From Acidobacteriota bacterium (lineage in GTDB: Bacteria > Acidobacteriota > Vicinamibacteria > Marinacidobacterales > Marinacidobacteraceae): a stretch of 64,000 nucleotides of DNA. The notes under the pieces were generated by a model. The model had not been told where the DNA came from. It did no database searches and worked only from the letters and a program-made list of their open reading frames with translations. A program made the position numbers and the translations under genes. Location: contig JAJEAO010000033.1 of NCBI GenBank assembly GCA_022822745.1, positions 1 to 64,000 of the forward strand. The letters are read 5' to 3'. Position 1 is the stretch's first letter; each line of letters opens with the position of its first letter. This document shows, one piece after another, positions 1-64,000 of this stretch.

Positions 1-3000
1 GCGTGAGCACGATCTTGCCGAGATGACGCCCGTCGCGCATGAACTCGACGGCGGACTCCGCCTCGGCAAGCGGCCAGCGGGAGTGCGCGAGCGGGGTGAG
101 CTCGCCGGCCTGCGTCCGGGCCATCAACGCCCGCAGATGACCGCCCGGCAACGCCGGCTGATCCTGCTTCAACGCATCGAGCTTGATGATGGCGTAGGTC
201 ACGTCCGGCCGACGGGCGCGCATCTCCTCCTCGGTCAGGATGTCGCGCGCCGCCAGCTCGATGAAGGCGCCGCCCTCGGCAAGGCAGGACAGGCTCGCGT
301 CGATGAAGCCTTCGGCGGTGAGACTGTTGAGGATGATGTCCACGCCGGCGCCGCCGGTGACATCGCGGATTTCCTCGCCGTAGGCCGTCGACCGGCTGTC
401 GAAAACGTGCTGTACGCCCAGGTCGCGCAGGTAGCGCTGTTTCGGCGCGCTCGCCGTCGCGAACACCTCGAGCCCCGTCGCCCGCGCCAACTGGATCGCC
501 GCCTGGCCCACGCCCCCGGTCCCGGCGTGGATCAGCACCCGGCTCCCCGGGCGCAGACCCGCGAACTCGAACGCCAGCGCCGCCGTCACGAAGACGCTCG
601 GCAGCGTGGCCAACGCTGGCGCCGACACCCCCGAAGGCGCCGGCGCCACCAGCTCCGTCAGGCTCACCGCGCCCGGGCCGAACGTCCCCGAAGCGAAGCC
701 CACCACCCGGTCCCCCGCGGCGAACTCCCGCACCTCCGATCCGACCTCCACCACCCGCCCGCAGAAGTCGCCCCCCAGCGGCTGCTCCGCGTCCACCACC
801 CGCATCGCAACCAGCACGTCGTGGAAGTTCACCCCCGTCGCCTCGACCGACACCCGGATCTCTCCGCCGCCGAGCGCCCCGCGCGGCGCGTCCTCCACCC
901 GCAGCCGATCGAGCGCGCCCCCCGGATGCGCCGCCAGCCGGTACCCGCCCCCCTCCGGCAGCTCCGCGCGCCTTTCGAGCCGCGTCAGCCGCGCCACCCG
1001 GCGGACACCCCCGCGCCGCGCGATCCGCGTCTCCCGGTCCGGGAACAGCAGCTCGTCCGCCAGCTCCGCGGCCGGGGGAGGGGAGTCCGGGTCCAGGTCG
1101 AGGATCCGGGGGTTCAGATCCCCGTACTCGAGGTCCACCACGCTCCCGAACCCCCAGAGCATCGCCCCCGAGAGGGTTCCGGTCCGCTCCCGATCCACCA
1201 CCTGGCCCCCCCGGCTCACGAACCACGTTCCCGCCGACGGGCGGACTCCGGCGTCCGTCATCCCCTGCACCAGGGAGAGCGCGCTCGATCCCACGAGCTC
1301 CACCTCCCGCTCCAGCTCCCCGGTGGACAGCCCGGAACCGTCGCCCCGGACCGCCGCGAGATGCGCCACCCCGCGGAGCGCGACTTCGTCCGGCAAGGAC
1401 TCGAAGAAGGAACGCCAGGCCTCGCGATTGCCTTCGGCGGGCCCCCGCATCACGGACTGCCCCCGCCCGGAAAGCTCCGCCTCCAGCTCGCCGGCCAGCG
1501 CCCCGCCGGAGGCCGGAGTTCTCTCGCCCGCCAGCACGAAGAGGCCGCGACCGGACACGACCGCCGCCGGTCCCCGCGCGAGGAGCACCGCCTGCTCGCC
1601 GCCGACCTCGATGGACGACACCGCCCCGTACCCCGCGTCTTCAAGCGCCCGCCGCCAGACCTCCGGTTCCGCCAGCGCGTGCTCCGGGCGATACCGGTCC
1701 TCGAAGCGCCACCAGCCCGGCAGCAGCCCGAACGTCAGGTCCAGCCATCCAGCCCCCGGCCTTCCCTCCAGCAGCACCAGCAGGCCCGACGGCGCCAGCA
1801 GGCTCCGGCAGTGCGCCAGCGTCTCCCCCAGATCCCGCGTCGCGTAGAGCACGTTCGCCGCGATCACGAGGTCGTACCCGTGCGCCCGGAAGCCCTGCTC
1901 CCCCGGATCCCGCTCGATGTCCAGCGCCCGGTAGCGGATCTCCCGGCCCGAATCGCGGAACCGCGCCGCCGCCGCCGCGAAGAAGCCCGCCGAGATGTCC
2001 GTGAACTCGTAGTCCGTGCTGCCGGCGGGCAGGGACTCGAGCAGGTGCGCCGTCGTCGTCCCCGTTCCCGCGCCGACCTCCAGAACCCGCAGCCGCCGGT
2101 CCGCGGGCAACCCGGCCACCGCCGACTCCACCGCTCCCGCCAGCGCCCGGTTCGCCGCCCGCATCGTGTCCGATCGCGCATGCAGATCCGCTGCGCCCCG
2201 CTCTTCCCCGAACCGCAACTCCAGCGGGTCCCGGCGCCCCCGCAGCACCTCTCCGAGCACTTCCCCGCAGCGCCGCAGCAGTTCCTCCTCGATGGAACCG
2301 CCCGTCTCGGCCGAAGAACCCATCCCCTCCGGCAGAGATTCCAACGATTCCAACGATTCCAAAGATTCCAACGATTCCTCGCCACCCGCCGTCACCAGCC
2401 AGTCGTCCGCAGGGCCGCGGGCAAGCAGCCCCGCCCCCTCCAGCAGCTCCAGCAACCGGCGGAAGAGACGCCGGTGCTCCCCCGTCACCTTCAGCCGCCG
2501 CCGCAGCGCCTCCGCCTCGAAGCGGTCCCCCCTCCGGCGCTCCCAGCCCAGTTCCTCCAGCGCGAGAAGCGCATACCGGCGCGCCCCCCGCTCCAGCCGC
2601 CGGCGCCGAGCCACCAGATCCTCCTCTTCGACTTCCTCCTCTCCCGAGAGCGCCCGGCCCGCCTCCGCCAGAGCATCCGGCGCCGCCAGGAACTCCGCTC
2701 CCGCGAGCCCCGTCTCCCGGCCCTCGCGCCACTCCACCTCGTAGAGCAGCTCGTCCACTCGCGCGCCCAGGAGCGCCTCCCGAGTCGCCCGCCTCACGAC
2801 GAGTCCCGACACCCCGCCGAGCGCCGCGCCGTCCACCCCGTACAGCTCCAGGTCCGCCGTCCGCGTCCCCCCCGAACCCTCACGAACCCGGGCGCGGCAG
2901 ACCACCCGGTCCGGAAGGGAGCCCCGGAGCGAGAGCTGCTCCCAGCCGATCGGAAGCCAGACGCCGCCCTCCCCGGCGCCCAGCTCCGGAACCCCGAGGA

Positions 3001-6000
3001 GCACCTGGAAACAACCATCCAGCAGCACCGGGTGCGCCGCCAGCCCTGACCCTGACAGTCCCGAACCTGACAGCCCCGAACCTGACAGCCCCGAACCGGT
3101 CAGACCCGACCCCGCCAGTCCCGCAGCCGCGAGATCCGCGGGCAGGGACACCTCCCCGACCGCCTCCCCGGGGCCCGTCCACATCTCCGTCAGCACCCGG
3201 AACGACGCGCCGTACCAGATCCCCGCAGACGCCAGCCGGCGATAGAAGCCCGCCGCGTCCACTTCGGAGAGCCCCGATCGCAACGCCTCCAGCTCCACGC
3301 GCTCCCCGCCAGCAGGCGCCAGTCCCACCCGTTTCCCGCCAGCAGGCGCCAGTCCCACCCGCCTCCCGCCAGCAGGCGCCAGTCCCGTTCCGCCCTCGGC
3401 GTGCCGCACCCATTCCCCCCGCTCTCCCTCGCGGCTCGCCACCTCCCAGCGCTCCTCCGAGCCGAGCGACCACTGCACCGCGGGCGCCGCGCCCTCCGCG
3501 AGCAGCAATGGCCGGTGGAGCTGCACGTCCGTCAGCGTCAGCGACGGCCCCCGCCCCTCGGCCGCGAGCGCTTCCATCGCCTGCGAGGCATAGAGCGCCG
3601 CCGGAACCAGCACCTCCCCGAACACCTGGTGGTCCGCGAGCCAGTCGGGGAACTCTGCCGAGAGCTCCGTCTCGAAGCTCACCTCTCCGCCGGGCGTGTC
3701 CCGCCGCACCCCGAGCAGCGGGTGGCCCGCTCGTTGTCGCCCCGGCGGAATCTGCACCCAGTACCGCTCCCGCTGGAACGGATACGTCGGCAGCGACACC
3801 CGCCGCCGCCGCTCGCCCGCGAAGAGGCCCTCGAACGACACCCCGAGGCCCGCCGCGTATGCCCCCGACACCGCCTCCGGAAAGCCCGTTTCCGGCCCCA
3901 GGCTCGCCACGACCGCCGGGCCGTCCGCGTCGGCGCCGCTCTCCGGCCAGGAAAGCGCGGCCAGGGGACCGAGCACCGCCCGCGGTCCGACCTCGATCAG
4001 CGCCCCCACCCCCAGATCCCGGAGCGCCCCCATTCCCGCCGCGAACCGCACCCGCTCCCGCGCCTGACGCCGCCAGCGCCTCCCGTCCCCCAGCTCTCCG
4101 GCGCCCACTTCCCGACCCGTCAGGTTGCTCACGAGCGCCGTCTCCGGCGCGCTCCAGCGGAGCGACCCCGCGGCCTCCTCCAGCTCCCCGAGCACCGGAT
4201 CCAGGAGCTCGCTGTGGAACGCGTGGCTCGTCTCCAGCTCCTTTGTCCGGACTCCCCGCTCGGCGAGACGCCGAACGAGCGAGCGCACCAGCCGCGACGG
4301 TCCGCTTGCCACGGCGTGCGTCCCGTTCTCCGCCGCGAGCGACAAGCCGGCGCCCTTCACTCCCAGGTTCGTCTTCGCGATCTCCGCCTCGACTTCCTCC
4401 ACCGGCGCGAACACCGCCGCCATCCCGCCTCCCGACGGAAGCGAACCCATCAGCGCCCCTCGCCGCGCCGCGAACGCGAGCCCCTCCTCCAGTTCCAGCG
4501 CTCCCGCCGCCCACGCCGCCCCGATCTCCCCCACGCTGTGCCCCAGCACCGCCGCCGGAGCCACCCCCACGCTCCGCCAGAGTTCCGTCAGACCCGCCGA
4601 GAGCGCGAAGAGCGCCGGCTGCGTCCACTCCGTCCGGTGGAGCAGATCCTCGGAACCCTCCGCCTCGCCGAACATCACCGGGAGCAGCGACTCTCCCCGC
4701 TCCTCCCGGAACGCCGCCTCGCAGCGGTCCAATACCTCCCGGAACACCGGCTCCGCCCGATACAGATCCCGCCCCATCCCCGGCCACTGGCTCCCCTGGC
4801 CGGTGAACAGGAACGCCACTCTCGGCGGCTCCGTCGGGGACGCTTCCCGCGACGGTCCCGAGGACTCCAGCTTCCGGAGCTGCGCCGCGAGCTCGGCCCC
4901 GTCCCGAAAGACCAGTCCCGCCCGCCACGCGAAGTGGCTCCGGCCCACCCCCGCCGTCCACGCCATGTCCGCCAGTTCCTCCGCGCTCCGGGAGGCCGGG
5001 TGTTCCCCCAGCCAGCGCAGGTAGCGGCCGGCGAGTTCGGCGAGCGCGGGGCCGGTGCGGGCGGAGAGGGGGAGCAGGCGCCGAGGCAGGGGAGCGAACT
5101 CCCTTTCCTCCGCCTCCTGGCGAGGGCGCCGGCCGGAGGTCGCCGCTCCCTGAACCGAATGGTCCTCCAGGATCACGTGGGCGTTCGTCCCCGAGTAGCC
5201 GAAGGAACTCACCCCGGCGCGCACCGGCCGGTCCAGCCCCTCCGGCCAGGGCGTCGCCTCCGACGTGACGCGCACCGGAAGCGATGCCCAGTCCAGCCGC
5301 GGGTTCGGCGTCTCGAAGTGCAGGTGCTTCGGGATCACACCCGCCCGCATCGCGAGCAGCACCTTGATCAGTCCCGCGACCCCCGCCGCCGCCTCCAGGT
5401 GCCCGAAGTTCGTCTTTACCGAACCCAGAAGCAGCGGACGCTCGGCCTCGCGGCCCCCCCCGTATGCCGATGCCGCCGCCCGCACCTCGATCGGATCCCC
5501 CAGCGCGGTCCCGGTCCCGTGCGCTTCCAGGTAGTCCACCGAGGACCCCTCGATCCCCGCCCGCCGGAGCGCTTCCCCGATCACCCGCTCCTGCGCCAGG
5601 CCGTTCGGCGCGGTCAGACCCGCGCTCGCCCCGTCCTGGTTCACCGCCGAACCCAGGACCACGCCGAGGATGCGGTCGCCAGCCCGCTCGGCGTCGGCGA
5701 GGCGCTTCAGCACCACGATCCCGCACCCCTCGCCCCGCACGTACCCGTCCGCCGCCGCATCGAACGTCTTGCAGCGGCCGTCCGGGGCCAGCATCCCGGC
5801 CGCCGCGAAGGTCTCCGTCAACCCGCCCCCGAGCACCGCGTTCACCCCTCCCGCGAGCGCCAGGTCCACCTCTCTCCGCTCCAGCGCCGCAACCGCCTGG
5901 TGCACCGCCACCAGCGAGGCCGAGCACGCGGTGTCCACGGCGACCGCCGGCCCCTCGAGCCCCAGCGTGTACGCCACCCGGCCGATCGCCGCGGCAAAAC

Positions 6001-9000
6001 TCGACCCGGTCGAGCGGTAGAGCCCGGGCGCGGCGCGCGCCGCGAGCTCCTCGAAGTCGCGCCCGAACATCCCCGCGTACACCCCGGTCCGACTGCCCGA
6101 CAGGCTCCGCGGAGCGATCCCGGCGTCTTCCAGCGCCTCCCAGCTCACTTCCAGCAGGAGCCGTTGCTGGGGGTCCAGGAGCTCCGCCTCCACCGGCGCG
6201 ATCCGGAAGAAGTCCGCGTCGAAACGGTCCAGCGCCGGCACGTACGCTCCCCATCCTCGGACCCCCTCCACACCCGGCAGCCCTCCGTCGGGGCGTCCCT
6301 CGGTCACCAGGTCCTCGCCCCGGAGCAGCCTGCGACGGAACTCGTCGAGGCCGCCGCCGCCCGGAAAACGGCAGCCCATCCCCACGACAGCCACCGGATC
6401 GGCTACCGGGCCCCGCGGGTGGACGCTCCCCGCGAGCGTGGGTCCGATCGGCGCGGGCGCCGGCTCCGACTCCCCGGTCGGTGCGGGCGCCGGCTCGAAC
6501 TCGGCTGACGGGGCCGGCGTCGGCTCGGACTCCCCAGTCGGTGCGGTCGTCGGCTCGGACTCGGCTGACGGGGCGGCCGTGCGGGCCGCCACATGGGCCG
6601 CGAGCCGTTCCGCCGTCGGATAGGAGAAGACCTCCGCTTCCGAGACCTGAACCGACGCGCCGAGCGCCCGGCTCAGGCGATTTCGCAGCTCGACGACCTG
6701 GAGCGACTCCATCCCGAGCGCCAGGAATCCGGCGTCCGCCGGAGGCGGTTCCTCCAGCCGCAAGAGGCCCTGGACCTCGCGCCGCAGGAACGACTCGATA
6801 CGCCGCGCGCGCTCCCGGACCGGCGCATCGCCAGCCGCGAACGCGTCCCCGGCCCCGTCGCCAGCCGCGAATGCCTCCCCCCCGCGCTCCGCGGGGTCCT
6901 CGTCCGGCTCGTCCACCCAGTACCGGCGCCCCTCGAACGGATACGCCGGGGCCGCCACCCGCCGTCCGCGCCCTTCTCCGAACAGCTCCCGCAGCGGAAC
7001 CGCGATCCCCGACTCCCACGCCCGCGCCAGCGCCTCCGCCGCGCCCGCCTCGGGCGCCTGGGGGCCCACGACCGTCGGAACGAGCAGGGGCCCCGGCATC
7101 CCGTCCGGCCAGGCGCCACTCGCCGTGAGGGACGTCCGTCCCCGCGGCCCGAGGTCCACGAGAACCCGCACCCCCAGATCCGCCAGGGTCCCGACCGCCG
7201 CCGCCAAGCGCACCGAGGTCCGGATCTGTCGCCGCCAGTAGGCGCCGCTGATCTCCTCGGGCTTCGGGATCACCTCCCCGGTCATGCTGCTCACGAACGG
7301 GACCGCTGCTCCCGCAGGCCCTCCCGCCGGGCCCGCCGCCGCCGGGAGCGCCGCACCGGCCGCCTCGATCCCGTCCAGGATCGGGTCCATCAGGTCGCAG
7401 TGCGACGCCTCGCTGATGGAGAGCATCGCCGTCCGCACGCCCTCGGCCGACAGTCGTTCGAGAACTCCCGCCAGCAGCGGCCGGGGGCCGCTGAGCACCT
7501 GGTGGGCGCCGTTGTCGGAAGCCAGCGCGAGACCGTCCGCCCCTTCGCCGCCAAGTTCCGGAACCCGCCGCTCCGCTTCCCCGGCCGTGAGAAACACCGC
7601 TCCCATCGCTCCGCCGGAGCGCACGGACGCCATCAGTCGGCCCCGGCGGATCGCGAACCGCATCCCGTCCTCCAGGCCGATGATTCCCGCTGCCCGGGCC
7701 GCCGCCACCTCCCCGGCGCTATCTCCGAGCACCGCGGCCGGCCGGACGCCGCACCGCTTCCAGAACGCCGCGAGGCCGCACCCGAGCGCATAGAGCGCCG
7801 GCTGCGTCCAGGCCGTCGCGTCCAGGTCGCCGGCAGCGTCCGGCGCGCCGAACATCACCGGCAGCAGGTCTTCTCCGGCCTCCTCCCGAAACACCGCGTT
7901 GCAGCGATCGAACACCTCCCGCACCGCCCGTTCGCTGCGGTAGAGCGTCCGGCCCATCCCCGGCCACTGGCCTCCCTGCCCGGGAAGGACGAAGGCGACC
8001 GCCGGAGAGGGCTCCGCGAGGACGCCTCGCTGGCCTTCCTCGACGGCGGCGAGCCCCTCGAGGAGTTCCGTCTCGTCCCGAAACGTGACGCCCGCCCGAT
8101 GCGGAAGCGCGCTGCGTCCGACGGCGGCCGTCCAGGCCAGGTCCACGAGGCGCGTCTTCGTCCGCTTGCCGATCCAGGTCCGGTAACCGCCCGCGAGGCG
8201 CGAGAGCGCCGCCGGCGACTGCGCCGACAGCGGCAGCACGAGCGCGCCGTCCGAAGGCGCCGTCTCCCCGCCGGTGACCGTTTCCGCCGGAGAGTGCCCC
8301 TCGACGAGAACGTGGGCGTTCGTGCCCGAGAGCCCGAACGAACTGACTCCCGCCCGCCTCCGGCCTCCCCGCTCCGGCCACTCCACCGGCTCTGTCGCCA
8401 CTCGGACCGGGAGTTCGTCCCAGGCGATCCGCGGGTTCGGCTCCTCGAAGCCGATCTGGGCGGGCAGGCGTCCCGCCTCGAGGGCCAGCAACACCTTGAT
8501 CAGGCCCGCGATCCCCGCCGCCGCCTCCAGGTGGCCGATGTTGCCCTTCACCGAGCCCAGAAGCAGCGGATGCGAGGGATCGCGTCCCCGCCCGTACACC
8601 GCGAGCGCCGCCGCGACCTCGATCGGATCCCCGAGCGGCGTCCCCGAGCCGTGGCCCTCCAGGTAGTCCACCTCCGCCGGCGTCCAGCCCGCCCGCGCCA
8701 GGGCCGCTTCGATGAGGCGCTCCTGGGACGGCCCTCGCGGCGCCGTCAGCCCCGAACTCGCGCCGTCCTGATTCACCGCCGAACCCCGGATCACGCCCAG
8801 GATCCGATCTCCCGCCGCCACCGCGTCCCGGAGCCGCTTCAGCACCACGATGCCGCAGCCCTCGCCGCGCACGTATCCCTTCGCGCCCGCGTCCCAGGAA
8901 CGGCACCTCCCGCTCGGGGACAGCATCCCGCCGGCGGCGAAGGTCTCCGTCCGCTCGCCGCTCGCGATCACGTTGACCCCGCCGGCGAGCGCCAGCTCCG

Positions 9001-9991
9001 CGTCGCCGCCGAGCAGCGCCGAGACCGCCTGGTGCACCGCGACGAGAGACGAGGAGCTCGCCGTGTCCACGGCCACCGCCGGCCCCTCCAGGCCCAGGCA
9101 GAAGGCGATCCGGCCGATCGCGGTGCTCGCGCTCGTCCCCGTGACCGCGTACACGCTCCGCGCCAGTTCCGGCGGCGCCAGGTCCCGATACCCGCTCGCG
9201 CCGACGCCGGCGAAGACCCCGGTCCGCGTGCCCCTGAGGGACTCCGGCGCGATCCCGGCGTCCTCCAGGGCGTGCCAGCTCACCTCGAGGAGCAGGCGGT
9301 GCTGCGGATCCATCAGGTGCGCTTCCGCGTCGGGAATCCCGAAAAACGCCGCGTCGAAGCGATCCATGCGCTCCACGAACGCCCCGAAGCGCCGGGGATC
9401 CGGCTTCGGCCGCCGGTCGGCGAACAGCGTCCCCACCCGCCCCGCGCCGGATCCCGGCTCGCCCTCCACCACCGCGTCGCCGCCGGCCCCGAGGAGCGCG
9501 CGGAACCCGTCCAGCCCCTCGCCTCCGGGAAAACGACAGCCCATCCCCACGACGGCCACGCCGTCCGCTGGTTCCGGAGCGCCGATCGGCGGCTGGTCGC
9601 CGGGCGCTCCACGCGCGAGCCGCCGCGCCAGGGCGGACGCGCTCGGATAGTCGAACAGCGCGGTCGGGGAGAGCTGGCGCGACTCGCCGAAGCGCTGGTT
9701 CAGGCGCGTCCGCAACGCCTCCGCCTGCACCGAATCGCCCCCGAGCGCGAAAAAGCCGGCGTCCGGAGGCGCGGGGCGGGGCAGGTCGAGCGCTTGCCCG
9801 ATCTCCTCACGAAGGATCTCCCGCAGGCGGGTCTCGGTCCCGGCCGGTTCGGGGGATGCGGTTCGGGAGGTGGCCGGTTCGGCGGAGGTGGTTCGGGAGG
9901 TGGCCGGTTCAGGAGGGGCCGGACCGTCGGACTCCGGCAGGCCTCGGGTGGGTTCGCGTCCTTTCTGCCGCGCCCTTCGGGAGCGCACCAC
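1..9991 (-). CDS. Modular type I polyketide synthase, ACP-KS(Ser)-AT-ACP-KS-AT-DH-cMT-ER..., C-terminus beyond the window
   Basis: One open frame of about 3,330 codons runs off the left edge with no stop. The upstream in-frame stop is at 9995-9997. A GTG at 9989-9991, 8 nt behind a GGAG, is the best start; no ATG occurs before the first KS. Order by residue: carrier domain (GGDS, Ser87); KS1 from ~145 with DTASSSSL, so Ser312 replaces the catalytic Cys while His447 and His487 remain; AT1 with GDSAG (Ser758) and an EASH motif; ACP2 (GMES, Ser1096); KS2 from ~1200 with Cys1356 (DTACSASL); AT2 with GHSVG (Ser1819) and HAFH, typical of malonyl selectivity; DH with [10 protein letters not shown] (His2121); a SAM methyltransferase (LEVGAGTGT, ~2636); then an enoylreductase (HAGTGGVGQ, ~3163) continuing to the edge. 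A KR and final ACP would be expected beyond it. The product is unknown. The nearby phosphopantetheinyl transferase is the natural activating partner. Confidence 0.95.
2336..2379. repeat. 9-bp tandem repeat inside the PKS gene
   Basis: About five copies of a 9-bp unit of the type gattccaac lie just upstream of the methyltransferase domain. They are in frame and encode a Glu-Ser-Leu tripeptide repeat in an interdomain linker. One copy has a single A substitution. Confidence 0.85.
3051..3110. repeat. 15-bp tandem repeat inside the PKS DH region
   Basis: Three near-identical 15-bp units (cctgacagccccgaa type) and a diverged fourth encode Gly-Ser-Gly-Leu-Ser pentapeptides. They form a flexible insertion between the two halves of the dehydratase. 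Confidence 0.85.
3305..3386. repeat. 30-bp tandem repeat inside the PKS DH region
   Basis: Two full copies and a shorter third copy of a 30-bp unit (starting ccgccagcaggcgccagtcc) encode a decapeptide GLAPAGGxRV on the minus strand. The copies differ at only a few bases, suggesting recent slippage or selection to keep the insertion in frame. Confidence 0.9.
6451..6570. repeat. 30-bp tandem repeat in the ACP2-KS2 linker
   Basis: Four consecutive 30-bp units, alternating two variants, encode a Pro/Ala/Glu/Ser-rich linker of period ten residues between carrier domain 2 and KS2. The exact 30-bp spacing is kept despite point changes. Confidence 0.85.
6828..6887. repeat. 30-bp duplication in the AT1-ACP2 linker
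   Basis: Two adjacent 30-bp units sharing tcgccagccgcgaa encode the repeated AFAAGD linker segment before carrier domain 2. Confidence 0.75.
9842..9916. repeat. 30-bp tandem repeat near the PKS N-terminus
   Basis: Two and a half units of 30 bp (starting ggccggttcgg) encode APEPSATRST-like decapeptides in the N-terminal leader ahead of the first carrier domain. The period matches the other 30-bp arrays in this gene. Confidence 0.85.
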
Positions 9992-10198
9992 CCGCTACGC
10001 TCCGACCCGGCGCCGCGCCCGCGCCGAAAGAGGCCGCAGGAACGGGACGGTTGAGGCTCCGCGGGCCATGCGGCTCGTCGGATGCCGGGGAACGCGCTTC
10101 ATGAAATCGGAACCGGGAAACCTCGCGTGCGCAGCGCTTTTCGGAGTATGGCACATGGGGCGCCTCTCCTGGCAGCCCCGCGCCGCCGAGCGAAGCGA

Positions 10199-10245
10199 GG
10201 GATCCCGACCGGCTCCGAGAGGGCGCGCGCAGAGCCGGTGATCCC
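10199..10245. other. Long imperfect hairpin between the divergent PKS and metallophosphoesterase genes
   Basis: GGGATC (10199-10204) and ACCGGCTC (10208-10215) pair with GAGCCGGT (10232-10239) and GATCCC (10240-10245). This gives 14 bp with one 3-nt bulge and a 16-nt loop. It lies 25 nt before the metallophosphoesterase ATG. It could be a 5'-UTR structure or an operator; no factor can be named. Confidence 0.4.
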
Positions 10246-10269
10246 GGAATTCCAGCAGAATCTGCGCTC

Positions 10270-11103
10270 ATGCCCTCCCGCTCCAGCCCGCGCCTGTGGG
10301 CGCTGTCGGATGTTCACGTCTCCTTCCCGCCGAACCGCGCGGCGCTCCGCGACCTTCCGGCCCATCCGGACGACTGGCTGATCCTGGCCGGGGACATCAC
10401 CGACGGGGCGCAGCGACTCGACTGGGTGTTCCGGATCCTCGGGGCGAAATTCCGGCAACTCGTCTGGGTTCCCGGGAACCACGAACTGTGGACGCTGCCG
10501 GGCGCCCGGCGGCTGCGCGGCGCCGCCCTCTACGAGCATCTCGTCGAGATCGCGCGCGGCCACGGAGTCCTCACGCCCGAGGATCCGTACCCCGTCTTCG
10601 AACACCGCAGCGGCCCGGTCCTGATCGCGCCGCTGTTCCTCCTCTACGACTACAGCTTCCGCCCGGCGCACGTCGCGCGCGAGCAGGTGGTTCCGTGGGC
10701 GCGGCAGACGGGCAACGTCTGCACCGACGAGATCGTGCTGCGCTCCGACCCGTTCCCGGATCGCGAGTCGTGGTGCGCGGCGCGCTGCGCCGACGCCGAG
10801 GAACGGCTCGGCTCCAGTCCGCCCGAGGTTCCCAAGGTGCTCGTGAATCACTTTCCGCTGGAGCAGGACCACGCGGTTCTGCCGCTCGCCCCGCGCTTCA
10901 CGCCGTGGTGCGGAACCCGGAGGACGAGCGGCTGGCACCGGCGCTTCAACGCCTGCGCGGTGGTGTACGGCCACCTCCACATCCGCGGCATCCGGTGGCT
11001 CGACGGGGTTCCGTTCCAGGAGGTCTCGCTGGGCTATCCGCGTCAATGGGACCAGCGGCGGGGGATGGGCGCCTATCTGCGGGAGGTCGTCGTGGCGCGA
11101 TGA
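10270..11103 (+). CDS. Calcineurin-like metallophosphoesterase
   Basis: The 277-residue protein carries the full metallophosphoesterase motif set in order: LSDVHVS near the N-terminus, LAGDITDG, VPGNHELW, a later VNHFP histidine and VYGHLH at the C-terminus. These supply the dinuclear metal site of the family. There is no signal peptide, so it is probably cytosolic. The physiological substrate cannot be read from sequence. Its TGA overlaps the ATG of the phosphopantetheinyl transferase (ATGA, 11100-11103), so the two are translationally coupled. Confidence 0.9.
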   Translation: MPSRSSPRLWALSDVHVSFPPNRAALRDLPAHPDDWLILAGDITDGAQRLDWVFRILGAKFRQLVWVPGNHELWTLPGARRLRGAALYEHLVEIARGHGVLTPEDPYPVFEHRSGPVLIAPLFLLYDYSFRPAHVAREQVVPWARQTGNVCTDEIVLRSDPFPDRESWCAARCADAEERLGSSPPEVPKVLVNHFPLEQDHAVLPLAPRFTPWCGTRRTSGWHRRFNACAVVYGHLHIRGIRWLDGVPFQEVSLGYPRQWDQRRGMGAYLREVVVAR

Positions 11104-12872
11104 CGACCGGGGGCGGCCGGTGGTGGAGCCCCTGGCGGGAAGGCGAGGCCTGGCTCATCCTCCATGTGGATCTCCTTCCCGACGAGGAGCGGGAGACGCG
11201 GGCGCTCGCGCTGCTCGACGAGGAAGAGCGCCGCCGCTGGAGACGGTTCCTCGTGCGCCGCGCCCGCCGGCAGTTCGCGCTCTGCCGCGCCGCGCTCCGC
11301 GTGAACCTGCGGGATCGGCTCGGGTGCGAGAACGCGGAACTCTCGTTCGGCTACGGGAAGCACGGCAAGCCGTTCGCCCGCGTGAACGGGGTTCCCTCCC
11401 CGATCCGCTTCAACGTGAGCCACAGCGGCAGCCACGGCCTCGTCGCATTCGCCGAGCATGACGGGCTGGGAGTGGACCTGGAGGAACGAGATCCGGATCG
11501 GGATTTCGCCGGGATCGGCGGCAGCGTGTACGGCCCGGCCGAACAGCGCGCGCTCGCTGCGGCCCGAGGGCGCGAGAAGGCCTTCGTGTTCTATCGCCTC
11601 TGGAGCCTGAAGGAGGCGTTGATCAAGGCGCTGGGGACGGGGTTCTCGCTGAATCCCTCGCGCTTCGAGATTCCGGCGGAGATGCTCCGGGGAGCGCGAT
11701 CCGCCGAGTTCCGCTTCCCGCACCGACCTTCCGACGCCTGGCGGCTCGTGGACCTCGGCGAGCCCCGGTTCGCCGCCGCCATGGCCCACCGGCTGCCCGC
11801 CGGGGGAGGAGCCCCGGCGCCGCCCTCACGACGGGCTGAATCCGATCCGGCGGAGGAAATCGGCCGTCAACCGGGCGCACGCCTCCGGTCTCTCGAGCTG
11901 CGCGAGATGCGTCGTGCCCGGGATGTACTCGAAATCCACCGATCGGGCGCCGCGGAAGTCGCAGGGCGGAAGGAAGGTGTGCCTGAGGGACGGATCGGCG
12001 CCGACGATTCTGACGGGAAGCGGCAGCGAAGCCACATCCACCATCCGCGAGAACCGGGGGATCATCTTCAGGATCTGCGCCTCGTGTTCGGGCGGGCACC
12101 GGAGCGCCCGGCCGCCGTCCGGCAGGGCCCGCAGGGTCGTTCGCGCCAGGAGGCGCAGCACTTCCGGGTCGATCCGCGCCATCGCCGGCTGGGCGCCCAT
12201 CAGGGCGACGAATTCCGCGGCGCTCCGGAACCGGCCAACGCGGATCCGGGTCCGCGCCGCCGCCTGCCGGCAGGCCGCCTCGAAGGCGCGGCGCGTCGCG
12301 CCCGGCCGGGTCAGCGGGGGGTCGAAGAGCACCAGGCCCGCATACGAAGCGGCGAGCGCCGGGGAAAGCGCGGCGGTCAGGCCGGAAACGGAGTGGAACA
12401 CCCCCACCCGCGGACGCACTCCGAAGGCGCGGTCCACGGTCCGACCGACCGCCTCGAGGTCGCGGCACAGCGTCGGGATGGTGTGGCGCGCCAGGCCTCC
12501 CACCGGGTTCGCGCCGTGATTGCGGAGGTCGAACACCAGGACATCGAACCGGTCCAGCAGCAGCGACCAGAACGGGTAGTAGAGATCGCTGGCGAGCCCG
12601 TTGCCGTGGCTGAGCAGCAGGCGGGGGCCGTCCGGATTGCCGTACCGGCGCACGGAGACCGGCACATCGCCCTCGAGCCGCGCCTCGACCGAGGCCTCCG
12701 GCGGCGGGATTTCCAGAGGCGCCGGGCCCGCAGCCGGCATGTCCAGGGGCGCCGGGCCCGCAGCCGGCGTGTCCAGGGGCCCCGGGCCCGCAACCGGCAT
12801 CGAGCTACGGCGCCCTCGCGTCGCGCCCTGCCGCCGGACCGGCAGGGTCGCGGCGCCGCTCACGCTACTTGA
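11100..12872 (+). CDS. Sfp-type 4'-phosphopantetheinyl transferase, frame open far beyond the domain
   Basis: The first ~235 residues are a clear phosphopantetheinyl transferase: [14 protein letters not shown], the Mg-binding GVDLEERD, and [15 protein letters not shown]. The enzyme would move phosphopantetheine from CoA to carrier-domain serines such as Ser87 and Ser1096 of the adjacent PKS. The ATG overlaps the metallophosphoesterase stop. The domain ends near 11810, but no in-frame stop follows until 12870-12872. As written, the last ~355 codons are antisense to the hydrolase gene and have no recognisable domain. A frameshift near 11820 would end the gene at a TGA at 11837-11839, convergent with the hydrolase stop. 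The function is secure; the 3' end is not. Confidence 0.8.
11826..12800 (-). CDS. Alpha/beta hydrolase fold protein with an N-terminal decapeptide repeat
   Basis: The 324-residue protein has an alpha/beta hydrolase core: [17 protein letters not shown] (HGN oxyanion turn), [10 protein letters not shown], a nucleophile elbow GVFHSVSGL (Ser in a GxxxSVSG context rather than classical GxSxG), and a late [19 protein letters not shown] supplying the His. The ATG at 12798-12800 avoids overlap with glnN. A later ATG at 12738-12740 lies inside the repeat. The first 30 residues are (x)PAAGPxPLD decapeptides encoded by a 30-bp repeat. Next to a PKS and its phosphopantetheinyl transferase it could act on an ester or thioester, but this is only context. 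Confidence 0.8.
   Translation of the reverse strand: MPVAGPGPLDTPAAGPAPLDMPAAGPAPLEIPPPEASVEARLEGDVPVSVRRYGNPDGPRLLLSHGNGLASDLYYPFWSLLLDRFDVLVFDLRNHGANPVGGLARHTIPTLCRDLEAVGRTVDRAFGVRPRVGVFHSVSGLTAALSPALAASYAGLVLFDPPLTRPGATRRAFEAACRQAAARTRIRVGRFRSAAEFVALMGAQPAMARIDPEVLRLLARTTLRALPDGGRALRCPPEHEAQILKMIPRFSRMVDVASLPLPVRIVGADPSLRHTFLPPCDFRGARSVDFEYIPGTTHLAQLERPEACARLTADFLRRIGFSPS
12721..12800. repeat. 30-bp tandem repeat at the hydrolase 5' end
   Basis: Two full copies and a partial copy of a 30-bp unit (starting gccgggcccgcagccggc) form the start of the hydrolase coding region. Each copy carries or once carried a potential start codon. The period equals that of the arrays in the PKS gene. Confidence 0.9.
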
Positions 12873-15045
12873 CGAAGAGAATGTCCCGGTAGGTGGGCAG
12901 GGGCCACAGGTCGTCCGGGATGATGTGCTCCAGTCGGTCGGCGACATCGCGCACCGCGCTGGCAGCGGGGATCACGTTGTTGCGCATGTGGATGACTTTC
13001 TCCGAGACCTCGTCGCCTCCGAGCTCGGCGTTCTGGACATCGAGGTTGTCGAGCGCCTCGCCGAGCTCGTCGAGGAGGCCGGAGACGCGCTGGATGCTGG
13101 CGTCGAGCGCCGCGGTGGAGGCGCCGGCTTCCTGGACGCCGCGTCGCGCCGAGGCGAGCTGGTTCAGGTAGCTGACCGTCGCGGGGAGGATCTGGCAGCG
13201 GGCGATGTACGCGGTGGTCTCGCCTTCGATGTTGATCTGGATGAAGTACTGCTCGGTGAAGACCTCGAGCCGGGCTTCGAGCTCGCGCGCCGACATGACG
13301 CTGTACCGCTCGAACAGGTCGAGGTTCTTCTTCGCCGCGAAGGCCGGAAGCGCGGCAACCGTGGAGCTGGAGTTGATCAGTCCGCGGCGCGCGGCCTCCT
13401 CGACCCACTCGGGCGCGTAGTTGTCGCCGTTGAAGATGATTCGCTTGAACGAGGGGATCTCGTTGGAGAGGAGCACCCAGAGCGCGTCTTCGAGCGACTT
13501 GCCGATGCCGACGATGGGCTCGAGGACGTCGGTCCAGTTGTCGATCGCCTCGGCGACGATCGTGTTCAGGATCGTCGCGGGCAGCGAGATGCTGGAGGAC
13601 GAGCCCAGCGCCCGGAACTCGAACTTGTTCCCGGTGAACGCGAAGGGGGATGTGCGGTTCCGGTCGCCGGCGTGTCGCGGCAGGTCCGGGAGGACGCTGG
13701 CGCCGAGGCCGAGGAGGCCTTCCTGGTCGCCCTCCTCCGCGCGGCCGGACGCCTCCAACTGCTCGAAGATGTCACCGAGCTGCTTGCCGAGGAAGACCGA
13801 GATGATGGCCGGGGGCGCCTCGTTCGCGCCGAGTCGGTGGTCGTTGCCGGAGCTGGACACGGCGGCAAGCAGCAGATCCTGGTGCTTGTCCACGGCGCTC
13901 ATGACCGCGGTGCAGAAGAACAGGAACATCAGGTTGTCGTGCGGCGTGTCGCCCGGGTCCATGAGGTTCCGGTCCGCCGTGCCGAAGGACCAGTTCAGGT
14001 GCTTGCCGCTGCCGTTGATGCCGTGGAAGGGCTTCTCGTGCAGGAGGCAGACGAACCCGTACTGGTGCGCGTTCCGCTCCAGGATCCGCATCGTGAGCTG
14101 CTGGTGGTCCGCCGCCACGTTCGCGTTCTCGTAGATCGGCGCCATCTCGTACTGGCCGGGCGCGACTTCGTTGTGGCGCGTCTTCATCGGCACGCCGAGC
14201 CGGTAGAGATCGGTCTCGACGGACTGGATGTAGGCCAGCACCCGCTCGTGGATCGTCCCGAAGTAGTGGTCGTCGAGCTCCTGGCCGCGCGGGGGCTTCG
14301 CTCCGAAGAGCGTCCGGCCCGAGGTCATCAGGTCGGGGCGGCGGTAGTAGAACTCGCGGTCGAGGAGGAAGAACTCCTGCTCGGCGCCGAGGTTCGCCGT
14401 GACCCGGCCCGCTTCGATGCCGAACAGCTTGAGGGCGCGGCGGGTGGCCCGGTCCAGCGCGTCAATGGACTTGAGCAGCGGGATCTTGGCGTCGAGGCTC
14501 TCGCCCGACCAGCTCGAGAACGCGGTCGGGATGCAGAGATAGGTCGCCGATTCGCCGCCGAGGATGAACGCCGGGGAGGTCGGATCCCACGCCGTGTAGC
14601 CGCGCGCCTCGAAGGTCGCGCGCAATCCGCCCGAGGGGAACGAGGACGCGTCGGGCTCGCCCTGGACGAGCTGGTCGCCCCCGAACTCGGTGATGGCGCG
14701 CCCGTCCCGTCCGACCTTGAGGAAGGAGTCGTGCTTCTCGGCGGTGGCGCCGGTCAGGGGCTGGAACCAGTGCGTGTAGTGGGTCGCGCCGCGCGAGAGC
14801 GCCCAGTCCTTCATGGCGGCGGCCACGGTGTCGGCGATCCCGGGGTCGAGCGAGTCCCCGTGCTCGATCGTGCGGAGAATCTGCTTGAAGGCCTTGTCGG
14901 GAAGCCGGGACTGCATCTCCCGGAGTCCGAAGGTGTCCGCGCCGAAGATGCGGGACAGCAGGTCGCGGTCGCCCGATGGCGACTGGGGCCGGCGGCTCCA
15001 CGTCTTGGCTGCAGTGACCGAGTCGAAGCGTTTCTGAGTGCTCAT
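12865..15045 (-). CDS. glnN: Glutamine synthetase type III
   Basis: The 726-residue protein has the length of GSIII rather than the ~450 residues of GSI. It shows the GSIII N-terminal region ([16 protein letters not shown]), [12 protein letters not shown] and [19 protein letters not shown] for metal and glutamate binding, [15 protein letters not shown], and the ATP-site segment [17 protein letters not shown]. It makes glutamine from glutamate, ammonia and ATP in the cytosol. The ATG at 15043-15045 begins [10 protein letters not shown], and the frame upstream has no conserved content. The gene stands alone, with a long upstream region on its 5' side. Confidence 0.96.
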
Positions 15046-15557
15046 GGGGCGTGTCCATCCGTGGACCGGAATGGCCGGAAGTCCCTCCTGTTCCCGGCCG
15101 CCGGGGAGGAGACGGCATCCCCGGGGAAGCAGCCCGGTCCAGGTGAACCTCGAAGCTCGTCGGCGTGACGCGAACCAGGTGGAAGGAGGCGGCTCGGGGG
15201 TCCGTCCTGACTCCATAAGATACCCGCCCGACGCCGCGACTCGAAACGACCCGCCTCCCGGCGGCGCGACCTGCGAGCCGGTCCGCGCCGGCCGGCGTAC
15301 CTGGCGGGCATGAGGATCGGAGCCAGCCGGGCTGCCCGGTGGGCGGGCGCGGCGTTCGCGTTCGCTCCCGGACAGGGGCCCCGGATCGTCGTGAGCCCGG
15401 ACGTGCCGGTGAGCCGGGACGGGGACCGGCCGCACGTGGAGATCACGGCGGCTGCAACCCGCGGAATCCGGAGAACCGGATCGCGGCGGCCATCACGTTC
15501 ACCCGCTCTCCCATGGAGCGCCTCAGCGCCCCGCGCGCTGGTAGCATCCCGGCCACC
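15046..15557. other. Gene-free region upstream of glnN
   Basis: No supported gene is seen in these 512 bases. The short frames in it have no protein-like composition. The only AT-rich patch is at 15215-15222, giving TATCTT on the minus strand, a possible -10 element for glnN about 170 nt upstream of its start. The -35 is poor. Confidence 0.3.
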
Positions 15558-15740
15558 ATGGGCGAGTCCGGGGGCAGCCGCATCAGCATCGATCAGGGCG
15601 GATTGGGTTTCACGCTGTGGATGATCGGGTGGCTGTTCACGATCGGCGCGCTCGGTCTGAGCTTCGGCCGGGGGCTGCTCGGCCTGATCCTCTGGCCGTA
15701 CTACCTCGGCGTTCACTTCGCCGGGGTCTTCGGCTGGTGA
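15558..15740 (+). CDS. Small two-helix membrane protein
   Basis: The 60-residue protein starts at ATG 15558 with MGESGGSRISIDQGG. It has two hydrophobic stretches, FTLWMIGWLFTIGALGLSF and GLLGLILWPYYLGVHFAGVF, joined by a GRG turn. This is a small inner-membrane protein of unknown function. The upstream extension of the frame is Arg/Pro-rich noise. A TAGCAT at 15543-15548 could be a -10 element. Confidence 0.7.
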   Translation: MGESGGSRISIDQGGLGFTLWMIGWLFTIGALGLSFGRGLLGLILWPYYLGVHFAGVFGW

Positions 15741-15827
15741 CGCTCGGCCCCGAGTCCCGGCCCTTCTGACGGCGCGCGCCCCGAATCGGGGTTCGCCGCG
15801 CGGCGAAGGGAGTCAGAATCCTGCGCC

Positions 15828-17264
15828 ATGGATCACCTGACGCCCCGGGAATTCGCTGCGCAGGGCCGCGAGGTCCTCGACTGGATCGCCGCCTACTGGG
15901 AGCGGGTGGAGGACCTGCCGGTGCTCTCGCGGGCGAAACCGGGGGAGATCCGAGGGCGTCTGCCCCGGGAAGCGCCGGAACGCGGGGAGCCGTTCGACGC
16001 CGTCCTCCGGGATCTGGACGAAGTCGTCCTGCCGGGCGTCACCCACTGGCAGTCGCCCAGCTTCTTCGCGTTCTTCCCTTCGAATCTCTCCGGATCCTCC
16101 GTGCTCGGCGAGCTGCTCTCGGCCGGTCTGGGCGTCCAGGGGATGCTGTGGGCCACGAGTCCGGCATGCACCGAGATCGAGACCCATGTCCTGGACTGGA
16201 TGGCGGATCTCGTCGGGCTTCCGGCGCGGTTCCGCTCCGATGGCGCCGGCGGGGGCGTGATCCAGGACACGGCGTCGTCCGCCACCCTGACCGCGCTGCT
16301 CGCCGCCCGCGAAAGGGCCACGGGCTTCGAGTCGAACCGCGTCGGCGTGCGCGCCCCGCTGACGGCCTACGGCTCGGAGGAGTCCCATTCCTCGCTCCTG
16401 AAGGCGGTCCGGATCGCCGGTCTCGGAAGCGACAACCTCCGCTCGATCCAGGCGCATCCGGCGACCCGCGCCGCGCTCCCGGACGCCTTCGAGCGTCTCG
16501 TCGAGGAGGATCTCGCCGCCGGTCGCCTTCCCGCTTTCGTCTCCGTGACGCTGGGCACGACTTCGACCGGAGCGTTCGATCCGCTGCGACGGATCGCGGA
16601 GATCGCGCGGCGGCGCGGCCTGTGGGTCCACGTGGACGCCGCGATGTCGGGCGCGGCGTTTCTGTGCCCGGAATTCCGCCACCTGCAGGAGGGCGCGGAG
16701 CTCGCGGATTCCTGGTGTTTCAACCCCCACAAGTGGATGTTCACGAACTTCGACTGCGACTGTTTCTGGGTTGCGGACCGGAGCGCGCTGATCCGGACGC
16801 TGTCGGTGACCCCGGAGTACCTGCGAAACCGCGCGTCGGAGTCAGGCGAGGTGTTCGATTACCGCGACTGGCAGATTCCGCTGGGGCGGCGCTTTCGGGC
16901 GCTCAAGTTGTGGCTGGTGCTGCGCCACTACGGCGCGGAGGGGCTGCGGCGCCACATCCGGGAGCATGTCGCGCTCGGGCAGGAATTCCTGGCTCTGGTG
17001 GAGGCCGAGCCCGACTTCGAGGTCCTGGCGCCGGCGCCGCTGAACCACGTGACCTTCCGGTACCGGCCGAAGGGCGCCGCCGATCCCGATGCGCTCAACA
17101 TGCGGCTCCTCCACGCGCTGAACGAGTCCGGGGCGCTCTACCTCACCCACACGCGCGTCCCCGCCGGAATCGGGCTGCGCATGGTCGTGGCGCAGACGCA
17201 GACGACCCGCGAACACGTGCTCGCGGCCTGGCGGAGGATCCGGGACACGGCCCGATCCGCATGA
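15828..17264 (+). CDS. PLP-dependent group II decarboxylase (aromatic-L-amino-acid decarboxylase family)
   Basis: The 478-residue length is standard for the family. Residues 70-130 hold HWQSPSFFAFFPSN and WATSPACTEIE. VIQDTASSATL and YGSEESHSS follow, then the PLP-binding VHVDAAMSG and SWCFNPHKWMFTNFDC with the Schiff-base lysine. It would decarboxylate an aromatic L-amino acid such as tryptophan, tyrosine, phenylalanine or DOPA, releasing CO2 and the amine. The substrate cannot be fixed from sequence. A GGGAG lies about 18 nt before the ATG. The gene is not obviously in an operon. Confidence 0.93.
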   Translation: MDHLTPREFAAQGREVLDWIAAYWERVEDLPVLSRAKPGEIRGRLPREAPERGEPFDAVLRDLDEVVLPGVTHWQSPSFFAFFPSNLSGSSVLGELLSAGLGVQGMLWATSPACTEIETHVLDWMADLVGLPARFRSDGAGGGVIQDTASSATLTALLAARERATGFESNRVGVRAPLTAYGSEESHSSLLKAVRIAGLGSDNLRSIQAHPATRAALPDAFERLVEEDLAAGRLPAFVSVTLGTTSTGAFDPLRRIAEIARRRGLWVHVDAAMSGAAFLCPEFRHLQEGAELADSWCFNPHKWMFTNFDCDCFWVADRSALIRTLSVTPEYLRNRASESGEVFDYRDWQIPLGRRFRALKLWLVLRHYGAEGLRRHIREHVALGQEFLALVEAEPDFEVLAPAPLNHVTFRYRPKGAADPDALNMRLLHALNESGALYLTHTRVPAGIGLRMVVAQTQTTREHVLAAWRRIRDTARSA

Positions 17265-17322
17265 GAAGCGACGCCTCGAAGCAGCGCGCCCCCAGCCGTC
17301 CCCGTAGCCTGTTTGCCACCGG

Positions 17323-17652
17323 ATGAGTCGTCGCCGTCACCCGCTCGCGGTAGCCCGTTCGCGATGGGATGACGCCAGGGCCAGCATTCGGTTCATCGTC
17401 CCCGAGGCCGAGAAATCCCGATACGCCGCGCAGGCGGCCCGGGAGCGGAAGTCGCTCGGCGAGTGGATGCGGGAAGCCGCCGCGCGCAAGCTGAGGTCGT
17501 CCTTCCGGGGAGAGCGCTCCCGGTCGCGGGAGGAGTTCGACCGCATCCTGCGGGAAGCGCGGGAGCGCGCCGGGCCGGGTCGGGAGCCGGACTGGGAGGA
17601 TACGAAGCAAGGGATCCTGGACGGAAAGATGGAGGGCGTGCGGATCGGCTGA
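17323..17652 (+). CDS. Ribbon-helix-helix antitoxin-like protein, orphan
   Basis: The 109-residue protein has a beta-strand plus two-helix pattern (IRFIVPEAEKSRYAAQAA, then KSLGEWMREAAARKL) like RHH antitoxins. A charged C-terminal tail carries DWEDTKQGILDG, similar to the toxin-binding tails of such proteins. No toxin gene follows. The next gene is a converging MscS channel. The function is inferred from pattern only. Confidence 0.6.
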   Translation: MSRRRHPLAVARSRWDDARASIRFIVPEAEKSRYAAQAARERKSLGEWMREAAARKLRSSFRGERSRSREEFDRILREARERAGPGREPDWEDTKQGILDGKMEGVRIG

Positions 17653-17764
17653 CCTCCTCGGGGAAGGGGGTCGGTGGAACGCTGCGGCTGGACTGACCGG
17701 ACCGGCCTCAGCCTGCCGCCAGCAACCTGGCTACGGGTCGGTGAGCCGGCCGCCGGAATCCCGG

Positions 17765-18862
17765 CTACCGGTCGGCGGGTCTCGCCGCGCCGTCGAGGCG
17801 GACGACGCGCTGCGGGAACGGGATCGCGATGCCCGCCTCCGCGAGCGCCTCGTGGGCTCGGGTATGGAGCGCGTCGAGCGCGCGGCCCCGTTCTTCCGCC
17901 TGCGCGATCCAGCCGAGCAGCTCGAACCGGAGCGCCGACTCCGCGAACTCGCGGAACCGGACCCGCGGCTCGGGTTCGGAGCGGATCAGCGGCTCGCTCC
18001 GAGCCACCTCCATGAGCACCTGTCGCACCCGCTCCACATCGCTCCCGTAGGCGACGCCCACGCTCAGCCGGACCCGCTGGGAGACCGCCGGGCCGCCGCT
18101 CTCGTTGATGACGGTCGAGTTCGCGATCGTCGCGTTCGGGATCGTGATCTCGATCTCGTCGCGGGTGAGGATGCGGGTGCTGCGGAGGCCGATGTGGGTG
18201 ACCTCGCCCCGGAGGCGGGAGCCGTCGGCGAGGACGATGTAGTCGCCGATGCGGTAGGGGGCGTCGGCGAGGATCGAGACCCCGGCGAACAGGTTGGCGA
18301 GCGTGTCGCGGGCGGCGAAGCCGACGGCGATGCCGGCGATCCCCACGGAGGCCGCCCATCCGGCGACGTCGATATTCCACAGCGCCAGCCCGATGTAGGT
18401 CGCGACGCCGAGGAGCACCACATGCGAGGTGATCGAGAAGAGGGGCTGGCTGGCGGGCTGGACCGCGCGGAAGCGATCCGGGTGGGCGCTCATCCACAGG
18501 ACCAGCCGGCCGGAGAGGGGCACCAGCGCGACGACCCAGGTGACCAGCGCCAGACTCTGGATCACGTTGATCGCGAGGTGCTCGAACCGAGTCGGCAGAC
18601 CCACGAGGACCACGGCCAGGTAGAAGCCGATCAGGACCGCGCTTCGGGTGAGCGGACGGTGGAGGTGCTCGAGGACGAGGTCGTCCAGCTGCGTCTCGGT
18701 CCGGCGGACGACGCGCCGGAACACGGCGGTCAGGATGCGGTCCACGAGCCGCGCCACGAGCCCGGCGGTCGCCGCGATGAGGAGGGCGGCCCAGTAGCGG
18801 AGGCCGGGAATCCGGGCCAGCGCCTCGGAAAGGGCTTCGATTGCCGCCGAAATCGTGTCCAT
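17765..18862 (-). CDS. MscS-family mechanosensitive ion channel
   Basis: The 365-residue protein has several N-terminal membrane helices. The pore-lining helix and upper beta domain follow: SVGIAGIAVGFAARDTLANL, then FAGVSILADAPYRIGDYIVL, with GEVTHIGLRSTRILTRDE and IPNATIANSTVINES. These are the hallmarks of small-conductance channels that open when membrane tension rises. The ATG at 18860-18862 gives a standard N-terminus. It is a single gene converging on the RHH protein. Confidence 0.93.
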   Translation of the reverse strand: MDTISAAIEALSEALARIPGLRYWAALLIAATAGLVARLVDRILTAVFRRVVRRTETQLDDLVLEHLHRPLTRSAVLIGFYLAVVLVGLPTRFEHLAINVIQSLALVTWVVALVPLSGRLVLWMSAHPDRFRAVQPASQPLFSITSHVVLLGVATYIGLALWNIDVAGWAASVGIAGIAVGFAARDTLANLFAGVSILADAPYRIGDYIVLADGSRLRGEVTHIGLRSTRILTRDEIEITIPNATIANSTVINESGGPAVSQRVRLSVGVAYGSDVERVRQVLMEVARSEPLIRSEPEPRVRFREFAESALRFELLGWIAQAEERGRALDALHTRAHEALAEAGIAIPFPQRVVRLDGAARPADR

Positions 18863-18952
18863 TCGAGTGTTTTCCGGCGCGGGGCGCGGAGCGGCGAAAG
18901 ATACCGCGGCCCCGGGTCGCCGGCGGCCGACTGCGACCGGCGGAGGTCGCTG

Positions 18953-20626
18953 CTACGGCGCCCGGTGGGTGATCCGCCCGGCGGTGATCGTGAGCGCCGA
19001 GGAAAGATCGGGAATCTCGCGCTCGGCCACTCCGAAGTAGTCGCCGGTGAGGACGGTGAGGTCCGCGTCCATGCCGGGCGCGAGCCGTCCCCGCCTCGTC
19101 TCGGCGAAGACCAGCCAGGCGTAGCCGTCCGTCATGTAGCGAAGCGCGTCGCCACGGGAGACGGCGTGCTCGGGCCCCTGGACCCCGGCGGACAGCGTGT
19201 CCCGGGTGACGAAGTGGTAGAGCACTTCGAACGGGTCGTGCGGGACGACCGGCGAGTCGGTGCCGAGCGAGACCGGGATGCCCTCGGCGGCGTAGAGGCC
19301 GACCGGCGTCGTGAGCGCGGCGCGCTCGGACCCCCAGTAGGCGACGAGGCTGGGGGCCGCCACGTAGAGGTGGTGCTGGGCGGTCACGGCGAGGCCCAGC
19401 CGCCGCATCCGCTCGAACTGGTCGGGCGCGGGGATGAAGCCGTGCTCGATGCTCCATCGGCGTCCGGTGATGGGGCTTTCGGCGTGGGCGGCCTCGTAGG
19501 CGTCGAGCACCAGGTCCATCGCGGCGTCGCCGACCGCGTGCGTGGCGACTCGCCAGCCGAGCGAGTTCAGTGCGCGGACCGTCTGGTGGAACGCGTCCGT
19601 CGGCATCGTCTGGAGGCCGGCGTAGCTGCCTTCGCGCCCCCACGGCTCCTCGTACGGCTCCCGCATCCAGCCGCCCTCGAAGCCTCCGTCCACGCCGAGC
19701 TTCACGCCGCCCACGGTGAGCAGTCCGCTGGAGAAGTCGGAGGCCACGCCCCACGACGCCACGACCGATTCGACGTCCTCCGGGGCCGTCCCGCGCAGCC
19801 GGAACAGGAACTCGATGCGCGCCGGGAGCCGGTCCTGCTCGGCGAGGCGCCGGAACAGCGCGAACTGTTCGGCGGAGCCCCCGGGGATCCGGAGCGCCGT
19901 GATCCCGTAGCCGGCCATCGTCCGGAGCTGCTCGAGGAGCCGGCTCGCGGGGTCGCCTTCCGGCTCGGGGCGGGGGAGACGAACGGGATCCTTGGCGCGG
20001 TCCACCAGCTCGCCGTTCAGACGGCCGTCCGGATAGCGGCCGATGCGGCCTCCGGGCGGGGACTCGGCGGTCTCCCGGATGCCGAAACGGGTCAGGGCGC
20101 GGGAGTTGAGGATGAACTCGTGGCCGCCGCGCACGACGACGACCGGGTGATCGGGGGCGGCCTCGTCGAGATCGTCGCGCAGCGGCAGCCGCGCTTCGGC
20201 GAGCTGCCCCTCGTGCCAGTTGCTGTTCGTGACGACCAGCTCGCCGGACTCGGTGTCGGCGGCCCGGGCGGCGATTGCCTGCTTCAGCTCCGCCAGCGTG
20301 CGCACGCCGGAGAGATCCACGCCGGGGCCGCCGCCGAGAGCGTGGAAGTGGTTGTCGGCGAGGCCGGGAACGACGGTCCGCCCGTCGAGGGCGACGACTT
20401 CGGTCTCCGGACCGCGCCGCCGCAGGATCTCCTCATTGGATCCCACCGCAGCGATCCGGTCCCCGACGACGGCGATCGCCTCGACCACGCCGCGGGCGTC
20501 GTCGAGTGTGCGGACGCGGCCGCCGTGGAGGATCAGGTCGGCCGGGGGCGGCGCGTCGCAGCCCGCGAGGCCGATGAGCGCGAGCCCGGCGACAGCGAGT
20601 CCGGCGAGGGGAACGACGGCGCGCAT
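18953..20626 (-). CDS. YtcJ-like amidohydrolase lipoprotein
   Basis: The 557-residue protein starts MRAVVPLAGLAVAGLALI, followed by LAGC, a lipobox. It should be exported and lipid-anchored, unusual for this normally cytosolic family. The amidohydrolase 3 fold shows VVPGLADNHFHALGGG (metal HxH), a TATHAVGDAA-type histidine segment (VATHAVGDAAMD), SIEHGF, and SLGTDSPVVPHDPFE with the metal-binding Asp. The substrate is unknown. It lies 8 nt downstream of ygfZ, so the two form an operon. Longer in-frame starts would overlap ygfZ entirely. Confidence 0.9.
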   Translation of the reverse strand: MRAVVPLAGLAVAGLALIGLAGCDAPPPADLILHGGRVRTLDDARGVVEAIAVVGDRIAAVGSNEEILRRRGPETEVVALDGRTVVPGLADNHFHALGGGPGVDLSGVRTLAELKQAIAARAADTESGELVVTNSNWHEGQLAEARLPLRDDLDEAAPDHPVVVVRGGHEFILNSRALTRFGIRETAESPPGGRIGRYPDGRLNGELVDRAKDPVRLPRPEPEGDPASRLLEQLRTMAGYGITALRIPGGSAEQFALFRRLAEQDRLPARIEFLFRLRGTAPEDVESVVASWGVASDFSSGLLTVGGVKLGVDGGFEGGWMREPYEEPWGREGSYAGLQTMPTDAFHQTVRALNSLGWRVATHAVGDAAMDLVLDAYEAAHAESPITGRRWSIEHGFIPAPDQFERMRRLGLAVTAQHHLYVAAPSLVAYWGSERAALTTPVGLYAAEGIPVSLGTDSPVVPHDPFEVLYHFVTRDTLSAGVQGPEHAVSRGDALRYMTDGYAWLVFAETRRGRLAPGMDADLTVLTGDYFGVAEREIPDLSSALTITAGRITHRAP

Positions 20627-20634
20627 CCTCCGGG

Positions 20635-21645
20635 TCAGGCGGCCAGCACTCGAGCCCGGAAACCGCGATCTTCGCCCGCCGTCACGATGGCGCCCTCGGG
20701 GATCTTCGCGTCGAGGATGGCGAGGCCGACGCCCGGGAGGTCGGGGGGAAACGCGCGGGGCCGATCGAAACCGGAAGTGAACCGCCCCGCCGGGCGTCCT
20801 TCGAGTCGGAGCCCGGCGGCCGGCGGCGGAGTCGCCGTTCCGGCCGGGAAGACGAGGCGGCGCAGGAGGCGCGGGATCCGGCCGCGATGCGCCTGGCGGG
20901 CGACGTACTCCTGACCGATGTAGCAGCCCTGACCGAGCCGGGCGTGGGCGGCGAGGCCGCACTCGGCGACTCGGGAGGCCTCGTCGAGCTCGGATCCCCA
21001 CCGGGGTTCGCCGGCGGCGATGCGGAGGTAGCCGCGTTCCTCCGGGCGGGCCTCCGGACCGGACCGGCGGCCGAGGGACGCCGCGGCGTCCACGAGCCCG
21101 TTCGGAGCGTCGAGGAAACGAAGCCGCCACGCCGGCCAGGGCCGGAACAGCCGTCGGATCACGAGCGTGGCGCCGCCGTCGCCGGGGAGATCGGCGCCCG
21201 ACCCGGGGGGAAGCGCGGAGAGTTCGAGGCCTTCGGGGATCGGCCACTCCAGGTCGGCGAGGACATCGCCGATCGTCCGGTGCGCCCCGAACCCCTGCAG
21301 GAGCAGACTCCCGTTCGGTTCGCCGTCGAGCGGCGTCAGCTCCACATCGTCCGCGATCCGGTAGCGGTCGAGGCCGGTCAGGAGCGCGTCGCGCCGACGC
21401 CAGTCGGTCTCCAGCAAGATCGCATCCGACGTCGTGGAAGCCGTGCCCGCCGCGATCAGCGCTCCCTTCGGAGTGAGCAGCGCCGTGCGCGAGACGCCGC
21501 CGACCGGCGGAACCTGCCCGGAGAGGATGCGCCGGAGGAAATCGGCCCGGTCCCGCCCGGTGACGCGGATCGCCTCGCTGCGGCGCGCCCGGCGCCAGCG
21601 CGCCGGCAGATCCCGGGGAATGTCGAAACCCCGCGGCGCGGCCAT
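20635..21645 (-). CDS. ygfZ: YgfZ/GcvT-like folate-binding protein
   Basis: The 336-residue protein carries the family signature QGCYIGQEYVARQAHRGRIP, whose Cys is the conserved YgfZ cysteine. The GcvT-like N-terminal fold includes RADFLRRILSGQVPP and ALLTPKGALIAAG. YgfZ proteins bind tetrahydrofolate and help repair or build Fe-S clusters in enzymes. The ATG is at 21643-21645, with the start region facing the divergent aminotransferase-like gene. Confidence 0.92.
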   Translation of the reverse strand: MAAPRGFDIPRDLPARWRRARRSEAIRVTGRDRADFLRRILSGQVPPVGGVSRTALLTPKGALIAAGTASTTSDAILLETDWRRRDALLTGLDRYRIADDVELTPLDGEPNGSLLLQGFGAHRTIGDVLADLEWPIPEGLELSALPPGSGADLPGDGGATLVIRRLFRPWPAWRLRFLDAPNGLVDAAASLGRRSGPEARPEERGYLRIAAGEPRWGSELDEASRVAECGLAAHARLGQGCYIGQEYVARQAHRGRIPRLLRRLVFPAGTATPPPAAGLRLEGRPAGRFTSGFDRPRAFPPDLPGVGLAILDAKIPEGAIVTAGEDRGFRARVLAA

Positions 21646-21688
21646 GAGGGCTCTATGCTACCGGCCCGCCGCTGCGGCGAACCGACCC

Positions 21689-22828
21689 ATGAGAGCTTTC
21701 GTCCCCCTGGTTCGCGAGGCCTTCGGCGAGGCCGTCGAGGCCCCGCGGCTCGACTTCGACCCGGCGGCCGGGCCCCGCTCGCTGCTCCCGCGTCCGGCGG
21801 CGGCGGACGCCGCGGCGCTGGACGACCTGCGCGAGTCGCTGGCGTGGTTCTGGAACACGAACGCCGACTGGGCGGGGAGGCAGGTGGCGGTCGGGGCTTC
21901 CTACGGAGCGCTGGTGGCCGCGCTCGTCGAGGTCTTCGGGCTGCGGCGCGGCGAGGCGGTCGTGCTGCCCCTGTCGGAGCCGGATGACCGCCTGGAGGCC
22001 TGGCGGGAAGCTCTCCCGGAGGGCGTGCGGATTCGGGAGTGGCGGCCGGATCGGCGGGGAAATCTCCCCGTCGCGAACCTCGACGCCCTGGTGGACGGGA
22101 ACACCCGGATCGTGGTGCAGACGAAGGCGTGTCCAGTGACCGGGGCGCTGAACGAGACGATCCCGGTAGCGCAGAAGTTCGCGGGGACTCCGGTTCGGGT
22201 CGTGGCCGAGGCGAGCCATTTCCTCTCCCACGGCTCGCTCGACATCCGCAACCTCCGTTGCGACGCGCTGATCGCGGCGGCGGACGGTCTGTTCGGCGCG
22301 CAGGGCGCGGCGCTCTGGCTGCGGGATCCGCCGGCCCGTCGCGAGCGGGGGGCCGTTGGCCCGGCGACCGTCGCGGCATGGGGCCGCTCGCTCGCCTACG
22401 TGGAGCGACTGGGGTCGTCGGAAGACGCACCGGTCGCGCCTCCGTCGGAGAAGTTCGGCCGGCGGGAGGCGATGCGGCGGGGAATGCAGGCCATCCGGCA
22501 GGAGGAGCGGATCCTCGCGCGTCGGATGCTGCGGATCCTGGGGCGTTTCCGGCGCGTCCGGATCCTCGGGGAGTCGGACGAGGTTCGGGCCGCCGCCCGA
22601 GTGCCCACCTTCACCTTCGTGGTGAGGGGGAGAGAAGCGGAGGCCGTCGGCGACGCCCTTCGGCGGTCGGGCGTCGAGGTCGGGACCGGCTCGCTCGGGT
22701 CCGCCGCCACCCTGAAGGCCCTGGGGGTGGACCCCGGGGCGGGAGCGGTGCGGGTCGCGGTGGCGCACTACCACACCGCCGATGATGTGCGCCGCTTCGG
22801 CGACTGTCTCGGCGCCGCGCTGGGCTGA
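21689..22828 (+). CDS. Class V aminotransferase-fold protein lacking the PLP lysine
   Basis: The 379-residue protein follows the cysteine-desulfurase-like fold: SYGALVAALVEVFGLRRGEAV, VQTKACPVTGALNET, VVAEASHFLSHGSLDI, and a C-terminal GVEVGTGSLGSAATLKALG. Where family members have YKxxG with the Schiff-base lysine, it reads AAADGLFGAQGA. The usual Asp of DAxH is Glu (AEASH). It therefore cannot form the normal internal aldimine and is probably a pseudoenzyme or non-PLP binder. An ATG at 21644 would add 15 residues but overlaps the divergent ygfZ start. Compare the intact relative at 36820-38043. Confidence 0.8.
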   Translation: MRAFVPLVREAFGEAVEAPRLDFDPAAGPRSLLPRPAAADAAALDDLRESLAWFWNTNADWAGRQVAVGASYGALVAALVEVFGLRRGEAVVLPLSEPDDRLEAWREALPEGVRIREWRPDRRGNLPVANLDALVDGNTRIVVQTKACPVTGALNETIPVAQKFAGTPVRVVAEASHFLSHGSLDIRNLRCDALIAAADGLFGAQGAALWLRDPPARRERGAVGPATVAAWGRSLAYVERLGSSEDAPVAPPSEKFGRREAMRRGMQAIRQEERILARRMLRILGRFRRVRILGESDEVRAAARVPTFTFVVRGREAEAVGDALRRSGVEVGTGSLGSAATLKALGVDPGAGAVRVAVAHYHTADDVRRFGDCLGAALG

Positions 22829-22943
22829 GCGCGCGGCGGCGCGCCTCCGGGAAGCCGGCGAGGTCGCCGGAGGACCACGGGGCCGGGGGGAACGGAGCCG
22901 GGGGGCGGGGGGGTAGGATCGTCCGAAAGGGAGGAGCCTGTTC

Positions 22944-24614
22944 GTGAAGTCCCGTTTCGTCGCATCCGTCGTTGTTCTGTTGGGGGTTTCGGCTCTCCTG
23001 GCCTGCCAGCCCTCGGGAGAGGCTCCGCCGCCGGCGCCTGCCGGCGAGCCGGGGACGCACGCCGATCTGGTGGCGCTGTTTCACGAGTGGCGCGAGTTCG
23101 AGCGGCCGGATTTCGTGGACGGAGTGCCCGACTACACCGAGCCGGCGATGGCGAGGCAGCGCGCCGAGTTGCCGGCGTGGCGGGCGCGACTGGATGCGAT
23201 GGCGCCGGAGAGCTGGCCGGTCCCGGAGCAGGTGGACTGGCATCTCGTGCGGGCGGAGATGAACGGACTCGACTTCGACCACCGGGTCCGGCGGCCGTGG
23301 GCGCGGGATCCGGCGTTCTACGTGACGATCTTCGCGGCCGAAAGCGACGTGCCGGCCCACGAGGGGCCGGTGATCCATGGCTGGGTGGATCTGTGGACCT
23401 ACGACTACCCGCTCTCGGAGGCGGACGCCGCCGAGCTGGCGGAGAGGGTCGGCGCGATTCCGGCGCTCCTCGACCAGGCCCGGAGCAACCTCGCGGCGTC
23501 GAACGCCCGGGATCTGTGGCTCGGCGGGTTGCGGGCGTTCCGGAACCAGGCGGCCGATCTCGCCGCCTTCGGCGAACGGGTCGCCGGGACGAGCGCTGAT
23601 CTCGACACCGCGGTCGCCGAGGCGATCGCCGCCAGCGACCGCTTCCGCGAGTTCCTCGACGCGGAGTCGGATTCGAAGACGGGGCCTTCGGGCGTGGGAG
23701 CGGAGAACTACACCTGGGCCATGCAGCACGTGCATCTCCTCCCCTACACCTGGGAACAGCAGGTGGCGCTGCTTCGGCGGGAGCTGGCGCGCTCGCACTC
23801 CTCCATGCTCCTCGAGGAGAACCGGAATCGCGGGCTTCCCGAACTCGAGCGCATCGCCTCGGCGGAGGAGTTCGACCGGCGGCTGAACGAATCGGTGGAT
23901 CGCTACATGGCGTTCCTCGACCGGGAGGAGGTGCAGACGGTCGAGCCGTGGATGGACCCGGCGCTTCGGGCGGTGAACGGGACGTTCGCTCCGCTGGAGA
24001 ACCCGGACGATCTGCGGAACTTCTTCAGCGAAGTGAACTACCGCGATCCGGACGCCTTCCGGCCCCACATGCACCACTGGATCGAACTGGCGGCGATGCG
24101 GGAGACCCCGCACCCGAGTCCGATCCGGGCGGTCCCGTCGCTGTTCAACATCTTCCAGGCCCGCTCCGAGGGACTCGCCACCGGCGTGGAGGAGATGTTC
24201 ATGCATCTCGGGCTGCTCGAGGGGTCGCCGAGGTCGCGCGAGCTGACCTGGATCATGCTCGCGCAGCGGGCCGCTCGGGCGATCAGCGGGCTGAACCTCC
24301 ACGGCGGCGAGTTCGACATGGAGGAGGCGGTGGGGTACGCCATGGAGTGGACGCCGCGGGGCTGGCTCACCGAGGGCGCGCTGGTGCGGGGCGAGCAGAG
24401 CCTCTATCTGCGCCAGCCTGGGTACGGGACCAGTTACGTCGTCGGGAAACTGCAGATCGAGGAGCTGCTCGCCGAGGTGGCGATCCAGGACGGGGACGAC
24501 TTCAGCGTGAAGGACTTCTTCGACCGGTTCTACGCATCGGGCGTCATCCCGATCACGCTGGTCCGGTGGGAGATGACGGGAGAGAAGGATCCGGTTCTGG
24601 ATCTCCGCCCGTAG
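22944..24614 (+). CDS. DUF885-like lipoprotein
   Basis: The 556-residue protein starts at GTG 22944, 7 nt after a GGGAGGAG ribosome site. MKSRFVASVVVLLGVSALLAC ends in a lipobox, so it is a lipoprotein. The C-terminal half matches DUF885 proteins: FQARSEGLATGVEEMFMHLGL, then LYLRQPGYGTSYVVGKLQIE and FYASGVIPITLVRWEM. The HExxH-type zinc motif of many DUF885 members is not visible; the region has MRETPHPSPIRAVPS instead. Hydrolase activity is therefore uncertain. Confidence 0.8.
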   Translation: MKSRFVASVVVLLGVSALLACQPSGEAPPPAPAGEPGTHADLVALFHEWREFERPDFVDGVPDYTEPAMARQRAELPAWRARLDAMAPESWPVPEQVDWHLVRAEMNGLDFDHRVRRPWARDPAFYVTIFAAESDVPAHEGPVIHGWVDLWTYDYPLSEADAAELAERVGAIPALLDQARSNLAASNARDLWLGGLRAFRNQAADLAAFGERVAGTSADLDTAVAEAIAASDRFREFLDAESDSKTGPSGVGAENYTWAMQHVHLLPYTWEQQVALLRRELARSHSSMLLEENRNRGLPELERIASAEEFDRRLNESVDRYMAFLDREEVQTVEPWMDPALRAVNGTFAPLENPDDLRNFFSEVNYRDPDAFRPHMHHWIELAAMRETPHPSPIRAVPSLFNIFQARSEGLATGVEEMFMHLGLLEGSPRSRELTWIMLAQRAARAISGLNLHGGEFDMEEAVGYAMEWTPRGWLTEGALVRGEQSLYLRQPGYGTSYVVGKLQIEELLAEVAIQDGDDFSVKDFFDRFYASGVIPITLVRWEMTGEKDPVLDLRP

Positions 24615-24628
24615 TCCGCCGCTCGCGG

Positions 24629-24763
24629 GCCAGCCCCGAAGTTTCATGCTCCGGCCTCGAGGCGAAGGGCAAGTCGGTGCAAGTCACTGTCATGAATGGT
24701 TTCGGCCGCTGCAGACGGCCGAGTCACGACTCCTCGCTCGCACCGTGAAACTTCGGGGCTGGC
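24629..24763. repeat. 135-bp element bounded by an 18-bp perfect inverted repeat, with nested stems
   Basis: The arms GCCAGCCCCGAAGTTTCA (24629-24646) and its exact complement (24746-24763) enclose 99 bp. Inside, CGGTGC pairs with GCACCG, and CGGCCG forms a central hairpin around ctgcaga. The element sits 14 nt after the DUF885 stop and 15 nt before the next start. The internal words GGTGCAAGTC, CACTGT and GAGTCACGACTCC recall cobalamin-riboswitch core elements, but the match is partial. A MITE-like element or processed RNA is equally possible. Confidence 0.7.
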
Positions 24764-24778
24764 TAGACTGCCGGAGCG

Positions 24779-25495
24779 ATGAGCAGCACACGACCGCGAG
24801 AGGAGTTCGACTGGCGGGCGGCCCACGACCGGGTCTGGGCGACGCTCGACTGGCTGGCGGAGCAGAACCGCGAGCACGAGCGGTTGCTCAAGCTGCGCGC
24901 CAGGGAGGCGGAGCAGCGCGCCAGGGAGCAGGACCGACGCAACGAGGAAGCCGACCGGCGCGCCAAGGAAGCCGACCGGCGCGCCAAGGAGCGCGCCAAG
25001 GAGCAGGACCGGCGCGCCGAGGAGGCGGACCGGCGCGGGAAGGAGCACGACCGGCGGCTCCGGAAGCTGGACAACCTGTTCAACTCGCAGTGGGGCAAGC
25101 TCATCGAGGCGCTCGTGGACGGCGATCTGGTCCCGCTGCTCCGGGCGCGCGACATCAAGGTGACCCACACCTCGACGAACATGAAGCTGGAGTTCGAGGG
25201 CTACCGGCGCGAAGTGGACATCGTCGCGGTGGACGGCAGCGTGGTCGTGGCGGTCGAGGTCAAGACGACCCTGAAAGTCGCGGACGTGGACTATTTCCTC
25301 GAGATGCTGCCGCACTTCCAGGACCTGGCGCCGGAGTACCGGCACCACACGGTGTACGGGGCGGTGGCCTACCTGAAGGCGGACCAGTCCTCGGACGCGT
25401 ACGCGCAGAAGAAGGGGCTGTTCGTGATTCGCGCGACCGGGAGCAGCGCGAGCATCACGAACCGCGCGGAGTTCCGCCCTCGGGCGTTCGGCTGA
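24779..25495 (+). CDS. Coiled-coil protein with a C-terminal PD-(D/E)XK-like nuclease domain
   Basis: The first ~105 of 238 residues form a charged coiled coil made of REAEQR / RRAKEADRRAKE repeats. The C-terminal part has EFEGYRREVDIVAVDGSVVV followed by AVEVKTTL, the D...ExK core of restriction-like nucleases. Similar coiled-coil plus nuclease-core proteins are widespread in bacteria and archaea with unknown function. Nuclease activity is inferred from the motif only. The ATG follows GGAG by just 2 nt, so the exact start is uncertain. Confidence 0.75.
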   Translation: MSSTRPREEFDWRAAHDRVWATLDWLAEQNREHERLLKLRAREAEQRAREQDRRNEEADRRAKEADRRAKERAKEQDRRAEEADRRGKEHDRRLRKLDNLFNSQWGKLIEALVDGDLVPLLRARDIKVTHTSTNMKLEFEGYRREVDIVAVDGSVVVAVEVKTTLKVADVDYFLEMLPHFQDLAPEYRHHTVYGAVAYLKADQSSDAYAQKKGLFVIRATGSSASITNRAEFRPRAFG

Positions 25496-25636
25496 GCGCT
25501 CGGAACCTCGTGCGCTGACCCGCCCCGAGGCGGCTCCGGCGGGCTCGGTACGGGCTTTGCTTGCCGCTCCCGCGTACGCCCCGCACGGTCGGAGACAGGA
25601 TCGGGAGGGGTACGGATTCGGAAGGGAGGACACATC

Positions 25637-26290
25637 ATGACAACTCGGGGAATGCTCCAACGTACGCCTCAGGTCGCCCTCGTCGCCGCGCTGGGATGGT
25701 CCGCCGTCTCCTGTGTCCACGCCGTCGCGATCCGGCCGGCACCGTCCTACGAGGCCTACGCCTTCGATGCGGCGTTGCCGCTCGACGCCGCGCTCCATGT
25801 GGACGCCGACCGGCTCGTCCAGGATGCGCGGTTCCTGCCTTCCGCGGACTGCAGCGGGAACCGCTATCCGGTGGATGCGCGGGAGGCCCTCCGCGAATCG
25901 GTCATCGGAACTCTCGAACGGCTCGTGGAGCATGTGGAGCCGACGCCCGAGCCGATCGATCGCGCCGCCATGGAAGCGCGGGAACTCGACGCCGTCATCC
26001 TGGTCCGGGCGGACAGTTTCGGGATCGGACTGGACGGAGACACGTTGGCGGGCCTCGATGCGGTGGCCGAGCTGACGCTTGTCGTCTCGGTGTTCACCGG
26101 GGATGGGCTGCAGTTGCGGGACTCCGTGTACGGGAGCGGCGTCGGGACCGAGGGGGGCGGCCTTGTCGGGTGCGGTGAGGGGGCCGTTGCCGCGGGCGAG
26201 GCCGTGGAAACGGCGATCCACGCCGCCATGACCGAGCTGGGCGAACTCCTCGTCAACCATCCCACGCTGCGGACCGTCTCGACGCCGTAG
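25637..26290 (+). CDS. Putative exported lipoprotein of unknown function
   Basis: The 217-residue protein has a strong ribosome site (GGGAGGA, 6 nt before ATG 25637). Its signal sequence MTTRGMLQRTPQVALVAALG is followed by WSAVSC, so Cys26 is a plausible but weak lipobox. The mature part shows a two-layer alpha/beta pattern with repeated hydrophobic strands (AVILVRADSFGIGL, ELTLVVSVFTGDGLQLRD) like small envelope lipoproteins. I do not recognise the family. Confidence 0.75.
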   Translation: MTTRGMLQRTPQVALVAALGWSAVSCVHAVAIRPAPSYEAYAFDAALPLDAALHVDADRLVQDARFLPSADCSGNRYPVDAREALRESVIGTLERLVEHVEPTPEPIDRAAMEARELDAVILVRADSFGIGLDGDTLAGLDAVAELTLVVSVFTGDGLQLRDSVYGSGVGTEGGGLVGCGEGAVAAGEAVETAIHAAMTELGELLVNHPTLRTVSTP

Positions 26291-26469
26291 CCTCGCGGCG
26301 GTCGCGGTCCGCGACCTCCGTCCGGCGGCCCGGTCGGAAGCACGGCGGTTCGCCGGACACGGCCCGTCGCGTCCGGAACCCGCTGCGGGCGTCGGCGCCC
26401 GGTCCGGAGATGCGGTGGAGGCCTCGGGGCCCGGCGCGAGTCCCGACGCTCTCCCCGGCCCCGGAATGA

Positions 26470-30306
<3,837 letters not shown>

Positions 30307-30313
30307 GCCGGAC

Positions 30314-30331
30314 CGGCGGGACTACCCGCCG
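30314..30331. terminator. Hairpin between convergent beta-galactosidase and DUF819 genes
   Basis: CGGCGGG-ACTA-CCCGCCG is a perfect 7-bp stem overlapping the DUF819 stop codon and lying 7 nt after the beta-galactosidase stop. There is no T tract on either side. A bidirectional terminator is inferred from position. Confidence 0.35.
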
Positions 30332-31464
30332 AGGAGGCCGCGGGCGATCGTTCCCACGCCGAAGCCGAGGTAGTTGCCCACCGCGTAACCGGCGAGAGCC
30401 ACCGCGATTCCGGGCAGCAGCTTGTCCCCGTAGCCGCGCGCCGAGGCGATCGCCACTGCGGAGGCGGCGCCTCCGATGTTCGCCTGCGACGCCACCGCGA
30501 GGGTGCCGAAGTCGAAGCGGAGCAGCCGCCCCACGCCGAAGATGACGAGGCCGTGGACGCCCACGGTGGTCAGGGCGTAGAGGAAGAGCGCCGGTCCGGC
30601 GGCGAGCATCTCGGAGACGAGCGATTGGGCGCCGTTCCCGGCGAGGAACAGGAGGATCAGCGCGTTGCCGAGGACCGGGGCGCCGCGGAGGCCGCGCACC
30701 CAGGGCGTGTGGCCGAGGATCAGGGCGATCGTGGTGAGCCAGAGGACGGACGGGATCGCCGGGACGAGCCCGCCGAGGAACTGCGCCGCGACCATGACGC
30801 CCAGCGTGATCGAGGCGAGGCCGAAGAAATCCATGACCCGCAGGCTCTCGCCGCTCTCCTTGAGGCGTCGCTCCAGCGTCATCGGCTGCTCGCCCGCGAG
30901 AGGCGTCGCGCCGACTGCATCACCGGGCTTCTTCGACAGGATGGCCGGGAGCGTGAGGCAGGCGGCCAGCCAGGCGACGGTCACGATCACGTCGGCGGCC
31001 ACCGCGCCGGACATGACCGCCGGGTCGGTCGAGAACGCGCTGCCGAGGGCGTAGAAGTTGGCGCCGCCGCCGATGTAGGTGCCGGTGAACTGCCCCGAGA
31101 GCTTCCAGGCCTCGGGGCCCACCGCGCCGGACCAGAGGAGTGTGGCGGCGGCCACGCCGGTCATCGTCCCGATCGCTCCGATGCCGAACGCGCCGAGCAT
31201 CCTGGAGCCCGCCTGCCGGATCGTCTTCAGATCCACTGCGAGGAGGATCAGCACGATGGCGGCGTTGACCCAGATCGTGCCGAGCTGGTTGTAGGCCTCC
31301 GCGTCGCCCGGCAGGATGCCGGAGTTCGAGAGCAGCATCCCGAACGTCAGGCAGAGCAGCCCGGCGCTCGCGGTCCGGAAGAAGCGGTAGCGGGACTCCA
31401 GCCAGACGGCGGAGAAGACGACCCCGGCGAGCGCGAGGAAGACGGCGAAGGGGTCGGTGATCAC
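30322..31464 (-). CDS. DUF819 family membrane permease
   Basis: The 380-residue protein has about ten hydrophobic segments. DUF819 signatures include SGQFTGTYIGGGANFYALG, LLFLAGNGAQSLVSEM and ASQANIGGAASAVAIAS. The family is predicted to transport organic solutes, without established substrates. The start is GTG at 31462-31464, overlapping the TGA of the FAH-family gene (GTGA), so the two are translationally coupled. The longer in-frame extension upstream is antisense-like noise. Confidence 0.87.
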   Translation of the reverse strand: MITDPFAVFLALAGVVFSAVWLESRYRFFRTASAGLLCLTFGMLLSNSGILPGDAEAYNQLGTIWVNAAIVLILLAVDLKTIRQAGSRMLGAFGIGAIGTMTGVAAATLLWSGAVGPEAWKLSGQFTGTYIGGGANFYALGSAFSTDPAVMSGAVAADVIVTVAWLAACLTLPAILSKKPGDAVGATPLAGEQPMTLERRLKESGESLRVMDFFGLASITLGVMVAAQFLGGLVPAIPSVLWLTTIALILGHTPWVRGLRGAPVLGNALILLFLAGNGAQSLVSEMLAAGPALFLYALTTVGVHGLVIFGVGRLLRFDFGTLAVASQANIGGAASAVAIASARGYGDKLLPGIAVALAGYAVGNYLGFGVGTIARGLLGG

Positions 31465-32591
31465 GGTCGGTTCAGGGTGGGCTCCTCGTCCCAGTTGCGC
31501 ACCGGGTTCTCGAGGGTCCCGACGCCCTCGGCCCAGCAGGCGGCGGTGTCGCCCGGCTTCATGAAGATGGGCGGGGTGCGGGCGTAGCCGACGCCGTCGG
31601 GGGTGCCGGTCGCGATCACATCGCCGGGGCGGAGGATCAGGTTGTGGGAGGCGAACTGGATGAGCTCGTGGACCGTGTGCTCCATGAGGCTCGTGTTCGC
31701 GTCCTGCATGATCTCGCCCGAGAGGGTGAACCGGATGTCGAGGTCGTGCGGATCGCTGATGAACTCGGCAGGGGTGATGAAGGGACCGAGCGGAGCGAAG
31801 GTCTCGGTGCTCTTCCACACCAGCCAGTCCGACCCGTAGCGGTCATCCCCGCGTCCTTCCCGGTCGCCGACGTCGTTCATCATGGTGAAGCCGAAGACGT
31901 GGGCGCCGGCGTCGTCCCCGGAGACATCGCTCGCGGGGGCGCCGATCACGACCGCCAGTTCGCACTCCCAGTCCACCATCTCGCGGTCCGGCTTGATCAG
32001 GATCGGTTCGCCGTGGCCGATGGCGATGCTGCCCGGCTTCATGAACAGGTAGGGGTTCTGGCGGCGGTCGTCGGGCTCGCGCTGCCAGAAGTGGTCCATG
32101 GACGTCTGCGTGTCGTCCAGCGCGGAGGCGTCCGACATCGCCGCGGGGGCGCCGGTCGTCATCTCGACGCCGTGGGCGGGGTAGTTCAGCGCGGCGGCGA
32201 GGATCTTGCCGGGCCGGACCGGGGGGAAGAAGCGCAGTTCTTCCAGCGGGTGGATCCAGACCGGGCGCTCGGACTCGGGGAGGTCCAGGAGCGGCTCCAC
32301 CTGTTCCGCGATGGCGTGGGCGCGGTCGCGCATTCCGAGCGACCAGCGGCCGGCGAGCTCGTTCATGTCCGCCGGCATCGGGAGCGTGACCCAGAGCCGG
32401 TTGCGGCGTTCGAGGGCGGCGTTCGCCCGGTTCAGCTCGACGGCGAAGGCGTCCCGCAGGACGATGCCGAGGAAGGCCTCGCCGCGGCGCTCGAACGAAC
32501 CGAGCCGGAAGGGCGCGGCCGCGGAGGCCGTGTCCGGGAGCGCGAGCGGCGCGAGGAGGGCGAGCGCGAGGGCGGAGAGGGCAGCTTTCAC
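31461..32591 (-). CDS. Exported fumarylacetoacetate-hydrolase family protein
   Basis: The catalytic fold is clear: KILAAALNYPAH, MVDWECELAVVIG with acidic metal ligands, and LRPGDVIATGTPDGVGY. Unlike the usual cytosolic members, the protein starts with a signal peptide (MKAALSALALALLAPLALPD, cleavage after ASA), from GTG 32591. An earlier GTG at 32609 would add six residues. It probably hydrolyses or decarboxylates a beta-diketo-type acid in the periplasm, with the coupled DUF819 permease handling substrate or product. That coupling is inference. Confidence 0.88.
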   Translation of the reverse strand: MKAALSALALALLAPLALPDTASAAAPFRLGSFERRGEAFLGIVLRDAFAVELNRANAALERRNRLWVTLPMPADMNELAGRWSLGMRDRAHAIAEQVEPLLDLPESERPVWIHPLEELRFFPPVRPGKILAAALNYPAHGVEMTTGAPAAMSDASALDDTQTSMDHFWQREPDDRRQNPYLFMKPGSIAIGHGEPILIKPDREMVDWECELAVVIGAPASDVSGDDAGAHVFGFTMMNDVGDREGRGDDRYGSDWLVWKSTETFAPLGPFITPAEFISDPHDLDIRFTLSGEIMQDANTSLMEHTVHELIQFASHNLILRPGDVIATGTPDGVGYARTPPIFMKPGDTAACWAEGVGTLENPVRNWDEEPTLNRP

Positions 32592-32676
32592 GGCAGCGGA
32601 GTATTCCACCTCGCCGGCAAGCGGAGGCGCCCCTGCCGGGGCGCCGGCCCGTCGTCGCGCGGAGCGGATCGCAGGA

Positions 32677-35085
32677 CTACGGCCTGAGCACCACGCGACT
32701 CCCGGTCACGGACTCCACCCGGGCGCGGGTGTACGCCAGCGGGAAGTACTGGTGCCGCACCCAGAGCTCGAAGAGATCGCGGTAGTGGGGGCTCATCGGA
32801 TCGCCCGACTGCCCCGGCGTGCTCGTGGCCACCGAGTTGTCCCAGTTCGATGGATCGAGGATGACCCGGAAACTGCCGCCGGAGGTCTGGTTCTCCCCGC
32901 CGCCGGTGTTGTTCACGGTGGACTCGTAACCCCCGCGGGGCCAGGGACCGACCTCCAGCAGGGCGCGGGTCTCGTCATCCACGGCGTCCGCCAGGTAGTG
33001 CGTGATGTGGACATGCTTCATGGCGTCCTGGCCGTAGCGCCAGTTCGCGGGATCGGCGCCGAGCCGCGCCACGACATCGTCCACGCCGTTCGCGAACGCC
33101 TGGAGCAGCAGCTCGTCACGCCCCTCGATGGGGTCCTCGCCGAACCGGCCGTCCGGGGCGAGCAGGTGGTCCAGCATCCGCTTCTTGTTGACCCGTCGCA
33201 GGAGGTTCCGGGCCGCCTCCGGGATCAGCAGCTCGCCCATGGCGGCGGACACCCGGCGCTCGAAGTGCCAGTACACCGTGGCCGCCGCGGATTCCCTGTC
33301 GAGGACGAAGTCCCACTCGGCCAGGAGCCGGATCTCCGGGCTGTCCTCCGGCTCGGCGAGGAACAGCAGGGGCACCAGGTTCCTCGCGACGACGCTCAGC
33401 TCGTCGTGCTGCTGGGCCATCATGTCCTGGACGGTGAAGCGGACGCCGCTGCGCATCAGCTCGTCCACCCGCAGGCCGCGCATCTCGTCGCCCCAGGTGA
33501 AGTGGAGCGCCTCCGGGTGGGGGTAGTCGGAAGCCACCGCCGGGGCCATCAGGTTGTTCGCGGTCCCCCAGAAGCCCTTTTCCGGGTTCTTCACCGAAGG
33601 CAGCGCCTTGATCGGGAGGTAGCCGCTCCACTCGTAGCGCCCGTCCCCCGGCACCGGCACCAGGCCGCTCCAGTTCGCGTTCCGGATCGGGGAGACGCCG
33701 ACCGCCTGGTAGCCGATGTTCCCGTGCACATCGCCCCAGATCATGTTCTCGGCCGGGATGCCGCTGTAGTTGCACGCCTCGACGAACTCCTCCCAGGTCT
33801 GCGCCTGGTTCATCCGCAGGCTGGCGAGGTAGGGCGAGTTCCCGATCTCGAGCCAGGCGGCGCGAAGCGCGTAGGCCTTGTGGTTCTCGTGGTCCTCGTG
33901 GAGCACGGGTCCGTGGCGGGTGTACTTGAGCGTCGCGGTGTGGTCGGGCTGCCCCCTGACCGGGATCGTCTCGGTCCGGGTCGTCATGGACTCCCACTCC
34001 CCGAGGTAGCGGTACTGGTTCGGGTCGTCGGGGTTCGTGTCGTAAACCATCAGGTCTTCGTTGTCCTGGCCGAACACGGTGAGCCCCCACCCGCCGGTTC
34101 CGTTGTGGCCGATCGAGATGCCGGGGAGCACCGGTTCCCCGCCCCCGATGACCGACCAGCCAGGCCCTTCGAGGTGCGCGAAGTAGCGCAGCGACGGGGC
34201 CACGATCGTCCGGTGGGGGTCGTTCACGATGAGCGGAAGCCCGGTCCAGGTGCGCTCGCCACCGACGACCCAGTTGTTCGAGCCGATGTGCTCGCCGGCG
34301 TCCACGAGCTGGAGCTCGCTCGGAAAGTCGTCCAGCAGGGCCAGCCGCTCGGCGTCGCGGTTCCGGTGTTCGGCGACGACATGCTCGGGTCGGAACCGGA
34401 CCGGTCCCCGAAACGCGCGGTAGTAGTGGAGGATCTCGGGCCCGAGCAGCGAGCCGTCCACCGCCGGGTCGAGATCCAGCGCCGGCTGGCCCGGCCGGTA
34501 CCAGTCGGTGTCCCGCAGGACCTCCGCGCCGACGGCGGCCACCGCCATCCCGAGGTTCAGCTCCTGGGTGACGTTCGACAGGAGTCCCTGGTGGCGGGAA
34601 ATCACGACCTCCTCGGTCCACGGCTCGGGAAGGATGCCGAGCAGGCGGAACTCGAGGGGCAGGTTGTCCGGATCCTGGCGGGCCTCCGCGATCCGGGCGT
34701 TGATGCCCCGGACGAACGCCGGGATGATCGAGTCGCCTCGCGGGTGGTAGTGCCGCATCTCCTGCCCCATGTCCTTGCGGAACCGGTGGAGACGGACCCC
34801 GATGTCGCGGTCCAGTTCGGCGGGTCCGAGGATCTCCGCCAGGGTTCCGGTCGCCTGCCGTCGCCACATCTCGAACTGGAACAGCCGGGACTCCGCGGCC
34901 CGGTAGCCCTGGGCGAAGAAGAGGTCCTCCTCGGAGTCGGCGTAGATGTGATCGATGCCCCAGCGGTCCTGCAGGACTTCCACCGGCGCGGTCAGACCGC
35001 CGACCCGGCGGGTCTCGTCCTGGGCGGCGGCGGATGGCGCGAGGGCCGCGGCGGCGATGAGGAGGGCAAGGGACGGGGCGCGCAC
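32677..35085 (-). CDS. Penicillin acylase family N-terminal nucleophile hydrolase
   Basis: The 802-residue precursor starts at GTG 35085, 6 nt after AAGGAG, with a signal peptide ending SAAAQ. The alpha-chain motif is WGIDHIYADSEEDLFFAQGY. The beta-chain N-terminal nucleophile is the Ser of GEHIGSNNWVVGG, exposed by autocleavage in this family. VNDPHRTIVAPSLRYFAHLE and the late NNTGGGENQTSGGSFR follow. It should be a periplasmic amidase on acylated substrates; candidates in the family include beta-lactams, acyl-homoserine lactones and acylated peptides. Long upstream in-frame extensions have no signal and are rejected. Confidence 0.94.
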   Translation of the reverse strand: MRAPSLALLIAAAALAPSAAAQDETRRVGGLTAPVEVLQDRWGIDHIYADSEEDLFFAQGYRAAESRLFQFEMWRRQATGTLAEILGPAELDRDIGVRLHRFRKDMGQEMRHYHPRGDSIIPAFVRGINARIAEARQDPDNLPLEFRLLGILPEPWTEEVVISRHQGLLSNVTQELNLGMAVAAVGAEVLRDTDWYRPGQPALDLDPAVDGSLLGPEILHYYRAFRGPVRFRPEHVVAEHRNRDAERLALLDDFPSELQLVDAGEHIGSNNWVVGGERTWTGLPLIVNDPHRTIVAPSLRYFAHLEGPGWSVIGGGEPVLPGISIGHNGTGGWGLTVFGQDNEDLMVYDTNPDDPNQYRYLGEWESMTTRTETIPVRGQPDHTATLKYTRHGPVLHEDHENHKAYALRAAWLEIGNSPYLASLRMNQAQTWEEFVEACNYSGIPAENMIWGDVHGNIGYQAVGVSPIRNANWSGLVPVPGDGRYEWSGYLPIKALPSVKNPEKGFWGTANNLMAPAVASDYPHPEALHFTWGDEMRGLRVDELMRSGVRFTVQDMMAQQHDELSVVARNLVPLLFLAEPEDSPEIRLLAEWDFVLDRESAAATVYWHFERRVSAAMGELLIPEAARNLLRRVNKKRMLDHLLAPDGRFGEDPIEGRDELLLQAFANGVDDVVARLGADPANWRYGQDAMKHVHITHYLADAVDDETRALLEVGPWPRGGYESTVNNTGGGENQTSGGSFRVILDPSNWDNSVATSTPGQSGDPMSPHYRDLFELWVRHQYFPLAYTRARVESVTGSRVVLRP

Positions 35086-35595
35086 GGGGTTCTCCTTCCA
35101 CCGCGGGTGGCGGCGCGGTGTCGTTCCGATGGTACCCGGGACAGGTCGCCCGAATCCGGGCGGGGAGAGGGACAGGGCGCTCCGGCCGGTCCCGGGCCTT
35201 GACAGGGCGCGCCGGCTGGCCCCGAAGCCTTGACAGGGCGCGCCGGAGCGCCCCGCGGCCTTGACAGCGCCCGGCCGATCCGTTGAAGGGGAGGGCAGAT
35301 CGGATGAACCTCGATGCGCGCTCCCGGCTGCTCTCTCGTGAGATTCAGGCGGTCGCTTCCTGATCCGCGGGCCGGGGAGCGGCGCACCGCCTCCGCCGGA
35401 TCGCGGATCCGGGTCGGCGCCGAAATCGCTCCTCCACCGCCTCGACGGCGATCCGCGACCCGAGGGCCGTTTCCCGGCGGGCGCCGGCGGCCCTGATACG
35501 GTGGCGGCGTCTCCGGGGTCGGCGACGCCGAAGCGGCTTCCCTCCCGGAGTTCGGGCTCCGACGGCGCGACGCGGCGGCGCCGACGACGACGACT
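35086..35595. other. Gene-free divergent promoter region
   Basis: The 510 bases lie between the divergent penicillin acylase and symporter genes. Apart from the tandem array at 35171-35262, I see no gene, RNA or strong promoter. Confidence 0.5.
35171..35262. repeat. 30-31 bp intergenic tandem repeat upstream of penicillin acylase
   Basis: Three consecutive units begin gacagggcgc and end cctt at 35171, 35201 and 35232, with a decayed fourth. Unit lengths are 30, 31 and 31 bp. The array lies 86 bp upstream of the penicillin acylase start, within its likely promoter region. Confidence 0.85.
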
Positions 35596-36816
35596 TTGCC
35601 TTCCTCGCCCCGCAGCCTCCCGTCGCTCGGGACGCTCATGCTGGTCGGCATGGGCGCCGGCGCGATCGCGGGCGCATTCGTCGGGGAGGCGGCGACTTCG
35701 GTCGCGTTCGTGGGGGAGATCTTCATCCGGCTCCTGGTTCTGGCTGCGGTGCCCCTCATGTTCGCGAATCTGGTCGGGGCGCTCGCCGGATCCTCGCCTG
35801 CTGGCGGCGCTGGCCGTCTGCTGGCGGGCATCGGGGCCTTCTTCCTGCTCACGACGGTGGCGGCGCAGGTCGTATCGCTCGGCGCTGTGGGGATCCTTCG
35901 GCCCGGGGACGGCATGGCGGCGGCGCTCGCCTCGGCGGGCGAGCCGGTGGCGCTCCCGTCCAGCGGCGATTTCCTCGATGCGCTCATCCCGGACAGCGTC
36001 CTCGGAGTGTTCGTGGACGGGCGGGTCACCGGGATCGTCGTCCTCGGGCTCATGCTCGGGGCTGCGGCCCGGCGCCTCGAGCGCGCGCACCGGGAGGCCG
36101 TCGTCTCGGCCTTCGACGCCCTGACCGCGTGGCTGCGCATGCTGGTCCGGGGGATTCTCTGGACGGGCCCGGTCGGGGTCGCGGCGCTCGCGGCCGCCGC
36201 AGTCGGAGAGCACGGGGAGGCCGTCTTCGGGCCGCTCGGTCTCTACATCGGCGCCGTGTGGGCGGCGGATCTGGCGATGTTCGGCCTCTATCTCGGGGCG
36301 CTGCGGATCTTCGCCTCCGTTCCGGCGACCGGGTTCCTCCGCCGAACCGCAACCGTGTGGACCACGACGATCTCCACCTGCAGCAGTCTCGCGAGCCTGA
36401 GCGCCTCGCTGAACACTGCCGAGCGCATCGGGATTCCGCGCCGGGTCTATGCGCTGACGCTCCCCCTCGGCGCCCAGCTCAACAAGGACGGCAGCGCTGT
36501 GCTCCTCGCCGGCGCCGTGCTCTTCACCGCGCAGGCCGCCGGCGCTCCGCTAGGATGGGCTGACCTCGCCGCCGTCGTCCTGTTCGGCGCCCTGCTCTCC
36601 GCAGCGGCGCCGGGCGTTCCGAACGGCGGCATCGTCAACCAGCTCCTCCTCCTCACGATGTTCGGTCTGCCTCTCGAGCTCGGCGTGCTGGTGGCGGGCG
36701 TGTACCGACTCGTGGACATGCCGACGACGACCCTGAACATCATGGGGGATCTCGTGGGAACCCTCATCGTCGCCCGCGGCCACCGGGAGGTCGATTCGGC
36801 GGCCGCCGCCGGCTGA
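35596..36816 (+). CDS. Dicarboxylate/amino acid:cation symporter (DAACS/SLC1 type)
   Basis: The 406-residue protein has about eight membrane segments and both re-entrant signatures: STCSSLASLSASL (serine-rich hairpin) and PLGAQLNKDGSAV (counterpart of NMDGT). DMPTTTLNIMGDL (counterpart of D..RT..N..GD) is also present. It would import an acidic amino acid or C4-dicarboxylate with Na+ or H+. The start is TTG 35596; ATG 35638 is an alternative inside the first hydrophobic segment. A class V aminotransferase gene starts 3 nt after its stop, so they form an operon. Confidence 0.9.
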   Translation: MPSSPRSLPSLGTLMLVGMGAGAIAGAFVGEAATSVAFVGEIFIRLLVLAAVPLMFANLVGALAGSSPAGGAGRLLAGIGAFFLLTTVAAQVVSLGAVGILRPGDGMAAALASAGEPVALPSSGDFLDALIPDSVLGVFVDGRVTGIVVLGLMLGAAARRLERAHREAVVSAFDALTAWLRMLVRGILWTGPVGVAALAAAAVGEHGEAVFGPLGLYIGAVWAADLAMFGLYLGALRIFASVPATGFLRRTATVWTTTISTCSSLASLSASLNTAERIGIPRRVYALTLPLGAQLNKDGSAVLLAGAVLFTAQAAGAPLGWADLAAVVLFGALLSAAAPGVPNGGIVNQLLLLTMFGLPLELGVLVAGVYRLVDMPTTTLNIMGDLVGTLIVARGHREVDSAAAAG

Positions 36817-36819
36817 GCC

Positions 36820-38043
36820 GTGCCCGGTCTGGCGCCGGGGCCGTCCGTCTCGGAAGCGCGGGAGCTCTTCCCCGGCGCCTCCCTTCGGCCCTATCTGAAC
36901 GTCGGGCAGCGCAGCCTCCTCGCGGCGCCGGTGCGCGCGGCCGTCCGGGGGTTTCTCGACCGCTGGGAGCGCGGAGAGCCCGACAAGGAGAGCCTGTTCC
37001 AGGCGCTTGAGCGGGCGCGGGTCCGGTTCGCCCGGCTCATCGGGGCGCACCCGGACGAGGTGGCCTGGATCAAGAACGTCACCGAGGGGTTCAACCTCTT
37101 CCTGAGCTCGCTCGAATGGCGTCCGGGTGACGAAGTCGTCCATTGCCCCGACCTCGAGCATCCGGCCAACCTGCTTCCCTGGCAGAACCTGGCCGCCCGG
37201 AGGGGCGTGAGGCTCGTGCCGGCGCCGGCGGACCGCGGCCGGCTCCCCTCCGGGCGGGTCGCCGAGGCGGTCGGGCCGCGCACCCGGGTCGTGACGGTCT
37301 CGACCGTCACCTTCGCTCCCGGGTTCGAGACGGATCTCGGGCCCCTGCGGGAGGCGTGTCGCGAACACGGCGCGCTCCTCCTGCTCGACGCGGCGCAGAG
37401 CGTGGGGACGCTGCGCGCCGACGTGAGGCGCATGGGGTGCGACATGCTCGCGGTGGCCACCCAGAAGGGGCTTCTCGCCACCTACGGGGCGGGGTTCCTG
37501 TTCGTCCGCCGGGAGCTGGCGGAGTCGTTGGTCCCCGCGGCGCTCGGGCGGTTCGGCGTGGTCGGCGAGGGGTCCGAGGAACAGGTTCCCGAGACCCACC
37601 TGCCGCACGGAGGCATCGCCTACGCGGCCGGCGCGCGCCGCTTCGAGCTGGGGAACTTCAACTACCTCGGCGCGGTGGCGGCGGAAGCCGGGCTGGAGAT
37701 CCTGGAGCGCTTCGGGGCGGAGCCCGTGGACCGCCACAACCGGGCTCTGGCGGCGCGGCTGGCGGGAGGATTCCTCGAGCTGGGCCTTCCGGTTGCCGGG
37801 GGACCGCCGGGGCCGCACCTGGGCCACATCGTCTCCGTCGGCGAGGTGGGCGCCGGCGCCCACGACACGGTGGAGGATCCCCGGATGGAGTCCCTCCACC
37901 GGCGCCTGGCCGGCGCGCGCATCGAGCACAGCGTGCGGCGGGGGATCCTCCGGTTCGCCGTCCACCTCTACAACGACGAGTCCGATGTGGATCGGACGCT
38001 GGAGGAGACCGGGCGCTGGCTCCGGAGCCGCCCCGCCGGCTGA
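36820..38043 (+). CDS. Class V aminotransferase / cysteine-desulfurase-like PLP enzyme
   Basis: The 407-residue protein has the full fold: IKNVTEGFNLFLSSLEWRPG, CPDLEHPANLLPW, LLLLDAAQSVG with the PLP-binding Asp and Gln, and VATQKGLLATYGAGFLFVRR with the Schiff-base Lys. It could be an aminotransferase or a lyase/desulfurase. No catalytic Cys loop can be assigned confidently. The GTG start at 36820 is 3 nt after the symporter stop, suggesting it works on the transported amino acid. Confidence 0.88.
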   Translation: MPGLAPGPSVSEARELFPGASLRPYLNVGQRSLLAAPVRAAVRGFLDRWERGEPDKESLFQALERARVRFARLIGAHPDEVAWIKNVTEGFNLFLSSLEWRPGDEVVHCPDLEHPANLLPWQNLAARRGVRLVPAPADRGRLPSGRVAEAVGPRTRVVTVSTVTFAPGFETDLGPLREACREHGALLLLDAAQSVGTLRADVRRMGCDMLAVATQKGLLATYGAGFLFVRRELAESLVPAALGRFGVVGEGSEEQVPETHLPHGGIAYAAGARRFELGNFNYLGAVAAEAGLEILERFGAEPVDRHNRALAARLAGGFLELGLPVAGGPPGPHLGHIVSVGEVGAGAHDTVEDPRMESLHRRLAGARIEHSVRRGILRFAVHLYNDESDVDRTLEETGRWLRSRPAG

Positions 38044-38156
38044 CGGAAGCTCGGACGGAAGCCCTGACGGAAGGGGAGTCTCCTACAATCCGGCGAAAGT
38101 CTCGACCCCCGCTCCCGTGCCGGGGTTCCCGCCCAGCGCCAACAGGAGGAACTGCC

Positions 38157-38654
38157 ATGCGCCGGACCGCTCTTGCGACTCTCGCCTGTCTCGTCGTGGC
38201 CACGCTCGCCGTCGGTCACCCCCACTTCAACAAGACCGTCAGCACCACGATCGGCGAGGTCGACGTCAGCGTGGCCTACAACTCGACCGACGCGAACATG
38301 GAGCATGTCGCCGCGGTGGAGCCGGGGACGTTCGTGAGCCCGCGCGGGCCGCGCCTGAACCTCTCCGCGGACGTGATGGCCGGGGACGTCAGCATCGCCG
38401 CCGGCGAGTACACGATCGGCGTGATCCAGGGCGATGACGGCTCGTGGACGATGGCTCTCCACGAGGGGCGGATCCCCAGGGGCGAGATGCCGGACATGGC
38501 CAAGGTCATGAAACTCGACTCGCGCTACTCGGAGGACATGGGGACCGCGGATCACATGCTGATCGACATCACGGCGGGCTCCGGCGATTTCGCCGGAAAG
38601 CCGGTTCTGACGATCCACTTCGGCGGGATGCACCTCCAGGCGGCTCTGGGATAG
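38157..38654 (+). CDS. Exported DUF2911-like protein
   Basis: The 165-residue protein has an ideal AGGAGGA site 6 nt before ATG 38157. TACAAT at 38086-38091 is a plausible -10 element. MRRTALATLACLVVATLAVG is a signal peptide. The mature domain has the DUF2911-like pattern LSADVMAGDVSIAAGEYTIG and GSWTMALHEGRI. The family is small, secreted and uncharacterised. The DUF2911 assignment is by pattern and not certain. Confidence 0.75.
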   Translation: MRRTALATLACLVVATLAVGHPHFNKTVSTTIGEVDVSVAYNSTDANMEHVAAVEPGTFVSPRGPRLNLSADVMAGDVSIAAGEYTIGVIQGDDGSWTMALHEGRIPRGEMPDMAKVMKLDSRYSEDMGTADHMLIDITAGSGDFAGKPVLTIHFGGMHLQAALG

Positions 38655-39018
38655 ATCGAGGGCCCTGGCGCGCCGGGCCGGCTCTCTCCGCGTAGAAGCT
38701 CCGGTCCGGCGGGCGCGCTCCACGCAGGAGCTCCGGTCCTGCCGGGGCGCCGTGGCGAAACTCGCGCCGACGCCCCGGTCGCGGGTTTCTCGTCCCCGGC
38801 TTCCCTTCTGCGTCCGAGTGGTCGCAGTCGGCCGCAGCCGGTTCCGGGCGTCCGCATCGCCGGAGCGCCCATCCGCCGTTCAGCGACTTCCGGCGAACCG
38901 AAGCCGTCCGGAGGAATCCGGGCTCCCGGAGCGCTCCATCGGGAAGCCGGTCAGCGGGAGCAGAGCGCGCCGGCGGGGAGCGGGTCAGCAGAAGCAGAGC
39001 GCGCCGGCGGGGAGCGGG
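38655..39018. other. Gene-free region with minisatellite
   Basis: No gene is supported in these 364 bases. An imperfect repeat around agctccggtcc occupies 38690-38745. The right end is taken up by the 34-bp array described separately. Confidence 0.5.
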
Positions 39019-39030
39019 TCAGCAGGAGTA
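38949..39030. repeat. 34-bp tandem repeat
   Basis: Two units of 34 bp starting at 38949 and 38983 (ggtcagcrgragcagagc...), plus a partial third at 39017, differ at two or three positions. The array overlaps the end of the small minus-strand reading frame. Confidence 0.85.
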
Positions 39031-39192
39031 GAGGACGCAGGCGCCGACCAGCAGGCACAGGCCGAGAAAGCACCCGCAACCGAGGAACGAATTCCCCGCG
39101 CTGCGCGGCGTCGTCCGTCGCCGGCCGGTCCGCCAGGCGCCGCCGGTCTTGGAGACCGGCCCGCCGCGCTCCCGACCGGTCGCGAGGGCCAC
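39019..39192 (-). CDS. Possible small Cys-rich membrane protein downstream of the selenoprotein
   Basis: The frame from GTG 39192 encodes 57 residues. A basic N-terminal half leads into FLGCGCFLGLCLLVGACVLY and a final SC, a hydrophobic helix with five cysteines. It begins 16 nt after the end of the selenoprotein gene, so co-transcription is likely. There is no good ribosome site. The N-terminal half has unremarkable composition, and a later start cannot be excluded. Confidence 0.35.
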   Translation of the reverse strand: MALATGRERGGPVSKTGGAWRTGRRRTTPRSAGNSFLGCGCFLGLCLLVGACVLYSC

Positions 39193-39208
39193 GGCGTCCG
39201 CCGGGCGC

Positions 39209-39793
39209 TCAGCGCAGGGCGATTCCGGTGAACTCGTGCTGGCTGATGGCCTCGCGGATCTCTTCGGGGGTGGCGCCTTCGTCCGTCATCTGCTCAGCCA
39301 GGAGGACCTCCTGGAGACAGGTGCTTCAAGTCGCGGCGTGGTCGTCCACATAGCAGTCGAGCAGGCTCCCGTGGTCCGTCTGGACGCCGTGGCAGCCGCA
39401 CAGACAGGGAAGCTGCACCAGGATCTCGGGAATCTCCTTCGCGATCTGGTAGGCCTTCTGCAGCGTCTCGTTCGAGTAGGTGCTCGGCGGGAGCGTCACC
39501 GGGAACGGCCGGGCCTCTTCCGCCGAGTCGTAGTAGGGGAAGGGCTTCGCCGGCGCGGAAGGGGACTGGGCGGCGGCGACAGCGGCCGAGGCGGCGCTCT
39601 CCACGGTGTTGTCCCCGGAAACCGCCATGAAGAAGACGACGGCCCCCACGGCGAGAACTCCGATCGCGACGAACGGCAGCCACCCGAGCCGTCCGCCTCG
39701 CTCGAGGCCGGAAGGGCTGGCCGGTTCGGGCGGCGGGGGCGCGACGGGGCGGCGGGGCAGCTTGGATCGGGCGGAGGAGCGACGCTTCGGCAT
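39209..39793 (-). CDS. Membrane-anchored PCYCGC-family selenoprotein (in-frame TGA = Sec156)
   Basis: The frame runs 155 codons to a TGA at 39326-39328, then continues 38 codons to TGA 39209. The protein has an N-terminal membrane helix (~38-58), then LPCLCGCHG (Cys130, 132, 134), LLDCY (Cys147) and VDDHAAT-U-STCLQEVLL. PCYCGC proteins of Bacilli have DDHATKCGVCLE at this site, so the TGA replaces the first Cys of a CxxC pair and makes U156-S-T-C159. The C-terminal EGATPEEIREAISQHEF matches the family end. A perfect hairpin starts 11 nt after the TGA. The domain should be extracytoplasmic and redox or metal active; the reaction is unknown. ATG 39805 is an alternative start. A standard caller would stop at 39326. 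Confidence 0.88.
39298..39314 (-). promoter_or_regulatory. Bacterial SECIS-like hairpin of the PCYCGC selenoprotein
   Basis: On the minus strand CCAGGA-GGTCC-TCCTGG forms a perfect 6-bp stem (7 bp if G-C closes the loop) starting 11 nt after the TGA. The loop begins GGUC, as in E. coli fdhF, where SelB contacts it. The UGA-to-loop distance is 17 nt, within the known bacterial range of about 16-37 nt. Confidence 0.8.
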
Positions 39794-39827
39794 GATGAAC
39801 CCCATATCCTAGCCAACCTCACACCCG

Positions 39828-41903
39828 ATGGAAGAGAACCCGCCTCCCGGACCGGATCGGTCCCCCGTCGCCGGCTGGCTCGCCGGCGCCGCCGTGTTCC
39901 TCGGCGCCCTCCTGGTCTTCGTGGTCCAGCCGATGGTCGCGAAGCCGCTCCTCGCCTGGTACGGCGGCGCCCCCATGGTGTGGGCGGTGGCGCTGTTCTT
40001 CTTCCAGACCGCGCTGCTGCTCGGGTATCTGGGGGCTCATCTCCTCGTCACCCGGCTGCGGCCGGGAGCCCAGCGGATCGCGCACGCCGGGATCCTGCTC
40101 CTCGCGCTCGTCAGCCTGCCGCCTCTCGCCGACGCGGCGTGGGCGCCGGCGGGAGGCGAGGCGCCGGCGGGCCGGATCCTCCTGACGCTGCTGGCCTCGG
40201 TCGGCCTCCCCTTCGTCGTGGCGGCGGCGACGACGCCGCTCGTGTCGGCGTGGGTGGCGGCGTCCCGGCGCGCCGAGGGCGATCCCGGGGTCTATCGCCT
40301 CTACGCGCTCTCGAACGCCGGATCGCTGCTCGGCCTCGCGCTCTATCCGCTCGTGCTGGAGCCCTTTTCCGGCCTGGCGCAGCAGGGGCGGCTGTGGAGC
40401 GGGGTCTTCGTCCTGTGGCTGATCGCGTCGGTCGCCGCCGGGTGGTTCACGCTGGCGGGCGCCGATCGGTCGGCGACGCCCGCGCGCCGCGCGGGGAGCG
40501 GGTTCCACGGCGTCCCGGCGGGCCTCGCCGCGATGGGGTCTCTCGTGCTCGTCGCGGTCACGACCCACCTGACCCGGGACGTGGCCGCCTCGCCGTTTCT
40601 GTGGACGGTTCCGCTCGCCGTCTATCTGCTGACCTTCATCCTCGCGTTCCGGGGCGGCGTCCCCTACCCGCGGCGGCTCCTTCCGCCACTCGTCGTGGCC
40701 TCCTCGCTCGCGTGTCTGGCTGTCTGGTTCCAGGACATCACCTACGGCCTCGACCGGGCGCCGTTCGCTCACGCAGCGGCCGGCATGCTGTTCCTGTTCA
40801 CCGCCGGCTGGGCGCTCCACGGCGAGATCGCCCGTCGGAAACCGGCGCCGTCGGGGCTCACCGGGTTCTATCTCTCGGTCACCGCCGGCGGCGCGGCGGG
40901 AGGGCTCGTGGCGTCCCTCGCGAGCCCGCTCGTGTTCCCGAACCTCTGGGAGTACCCGCTCGCGCTGGCTCTGGCGCCGGCGGCGGTCGCGTTCGCCCGG
41001 GGGCGGCCGCAGTTCGTGGCCCGGATCGTTCTCAGCGGAACGACGGGCCTCGCGATCGCGGTCACGGCCCTCGAGCACCAGCGGCCGCTCGTCTCCGGGC
41101 GCAACTTCTTCGGCGTCGTGCGGGTCATGGAGGCCTATCCCGACACGCCGGAGTGGCGGCGGGACATCTGGCACGGGGGCATCGGCCACGGAACCCAGTA
41201 CCTCGCTCCGACCCGCCGCCGGGAACCCACGCTCTACTACTACGACGGCACCGGCATCGCGGCCGCCGTGACCCGACATCCGAAGCGCGCCGGCGGCTTT
41301 CCGATGCGGGTCGCCGTCGTGGGACTGGGGGCCGGATCCCTCGCCGTGTACGGCGAACGGGGCGACCTGTTCCGCTTCTACGAGATCGACCCCCAGGTGG
41401 AGGACCGCGCGCGCGACTACTTCACCTACCTGGAGGACACCCCGGCGAACGTCGAGGTCGTCCTCGGGGACGGCCGGCTGAGTCTCTCCCGCGAGGCGGA
41501 GCGGGAGGAGCCCGGATGGGACCTGCTCGTGCTCGACGCCTTCTCCGGCGACGCCATCCCGGTCCACCTGCTCACGGCGGAGGCGTTCGACCTCTACCGG
41601 CGGCGGCTGGCGCCCGGGGGCGTCCTCGCGGTCCACATCTCGAACCGTCATGTGGACCTCGCCCCGGTGGTGCGGGCCCACGCCCGCCGCCTCGATCTCA
41701 TGTCGCTGCTGACCGTGAGCGAGCCGGATCAGGACCGTCTTCGCTACACCGCGACCTGGATCCTCCTGAGCGCGAACAGCGACTTCATCACGGACCCGGC
41801 CGTCCTCGGCCGCGCCGAGCCGTGGACGGGGGAGGCGGTGGAGCCCGGCCCCCGCCACCAGTGGACCGACGACTACTCGAATCTCCTCGGCGTTCTGCGC
41901 TGA
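39828..41903 (+). CDS. Spermidine-synthase-like methyltransferase-fold membrane protein
   Basis: The 691-residue protein has about ten N-terminal hydrophobic segments (FLGALLVFVVQPMVAKPLLA, FFFQTALLLGYLGAHLL). A soluble C-terminal domain carries VAVVGLGAGSLAVYG, FYEIDPQVEDRARDYFTYLE, VVLGDGRLSL and LLVLDAFSGDAIPVHLLTAE. This is the spermidine/spermine synthase Rossmann fold. Fusions of this kind are common but their product is not known. The ATG at 39828 faces the divergent selenoprotein gene 34 nt away, so they share one regulatory region. Confidence 0.88.
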   Translation: MEENPPPGPDRSPVAGWLAGAAVFLGALLVFVVQPMVAKPLLAWYGGAPMVWAVALFFFQTALLLGYLGAHLLVTRLRPGAQRIAHAGILLLALVSLPPLADAAWAPAGGEAPAGRILLTLLASVGLPFVVAAATTPLVSAWVAASRRAEGDPGVYRLYALSNAGSLLGLALYPLVLEPFSGLAQQGRLWSGVFVLWLIASVAAGWFTLAGADRSATPARRAGSGFHGVPAGLAAMGSLVLVAVTTHLTRDVAASPFLWTVPLAVYLLTFILAFRGGVPYPRRLLPPLVVASSLACLAVWFQDITYGLDRAPFAHAAAGMLFLFTAGWALHGEIARRKPAPSGLTGFYLSVTAGGAAGGLVASLASPLVFPNLWEYPLALALAPAAVAFARGRPQFVARIVLSGTTGLAIAVTALEHQRPLVSGRNFFGVVRVMEAYPDTPEWRRDIWHGGIGHGTQYLAPTRRREPTLYYYDGTGIAAAVTRHPKRAGGFPMRVAVVGLGAGSLAVYGERGDLFRFYEIDPQVEDRARDYFTYLEDTPANVEVVLGDGRLSLSREAEREEPGWDLLVLDAFSGDAIPVHLLTAEAFDLYRRRLAPGGVLAVHISNRHVDLAPVVRAHARRLDLMSLLTVSEPDQDRLRYTATWILLSANSDFITDPAVLGRAEPWTGEAVEPGPRHQWTDDYSNLLGVLR

Positions 41904-41990
41904 TCGGGCGTGGATCCGGCCGGCGAGCGCGCCGGGACGCGGAAACCCCTTACAATTGAGCGGCTTCGAGTTCTACCTGGAGGGATCCCC

Positions 41991-44018
41991 GTGAAAACAA
42001 GAGTTGCCGTCACCCTGCTTCTCGCGTCGCTCCTCGCGACCGTCGCGATCGCCCAGAACCGCGACCAGCCCGAGGGACAGTGGCGCTACCAGAGCGGGGA
42101 CGCGTGGGGCACGCGCTACTCCCCGCTCGCCGATGTGAACGCCGGGAACTTCGAGGATCTCCAGGTGGCGTGGATCTGGCGGGGCGACAATTTCGGCCCC
42201 AAGGTCAGCTATCTCTCGAAGTCCACCCCCAGCTACATCGACGGGAAGCTGTTCACCGTCGTGGGCTATCGCCGCGCCGTGGTCGCCATGGATCCCGCGA
42301 CCGGGGAGACGCTGTGGACCTACAGCGAGCCGCACACCAGGCGGTTCGAGGAATCCATGCGCTCCAGCTACGGCAAGGGCGTCGGCTACGCCCACCTGGA
42401 CGGCCGGCTGGTGATCTACGTGATCAGCCCCGGGTTCTTCCTCCACGCGCTCGACGGGGAGACCGGTCGGCACATCGAGGGCTTCGGCAGCAAGGTGGAC
42501 ATCCCCGGTTTCCCCGAGACCGGCGTCGTGGACCTCCTGGCGGACATGGGGCACAACTACGACCCCTACGAGGGGCTGCCCCCGACGGTGGGCTACATCA
42601 CGAGTTCCTCCCCGCCGATCGTCGTGAACGGAACCGTCGTGATCGGGAACTCCCACGCGCAGGGCTACCACCAGACCCGGATCGAGAACGTCCCCGGCGA
42701 CATCCTCGCCTACGACGCCCGGACCGGCCAGCACAAGTGGAAGTTCCACGTGATCCCGCAGTCCGAGGACGAGTTCGGCATGGACACGTGGGAGAACGAC
42801 GCCTGGCGGTGGACCGGTGATGTCTCCTCGTGGGCCCCGCTCTCGGCGGATCTCGACCGCGGCATCGTCTATATCCCGACGAACGCCCCGACGATCGACT
42901 TCTACGGCGGTTTCCGCCCGGGCGACAACCTGTTCGGGACCAGCGTGATCGCGCTGGATGCGGATACCGGCGAGCGCGTCTGGCACTTCCAGACCACGCA
43001 CCACCCGATCTGGAACTACGACCTGCCGAACATTCCGATCCTCGCCGACGTGACCGTGAACGGCGAGAAAGTCCCGATGGCGATCCAGACCACGAAGCAG
43101 GGGCTCACCTTCGCCTTCAACCGGGAGACCGGCGAACCGGTGTGGCCCATCGAGGAGCGACCGGTCCCGGCTTCGATCGTGCCGGGCGAGAAGCTCGCCG
43201 AGACGCAGCCGTTCCCGACGGTGCCGCTGCCCACCGAGCCGCTCGACCTGAGCGACGAGCACCTGAACAACCTCACGCCGGAGATCCACGAGAAGGCGAA
43301 GGCCATCGTGAGCGAGTACCGGGTGGGCGGTCCCTACATGCCGCCGATCCCGAAGGGCTACGACGAGAACAGGGGCTGGATCGCCTGCGGCAGCACCTCC
43401 GGAGTGAACATCACCCACCCGGCCGCCATGGACCCCGAGACGGGCATCCTCTACCAGTCCTCCGGACCGAACTGCTCCGGTCGGATCGTCCAGCCGGGCG
43501 TGGACGCGGACCGGCCGGTCCACGAATGCACCTCGCCCACCGGCAAGTGCACCACGATCGGGGAGACGGTGTCGGACTGGGTGAACTACCGCACGATCGG
43601 CGTGCCGGGTCCCGACGGACTCCCGATCTACCGGCCGCCGTGGAGCCGCGTCACCGCGATCGACATGAACACCGGGGAGCACCTCTGGTGGGTGCCGGTC
43701 GGCGAGGCGAACGATCGCATCAGGAACAACCCGGCCCTCGCGGGCGTGGACCTCTCGATGACCGGCGGGCAGGGGCGCGCGATTCTCATGGTGAGCGGGG
43801 ATCTCCTGCTCACGACGGAGGGCATGCGGGGAGCGCCCATCCTGAACGCCCACGACAAGCGGACCGGCGAGAAGGTCGGGAGCGTCGAGCTGCCTGCGCC
43901 GGGGATGTACGGGATGATGACCTACCGGCACGAGGGCCGGCAGTACATCCTCGTCCAGACCGGCGAACGCGGCGCCCTCCCCGAGTCCTACACCGCGCTC
44001 GCCCTCCCGAGCAACTAG
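41991..44018 (+). CDS. Exported PQQ-dependent dehydrogenase (quinoprotein)
   Basis: The 675-residue protein starts at GTG 41991 behind GGAGGGA, with signal peptide MKTRVAVTLLLASLLATVAI and AQ at the cut. TTACAAT at 41950-41956 is a plausible -10 element. Eight-bladed propeller motifs recur (AMDPATGETLW, AYDARTGQHKWKF, ALDADTGERVWHFQ, AIDMNTGEHLWW). HHPIWNYDLPNIPILADV is the PQQ-propeller segment typical of glucose/alcohol quinoproteins. It oxidises a sugar or alcohol in the periplasm, passing electrons to the respiratory chain. No cytochrome domain is fused. Confidence 0.92.
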   Translation: MKTRVAVTLLLASLLATVAIAQNRDQPEGQWRYQSGDAWGTRYSPLADVNAGNFEDLQVAWIWRGDNFGPKVSYLSKSTPSYIDGKLFTVVGYRRAVVAMDPATGETLWTYSEPHTRRFEESMRSSYGKGVGYAHLDGRLVIYVISPGFFLHALDGETGRHIEGFGSKVDIPGFPETGVVDLLADMGHNYDPYEGLPPTVGYITSSSPPIVVNGTVVIGNSHAQGYHQTRIENVPGDILAYDARTGQHKWKFHVIPQSEDEFGMDTWENDAWRWTGDVSSWAPLSADLDRGIVYIPTNAPTIDFYGGFRPGDNLFGTSVIALDADTGERVWHFQTTHHPIWNYDLPNIPILADVTVNGEKVPMAIQTTKQGLTFAFNRETGEPVWPIEERPVPASIVPGEKLAETQPFPTVPLPTEPLDLSDEHLNNLTPEIHEKAKAIVSEYRVGGPYMPPIPKGYDENRGWIACGSTSGVNITHPAAMDPETGILYQSSGPNCSGRIVQPGVDADRPVHECTSPTGKCTTIGETVSDWVNYRTIGVPGPDGLPIYRPPWSRVTAIDMNTGEHLWWVPVGEANDRIRNNPALAGVDLSMTGGQGRAILMVSGDLLLTTEGMRGAPILNAHDKRTGEKVGSVELPAPGMYGMMTYRHEGRQYILVQTGERGALPESYTALALPSN

Positions 44019-44134
44019 CTGGAGCGGATTCCTCGCGCCCGGTTCGGGCGGTGATCCAGACCAGTGATGGATCGTCCGCTCGCCGCGCTCCGGGAGGCCG
44101 TCCCGAGACCAACGGGCTGACCGGATCTCTCGCT

Positions 44135-44163
44135 CCGGCGCGCCGCCCCGAACGGCGCGCCGG
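44135..44163. terminator. 11-bp perfect hairpin after the quinoprotein gene
   Basis: CCGGCGCGCCG and its complement flank a 7-nt loop (ccccgaa), 117 nt after the quinoprotein stop. No T tract follows. A terminator or transcript-end structure is the likeliest role. Confidence 0.4.
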
Positions 44164-44217
44164 GGGGGCCCGGGCTCGGTCGCTGGGGTCCAGCGGATAA
44201 GCCGTCCGTCGTGACGG

Positions 44218-44283
44218 ATGGACTTCTTTCGCACACATTATGGGATTACAGATAATCCCTGTGCGCATGATGTGAGAGTCCAT
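44218..44283. other. AT-richer nested palindrome at the start of the ATPase frame
   Basis: Three perfect stems nest: ATGGACT/AGTCCAT (44218-44224, 44277-44283), CGCACA/TGTGCG (44230-44235, 44260-44265) and GGGATTA/TAATCCC (44242-44248, 44253-44259, loop CAGA). The total is 20 bp. The patch is clearly AT-richer than its surroundings and overlaps the first annotated codons. It could be an autoregulatory operator or a 5' RNA structure, with the real start at GTG 44272. Confidence 0.6.
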
Positions 44284-45693
44284 GCTCTTCCTGACCTGAA
44301 TCGCGTCGCCGAGTTGCGTCGTCTCGATGCCGCGCTCCAGCGCCCCGACGGGTTCGCCGCGATCTGGGGCCGCCGACGGGTCGGCAAGTCCCGGCTTCTC
44401 CTCGAGTGGTGCGCCTCCCGCGAAGGCCTCTACACCGTGGCGGATGGCTCCGCGGCGCCCGTCCAGCGCCGCTACCTCGCCGGCGAAGTGGCCCGGCGGT
44501 TTCCCGGGTTTTCGAGCGTGGAGTACCCGGACTGGAGCAGTCTTCTGGATCGTTTCCGCGCCGAAGCGGTGGCCTCCGGCTGGCGCGGCCCCTGGGTCGT
44601 GGACGAACTCCCGTACCTGATCGCGAGCGACCGTTCTCTTCCGAGCGCACTGTAGCGCTGGCTGGATGCCCCCGGACCGCGTCCCTGCCTGGTCGTGTGC
44701 GGCTGGAGCCTCCGCATGATGCAAGGAGCCGTCCTCGATGCCGCGGCGCCGCTCTACGGCCGGGCTTCCCAGGCGTTCGGCGTTCGCCCGCTGGCCCCCG
44801 GCCACATCCGGGATGTGCTGCCGGGAGCGTCACCATGGGACCGGGTCGCCTTCTACGCCGCCTGGGGCGGCATGCCGCGGTACTGGGAGCTCGCCGAGTC
44901 CCACGGCGTCCGCATCGAAGCCGCGGTGGACGATCTCGTCCTCGATCCGTCGGGACCGCTTCATCGCGAGCCGAATCGCCTTCTGCGGCAGGAAATCCCT
45001 CCCGCCACATCGCTGCGACCCGTCCTCGACGTCATCGGCGCCGGCGCCCATCGCCTGAGCGAGATCGCCGGGCGTCTGGGCCGGCCTGCCACCAGCCTCA
45101 CCGGGCCCGTGGCCGCTCTCCAGGAGATGGAGATGGTGCGACGAGACACGCCGTTCGGCAGTCCGCCGCGCTCCGGGAAACGCAGCCTCTACTGCCTGGC
45201 CGATCCGTTCCTGAGGTTGTGGTTCCGGGTCGTCGCCCCCCGCCAGGCGGCGCTCGCCGCATCTCCGGCGGATACCCGCATCAGGTGGTGGCGTCGGGCC
45301 CGGCGGTCCCTCGAGGCCACGGCGTGGGAGGAACTGTGCCGGATGGCGGTTCCGCGGCTCCACCGCGCCTCGAGCCCGCTGGGCGAACTCGGCCCCTGGC
45401 GCCCTGCAGCGCGCTACTGGCGCGGCGCCGAATCCGGGCTGGACATCGTGGCGCTCTCGGTGCACGGTGAGCGACTGCTGATCGGGGAGGCGAAGTGGAG
45501 GCGCGGCCAGCGGCTTCGGTTTCATCCCCTCCCGGGGAGGGGACTGCCTCCGGGGCTCCAGGCGTGGATGCGAGCCCGGTCCCGACCGCCCGACCTGGTG
45601 CTCGCGCGGTTCGCGCCCGAGGAGACCGCCTCCTCCGAGGCGGACGGCGTCCTCACCGTGGGAGCGAAGACGGTGCTCGAGGCGCTGGCCTGA
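44218..45693 (+). pseudogene. AAA ATPase with DUF234-type C-terminus, interrupted by an in-frame amber codon
   Basis: The frame starts at 44218 (or GTG 44272) and encodes AIWGRRRVGKSRLLLEW (Walker A) and WVVDELPYLI (Walker B with DE). TAG at 44653-44655 follows LPSAL. The same frame resumes RWLDAPGPRPCLVVCGWSL and stays open to 45693. The second half holds the winged-helix segment (HRLSEIAGRLGRPATSLTGP) and the DUF234 nuclease-like core (ESGLDIVALSVHGERLLIGE, AKW). Relatives read LPS.LQ+WLD here, so the TAG fits a single C-to-T change of CAG. Without suppression the protein is truncated at 145 residues. Both halves are otherwise intact, so the mutation is recent or a sequencing error. Confidence 0.75.
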
Positions 45694-45695
45694 CC

Positions 45696-45726
45696 GCGAG
45701 CCACCCCCCGGTCATGCGGGGCTCGC
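45696..45726. terminator. Hairpin between convergent ATPase and galK genes
   Basis: GCGAGCC (45696-45702) pairs with GGCTCGC (45720-45726) across a 17-nt loop, overlapping the galK 3' end. It has no T tract. A role as a bidirectional transcript end is inferred from position. Confidence 0.3.
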
Positions 45727-46926
45727 CGCCGGCAGGATCCGCGCCGGTCCCGAGGGGACCGCGGGGAAGGCGACCGCGTAGTCCCGCCGCAGGGAGTCGA
45801 GGAGGGCGGCGGCCCGGTCCGGGGTGGTGAGGACGACGGCCGATCCGCCGAGGCCGGCGCCAGTGAGGCGCGCTCCGAGCGCGCCTCGGTCGCGCGCCGT
45901 CCGGACCAGCCGATCGAGGGCTTCGGTGCTGACCTCGTAGTCGCGGCGAAGGGACTCGTGGGAGTCGTCGAGGAGCCCTCCCAGCGCTTCCGCGTCGCCC
46001 CGCCGAAGCGCCGAGGCCGCGCGCCCGACCCGCCGGGCCTCTTCGAGGATGTGGGTGGCGCGCCGGGCGAGCGGGGGAGGCAGCGAGCGAACCGCCCGGC
46101 GCAGCGCGGCGGCGGGATGGCGGGCGAGCAGTCCCGGGTAGCCGCCGGAGGGGCCGATCTCCCGCTCCAGACCCGCGAGCGCCTGCCGAGCCTCCTCGAC
46201 GCGTCGGTCGAAGATGCGGCCGGCGGCGCCCCCCTTGTCGGCGGGAGACCCGGTGAACACCGCGAGAAAGGCGAACCGGTTCGGGTCCACCGGAACCGCC
46301 GTCCACGCCGGCGGGTCGAAGGCGAGCTGGAGCGCGCACCCGGCGCGCCCCCCGAGGGCGATGGACTGGTCCATGGCGCCGCCCTGGATGGCGACGCCGC
46401 GCTCGGCAACGGCGAGGTCGAGCGCGAGACGGCGCAGATCCTCCTCGTTGCGCTCGATGTCCCGGTTCACGGCCAGCAGCGCGCGGGCCGCCGCGACCAC
46501 GAGCGCCGACGAGGACGAGAGCCCGCTGGCGGCGGGCAGGGTCGCCTCGAGGAAACCATCGAAGCCGTCGAAGCCGCGCCTCGGCCCCCTGCCGAGCCAC
46601 CCTCCCGCGGCCAGGCCGGCGCCGGCGGCGTGGATGTAGCGTCCGAATCCCGGGGGCGGGTCTTCCGCAAGGCGGAAATCCGCGACTCCGGCCCCGGGAA
46701 GCGTGGTGAGGCACCGGACCCGGTCGTCGGATCGGGGCCGGAAGGCGAGGTAGAGGCCCTGTCGCAGCGCGAACGGGAGAACGGGCAGCCCGCAGTAGTC
46801 GAGGTGTTCGCCGATGATGTTGACCCGCCCCGGCGCGAACGAGACCCCGACGGGTCTCCGGGCGAACCGCTCCCGGAAGCGGCGGACGGCGGCTTCAGCC
46901 GGCACGGGCTGCGCGGGGGCGCGCAA
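45712..46926 (-). CDS. galK: Galactokinase
   Basis: The 404-residue protein is a GHMP kinase with the galactokinase signature PGRVNIIGEHLDYCGLPVL, the ATP-binding LPAASGLSSSSALVVAAARA and the C-terminal RLTGAGLGGSAV. QGGAMDQSIALGG holds the catalytic-base Asp region. It phosphorylates galactose at C1 in the Leloir pathway, fitting the exported beta-galactosidase at 26-30 kb. The start is TTG 46926 or GTG 46905; both overlap the end of lhr, so the two genes are coupled. Confidence 0.9.
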   Translation of the reverse strand: MRAPAQPVPAEAAVRRFRERFARRPVGVSFAPGRVNIIGEHLDYCGLPVLPFALRQGLYLAFRPRSDDRVRCLTTLPGAGVADFRLAEDPPPGFGRYIHAAGAGLAAGGWLGRGPRRGFDGFDGFLEATLPAASGLSSSSALVVAAARALLAVNRDIERNEEDLRRLALDLAVAERGVAIQGGAMDQSIALGGRAGCALQLAFDPPAWTAVPVDPNRFAFLAVFTGSPADKGGAAGRIFDRRVEEARQALAGLEREIGPSGGYPGLLARHPAAALRRAVRSLPPPLARRATHILEEARRVGRAASALRRGDAEALGGLLDDSHESLRRDYEVSTEALDRLVRTARDRGALGARLTGAGLGGSAVVLTTPDRAAALLDSLRRDYAVAFPAVPSGPARILPAASPA

Positions 46927-49900
46927 CCGGCGTGAACACCCCGTCGCGGAGCCGCAGGGCGCCCTTCGCGTTCACCGGCGTCCGGGGCCCCGGGACGAGG
47001 ATGCCCGAGAGGTTCAGCGGGTCGGCGGGGCTGAGGAGGACTTCGGTCGGCGCCGCTTCCCGTCGGCGGAGGCGGCGCAGCGCCTCGACGGCGGCGGGGA
47101 GGGCGAACTGCTCCCCGGCGAAGGTCGAGACGAATCGGCCGCCGAGGACCTCGCCCCGCATCTCGAGGCGCCGCAGGACGAGCTGCAGGCGGCGCCACCG
47201 CCCCTGGAGGCGCTCCCGCTTCACCAGGTCGCGGAAGACGACGCCCCACCGCTCGAGGAGCTGGCGAGCCACGGCTTCGTCGCCGGCGTCCGGTTCGGGG
47301 GCGTCGGGGGCTGCGAGAAGCGCCCAGCGACCGGCGCCGTAGCGGGCGCGGGCCCGGCGGTAGCGTCCCGCCGCCGAGCGACGGCGCGGATTCATGAGCG
47401 CGCGGAGGTTGTCGAAGCCGTCGCTCGTCACCCGCCCGGCCGCGGCGAGCTCCCAGAGCGCCTCCTCGAGGGCCGAAGGCAGCAGCCGGGTCGCGCGCTG
47501 CAGCTCGAAGAAGAACTGCGCCCCGCCGGCCTCGAGTGCGGCGAGCGCGCCTCGGGCCGCGGACGAGAGCCCCGGGCCAGCCGAGGCGCCGGCATCGTTC
47601 GGTGGCTGCTCCAGCCAGACCCGGAGATCCCGTCGGAGGAGGAGGCTCACCGGGGCGACCCGGGTGAGACGCGCGCTCCCGGCGACCCCGGGGATCGGAG
47701 CGGAAACCCGGCCCCAGACGACCTCGCCGGCAAGGCAGTTCCGGTCGAGCCACTCGCGCCGGTAGCCCCGCACCCGGAGCGGGAGGATCGACTCTTCCCA
47801 GGCGGCGGCGGGAGCTTCGAGGCCCTGGAGCTGAGCGACGATGCCGAGGACGCCGCGGGGGCCGTGGAGCGCGGCTCCGGGCGCCGCGTGCTGCCACGCG
47901 GCCAGGAAGTCGAGGAAGCGGGCGGCGCTCACCGGCTCGGATCGGCGGCGGAGGCCGGCCAGGGTGAGCCGGTGGATCCGGGCGAGCACCCGGCGATGAC
48001 ACCACTCCGGCGCCTCTGCCCCGGGTCGGAACCGGCCCTGGAGCACCGTTCCTTCCGTCTCCAGTGCGGCGAGAGCTCCCTCGACGCGGGCCGTCGGGAG
48101 TCGGAGGCGCTCGGCGAGCGCGGAGGCGGTCCACGGGCCCGAGTGGTCGAGCAGCCCGCGCACGACCTCGCGAGTCGCGGCGGCCGGATCCGCCGGCGGA
48201 GGATGGGCGGACGGCGGAACCGCCCGATCGGGCCATCCGGCATCCGGCCACACGAGTCGGACGAGGGGGAGACGCTCCACGGCCGCGAGGAAGCGGACGC
48301 CGTCCACGCGGGCGGCCACCGCCCGACCGGCGCGCTCGAGTTCCGCGAACCGGTCGGCCCACTCCGGCCGCTGGGGCGCGGCGCCGAGGGTGAGCAGGCC
48401 GTCGTGCAGTTCGTCCGCATCCCGAACGACCGGCGCCGCCTCTTCCGTGGCGCGGGCGATTGCCGCCGGGTCGAGGACGGCCTGCGCGTCGAGCGACGGA
48501 GGCAGGGCGCTCCGCATCCGGACGGCGCGGGCGCGGCGCTCTTCCAGGGGAGCGGGGTCGAGGAACGCGAACGGGTTGGCGTTCAGGATCTCGGCGGCGA
48601 ACGGGGAGGCTTCGGCCGTGTCCCGGGCGATGGTCCGGATCGCTCCAGCGCCGAGGCGGTCCAGGACGCGCTTCAGCCCCTCGAGGTCCAGCGCGTCGTG
48701 GAGGGCGTCCCGAAGCGCCTCTTCGACGAGCGGATGCTCCGGGATCCGGACCTCGCCGGCGAGGTTCTCGGCGCAGGCCGCCTGGTCGGGGAAGACGGCG
48801 GCGAGGAGGTCGTCGGAGAGCATCCGCTGGATCGGGGGCGGCACCCTCCGGCCTCCCCGCCGGCGGGGCACGGCAAGCGCGCGGGATGCGGTCCAGCGCC
48901 AACGGACGCCGAACAGCGGGACGCCGAGCACGGCCTGGCGGAGGACGGATTCGAGGCTCGGCGACTTCAGGAACCGAAAGACGGACTCGAGCGGGAAGGA
49001 ATGGAGGTCGGTGAGCGAGATGACGATCCCGTCGTCGGTGGCGGCGGCCTGGAGTTCCACGTTGAACGCGCGGCAGAAGCGCTTTCGCAGCGCGAGTCCC
49101 CAGGCGCGGTTGATGCGGCTCCCGAACGGCGCGTGGAGGACGAGCTGCTGCCCGCCGGACTCGTCGAAGAAGCGCTCCGCGACGACCGTCGTCCGGGACG
49201 GCATGGCCCCGAGCGCCGCCCGTCCGGCGGCGAGATAGGAGACGAGCTGCTGCGCGCCGGACGAGTCCACCCCGATGGCTTCGAGCTCGCGGCGGGCTCC
49301 CGTCGGAGCCGCCCGGTCCACCGTCTCCCGGAGATCGGCGACCGCGGCGCTCAGTTCGTCCGTTCGTCCGGGCGCCTCGCCGCGCCAGAACGGGATCGTG
49401 GGCGGCGCCCCGCCGGCGTCCTCGACCCGCACCTGGCCCTGGGCGATGCGGCGGATCCTCCACGAGGTCGTGCCGAGCAGGAACACATCGCCACGCATGC
49501 TCTCGACCGCGAAGTCCTCGTCGAGCTGGCCCACGACGCGATCGTCGGGCTCGGCCACGACCTGGTACTGCGCGGTTTCCGGGATCGCTCCGCCGTTCGC
49601 GATGGCGGCGAGGCGCGCTCCCCGGCGGGGTCGGACGGTCTTCGCGATCGCGTCGAGATGGAGGTGGGCGCCGCGCCGGCCGCGGCTGGTCGCCACGCCC
49701 TCGGCGAGAGTCCGGATCACGTCGTCGAAGGCGCTCCGCGACAGGCGGCGGTAGGGGAACGCCCGGCGGGCGAAGCCGTGGAGCGCGTCGAGAGCGATGG
49801 GGGCTTCGTCATCGGCCGCCGCTTCGGCGACGAGCTGCTGGGCGAGGATGTCGAGAGGCGATTCCGGGATCCGCACGGCGTCGAGTTCGCCCGCACGCAC

Positions 49901-51070
49901 GGATCGGACGAGCGCCGCGCACTCGACGAGGTCGTCCCGCGTCGTCGGGAACAGCCGGCCCTTCGGGGTCGCGCCGAGCCAGTGGCCGGAGCGGCCCACG
50001 CGCTGGAGGAGAACGGCGATGGACCGGGGCGTGCCGAGCTGGCACACGAGGTCCACCGATCCGATATCGAGCCCGAGTTCGAGCGATGCGGTCGCGACGA
50101 CGGCGCGGAGCTCGCCGGCGGCGAGACGTCGCTCGGCGTCGAGACGGATCTCCTTCGCGACGCTGCCGTGGTGGGTCGCGAGGTCCTCCTTCGGGAGGCG
50201 TTCGGACAGCGCGTGGGTGAGCCGCTCCGCCATCCGCCGGGTGTTCACGAAGACGAGAGACGTCCGGTGTTCCCGGATGAGCGCGGCGATGCGGTCCTGG
50301 ATGTCCTCCATTACCTCGTGCGTGGCCACGGCGCCCAGCTCGGTTCCGGGCGTCTCGACGGCGAGATCGAGGCGTCGGTCTGGATCCACTCGGAGGATCT
50401 CGGGCTCGGAGCGGGCGGCGCCGACGAGAAAGCGGGCGAGACGGGGCAGGGGGCGCGCCGTCGCCGAGAGGCCGATGCGCTGCAGGCGACGGCCCGCGGC
50501 CCGGTCGAGGCGCTCGAGGGAGAGAGCGAGGTGGCTGCCGCGCTTGTCCCGCGCGAGGGCGTGGATCTCGTCCACGATGACGGTGTCCGCGGTGGACAGC
50601 ATCTCGCGGCCGAGTCGCGCGGTGAGCAGGAGGTAGAGCGACTCGGGCGTCGTGACCAGGATGTGCGGGGGTCGCCGGTGAGTCCGGGCGCGGACGTTCG
50701 GCGGGGTGTCGCCGTGCCGGAGGGCGGCGCGCACTTCGGAGATGGCGGGATCGTCCTTCCGCGCCGCGGTGAGGATGCCGGCGAGCGGCGCCTCCAGGTT
50801 GCGGTGGATGTCGGACGAGAGCGCCTTCAGCGGGGAGACGTAAACGACCCGGGTCCGATCTTCCAGCGTTCCGCCGCGCGCCTCCGCGAACAGGCGGTCG
50901 AGGGCGGCGAGGAAGGCTGCGAGCGTCTTGCCGGACCCGGTGGGCGCGGTCAGCAGAACGTCCCGGCCGGCGGCGATCGCCGGCCACGCCCGCTCCTGCG
51001 GCTCGGTGGGGGCCTCGAACCGCGAGGCGAACCAGGTCGAGATGGCGGGATCGAAGCGGGAAAGGGACAC
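46895..51070 (-). CDS. lhr: Lhr-type ATP-dependent helicase
   Basis: The 1391-residue protein has all superfamily 2 helicase motifs: LLTAPTGSGKTLAAF (I), VVYVSPLKALSSD (Ia), VTTPESLYLLL, VIVDEIHALARDKRG (II), GLSATARPLP (III), SLVFVNTRRMAERLTHAL (IV), ATASLELGLDIGSVDLV (V) and LLQRVGRSGH (VI). The long winged-helix and Lhr C-terminal region follows, at full Lhr-core plus C-terminal length. Lhr is a 3'-5' helicase linked to DNA repair. GTG 51070 gives MSLSRFDPAI. The 3' end overlaps galK. Confidence 0.95.
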   Translation of the reverse strand: MSLSRFDPAISTWFASRFEAPTEPQERAWPAIAAGRDVLLTAPTGSGKTLAAFLAALDRLFAEARGGTLEDRTRVVYVSPLKALSSDIHRNLEAPLAGILTAARKDDPAISEVRAALRHGDTPPNVRARTHRRPPHILVTTPESLYLLLTARLGREMLSTADTVIVDEIHALARDKRGSHLALSLERLDRAAGRRLQRIGLSATARPLPRLARFLVGAARSEPEILRVDPDRRLDLAVETPGTELGAVATHEVMEDIQDRIAALIREHRTSLVFVNTRRMAERLTHALSERLPKEDLATHHGSVAKEIRLDAERRLAAGELRAVVATASLELGLDIGSVDLVCQLGTPRSIAVLLQRVGRSGHWLGATPKGRLFPTTRDDLVECAALVRSVRAGELDAVRIPESPLDILAQQLVAEAAADDEAPIALDALHGFARRAFPYRRLSRSAFDDVIRTLAEGVATSRGRRGAHLHLDAIAKTVRPRRGARLAAIANGGAIPETAQYQVVAEPDDRVVGQLDEDFAVESMRGDVFLLGTTSWRIRRIAQGQVRVEDAGGAPPTIPFWRGEAPGRTDELSAAVADLRETVDRAAPTGARRELEAIGVDSSGAQQLVSYLAAGRAALGAMPSRTTVVAERFFDESGGQQLVLHAPFGSRINRAWGLALRKRFCRAFNVELQAAATDDGIVISLTDLHSFPLESVFRFLKSPSLESVLRQAVLGVPLFGVRWRWTASRALAVPRRRGGRRVPPPIQRMLSDDLLAAVFPDQAACAENLAGEVRIPEHPLVEEALRDALHDALDLEGLKRVLDRLGAGAIRTIARDTAEASPFAAEILNANPFAFLDPAPLEERRARAVRMRSALPPSLDAQAVLDPAAIARATEEAAPVVRDADELHDGLLTLGAAPQRPEWADRFAELERAGRAVAARVDGVRFLAAVERLPLVRLVWPDAGWPDRAVPPSAHPPPADPAAATREVVRGLLDHSGPWTASALAERLRLPTARVEGALAALETEGTVLQGRFRPGAEAPEWCHRRVLARIHRLTLAGLRRRSEPVSAARFLDFLAAWQHAAPGAALHGPRGVLGIVAQLQGLEAPAAAWEESILPLRVRGYRREWLDRNCLAGEVVWGRVSAPIPGVAGSARLTRVAPVSLLLRRDLRVWLEQPPNDAGASAGPGLSSAARGALAALEAGGAQFFFELQRATRLLPSALEEALWELAAAGRVTSDGFDNLRALMNPRRRSAAGRYRRARARYGAGRWALLAAPDAPEPDAGDEAVARQLLERWGVVFRDLVKRERLQGRWRRLQLVLRRLEMRGEVLGGRFVSTFAGEQFALPAAVEALRRLRRREAAPTEVLLSPADPLNLSGILVPGPRTPVNAKGALRLRDGVFTPVARPRAARAG

Positions 51071-51252
51071 GGGCAGGTCTGAGCCGGGAGAGCGAAGACT
51101 ATGGCGGCCGGCCTCTGGACCGGTTCGCGGCGCGGCGGGAGGATGGGCGGCGAGAAGGGCTGCCTGACCGGGAGGAAGGGCGGCGCGGCAGGGAGAATGT
51201 GGGCGCGGGCGAACTCCGGCGGCGGAGAGAGCGCCGGTCCGGTCGCGGCGGG

Positions 51253-52503
51253 TCAGGTCACTGCGGCCCGTCGTCGGTGGCGCTCCTCGCGGAACTCCCC
51301 GCTCGCGAGCACATCCCGGAGCGCCTCCACCGCGTCCCAGAGGTCCACGTAGCGCACCGTGAGCGGCGCGAATCCGAACCGGAGCAGGTCAGGCTCGCGG
51401 AAATCCCCGATCACGCCGCGGGCGATCAGGGCCTGCATCACCGCGAACCCGTCCCCGTGCCGCAGCGACACCTGGCTGCCCCGCGCGGCGGCGCGTCGCG
51501 GACTCGCCACCGAGACGCCGAAACCGGAGAGCCTCTGGTCCACCAGCCGGATGAAGAGGTCGCCGAGCGCCTCCCCCTTCCTCCGGAGAGCCCCGAGATC
51601 CAGGCTCTCGAAGACCCGCAGACCCTCCTCGAGCGCCGCCATCGAGAGCACCGGCGGTGTCCCGGTCACGAACCGCCGCATCCCGGCGCCGGGTCGGTAG
51701 CCGGTCTCGAACCGGAACGGCTCGGCGTGGCCCATCCATCCGGCGAGCCCGGGCCGGAGCTCCTCCTGCCGTTCGCGAACCACGGCGAGGAACCCGGGCG
51801 CCCCCGGTCCGCCGTTCAGGTACTTGTAGCCGCAGCCGACGGCGAACTCCACGCCGTCGGCTCGCAGGTCGAGCGCGAAGGCGCCGGCGCTGTGGCTGAG
51901 ATCCCACACGACCGGGACGCCGTGATCCCGCGCCGCCCGCGTCACCCGCCGCAGATCGCGCTTCCGTCCGGTCCGGAAGTCCACCTGCGTGAGCGTCGCC
52001 ACCGCCACATCGGGTCCGAGGGATCCGAGGAACTCCTCCGCCCCGACGAGCCGCAGCTCGGGCCCCTCCCCGGAGGCGAGGTCGCGGAGCATCCCGACGA
52101 GCCCCTCGGCGATGTAGAGGTCGGTCGGGAAGTTGGAGCGCTCGGCGAGCACGACCCGTCGGTCCGCCGCCCTTCGGAGGAGCGCCGAGAGGAGCTTGAA
52201 CAGGTTCAGCGAGACCGAGTCGGCCGCCACGACTTCGTCGGACGCGAGCCCCAGCAGCGGCGCGATGCGAGCCCCCACGCGCTCGGGGAGTCGGAACCAG
52301 CCGCGGCGGTTCCAGGCGCGGATGAGGTCGCCGCCCCATTCCACCGCGACGACCTCGCCGATCCGGCCGGACATCGCCTTCGATGCGGGACCCAGCGAAT
52401 TGCCATCGAGATAGAGGACGCCTTCGGGGAGCGCGAACCGCTCCCGGACCGCAGCGAGCGGATCCTGCCGGTCCAGCTCGTGGAGCCGCGGTCGCGTCAG
52501 CAT
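51253..52503 (-). CDS. kynU: Kynureninase
   Basis: The 416-residue protein shows the kynureninase pattern: LDRQDPLAAVRERFALPEG, VLYLDGNSLGPASK, WDLSHSAGAFALDLRADGVE, and VGCGYKYLNGGPGAPGFL with the PLP lysine. It cleaves kynurenine or 3-hydroxykynurenine to anthranilate or 3-hydroxyanthranilate plus alanine. ATG 52503 gives the usual N-terminus; GTG 52542 would add 13 residues. No other kynurenine-pathway gene is nearby, so its role (tryptophan breakdown or NAD synthesis) is open. Confidence 0.93.
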   Translation of the reverse strand: MLTRPRLHELDRQDPLAAVRERFALPEGVLYLDGNSLGPASKAMSGRIGEVVAVEWGGDLIRAWNRRGWFRLPERVGARIAPLLGLASDEVVAADSVSLNLFKLLSALLRRAADRRVVLAERSNFPTDLYIAEGLVGMLRDLASGEGPELRLVGAEEFLGSLGPDVAVATLTQVDFRTGRKRDLRRVTRAARDHGVPVVWDLSHSAGAFALDLRADGVEFAVGCGYKYLNGGPGAPGFLAVVRERQEELRPGLAGWMGHAEPFRFETGYRPGAGMRRFVTGTPPVLSMAALEEGLRVFESLDLGALRRKGEALGDLFIRLVDQRLSGFGVSVASPRRAAARGSQVSLRHGDGFAVMQALIARGVIGDFREPDLLRFGFAPLTVRYVDLWDAVEALRDVLASGEFREERHRRRAAVT

Positions 52504-52587
52504 CGCCGCCGTCCCGCGCTCCTCGGGACGGGCCAGCGACACGAATGGGACAGGGGCCGCCCGGGCGCCGGGCCCGCGGTGGAGCCC

Positions 52588-52890
52588 CTACTCCTGGCGC
52601 TCGTAGCCGGGGATGGCGCGCCGGTGCTTCATCATCTCCTCGTCGTAGTACCGGCGATAGAGGAGGTCCCAGGCTTCGGTTCCCTGCTGGATGGTCCGGC
52701 TCTGGGAGTCGATCTTGCGCCGCACGACCTGGTCGATGCGCTCGTCGTCCTCGAGCTCGGAGTGGATGATGCGGACGACCTTGCGCCGGATGTCCACATC
52801 GTCGGCGAAGAACTCGACCGTATCGTCCCCCTGCAGGAGGCGGAGAACCCGGGTGGCGAGATCGTTGATCTTGGCGTTGGTCAGTCGCAT
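52588..52890 (-). CDS. DUF507 family protein (second of a tandem pair)
   Basis: The 100-residue protein starts MRLTNAKINDLATRVLRLL and continues FFADDVDIRRKVVRIIHSEL, the DUF507 pattern. It ends with an Arg/Tyr-rich tail (LLYRRYYDEEMMKHRR). The family is short, helical and cytosolic with no known function. It begins 5 nt after the stop of its paralogue, so the pair is one transcript. Confidence 0.88.
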   Translation of the reverse strand: MRLTNAKINDLATRVLRLLQGDDTVEFFADDVDIRRKVVRIIHSELEDDERIDQVVRRKIDSQSRTIQQGTEAWDLLYRRYYDEEMMKHRRAIPGYERQE

Positions 52891-52895
52891 GGGGG

Positions 52896-53174
52896 CTACA
52901 GGACCAGGTTCCGCTCGCGGGCCATCCGCTTCTTGACCAGCTTGAACGCCTCCCGGTACTCGATGCCGTCGGTGCGGATCTTCTCGCTGTACTGATCGAG
53001 GATCTGTCGGACCTCCTCGTTCAGCTCGTCCTCCTTCTGCAGCTCCATGGTGATGAGGTCCACGATCCGGTCCATGAGATCGTTGGGATCGTCCGGATCG
53101 ATGAAACCGGAGACTTGGAGGTCATCGGTGATCCGGTAGCCGAGGAACTGAATCTGGCTCTTGGTGAGTCGCAT
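52896..53174 (-). CDS. DUF507 family protein (first of a tandem pair)
   Basis: The 92-residue protein starts MRLTKSQIQFLGYRITDDL, with DPNDLMDRIVDLITMELQKE and YREAFKLVKKRMARERN. It is about the same length as the following DUF507 gene and aligns with it end to end, so the pair arose by tandem duplication. Tandem DUF507 genes recur in Acidobacteriota and Deltaproteobacteria-like genomes. The molecular role is unknown. Confidence 0.88.
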   Translation of the reverse strand: MRLTKSQIQFLGYRITDDLQVSGFIDPDDPNDLMDRIVDLITMELQKEDELNEEVRQILDQYSEKIRTDGIEYREAFKLVKKRMARERNLVL

Positions 53175-53322
53175 TACGGGCGACCCGTGACCTTACCACA
53201 TCAGGCCCCCCAGGCGCCACCGCGATTCCCGTCGCGACTCCCCGCCCTTCGTGGTCCGGCGGAAGCCCCGGAGCGCGGCCGCCGGCGCGGACTGATAGAA
53301 TCCGCTCCCGCTGCGGAACAAC

Positions 53323-53400
53323 GGGGTCGTAGTTCAGTCGGTCCAGAACGCCGGCCTGTCACGCCGGAGGTCGCGGGTTCGAGTCCCGTCGGCCCCGCCA
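53323..53400 (+). tRNA. tRNA-Asp (GTC)
   Basis: It folds as a standard cloverleaf: acceptor ggggtcg/cggcccc with one G-U pair, D stem gttc/gaac, and anticodon stem ccggc/gccgg around loop ctGTCac. The T arm contains ggttcgagtcc and the CCA end is encoded. GTC reads Asp codons. TAGAAT at 53295-53300 is a possible -10 element. Confidence 0.97.
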
Positions 53401-53498
53401 GAGCCGCAGCGACCCAAGGCTCCGCGCCCGCTGCGTGGAGCGACCCCGGAGCGATCGAAGAATCCTTCCGGTCCCTGCCGATGCCTGCGAGGAGTGTC

Positions 53499-53723
53499 AT
53501 GAACATCACGATCACCTACTGCGTGGTTTGAAACTACCTGCCGAAGGCTGCCGGTCTGGCAGCCGCCATTCGCGAGGATCGCGGCGTAGAAGCCGTGTTG
53601 ATCGAGGGTGACAAGGGCGTGTTCGACGTCGTGGTGGATGGCGACCTGATCTGGTCGAAGCACGAGACCGGGCGCTTCCCCGAGCTGGACGAGATCCTGA
53701 GCCGCCTCCCGGTCCACGCCTGA
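53499..53723 (+). CDS. SelW/Rdx-family selenoprotein (in-frame TGA = Sec11)
   Basis: ATG 53499 follows GCGAGGAG by 4 nt. The frame reads MNITITYCVV, TGA (53529-53531), NYLPKAAGLAAAIRED, then continues through GVFDVVVDGDLIWSKHETGR and FPELDEILSRL to TGA 53723. The total is 74 residues. This is the thioredoxin-fold Rdx (SelT/SelW/SelH) domain end to end, with the CxxU redox motif Cys8-V-V-Sec11 after the first strand and the family's VDG..IWSK...GRFP segment. Many homologues have Cys at the TGA position. A perfect SECIS-type hairpin lies 14 nt after the TGA. The family is thought to act in thiol redox reactions. It lies 98 nt after tRNA-Asp. Conventional annotation would see only ten codons. 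Confidence 0.93.
53546..53564 (+). promoter_or_regulatory. Bacterial SECIS hairpin of the SelW-like gene
   Basis: GGCTGCC-GGTCT-GGCAGCC is a perfect 7-bp stem with a 5-nt loop. The loop GGUCU reproduces the SelB-binding loop of the E. coli fdhF element. The loop lies 21 nt after the UGA, inside the bacterial range. The stem is within codons 17-22 and so is also coding. Confidence 0.88.
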
Positions 53724-54254
53724 GCGAGGTCGCCGCCTCCGCTCTCGTCCCGCCCTCTCGGGACGACGGTCCCGCCGCCCCGGGCGGCGCCCCGCAGCCA
53801 CTCCTGCGGGGGTGAGGCTCCGACCGCGGGACCGCCGACGGGTCGGATTCCACCGGTTTCCGGCGCCTCTTCGAGCCGGTCGCCGGCCCGGATTCCTGCT
53901 GCTCCGGATTCGGCGCGCCATTGTTCGCGCGGGGCTGGCGTACGTGCGGAGCTGGCGTACGTCTGGGGCCTGGGTGGACGCGCGGAGCCGGGACAGGAGA
54001 GTGCGCTCCATCCGACCCCGGTCCGGGCCGCCGTGCCGGCCCGATCCCGATCCGAGTCCGGACATCCCGGCGCAGCGAGGCGCTCCCCGGCGCGCCGGCT
54101 CACTGATGGAGCCAGCGCCGGGTCATGGGGGAGAGGAGTTCACGGCGCCGGCGGCTGTCACCGCCGGCCCGGAACGGACCCGTTCGTGCCGCGCGGTGCG
54201 GCGGCTGCGACCAGCCAGCTCGTGGCAGTCGGCCGCCGGGCCGCGCTCCCGGCT
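53724..54254. other. Gene-free region after the SelW-like gene
   Basis: Apart from GC-rich hairpins near 53745-53790 and a 17-bp direct duplication (gctggcgtacgt..., 53934-53967), I see no gene or RNA in these 531 bases. Confidence 0.5.
53745..53766 (+). terminator. Candidate terminator hairpin of the SelW-like gene
   Basis: TCGTCCCG-CCCTCT-CGGGACGA is a perfect 8-bp stem starting 21 nt after the selenoprotein stop. A second GC hairpin (GCCGCC/GGCGGC) follows directly. Neither has a T tract. Confidence 0.4.
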
Positions 54255-57143
54255 CTACGGGGTCACGCTCCCTCCCCAACTGTAGTTGAGGCGCGTGTAG
54301 TAGTAGGCGCCGTTGAATCCGAACGGGGAGAACTGCCCGTACTGGTTGCCCACCGTGAACGCCCCGAAGCGATTGACTTCCGGATAGGCGTTCAGGACGT
54401 TCTCACCGCCGACGGCCACCGAAATGCCGCCGGGAAGGGGGATGCCGAGCTCCACATCCACCAGGGCCTTTCCGGAGTACGCCGGATACAGCCAGGGGGC
54501 GGCCACTTCGTCCAGGTCAGCCGCGTTGCGCCCGTCCTCGCTGTCCCAGTACTCGCCGAAGTAGCTCAGGCGGCCCATCACATTCCACCGCCCGGCGTCG
54601 TGCGTGGCGCTCACGGCCGCGCGGCTGTTGGGCAGGCCGCGCTCCAGAGTCGTGATTCGGAACTCGTCGATGACCGAAGTATCGAGATCCCGGAGCTGGG
54701 TGTCGGTGTAGTTGTAGATGGCGTGGAGCGTTGTCTCGCCGAGCTCGAGGGTCGCGATCAGGTCCACGCCGCGCGTCAACGTGGAGAAGTCGTTCAGGAA
54801 GAACCGGAAGACCGGGAAGTTCCGGGCCTCGGGGATTCCCTCCGCGAGCAGGGTCAGGATCTCCGCCTCGGACAGGCTGATCTCCTGGGAGAGAGCGAGC
54901 CGGTCGGTCACGAGAATGTGGAAGTAGTCGGCGGTGAGGCTGAACGGTCCCTCGGCGAACACGGCTCCGGCGCTGAAGTTCCGGGACTTTTCCGGTTGGA
55001 GCTGCCCGCCTCCCCGAGCCTGAGCCACGGCGGAAGTCGCCGGCACCACGCCGTTGTTCGTCAGCTCTCCTCCGATGAACGCGGTTGTCACGTTGAAGGT
55101 GTGCTGTTGTCCGGGAGTCGGCGCCCGGAATCCGGTGCTCGCGGCGCCGCGCAACGACAGCGAGTCGGTCAGGGAGAAGCGCCCCGAAATCTTTCCGTTC
55201 GTCGTCGTTCCAAAGTCCTCGTAGTCCTCCACGCGGACGGCCGCACCGAAGTTCCATTGACCGCCGGGGTCGTCGAACTCGACATCTCCGTATGCCGCGA
55301 TGTTGCTTCGGCTCCATTCGCCTGCGGTCGTATCGGCGCGGTAGCCATTGAAACCGTTGGAGCCCGAACTGAAGCCCTGGACGGCGTAAGGGCCGATCCT
55401 CCACGAGGCGTCGTCACCGGCGCCGATCGTGAACTGTTCCCTGCGCCATTCCGTGCCCGCCGCCAGATTCACGACATCCGTGAGCGGGTACGAGACGTCG
55501 AGGTTGAGGTTGACGTCGTCCTGCCGATAGCTGCCGGGATTGAAGGAAGTGGGCGTGTCGAAGCCGAGGGATGCGTTGACCGTGTCGAAAATGAACTGGT
55601 CCACGTCACTCGTGCCGATGTTGACGCTCGCGTCCCAGACGAACCCGTTGCTCGCGAAGCCGCGAAGCCCGGTCACGACCGAGTAGTCCACGAGGTCGCC
55701 CCCGAACTGCGGTGTGAAGCCGCCCGGAAACCTGCTGTAGAGAGTGAAGCAGTTCGGGTTGGCCTCGACGGCCGCCAGTGCGGCGGGGTCGGGCTGGTCG
55801 CCCACGACCGGAATCACCGGACACTGCCCCGCGCCTTCGATGCCGGTCTCGGCCCAGACCCGATCGCCGACGAGCAGCGTGGGGAGCCCGTCCACCTCGG
55901 GGCCTCGGAAGACGCCGCCCCGGGTGTGCGGATTCCGGAAATAGAATCCGCCGGTCACCTTGCGCTGGGCGTAGTTGGAATGGCCGTAGAGCTGGAGCCC
56001 GTTTCCGAAGAGATAACCATAGTTCCCGAAGAGCTTCAGATCGCCCTCGATCAGGGGGGAGCCCCATACCTGCGCGGGGTTGCGGATGTTGGAGTTCCCG
56101 GCGTTGATGATGGCCTGCGCATCCTCGCGCTGGATGCTCCGGTTCGTCGGGTTGGCGTTTCCGAACTCGCCGCTGACGTTGAGGAATCCGTTCGAGCCGA
56201 GAGGCAGTCCGATGTTCCCGGCGACCGAGACGGCCTCTCCACGGCCGCCGATTCCGTTGCAGGAGTGCTGGATGTCGCCGACGACGGACGATCCGCATGT
56301 GGATGGGTCACCCGGGTTGGCCTCACCGAAGGCCCCGAACCGGACTTCGAGGCTGCCGCCATCACGGGCGTCCTTCAGCTCGAAATTCATGACCCCCGCG
56401 ATGGCGTCCGAAGCGTACTGGGCGGCGGCGCCGTCCCGCAGGACTTCGGCCTGCCGAATCGCGATCGAGGGGATGACGGAGACATCCGGTCCCTGCGATC
56501 CGTCCGCGATCCCGTTGCCGAGCCAGGTGATGACCGCTGCCCGGTGCCGGCGCTTGCCGTTCACCAGGATCAGGGTGTGGTCGGGGGCCAGGTTCCGCAG
56601 GTTCGCCGGGCGCACGATCGTGGCGGCGTCGCTGATGGGCTGGATGTTGATGTTGAACGACGGAACGACGCTCCGCAACTGGTTGGCGAGGTCGGCGCTC
56701 CCCTGGCTGACGAAGTCGTCGGCCCGGATGACGTCCACTGGCACCGCCGACTCGGTCACCGATCGCGGTTGGGCGCGCGATCCGACGACGACCACTCGCT
56801 CCTCGAGCGAGAGCGTCAATGTGACATCCACCGCCGTGGCCTCGTCCGCTCTGACCTCGACCGACTGGATGTCGGTGAGGAAACCGGGCAGGCTGAACGT
56901 CAGCTCCCAGGATCCCGGAGCCAATCCGTCGAGGTTGAACAGCCCCGTTCCACCCGAGAACGCCACCTGGACGATCCCGTCCTGGTCGCGCGCCTCGACG
57001 GTCACGCCGGGAAGGACCAGTCCCGTGGCGTCGCGCACGGTGCCCGAGACGCTTCCGGTTTCCTGGGCCTGCGCTGCAAAGGACAGCGACAGGCTCACGG
57101 CGAGGGCGGCCGGGACGGCCGCCAATCCTCCGAGATGATGCAT
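54255..57143 (-). CDS. TonB-dependent outer-membrane receptor with N-terminal carboxypeptidase-regulatory-like domain
   Basis: The 962-residue protein starts at ATG 57143, 5 nt after GGAGGAGG. The signal peptide ends SFAAQAQ. Residues ~27-110 are a beta-sandwich (GSVSGTVRDATGLVLPGVTV), then a plug domain (LANQLRSVVPSFNIN, RNLAPDHTLILVNGKRRHR, EVLRDGAAAQYASDAIAGVM) and a 22-strand barrel ending in YYYTRLNYSWGGSVTP. GSSGTGFRAP-like ASTGFRAPTPGQQH is the receptor signature. It imports a bulky substrate using TonB energy; the ligand is unknown. Confidence 0.94.
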   Translation of the reverse strand: MHHLGGLAAVPAALAVSLSLSFAAQAQETGSVSGTVRDATGLVLPGVTVEARDQDGIVQVAFSGGTGLFNLDGLAPGSWELTFSLPGFLTDIQSVEVRADEATAVDVTLTLSLEERVVVVGSRAQPRSVTESAVPVDVIRADDFVSQGSADLANQLRSVVPSFNINIQPISDAATIVRPANLRNLAPDHTLILVNGKRRHRAAVITWLGNGIADGSQGPDVSVIPSIAIRQAEVLRDGAAAQYASDAIAGVMNFELKDARDGGSLEVRFGAFGEANPGDPSTCGSSVVGDIQHSCNGIGGRGEAVSVAGNIGLPLGSNGFLNVSGEFGNANPTNRSIQREDAQAIINAGNSNIRNPAQVWGSPLIEGDLKLFGNYGYLFGNGLQLYGHSNYAQRKVTGGFYFRNPHTRGGVFRGPEVDGLPTLLVGDRVWAETGIEGAGQCPVIPVVGDQPDPAALAAVEANPNCFTLYSRFPGGFTPQFGGDLVDYSVVTGLRGFASNGFVWDASVNIGTSDVDQFIFDTVNASLGFDTPTSFNPGSYRQDDVNLNLDVSYPLTDVVNLAAGTEWRREQFTIGAGDDASWRIGPYAVQGFSSGSNGFNGYRADTTAGEWSRSNIAAYGDVEFDDPGGQWNFGAAVRVEDYEDFGTTTNGKISGRFSLTDSLSLRGAASTGFRAPTPGQQHTFNVTTAFIGGELTNNGVVPATSAVAQARGGGQLQPEKSRNFSAGAVFAEGPFSLTADYFHILVTDRLALSQEISLSEAEILTLLAEGIPEARNFPVFRFFLNDFSTLTRGVDLIATLELGETTLHAIYNYTDTQLRDLDTSVIDEFRITTLERGLPNSRAAVSATHDAGRWNVMGRLSYFGEYWDSEDGRNAADLDEVAAPWLYPAYSGKALVDVELGIPLPGGISVAVGGENVLNAYPEVNRFGAFTVGNQYGQFSPFGFNGAYYYTRLNYSWGGSVTP

Positions 57144-57395
57144 GAGAACCTCCTCCATCATGGACTGCGCCAGCGGCGTGGCTCGACCGCATCTGCGGAC
57201 AACCACGTCCGCTGACGCTCATCCGGTACCCGGAAACCTGCTGCGCCGCCGGCGCGCGATCAAGGGCGTGTACGGGCTCGTGTCGGATGAACGGGAGGGG
57301 GCGCGGGACGCGGAGACCGGGTTTCGGCGGAGGTCGCGGTGATCGAGTCGGCGGACGCCTGCTCGTCCACCGACCCGACGTCTCGGGTCAGGTGC

Positions 57396-59726
57396 TCAGA
57401 AGTCGAAGAGGCGGGTGTACTTGACGACGAACGAGCGCCCCATGACCGTCGGCACCAGCATGTCGGTCGCGTCGTCGAACCGGTCGAAGTTCGCCGTGTT
57501 CCGAAGGTCGTTGTACACGAGGAACAGCCCGGTGCCGCTGCGGTCGAGGAGCACGAGGCGGATGTTCGAAGAGACCGACGAGGTCTGCGAGTTGTACTGG
57601 ATCAACGCCTCGAGCCGCCGCAGTGGGGTGAACGAGTAGTTCACCCGGACCGGAACCAGGTCGGTCACGAAGTCGCCACCCGGGAGCTCCACGCTGTTCC
57701 GGTTGAATCCGACGCTGGCCTGGAAGCGGGCGCCCACGCGGCCGTTCAGACTGACGTCGCATCCGCGGCGAGTTCCGTCGTAGAATCCGCCTGCCCGACA
57801 ATAGATGGTGGGGTAGAGCCGCGCACTCGCGTTGCCGATGTAGTTTGCGGACCAGAGCGCCCACTCGTATTTCCCCGGCGGGATGATCACGCTCTTTCCG
57901 TCCGCACCGGCAAAGACGGTGAAGTCGTCGAGGGGTGTGTCCCTCTCGATGTCCACCCACCACCCGAACCGTCCGCCGGCATTCGGCTGGAACTCGACCG
58001 GGTGGATGTGGGCGCGGCCGGACTGGACCTCGCCGTCGAAACCGTCGTAGCGGTTCCAGGTGATGTGGGGCGAGAAGCGTCGGACCCAGTCCCTCATCCA
58101 GGCCACCTGTGTCGGCTGCCAGTTCAGGTAGTAGCGCCACTGGTACTTGCGATAACCGACCCGAGGGACGAATCCGACGTCGGCGCGGACATCCTCGCCG
58201 ACCTGGGTGTAGCCAATGTGGCCCTGGTGGATCGGGTGGGAGTAGTTCAGGAACGCCCGGCCGGCGACCGCTCCCCCCTCGCCGGTCGCTTCCATCCCGC
58301 CGGTCTCGGTCCCGGCGAGGAAGGCGAAGAAACGGGTGTTGTCGCTGAGCTGGATCGCGGCGTCGGCGCCGAAGGCGCGGTTGTGGTCGTCGTTCCCCGC
58401 CCACTCCCCGGTTCCCTGACGGTTCACGAGCATCCCGCCGAAGTTGGACCGCCCCACCTCCCGCTGGACCCGGGCCACCGTGTAGTTGTTCCCCGCCAGC
58501 GCCAGCGCGCCCGTCGCCGGGTTGAACGACGCCTCGGTCTGCATGTTCATCACGCCGACGTTGTAGGCGCCCACCTTGCCGCTCAACCGGGCGCCGCCGA
58601 CGATCCCCACCGGTTGTCCGGCGTGGAGTCCGATCCGACGGCTGAAGAAGAGATCCACTTCCTGGGGCGCTCCGAACTGGAAGGTGGCGGCGTTTTCGAG
58701 GAAGAACGGCCGCTTTTCCGGGAAGAAGAGCGGGAAGCGGGTCAGGTTGATCTGCTGGTCGTCGGCCTCCACCTGGGCGAAGTCGGTGTTTGCCGTGAAG
58801 TCCACCGTCAGATTCGGCGTGACGCCCCATTTGACATCGAGCCCGATGTCGAATCCCTGCGTTTCCCGGGAGGATTCGGCGACCGCGAGGGGGTTCCGGT
58901 GGGCGTCCCCGAGCGCGAACGGCGTGACCTTCACATCCCGACGGCCCGGAAGGTCGAGCCCGGAGATCTTGCGCGCCAGCGAGACCCGGTAGATGTTGTA
59001 GCCGCGGGGGATGGGCGCGAGGAACGACTGCTCGTTCTTGCGGCGGACGTTCCGCATCACGTTCAGACCCCAGGTCCGGTTTTCGCCCGGTTCGTAGCGC
59101 AGCGTCCGCAGCGGGATGGCGAACTCGCTCTCCCAGCCGCGGTCGGTCCGCTGCGAGCGCACGGTCCAGTCTCCATCCCAGTTCGCGTTGAACCCGGTCA
59201 CGCCGCCGCGTTGCGATCCCCGCTGCCCCGGACGGGGGTTGTAGCCGCCGGTAACGCCCTCGCCCGCCACCTGACCGTCGTACTCGATGCCCTCGGGAGT
59301 GGTGCCGAACAGGAATGCATTCTGGCTGTCGTTGAAAGTGTCGAAGACGATCTGCACCGAATCCGACTCGTTCAGGTCCCCGTCCCGCCGGCTCTCGGAC
59401 ACGAGCACTTCCGCGGGCTCGGAATCGAACGCGATGATCCCGACATAGAGCGTCGTGGTCGAAAGCAGCAGCCGGACTTCGGTGCGCTCCGAGGCAGGCT
59501 CGCCGTTGTCGGGCTCCTGCTGCGTGAAACCGGTGAACGGCTCCACCGAGTCCCACTGTTCATCGGTGACCAGCCCGTCCACGATCGGGCCCTCGTCGCC
59601 TTCGAGCGTTCGCACCTCGGCTTCGGGGGCCGCGGCGGCCGGCGCCGCGAAGCACAGCAGGGAAGAAATGAGAGCGTTTCGGCCTGCCGCGAGCGCAGGG
59701 GGGCGGAAGGGGATGTTTCGGCGCAT
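57396..59726 (-). CDS. DUF5916 outer-membrane protein with CBM9-like N-terminal domain
   Basis: The 776-residue protein begins [20 protein letters not shown], a signal region ending AAPAAAA. Residues ~40-230 resemble a carbohydrate-binding family 9 sandwich ([32 protein letters not shown]). The rest is the DUF5916 barrel, with [20 protein letters not shown] and LFFSRRIGL as characteristic motifs and a C-terminal Phe. It is probably an outer-membrane protein. The substrate is unknown. Its start faces mmsA 25 nt away. Confidence 0.9.
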
Positions 59727-59751
59727 GACGCTGCGTATCCTACGGCCCGCC

Positions 59752-61233
59752 ATGAGTCTCTCCACTCCTCTGCCCAACTACATCGGAGGCCGGTTCGTCG
59801 CCGCCGCCGGCGACGCTTCCGCCGCCGTCGTGAACCCTGCCACCGGCAGCGAGTTGTCCCGCATCCCGCTCTCGGGCGCCGAGGAGGTCAGCCTCGCGGT
59901 CGCGAGCGCGAGCGATGCGTTCCGCGCGTGGAGGGAGACCCCGCCGACGGACCGCATCCAGCCGCTGTTCCGGCTCAAGGCGCTTCTGGAGCGGGACTTC
60001 GAGGAGCTTGCCCGGAGCGTGACCCTCGAGGCGGGCAAGACCCTGGCCGAGGCGCGAGGCGAAGTCCGCCGCGCGATCGAGAACGTCGAGGTCGCCTGTG
60101 GCATCCCTTCGCTGATGCAGGGGCGGGTGCTCGAGGACATCGCCCGCGGGATCGACGAGTTCATGATCCGCCAGCCGCTCGGCGTCGTGGCCGTGATCGC
60201 GCCGTTCAACTTCCCGGCGATGATCCCGTTCTGGTTTCTGCCGTATGCGCTCGCGTGCGGGAATGCGGTCGTGGTGAAGCCGTCGGACAAGACGCCGCTC
60301 ACCGTCCACCGGGTCATCGCGCTGCTCGAGGAAGCGGGTTTCCCGCCAGGCGTCGTCCAGGTCGTCCACGGCGGACGGGACGCCGTCGAGGCGCTCCTCG
60401 ACCACCCCGATGTTGCGGCGGTCAGCTTTGTCGGGTCTAGCCCGGTGGCCCGAGCCGTCTATCGGCGAGCAGCCGCGAAAGGGAAGCGGGTCCAGTGCCA
60501 GGGAGGCGCCAAGAACCCGGTCGTCGTGCTGCCCGACGCCGACATGACGGCAGCCGCCGCCACCGTGGCCGAGTCGGCGTTCGGCTGCGCCGGGCAGCGC
60601 TGTCTGGCCGCCTCGCTCGCGGTGACGGTCGGCGGGGCAGGGGACGCCTTCGCCGAGGCGGTGGCGGCGGAAGCGGCGGGCCGGGTCGTGGGGTCGGGAC
60701 TCGACGAGTCGGTCGAGATGGGTCCGGTGATCCGTGACGAGAGCCGGCGGCGGATCGAAGGGCTGATCGCGCAGGCGGTCGAGATCGAGGACGCCCGCCC
60801 GGTCGTGGATGGGCGCGGACTCTCGGTTGCCGGTCATGAGGACGGTTACTTCGTGGGGCCGACGGTGCTGGATCGGCTTCCGGCCGAGGGGGAGATCGCC
60901 CGCACCGAGATCTTCGGGCCGGTGCTCGGGCTCATTCGGGTGGAGACCGTGGAGCATGCGCTCGCCTTCGTGAACTCCGGCGAGTACGGGAACATGGCCT
61001 GCATCTTCACGAACGACGGTCCGTCGGCGCGCCGGTTTCGGCGGGACGCGCTCACCGGCAACATCGGCGTGAACGTGGGAGTGGCCGCCCCGATGGCGTT
61101 TTTCCCGTTCAGCGGCTGGCGCGGCAGCTTCTTCGGCGACCTGCACGCGCAGGGCGCGCACGCGGTGGAGTTCTACACGCAGACCAAGGTGGTCGTGGAG
61201 CGTTGGCCGCGCGACGCTTCGCGCCGGTTCTGA
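59752..61233 (+). CDS. mmsA: Methylmalonate-semialdehyde dehydrogenase (acylating)
   Basis: The 493-residue aldehyde dehydrogenase has the MmsA features: [52 protein letters not shown], the catalytic Cys in [12 protein letters not shown], and the family-specific [19 protein letters not shown] near the C-terminus. It turns (methyl)malonate semialdehyde, CoA and NAD+ into propionyl- or acetyl-CoA in valine, inositol or beta-alanine breakdown. ATG 59752 gives the usual N-terminus. It could also feed propionyl units to polyketide synthesis, which is speculation. Confidence 0.94.
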
Positions 61234-61982
61234 CGGAATCCGTGGAGCCGTCGGGCCCGGTCCCGGCGGGACGGGTCGCGAGCCCGTCGTGGCGGCGGCT
61301 CCTGCGCCGGGGCTGGCAGCCGCTGCTGTGGGTCGTCTTCGTTCTGGCGGCCGTCGGGATGCCGGTCCTGCTGGGGGTGGGCGATCCGGCGGGCGCCGAA
61401 CTGCCCGCCTGGATCCCGCGGGGTCCGTTCGGGCTGATCGCGGTCCACGCCGGACTCGTCGCGTTCGCGGCGCCGAACACGATCTTCTGCCTCGCGGCGG
61501 GGGCGCTCTTCGGCTTCGGATGGGGAGCGATCATCGCCTCGGTGGGGACCGGACTCGGTTCGCTGACGGCGTTCCTCGCGGCGCGACTCGTCCTCGGGCG
61601 GCTCTCGGCGAAGTTCCTGCGGCGGTTCCCTCGAACGGAAAGGCTCTTCCGCGTCTTCGGCGGCGGAGGCGTCCGCATCGTGCTGCTCACCCGGCTCTCG
61701 CCGCTGATCCCGTTCGCGGCGCAGAACTACGGCTGGGCGCTGACCCCGGTCCGGTTTCGGACGTACGCCGCCGGATCGCTGCTCGCCGCGCCGGTCGGAG
61801 CGACGCTGTTCGCCCACCTCGGGGCGGCGGGCTCCGCCGGGGTGGCGCTCGCTTCGGGTCGGTGGTCCGGGACCGCCGCGGTCACGGTCCTGGGCGCGGT
61901 CGCGACGTTGCTGCTCGTCCGCTGGATCAGCCGCGCGGCCAGCGCCGCCCTCGACGGCGAACTCGGGGCGGGCGAACGTTGA
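61203..61982 (+). CDS. TVP38/TMEM64 (VTT domain) membrane protein
   Basis: The 259-residue protein has several hydrophobic segments and the VTT core: [63 protein letters not shown]/DedA-type proteins are linked to lipid scrambling and membrane homeostasis. The start at TTG 61203 overlaps mmsA by 31 nt; GTG 61242 is an alternative without overlap. Co-transcription with mmsA is likely. Confidence 0.85.
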
Positions 61983-62086
61983 GCGTCTTCGGCATCGGCG
62001 CTCGTCGCGGGCCTTCCGGCCCGGACGCCCGCCGCATCGGGGATGCGGGGCCGCGTGCGGCCCGCACAGTGGATCCGCCGGGTTCC

Positions 62087-63235
62087 TCAGTTCGTGAGCG
62101 CCCACGCACGCTGCCAGCCCACCATGAGCTGCCAGGTACGGGGCATCTGCGGACCGTTGAGATCCTGGTGGAGGGGCACGCCGAGCTCGAAGGCGAGCCG
62201 GTGCTCGCGGATCGCGCCGCTCTGCCCGGCGAGGTTCACGCCGACGAGGCCGGTGACCCGCGTCCCACCGTAGTTCGCGGGATCGGCCGTGGGCACGGGT
62301 CCCATGATCATGCCGTCCCGGCCGGAGATGGCGCCCATGGAGTCGAACTGGACCCGGGCCGTGAGAGCCACGGCGGGCGCGGGCTGGAGCATGGCCCAGG
62401 CGGTGGCGAGCACCTCGTTGCCGAGCGCGTAGCCCTCGGAGTTTTCTCCGAAGCGCACCTTGCCGCGGACCTGACCGCCGATGCTGGTTCGACCGCGCTT
62501 CGTCTGGACCACGAGCCCCGGCTGGAAGTCGAAGGTTCCGGAGCCGAGCTGCATCGCGTAGGGCAGGCGGATTTCCCGGGTCATGCCGTTCGGGAGCAGG
62601 GCTTCGCCGGTCTCGTCGAGCGAACCGGTCGGGAGACCGACGCCGGCGAGGAGATGGGCGCGCACCGGGCCGTCGGAGAGGCCGATCATCGCCGCCACGC
62701 TGCTGTCCGCCAGGCCGGAGGTTCCCGTGTCGAAGCTCCCGATCGAGGCGCCCATCAGGTTGTGGGTTTCGAGCGTCATGTCCCGGCGCATCAACATGCC
62801 CATCGCCATGAGCGTCACCCGGTCGTGGACTCCGAGCATGGCGCCGAGCATGTGCATCTGCATCGGCATCTCGCGCGGGAGGATGCGCATCCTGGGGGGC
62901 TGGCCGGGGTTGCCGAAGAACGGGTTGTCCACGGCGAGGGTGTCCACGTCCGAGAGTTCCGTGGAGTTGTCCCGGAGGCCGCTCATCGCCATCGGGGCGA
63001 AGCGGTAGGAGAACATGAACTCGCCGCGGGCGTGCATGTGATCGGCCATGACCCCGATCGGGGCGTGGCCGTCGGCGTCATAGGGGTTTTCCTGGTCGTC
63101 GGCGACGGGCTCGGGGCGCCGGGGATCCCGGGCGCCCGACTCGGCGCCGGCGAGGGGAGCTGCGCCGAGAAGGACGAGGAGGAGCGAGAGGGGAAGGAGG
63201 GCGCGTCGGAGGCGCCGGGAGGAGGGGCTGGACAT
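62087..63235 (-). CDS. Met/His-rich outer-membrane transporter-like barrel protein
   Basis: The 382-residue protein has a signal peptide (LLPLSLLLVLLGAAPLAGAE). HAPIGVMADHMHARGEFMFS, a Met-rich stretch (PREMPMQMHMLGAMLG, LMAMGMLMRRDM) and amphipathic strands to the end follow. It resembles 'transporter' proteins often found beside copper or other metal-resistance genes. The Met and His clusters fit soft-metal contact. ATG 63235 is preferred over GTG 63277. The Cys-rich gene just upstream is probably in the same operon. Confidence 0.82.
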   Translation of the reverse strand: MSSPSSRRLRRALLPLSLLLVLLGAAPLAGAESGARDPRRPEPVADDQENPYDADGHAPIGVMADHMHARGEFMFSYRFAPMAMSGLRDNSTELSDVDTLAVDNPFFGNPGQPPRMRILPREMPMQMHMLGAMLGVHDRVTLMAMGMLMRRDMTLETHNLMGASIGSFDTGTSGLADSSVAAMIGLSDGPVRAHLLAGVGLPTGSLDETGEALLPNGMTREIRLPYAMQLGSGTFDFQPGLVVQTKRGRTSIGGQVRGKVRFGENSEGYALGNEVLATAWAMLQPAPAVALTARVQFDSMGAISGRDGMIMGPVPTADPANYGGTRVTGLVGVNLAGQSGAIREHRLAFELGVPLHQDLNGPQMPRTWQLMVGWQRAWALTN

Positions 63236-63376
63236 GGAGAAGAGATCCTGGACGGAAGGGAGGCGGAGCTGCCGCACCCGGAGGGGGCCGGGGGCAGGAC
63301 TCCTGAAACGGAACCGAACCCGGACAGCCGCAGACGGATCGGATCCCGCGCGGGATCGGGTTCGAGAGGTCTCTTC

Positions 63377-63661
63377 TCAGGCGGGCGGGCCGCGGGGGGG
63401 AGCGCCCGGACAGACTCGGCACGGGAGGATCGGGACCGCCGCAAGCGACGGTCGCGCGCCCACCCGGTCCGGGACACGGGGCGACTCCGTCGAGACGGGA
63501 AGTTCGCCGGACGCGGCTGGTCCGCAACAGCACTCGGTGACGCATTCCGGACAGTCGGCGGCGCAGTCCATCCCCAGCATGTGGGGGGTGGCGAAGACCT
63601 GGGCGCCGGAGAATGCAACGAGGATCGCGAGGACGGCGACGATGCGGAGCGGGATCTTCAC
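63377..63661 (-). CDS. Small exported Cys-rich protein
   Basis: From GTG 63661 the 94-residue protein begins MKIPLRIVAVLAILVAFSGA and QVFA, a signal peptide. MLGMDCAADCPECVTECCCG, with six cysteines in 14 residues, and a distal PCRVCPG follow. The pattern fits a periplasmic metal-binding or disulfide-rich protein. GTG 63682 would add seven residues. The Met/His-rich outer-membrane gene follows 141 nt downstream, so a shared metal-handling role is inferred. Confidence 0.7.
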   Translation of the reverse strand: MKIPLRIVAVLAILVAFSGAQVFATPHMLGMDCAADCPECVTECCCGPAASGELPVSTESPRVPDRVGARPSLAAVPILPCRVCPGAPPRGPPA

Positions 63662-64000
63662 GGGTGCGAGTCCGCTTGGCACGGTACCACATCATCCGGG
63701 CGCCGCGGATCGTCGGCAGGGGTCGCCGAGGGCTCCGGCTCGAGGCCTGCGGGCGTCGGCGTTCCTCGACGGGCCGGTCGAGCTGGAGGATCGGGTGAGC
63801 CAGCCGGCGCTTCCCGGACCCGGACCCGTGATTCCGGACCGGCCGGGCCCGATCCGTGCGACCGGTGCGACCGTTGATCCCGGATGCAGGCTTCGGGGCG
63901 ACCACGGATGCGCCAACGCGACATCACGCTCTACCGGAGCCCGGCGCGCTCGTCGCCGGAGTCCCGAGGCTCCCCGGCGCGACGATCAGGAGACCGCGTC
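63662..64000. other. Right-edge region without a supported gene
   Basis: I see no convincing gene. A plus-strand frame opening at ATG 63909 (MRQRDITLYRSPARSSPESR) runs off the edge and cannot be judged from 30 codons. Confidence 0.4.

What the first reader, a model, noticed from the sequence alone, without database searches (positions are those of the whole stretch)
39209..39793. PCYCGC-family membrane protein is a selenoprotein with a UxxC motif
The reading frame passes through TGA 39326-39328 into 38 protein-like codons that complete the PCYCGC domain. Bacilli homologues have Cys-x-x-Cys where this gene has TGA-Ser-Thr-Cys. A perfect hairpin with a GGUC loop begins 11 nt after the TGA. I am not aware of Sec being described in this family. 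A membrane-anchored, multi-Cys protein with Sec suggests an envelope redox or metal-handling activity.
Basis: partly seen in the sequence, partly recalled or inferred. Interest (0 to 1): 0.93.

Follow-up and report, generated by a model that had tools for sequence, protein, structure and literature searches.

The report
CYCXC-family envelope selenoprotein, CcmH-like role
This acidobacterial gene has an in-frame UGA codon that is very likely read as selenocysteine, in a cysteine-rich protein of a family already catalogued as a predicted selenoprotein (CYCXC/OS_HP4); comparison with relatives supports the recoding strongly and points to a likely job in keeping metal-binding cysteines of cytochromes or copper proteins reduced.

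Summary
On the minus strand, 39793-39209 is one frame broken only by TGA 39326-39328, and the Pfam PCYCGC match runs across it. All nine matches in the window's own family keep the TGA. Among 88 PF13798 matches in 149 related genomes, 34 have TGA and 53 Cys at one position; none has TAA or TAG. Every one of the 34 TGA genomes has tRNA-Sec and/or SelB; the window's genome has selA, selB, selD and tRNA-Sec. In 33 distinct TGA genes of the wider clade the hairpin after the TGA pairs in all cells, with compensatory changes; in 50 Cys homologues those positions pair at the shuffled level. Sec reading: about 96%.

One claim fails: Sec in this family is known. NCBIfam NF041379 (CYCXC family (seleno)protein, OS_HP4) matches above its cut-off, and a 2026 review lists PF13798 with UxxC. 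It is a new member of a known selenoprotein family.

New here: in other phyla the gene sits with CcmE/CcmF/CcmH, CcdA, thioredoxins, cytochromes or cupredoxins, and its profile resembles the CxCGC-type CcmH (hhalign 85%). I infer a CcmH-like thiol/selenol reductase for haem- or copper-protein maturation (about 45%). None of those neighbours is in the window itself.

The parts
39209..39793 (-). CYCXC/PF13798 selenoprotein gene, 194 codons plus stop; start ATG 39791-39793 (an in-frame ATG also lies at 39805)
   Evidence: start chosen because relatives begin at the same place, inferred
39326..39328 (-). in-frame TGA, residue 156, predicted selenocysteine of the U-S-T-C motif
   Evidence: 34 TGA and 53 Cys among 87 parsed homologues at this position
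39298..39314 (-). predicted SECIS hairpin CCAGGAG-GTC-CTCCTGG
   Evidence: folds; kept in 9 of 9 own-family genes, invariant there, so no covariation test for this version
39392..39406 (-). C-L-C-G-C motif, residues 130-134
   Evidence: C130, C132, G133, C134 invariant in 66 aligned members; checked
39353..39355 (-). conserved Cys147
   Evidence: invariant in 66 aligned members
39317..39319 (-). Cys159, partner of U156
   Evidence: invariant in 66 aligned members
39620..39679 (-). hydrophobic helix, residues 39-58, predicted membrane anchor
   Evidence: helix in the model and hydrophobic sequence; anchoring is inferred
39227..39475 (-). PF13798 domain, residues 107-189, across the TGA
39828..41903 (+). 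divergent 691-aa ORF without a Pfam match, kept beside CYCXC in the own family
41910..44018 (+). PQQ-dependent dehydrogenase, next gene, kept in the own family
   Evidence: PF01011 527.9 bits

Best explanation
This gene encodes a member of the CYCXC/OS_HP4 (PF13798) family whose in-frame UGA is very likely read as selenocysteine, making a protein that is predicted to be membrane-tethered and likely works like CcmH, reducing the metal-binding cysteines of c-type cytochromes or copper proteins outside the cytoplasm. Shown: the frame, the TGA aligned with Cys, its conservation in the own family, the conserved hairpin in relatives, the Sec machinery in the genome, and the match to the curated family model. 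Inferred: that SelB and tRNA-Sec decode this UGA, and that residues 39-58 anchor the protein with the Cys/Sec domain outside. Inferred with less certainty: that U156-S-T-C159 is a selenol/thiol pair and the CxCGC cluster a second pair or a metal site; that electrons come from CcdA/DsbD and thioredoxin-like partners; that they go to CXXCH or copper-site cysteines, as proposed for CcmH. Split confidence: Sec 0.96; extracytoplasmic thiol/selenol oxidoreductase 0.65; maturation of cytochrome c or copper proteins in particular 0.45.
For: Sec: 34 TGA and 53 Cys at one position, no TAA/TAG in 88 matches; own genome has tRNA-Sec 73.9 bits (gathering score 47; ARAGORN anticodon tca), SelB 308 (cut-off 242), SelA 428 (268), SelD 249 (125); 34 of 34 TGA genomes have tRNA-Sec and/or SelB, 30 of 47 Cys-only genomes; pN/pS 0.36-0.40 over the 38 codons after the TGA, 1.11-1.54 over 12 codons after the second stop; in 24 TGA genes with peptide VARDA 23 share one 15-nt sequence, 11 Cys genes with that peptide use 10, none the same; hairpin pairs in 198 of 198 cells of 33 TGA genes with both-sided changes at two pairs, and in 68.0% (shuffled 67.3%) of 50 Cys genes. 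Family: NF041379 103.6 bits, cut-off 90. Function: CcmF near CYCXC in 5 of 31 non-acidobacterial loci, from Bacillota, Chloroflexota and Methanoperedens; in Neobacillus CYCXC, dihaem cytochrome c, CcmE, CcmF, CcmH in a row apart from one unknown gene; in both Methanoperedens a CcdA/DsbD-type gene follows CYCXC directly; cupredoxin/COX2-type gene next in 10 of 14 Chloroflexota; hhalign CYCXC against CcmH 85.4%, P 5.8e-6, shuffled controls far lower.
Confidence: 0.6

Rival explanations
1. The selenoprotein is an envelope redox or metal sensor that signals to the adjacent hybrid histidine kinase; its Cys/Sec cluster senses oxidants or soft metals instead of reducing other proteins.
For: A hybrid histidine kinase (HisKA, HATPase, receiver) lies downstream on the same strand in 37 of 56 relatives' loci and 33 of 49 named acidobacterial loci. 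A cation efflux gene precedes L174 and CopC/CopD genes lie near L146.
Against: The window and its family have another neighbourhood: no kinase match in the window and none in the own-family loci. Outside Acidobacteriota the neighbours are electron-transfer and Ccm genes.
Confidence: 0.2
2. It is a metal-binding or metal-delivery protein (for example for copper) in which Cys and Sec are ligands, not a redox pair.
For: CxCGC plus further Cys and His are invariant or nearly so; cupredoxin/COX2-type genes follow it in 10 of 14 Chloroflexota.
Against: Sec exchanges with Cys at the first position of a CxxC pair, the pattern of the thiol-redox selenoproteins in the review table (passages); CcdA and thioredoxin neighbours in Methanoperedens.
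Confidence: 0.2
3. The TGA is an ordinary stop and the product is a 155-residue protein; the downstream codons are a relic.
For: Database relatives are short forms: in none of 51 listed does the alignment cover more than 79% of the read-through query, though gene callers would give that in either case.
Against: Selection after the TGA, TGA only, Sec machinery in each of 34 TGA genomes, hairpin conservation in TGA genes only.
Confidence: 0.03

Closest known systems
CYCXC family (seleno)protein, OS_HP4 (NCBIfam NF041379; Pfam PF13798)
   Same: Same family by the curated model (103.6 bits, cut-off 90); UxxC after a CxCGC motif; the review lists UxxC
   Different: Window branch has the short spacer between CxCGC and UxxC shared with its order, its own SECIS hairpin, and no kinase or Ccm neighbours in the window
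CcmH (PF03918), thiol reductase of cytochrome c maturation System I
   Same: In these genomes CcmH also has CxC(G)xC...C...C; profile similarity 85.4%; shares clusters with CYCXC in Neobacillus; both are taken to be membrane-anchored and extracytoplasmic
   Different: No match to the CcmH model; extra Cys/Sec pair and insert; predicted anchor at the N-terminus, whereas the hydrophobic stretch of these CcmH follows the domain (sequences)
AhpD/CMD-type selenoproteins (PF02627)
   Same: Sec in a two-residue-spaced pair before a helix; weak Pfam match of the window protein, E 0.35
   Different: CxxU rather than UxxC in the review table (passages); profile similarity 9%

Membership tests
CYCXC/OS_HP4 (NF041379, PF13798) | match to the curated family models above cut-off | tested here: met
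   NF041379 103.6 bits against 90; PF13798 45.8 against 25
CYCXC/OS_HP4 (NF041379, PF13798) | CxCGC motif and U/C-x-x-C pair | tested here: met
   CLCGC at 130-134 and U156-S-T-C159; invariant Cys columns in 66 members
Bacterial selenoprotein | in-frame UGA aligned with Cys of homologues | tested here: met
   34 TGA, 53 Cys of 87 parsed
Bacterial selenoprotein | bSECIS hairpin after the UGA | tested here: met
   window hairpin meets the constraints read; covariation shown for the other design in relatives, not for this one
Bacterial selenoprotein | selA, selB, selC, selD in the genome | tested here: met
   selA is split by a contig end
Bacterial selenoprotein | selenium in the protein | not testable with these tools
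   needs mass spectrometry or 75Se labelling
CcmH (PF03918) | match to the CcmH family model | tested here: not met
   no match of the window protein at E up to 1; 1 of 66 members at 0.062
[quoted passage not shown]
CcmH (PF03918) | reduces apocytochrome c | not testable with these tools
   gene neighbourhood only
AhpD/CMD (PF02627) | match to the family model above cut-off | tested here: not met
   11.3 bits, cut-off 23; hhalign 9%

The most novel reading that the evidence does not exclude
CYCXC selenoproteins are a second, CcmH-derived line of thiol/selenol reductases, tied to CcmF, CcdA and cupredoxin operons from archaea to Acidobacteriota, in which selenocysteine was adopted more than once (two unrelated SECIS designs) to keep cytochrome c and copper-site cysteines reduced: the first selenoenzymes assigned to cytochrome c or copper-protein maturation.
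Probability: 0.33. Interest if true: 0.7.

Novelty: new member of a known kind. Interest (0 to 1): 0.45.

Why it matters
Gene callers cut such proteins at the UGA and so lose their probable active site: in none of the 51 database relatives listed does the alignment pass the UGA. The gene shows Sec use in an uncultured acidobacterial lineage. The neighbourhoods offer a selenoprotein family of unknown function a concrete, testable role, and Neobacillus sp. PS3-12, whose complete genome holds two TGA-form genes, one of them in a cytochrome c maturation cluster, would make it testable.

Tried and rejected
Folding energy as evidence: the 51-nt energy and the best local hairpin do not differ between 34 TGA and 53 Cys genes (p 0.88); synonymous conservation and covariation were used instead. 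Openness of the frame: uninformative at 72% GC.

CYCXC fills an empty CcmH slot in archaea: PMC3601427 (passages) says archaeal genomes lacked CcmH, but both Methanoperedens genomes have two CcmH matches each; rejected in that form. Homology with AhpD/CMD: not supported. No solved relative by sequence (two matches, E 0.092 and 0.89, both to the N-terminal half). Foldseek in PDB gave nothing with E up to 0.001, and the CcmH row comes from only 20 re-aligned chains.

Neighbours: ORF choice by length and GC picked antisense ORFs and was dropped for a composition-scored caller, a plain ORF list and tblastn with fixed queries. A first orientation choice by stop count mis-set minus-strand loci; redone by motif.

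Rows left out: L073 from the 88 matches; three loci (L157, L165, L174) from the pattern count of 80. From hairpin alignment A7: the nine own-family genes, and the five Actinomycetota genes and L174, whose hairpins are of other sequence. From A8: G011, G012 and G090. L094 counts as Cys although its second Cys is missing.

Literature: Sec or function in PF13798 was sought. Seen: passages of PMC13188914, of PMC9312934 with its table section whole, and of PMC12013277, PMC13068155, PMC1794560 and PMC3601427. The original Olavius symbiont paper is not held; that it first named OS_HP4 is recalled.

Full report
Observation. The gene is on the minus strand. From ATG 39791-39793 to the stop 39209-39211 one frame is broken only by TGA 39326-39328; read through, it has 194 residues with Sec at 156. 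Table 11 ends the ORF there. Pfam PCYCGC covers residues 107-189, across the TGA, and the genome-wide search finds this one copy, with one TGA inside. A 38-codon open stretch after a TGA is common in this 72% GC window (486 of 961), so the case rests on comparison.

Conservation. PF13798 was searched in 149 genomes, the own one included: 81 have it, with 88 matches. Of these, 34 have one stop inside, TGA each time; none has TAA or TAG. I read all 88 and could parse 87. At one position 34 have TGA and 53 Cys (43 TGC, 10 TGT). In the own family nine of ten genomes have a match and all nine have TGA; G008 has no match. In the same order the two matches (G011, G012) have Cys, and two further genomes have none. 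In the own family pN/pS is 0.12-0.24 over 40 codons before the TGA, 0.36-0.40 over 38 codons after it, and 1.11-1.54 over 12 codons past the second stop. Of the eight relatives seven end with TAG and one with TAA; the window gene ends with TGA.

Machinery. The own genome has tRNA-Sec (73.9 bits, gathering score 47; ARAGORN anticodon tca), SelB (308 bits, cut-off 242), SelA (428, cut-off 268, cut by a contig end) and SelD (249, cut-off 125). Of 34 TGA genomes 29 have tRNA-Sec, 31 SelB, 26 both and 34 at least one; of 47 Cys-only genomes 30 have at least one and 17 neither (Fisher p 3.8e-5; the genomes are related, so only a guide). The misses may come from incomplete assemblies. G124 and G125 carry a TGA and a Cys copy each.

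SECIS. In the wider clade the five codons for V-A-R-D-A after the motif are one 15-nt sequence in 23 of 24 TGA genes; 11 Cys genes with the same peptide use 10 sequences, none equal to it. Codon identity there is 0.92-1.00 in TGA genes and 0.41-0.53 in Cys genes; neighbouring codons show no such rise. On 33 distinct TGA sequences, four of them from Bacillota, a 6-bp helix (TCGCG-CGTGA-CGCGA plus the pair below it) is paired in 198 of 198 cells, with both-sided changes at two pairs in three sequences (L069, L157, L165); shuffles reach 96.7% on average and never 100%, slid versions 3-65%; the count of further pair types is not unusual (124 of 500 shuffles). Fifty Cys genes pair at 68.0%, shuffled 67.3%. 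Neobacillus keeps the same stem and loop. The five Actinomycetota TGA genes and L174 have other hairpins and were not counted, nor were the nine own-family genes. The own family has CCAGGAG-GTC-CTCCTGG in 9 of 9; being invariant it cannot be tested by covariation, but it meets the bSECIS constraints read. Two unrelated SECIS designs, and a tree that needs at least 8 Sec/Cys changes (2 forced by well-supported branches; few columns, many open forks), suggest more than one switch; this is inference.

What it is. NCBIfam NF041379, 'CYCXC family (seleno)protein' (OS_HP4), matches at 103.6 bits, cut-off 90, and each of the 66 members of my alignment matches it at E up to 0.001. PMC13188914 (2026; passages) lists 'CYCXC family protein (hypothetical protein OS_HP4), PF13798, UxxC' among families predicted with high confidence. 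PMC9312934 (2022; table section read) lists OS_HP4 with UxxC and no domain. So Sec in the family is in print, and this gene is a further member. In the searches I saw no paper that gives the family a function; PMC13068155 (one passage) counts a member among proteins of unknown function.

Breadth. A scan of named genomes found 113 relatives, of which the tool kept 80; 77 could be parsed: 30 TGA (Acidobacteriota 22, Actinomycetota 5, Bacillota 2, one labelled Myxococcota) and 47 Cys (Acidobacteriota 27, Chloroflexota 14, archaea 3, Actinomycetota 2, Bacillota 1). L157, L165 and L174 show TGA but missed the pattern. Many contigs are those of the relatives' set. Of eight genomes tested for tRNA-Sec, six pass the cut-off, all TGA carriers, both Neobacillus among them; Paenibacillus (Cys) and the L174 genome (TGA; 0.9 Mb held) do not.

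How it may work. The AlphaFold2 model (Cys in place of Sec; mean pLDDT 78.6, pTM 0.58) has a helix at 39-58 and a helical domain at 101-190 with block confidences of 73-98. Neighbours outside Acidobacteriota point to extracytoplasmic electron transfer and cofactor attachment. Neobacillus (L163, L165): CYCXC, dihaem cytochrome c, an unknown gene, CcmE, CcmF, with CcmH next to CcmF by position. Methanoperedens (L140, L144): CYCXC, a CcdA/DsbD-type gene 0-1 nt on, a Fer4_5-type protein, a thioredoxin-like gene, CcmF. Chloroflexota: cupredoxin/COX2-type gene next in 10 of 14, Fer4_5-type protein in 8 of 14. CcmF is found in 5 of 31 non-acidobacterial loci, from three phyla. CcmH of such genomes carries CxC(G)xC...C...C, and profile comparison aligns this with CxCGC...C...U of CYCXC at 85.4% probability, P 5.8e-6, against 9.3% for AhpD/CMD. 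Controls on a rerun: score 33.5; 60 column shuffles at most 3.5; reversed CcmH 14.5; Cys masked 14.5, its shuffles at most 9.1. Much of the signal is thus the Cys pattern. CcmH is considered to reduce the CXXCH cysteines of apocytochrome c, and DsbD or CcdA to supply reductant (PMC3601427, passages). I commit to a CcmH-like thiol/selenol reductase, but do not file the gene as a CcmH: the family model is not matched.

The window's own place. Beside the gene, divergently, lie a 691-aa ORF without a Pfam match and a PQQ dehydrogenase (527.9 bits), an order kept in the own family. In 8 of 49 named acidobacterial loci a molybdenum oxidoreductase of sulfite-oxidase type is near, on the opposite strand in those shown. 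None of 12 context queries, that enzyme, CcmE, CcmF and the kinase among them, matches in the window; CcmH is elsewhere in the genome. The function of this copy is therefore taken from the family.

Acidobacterial context. Outside the own order a hybrid histidine kinase usually follows on the same strand (37 of 56 relatives' loci; 33 of 49 named loci, own lineage included), beside Sec and Cys forms alike. This is the best support for the sensor rival and is not explained by my best reading.

Noticed in passing
L174, motif at about 5208-5220 (MAG bacterium DS4.bin43): TGA at both positions of the motif (UxxU: TGA GAC TTA TGA), followed by the same hairpin as in Actinomycetota genes; no tRNA-Sec over the cut-off in the 0.9 Mb held. 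Could be a double selenoprotein or a sequence error.
   Followed up: partly
L163 and L172 (Neobacillus sp. PS3-12, complete genome): Two TGA-form CYCXC genes in one Bacillota genome, with the same SECIS stem and loop as Acidobacteriota; one lies in a cytochrome c maturation cluster.
   Followed up: partly
G000:C65:104846-105028: A CMD/AhpD-type match with one in-frame TGA in the window's own genome, perhaps another selenoprotein of a known kind.
   Followed up: no
G000:C81 end and G000:C116 start: selA is split between two contigs (profile 3-393 and 387-454), a contig break rather than a broken gene by the look of it.
   Followed up: no
relatives' loci, e.g. L149:5334-6863: Conserved hybrid histidine kinase directly downstream of CYCXC in most Acidobacteriota loci outside the own order.
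   Followed up: partly
G124 and G125: One TGA and one Cys copy of CYCXC in the same genome.
   Followed up: no
L143 and L164: Records titled Acidimicrobiia and Deltaproteobacteria carry sequences like those of Acidobacteriota; L143 has the contig length of acidobacterial relative G052:C24 and L164 has the acidobacterial kinase next door. The labels are doubtful.
   Followed up: no
window 40207-40285: ARAGORN calls a tRNA-Thr (cgt) inside the 691-aa ORF 39828-41903; likely a false positive.
   Followed up: no
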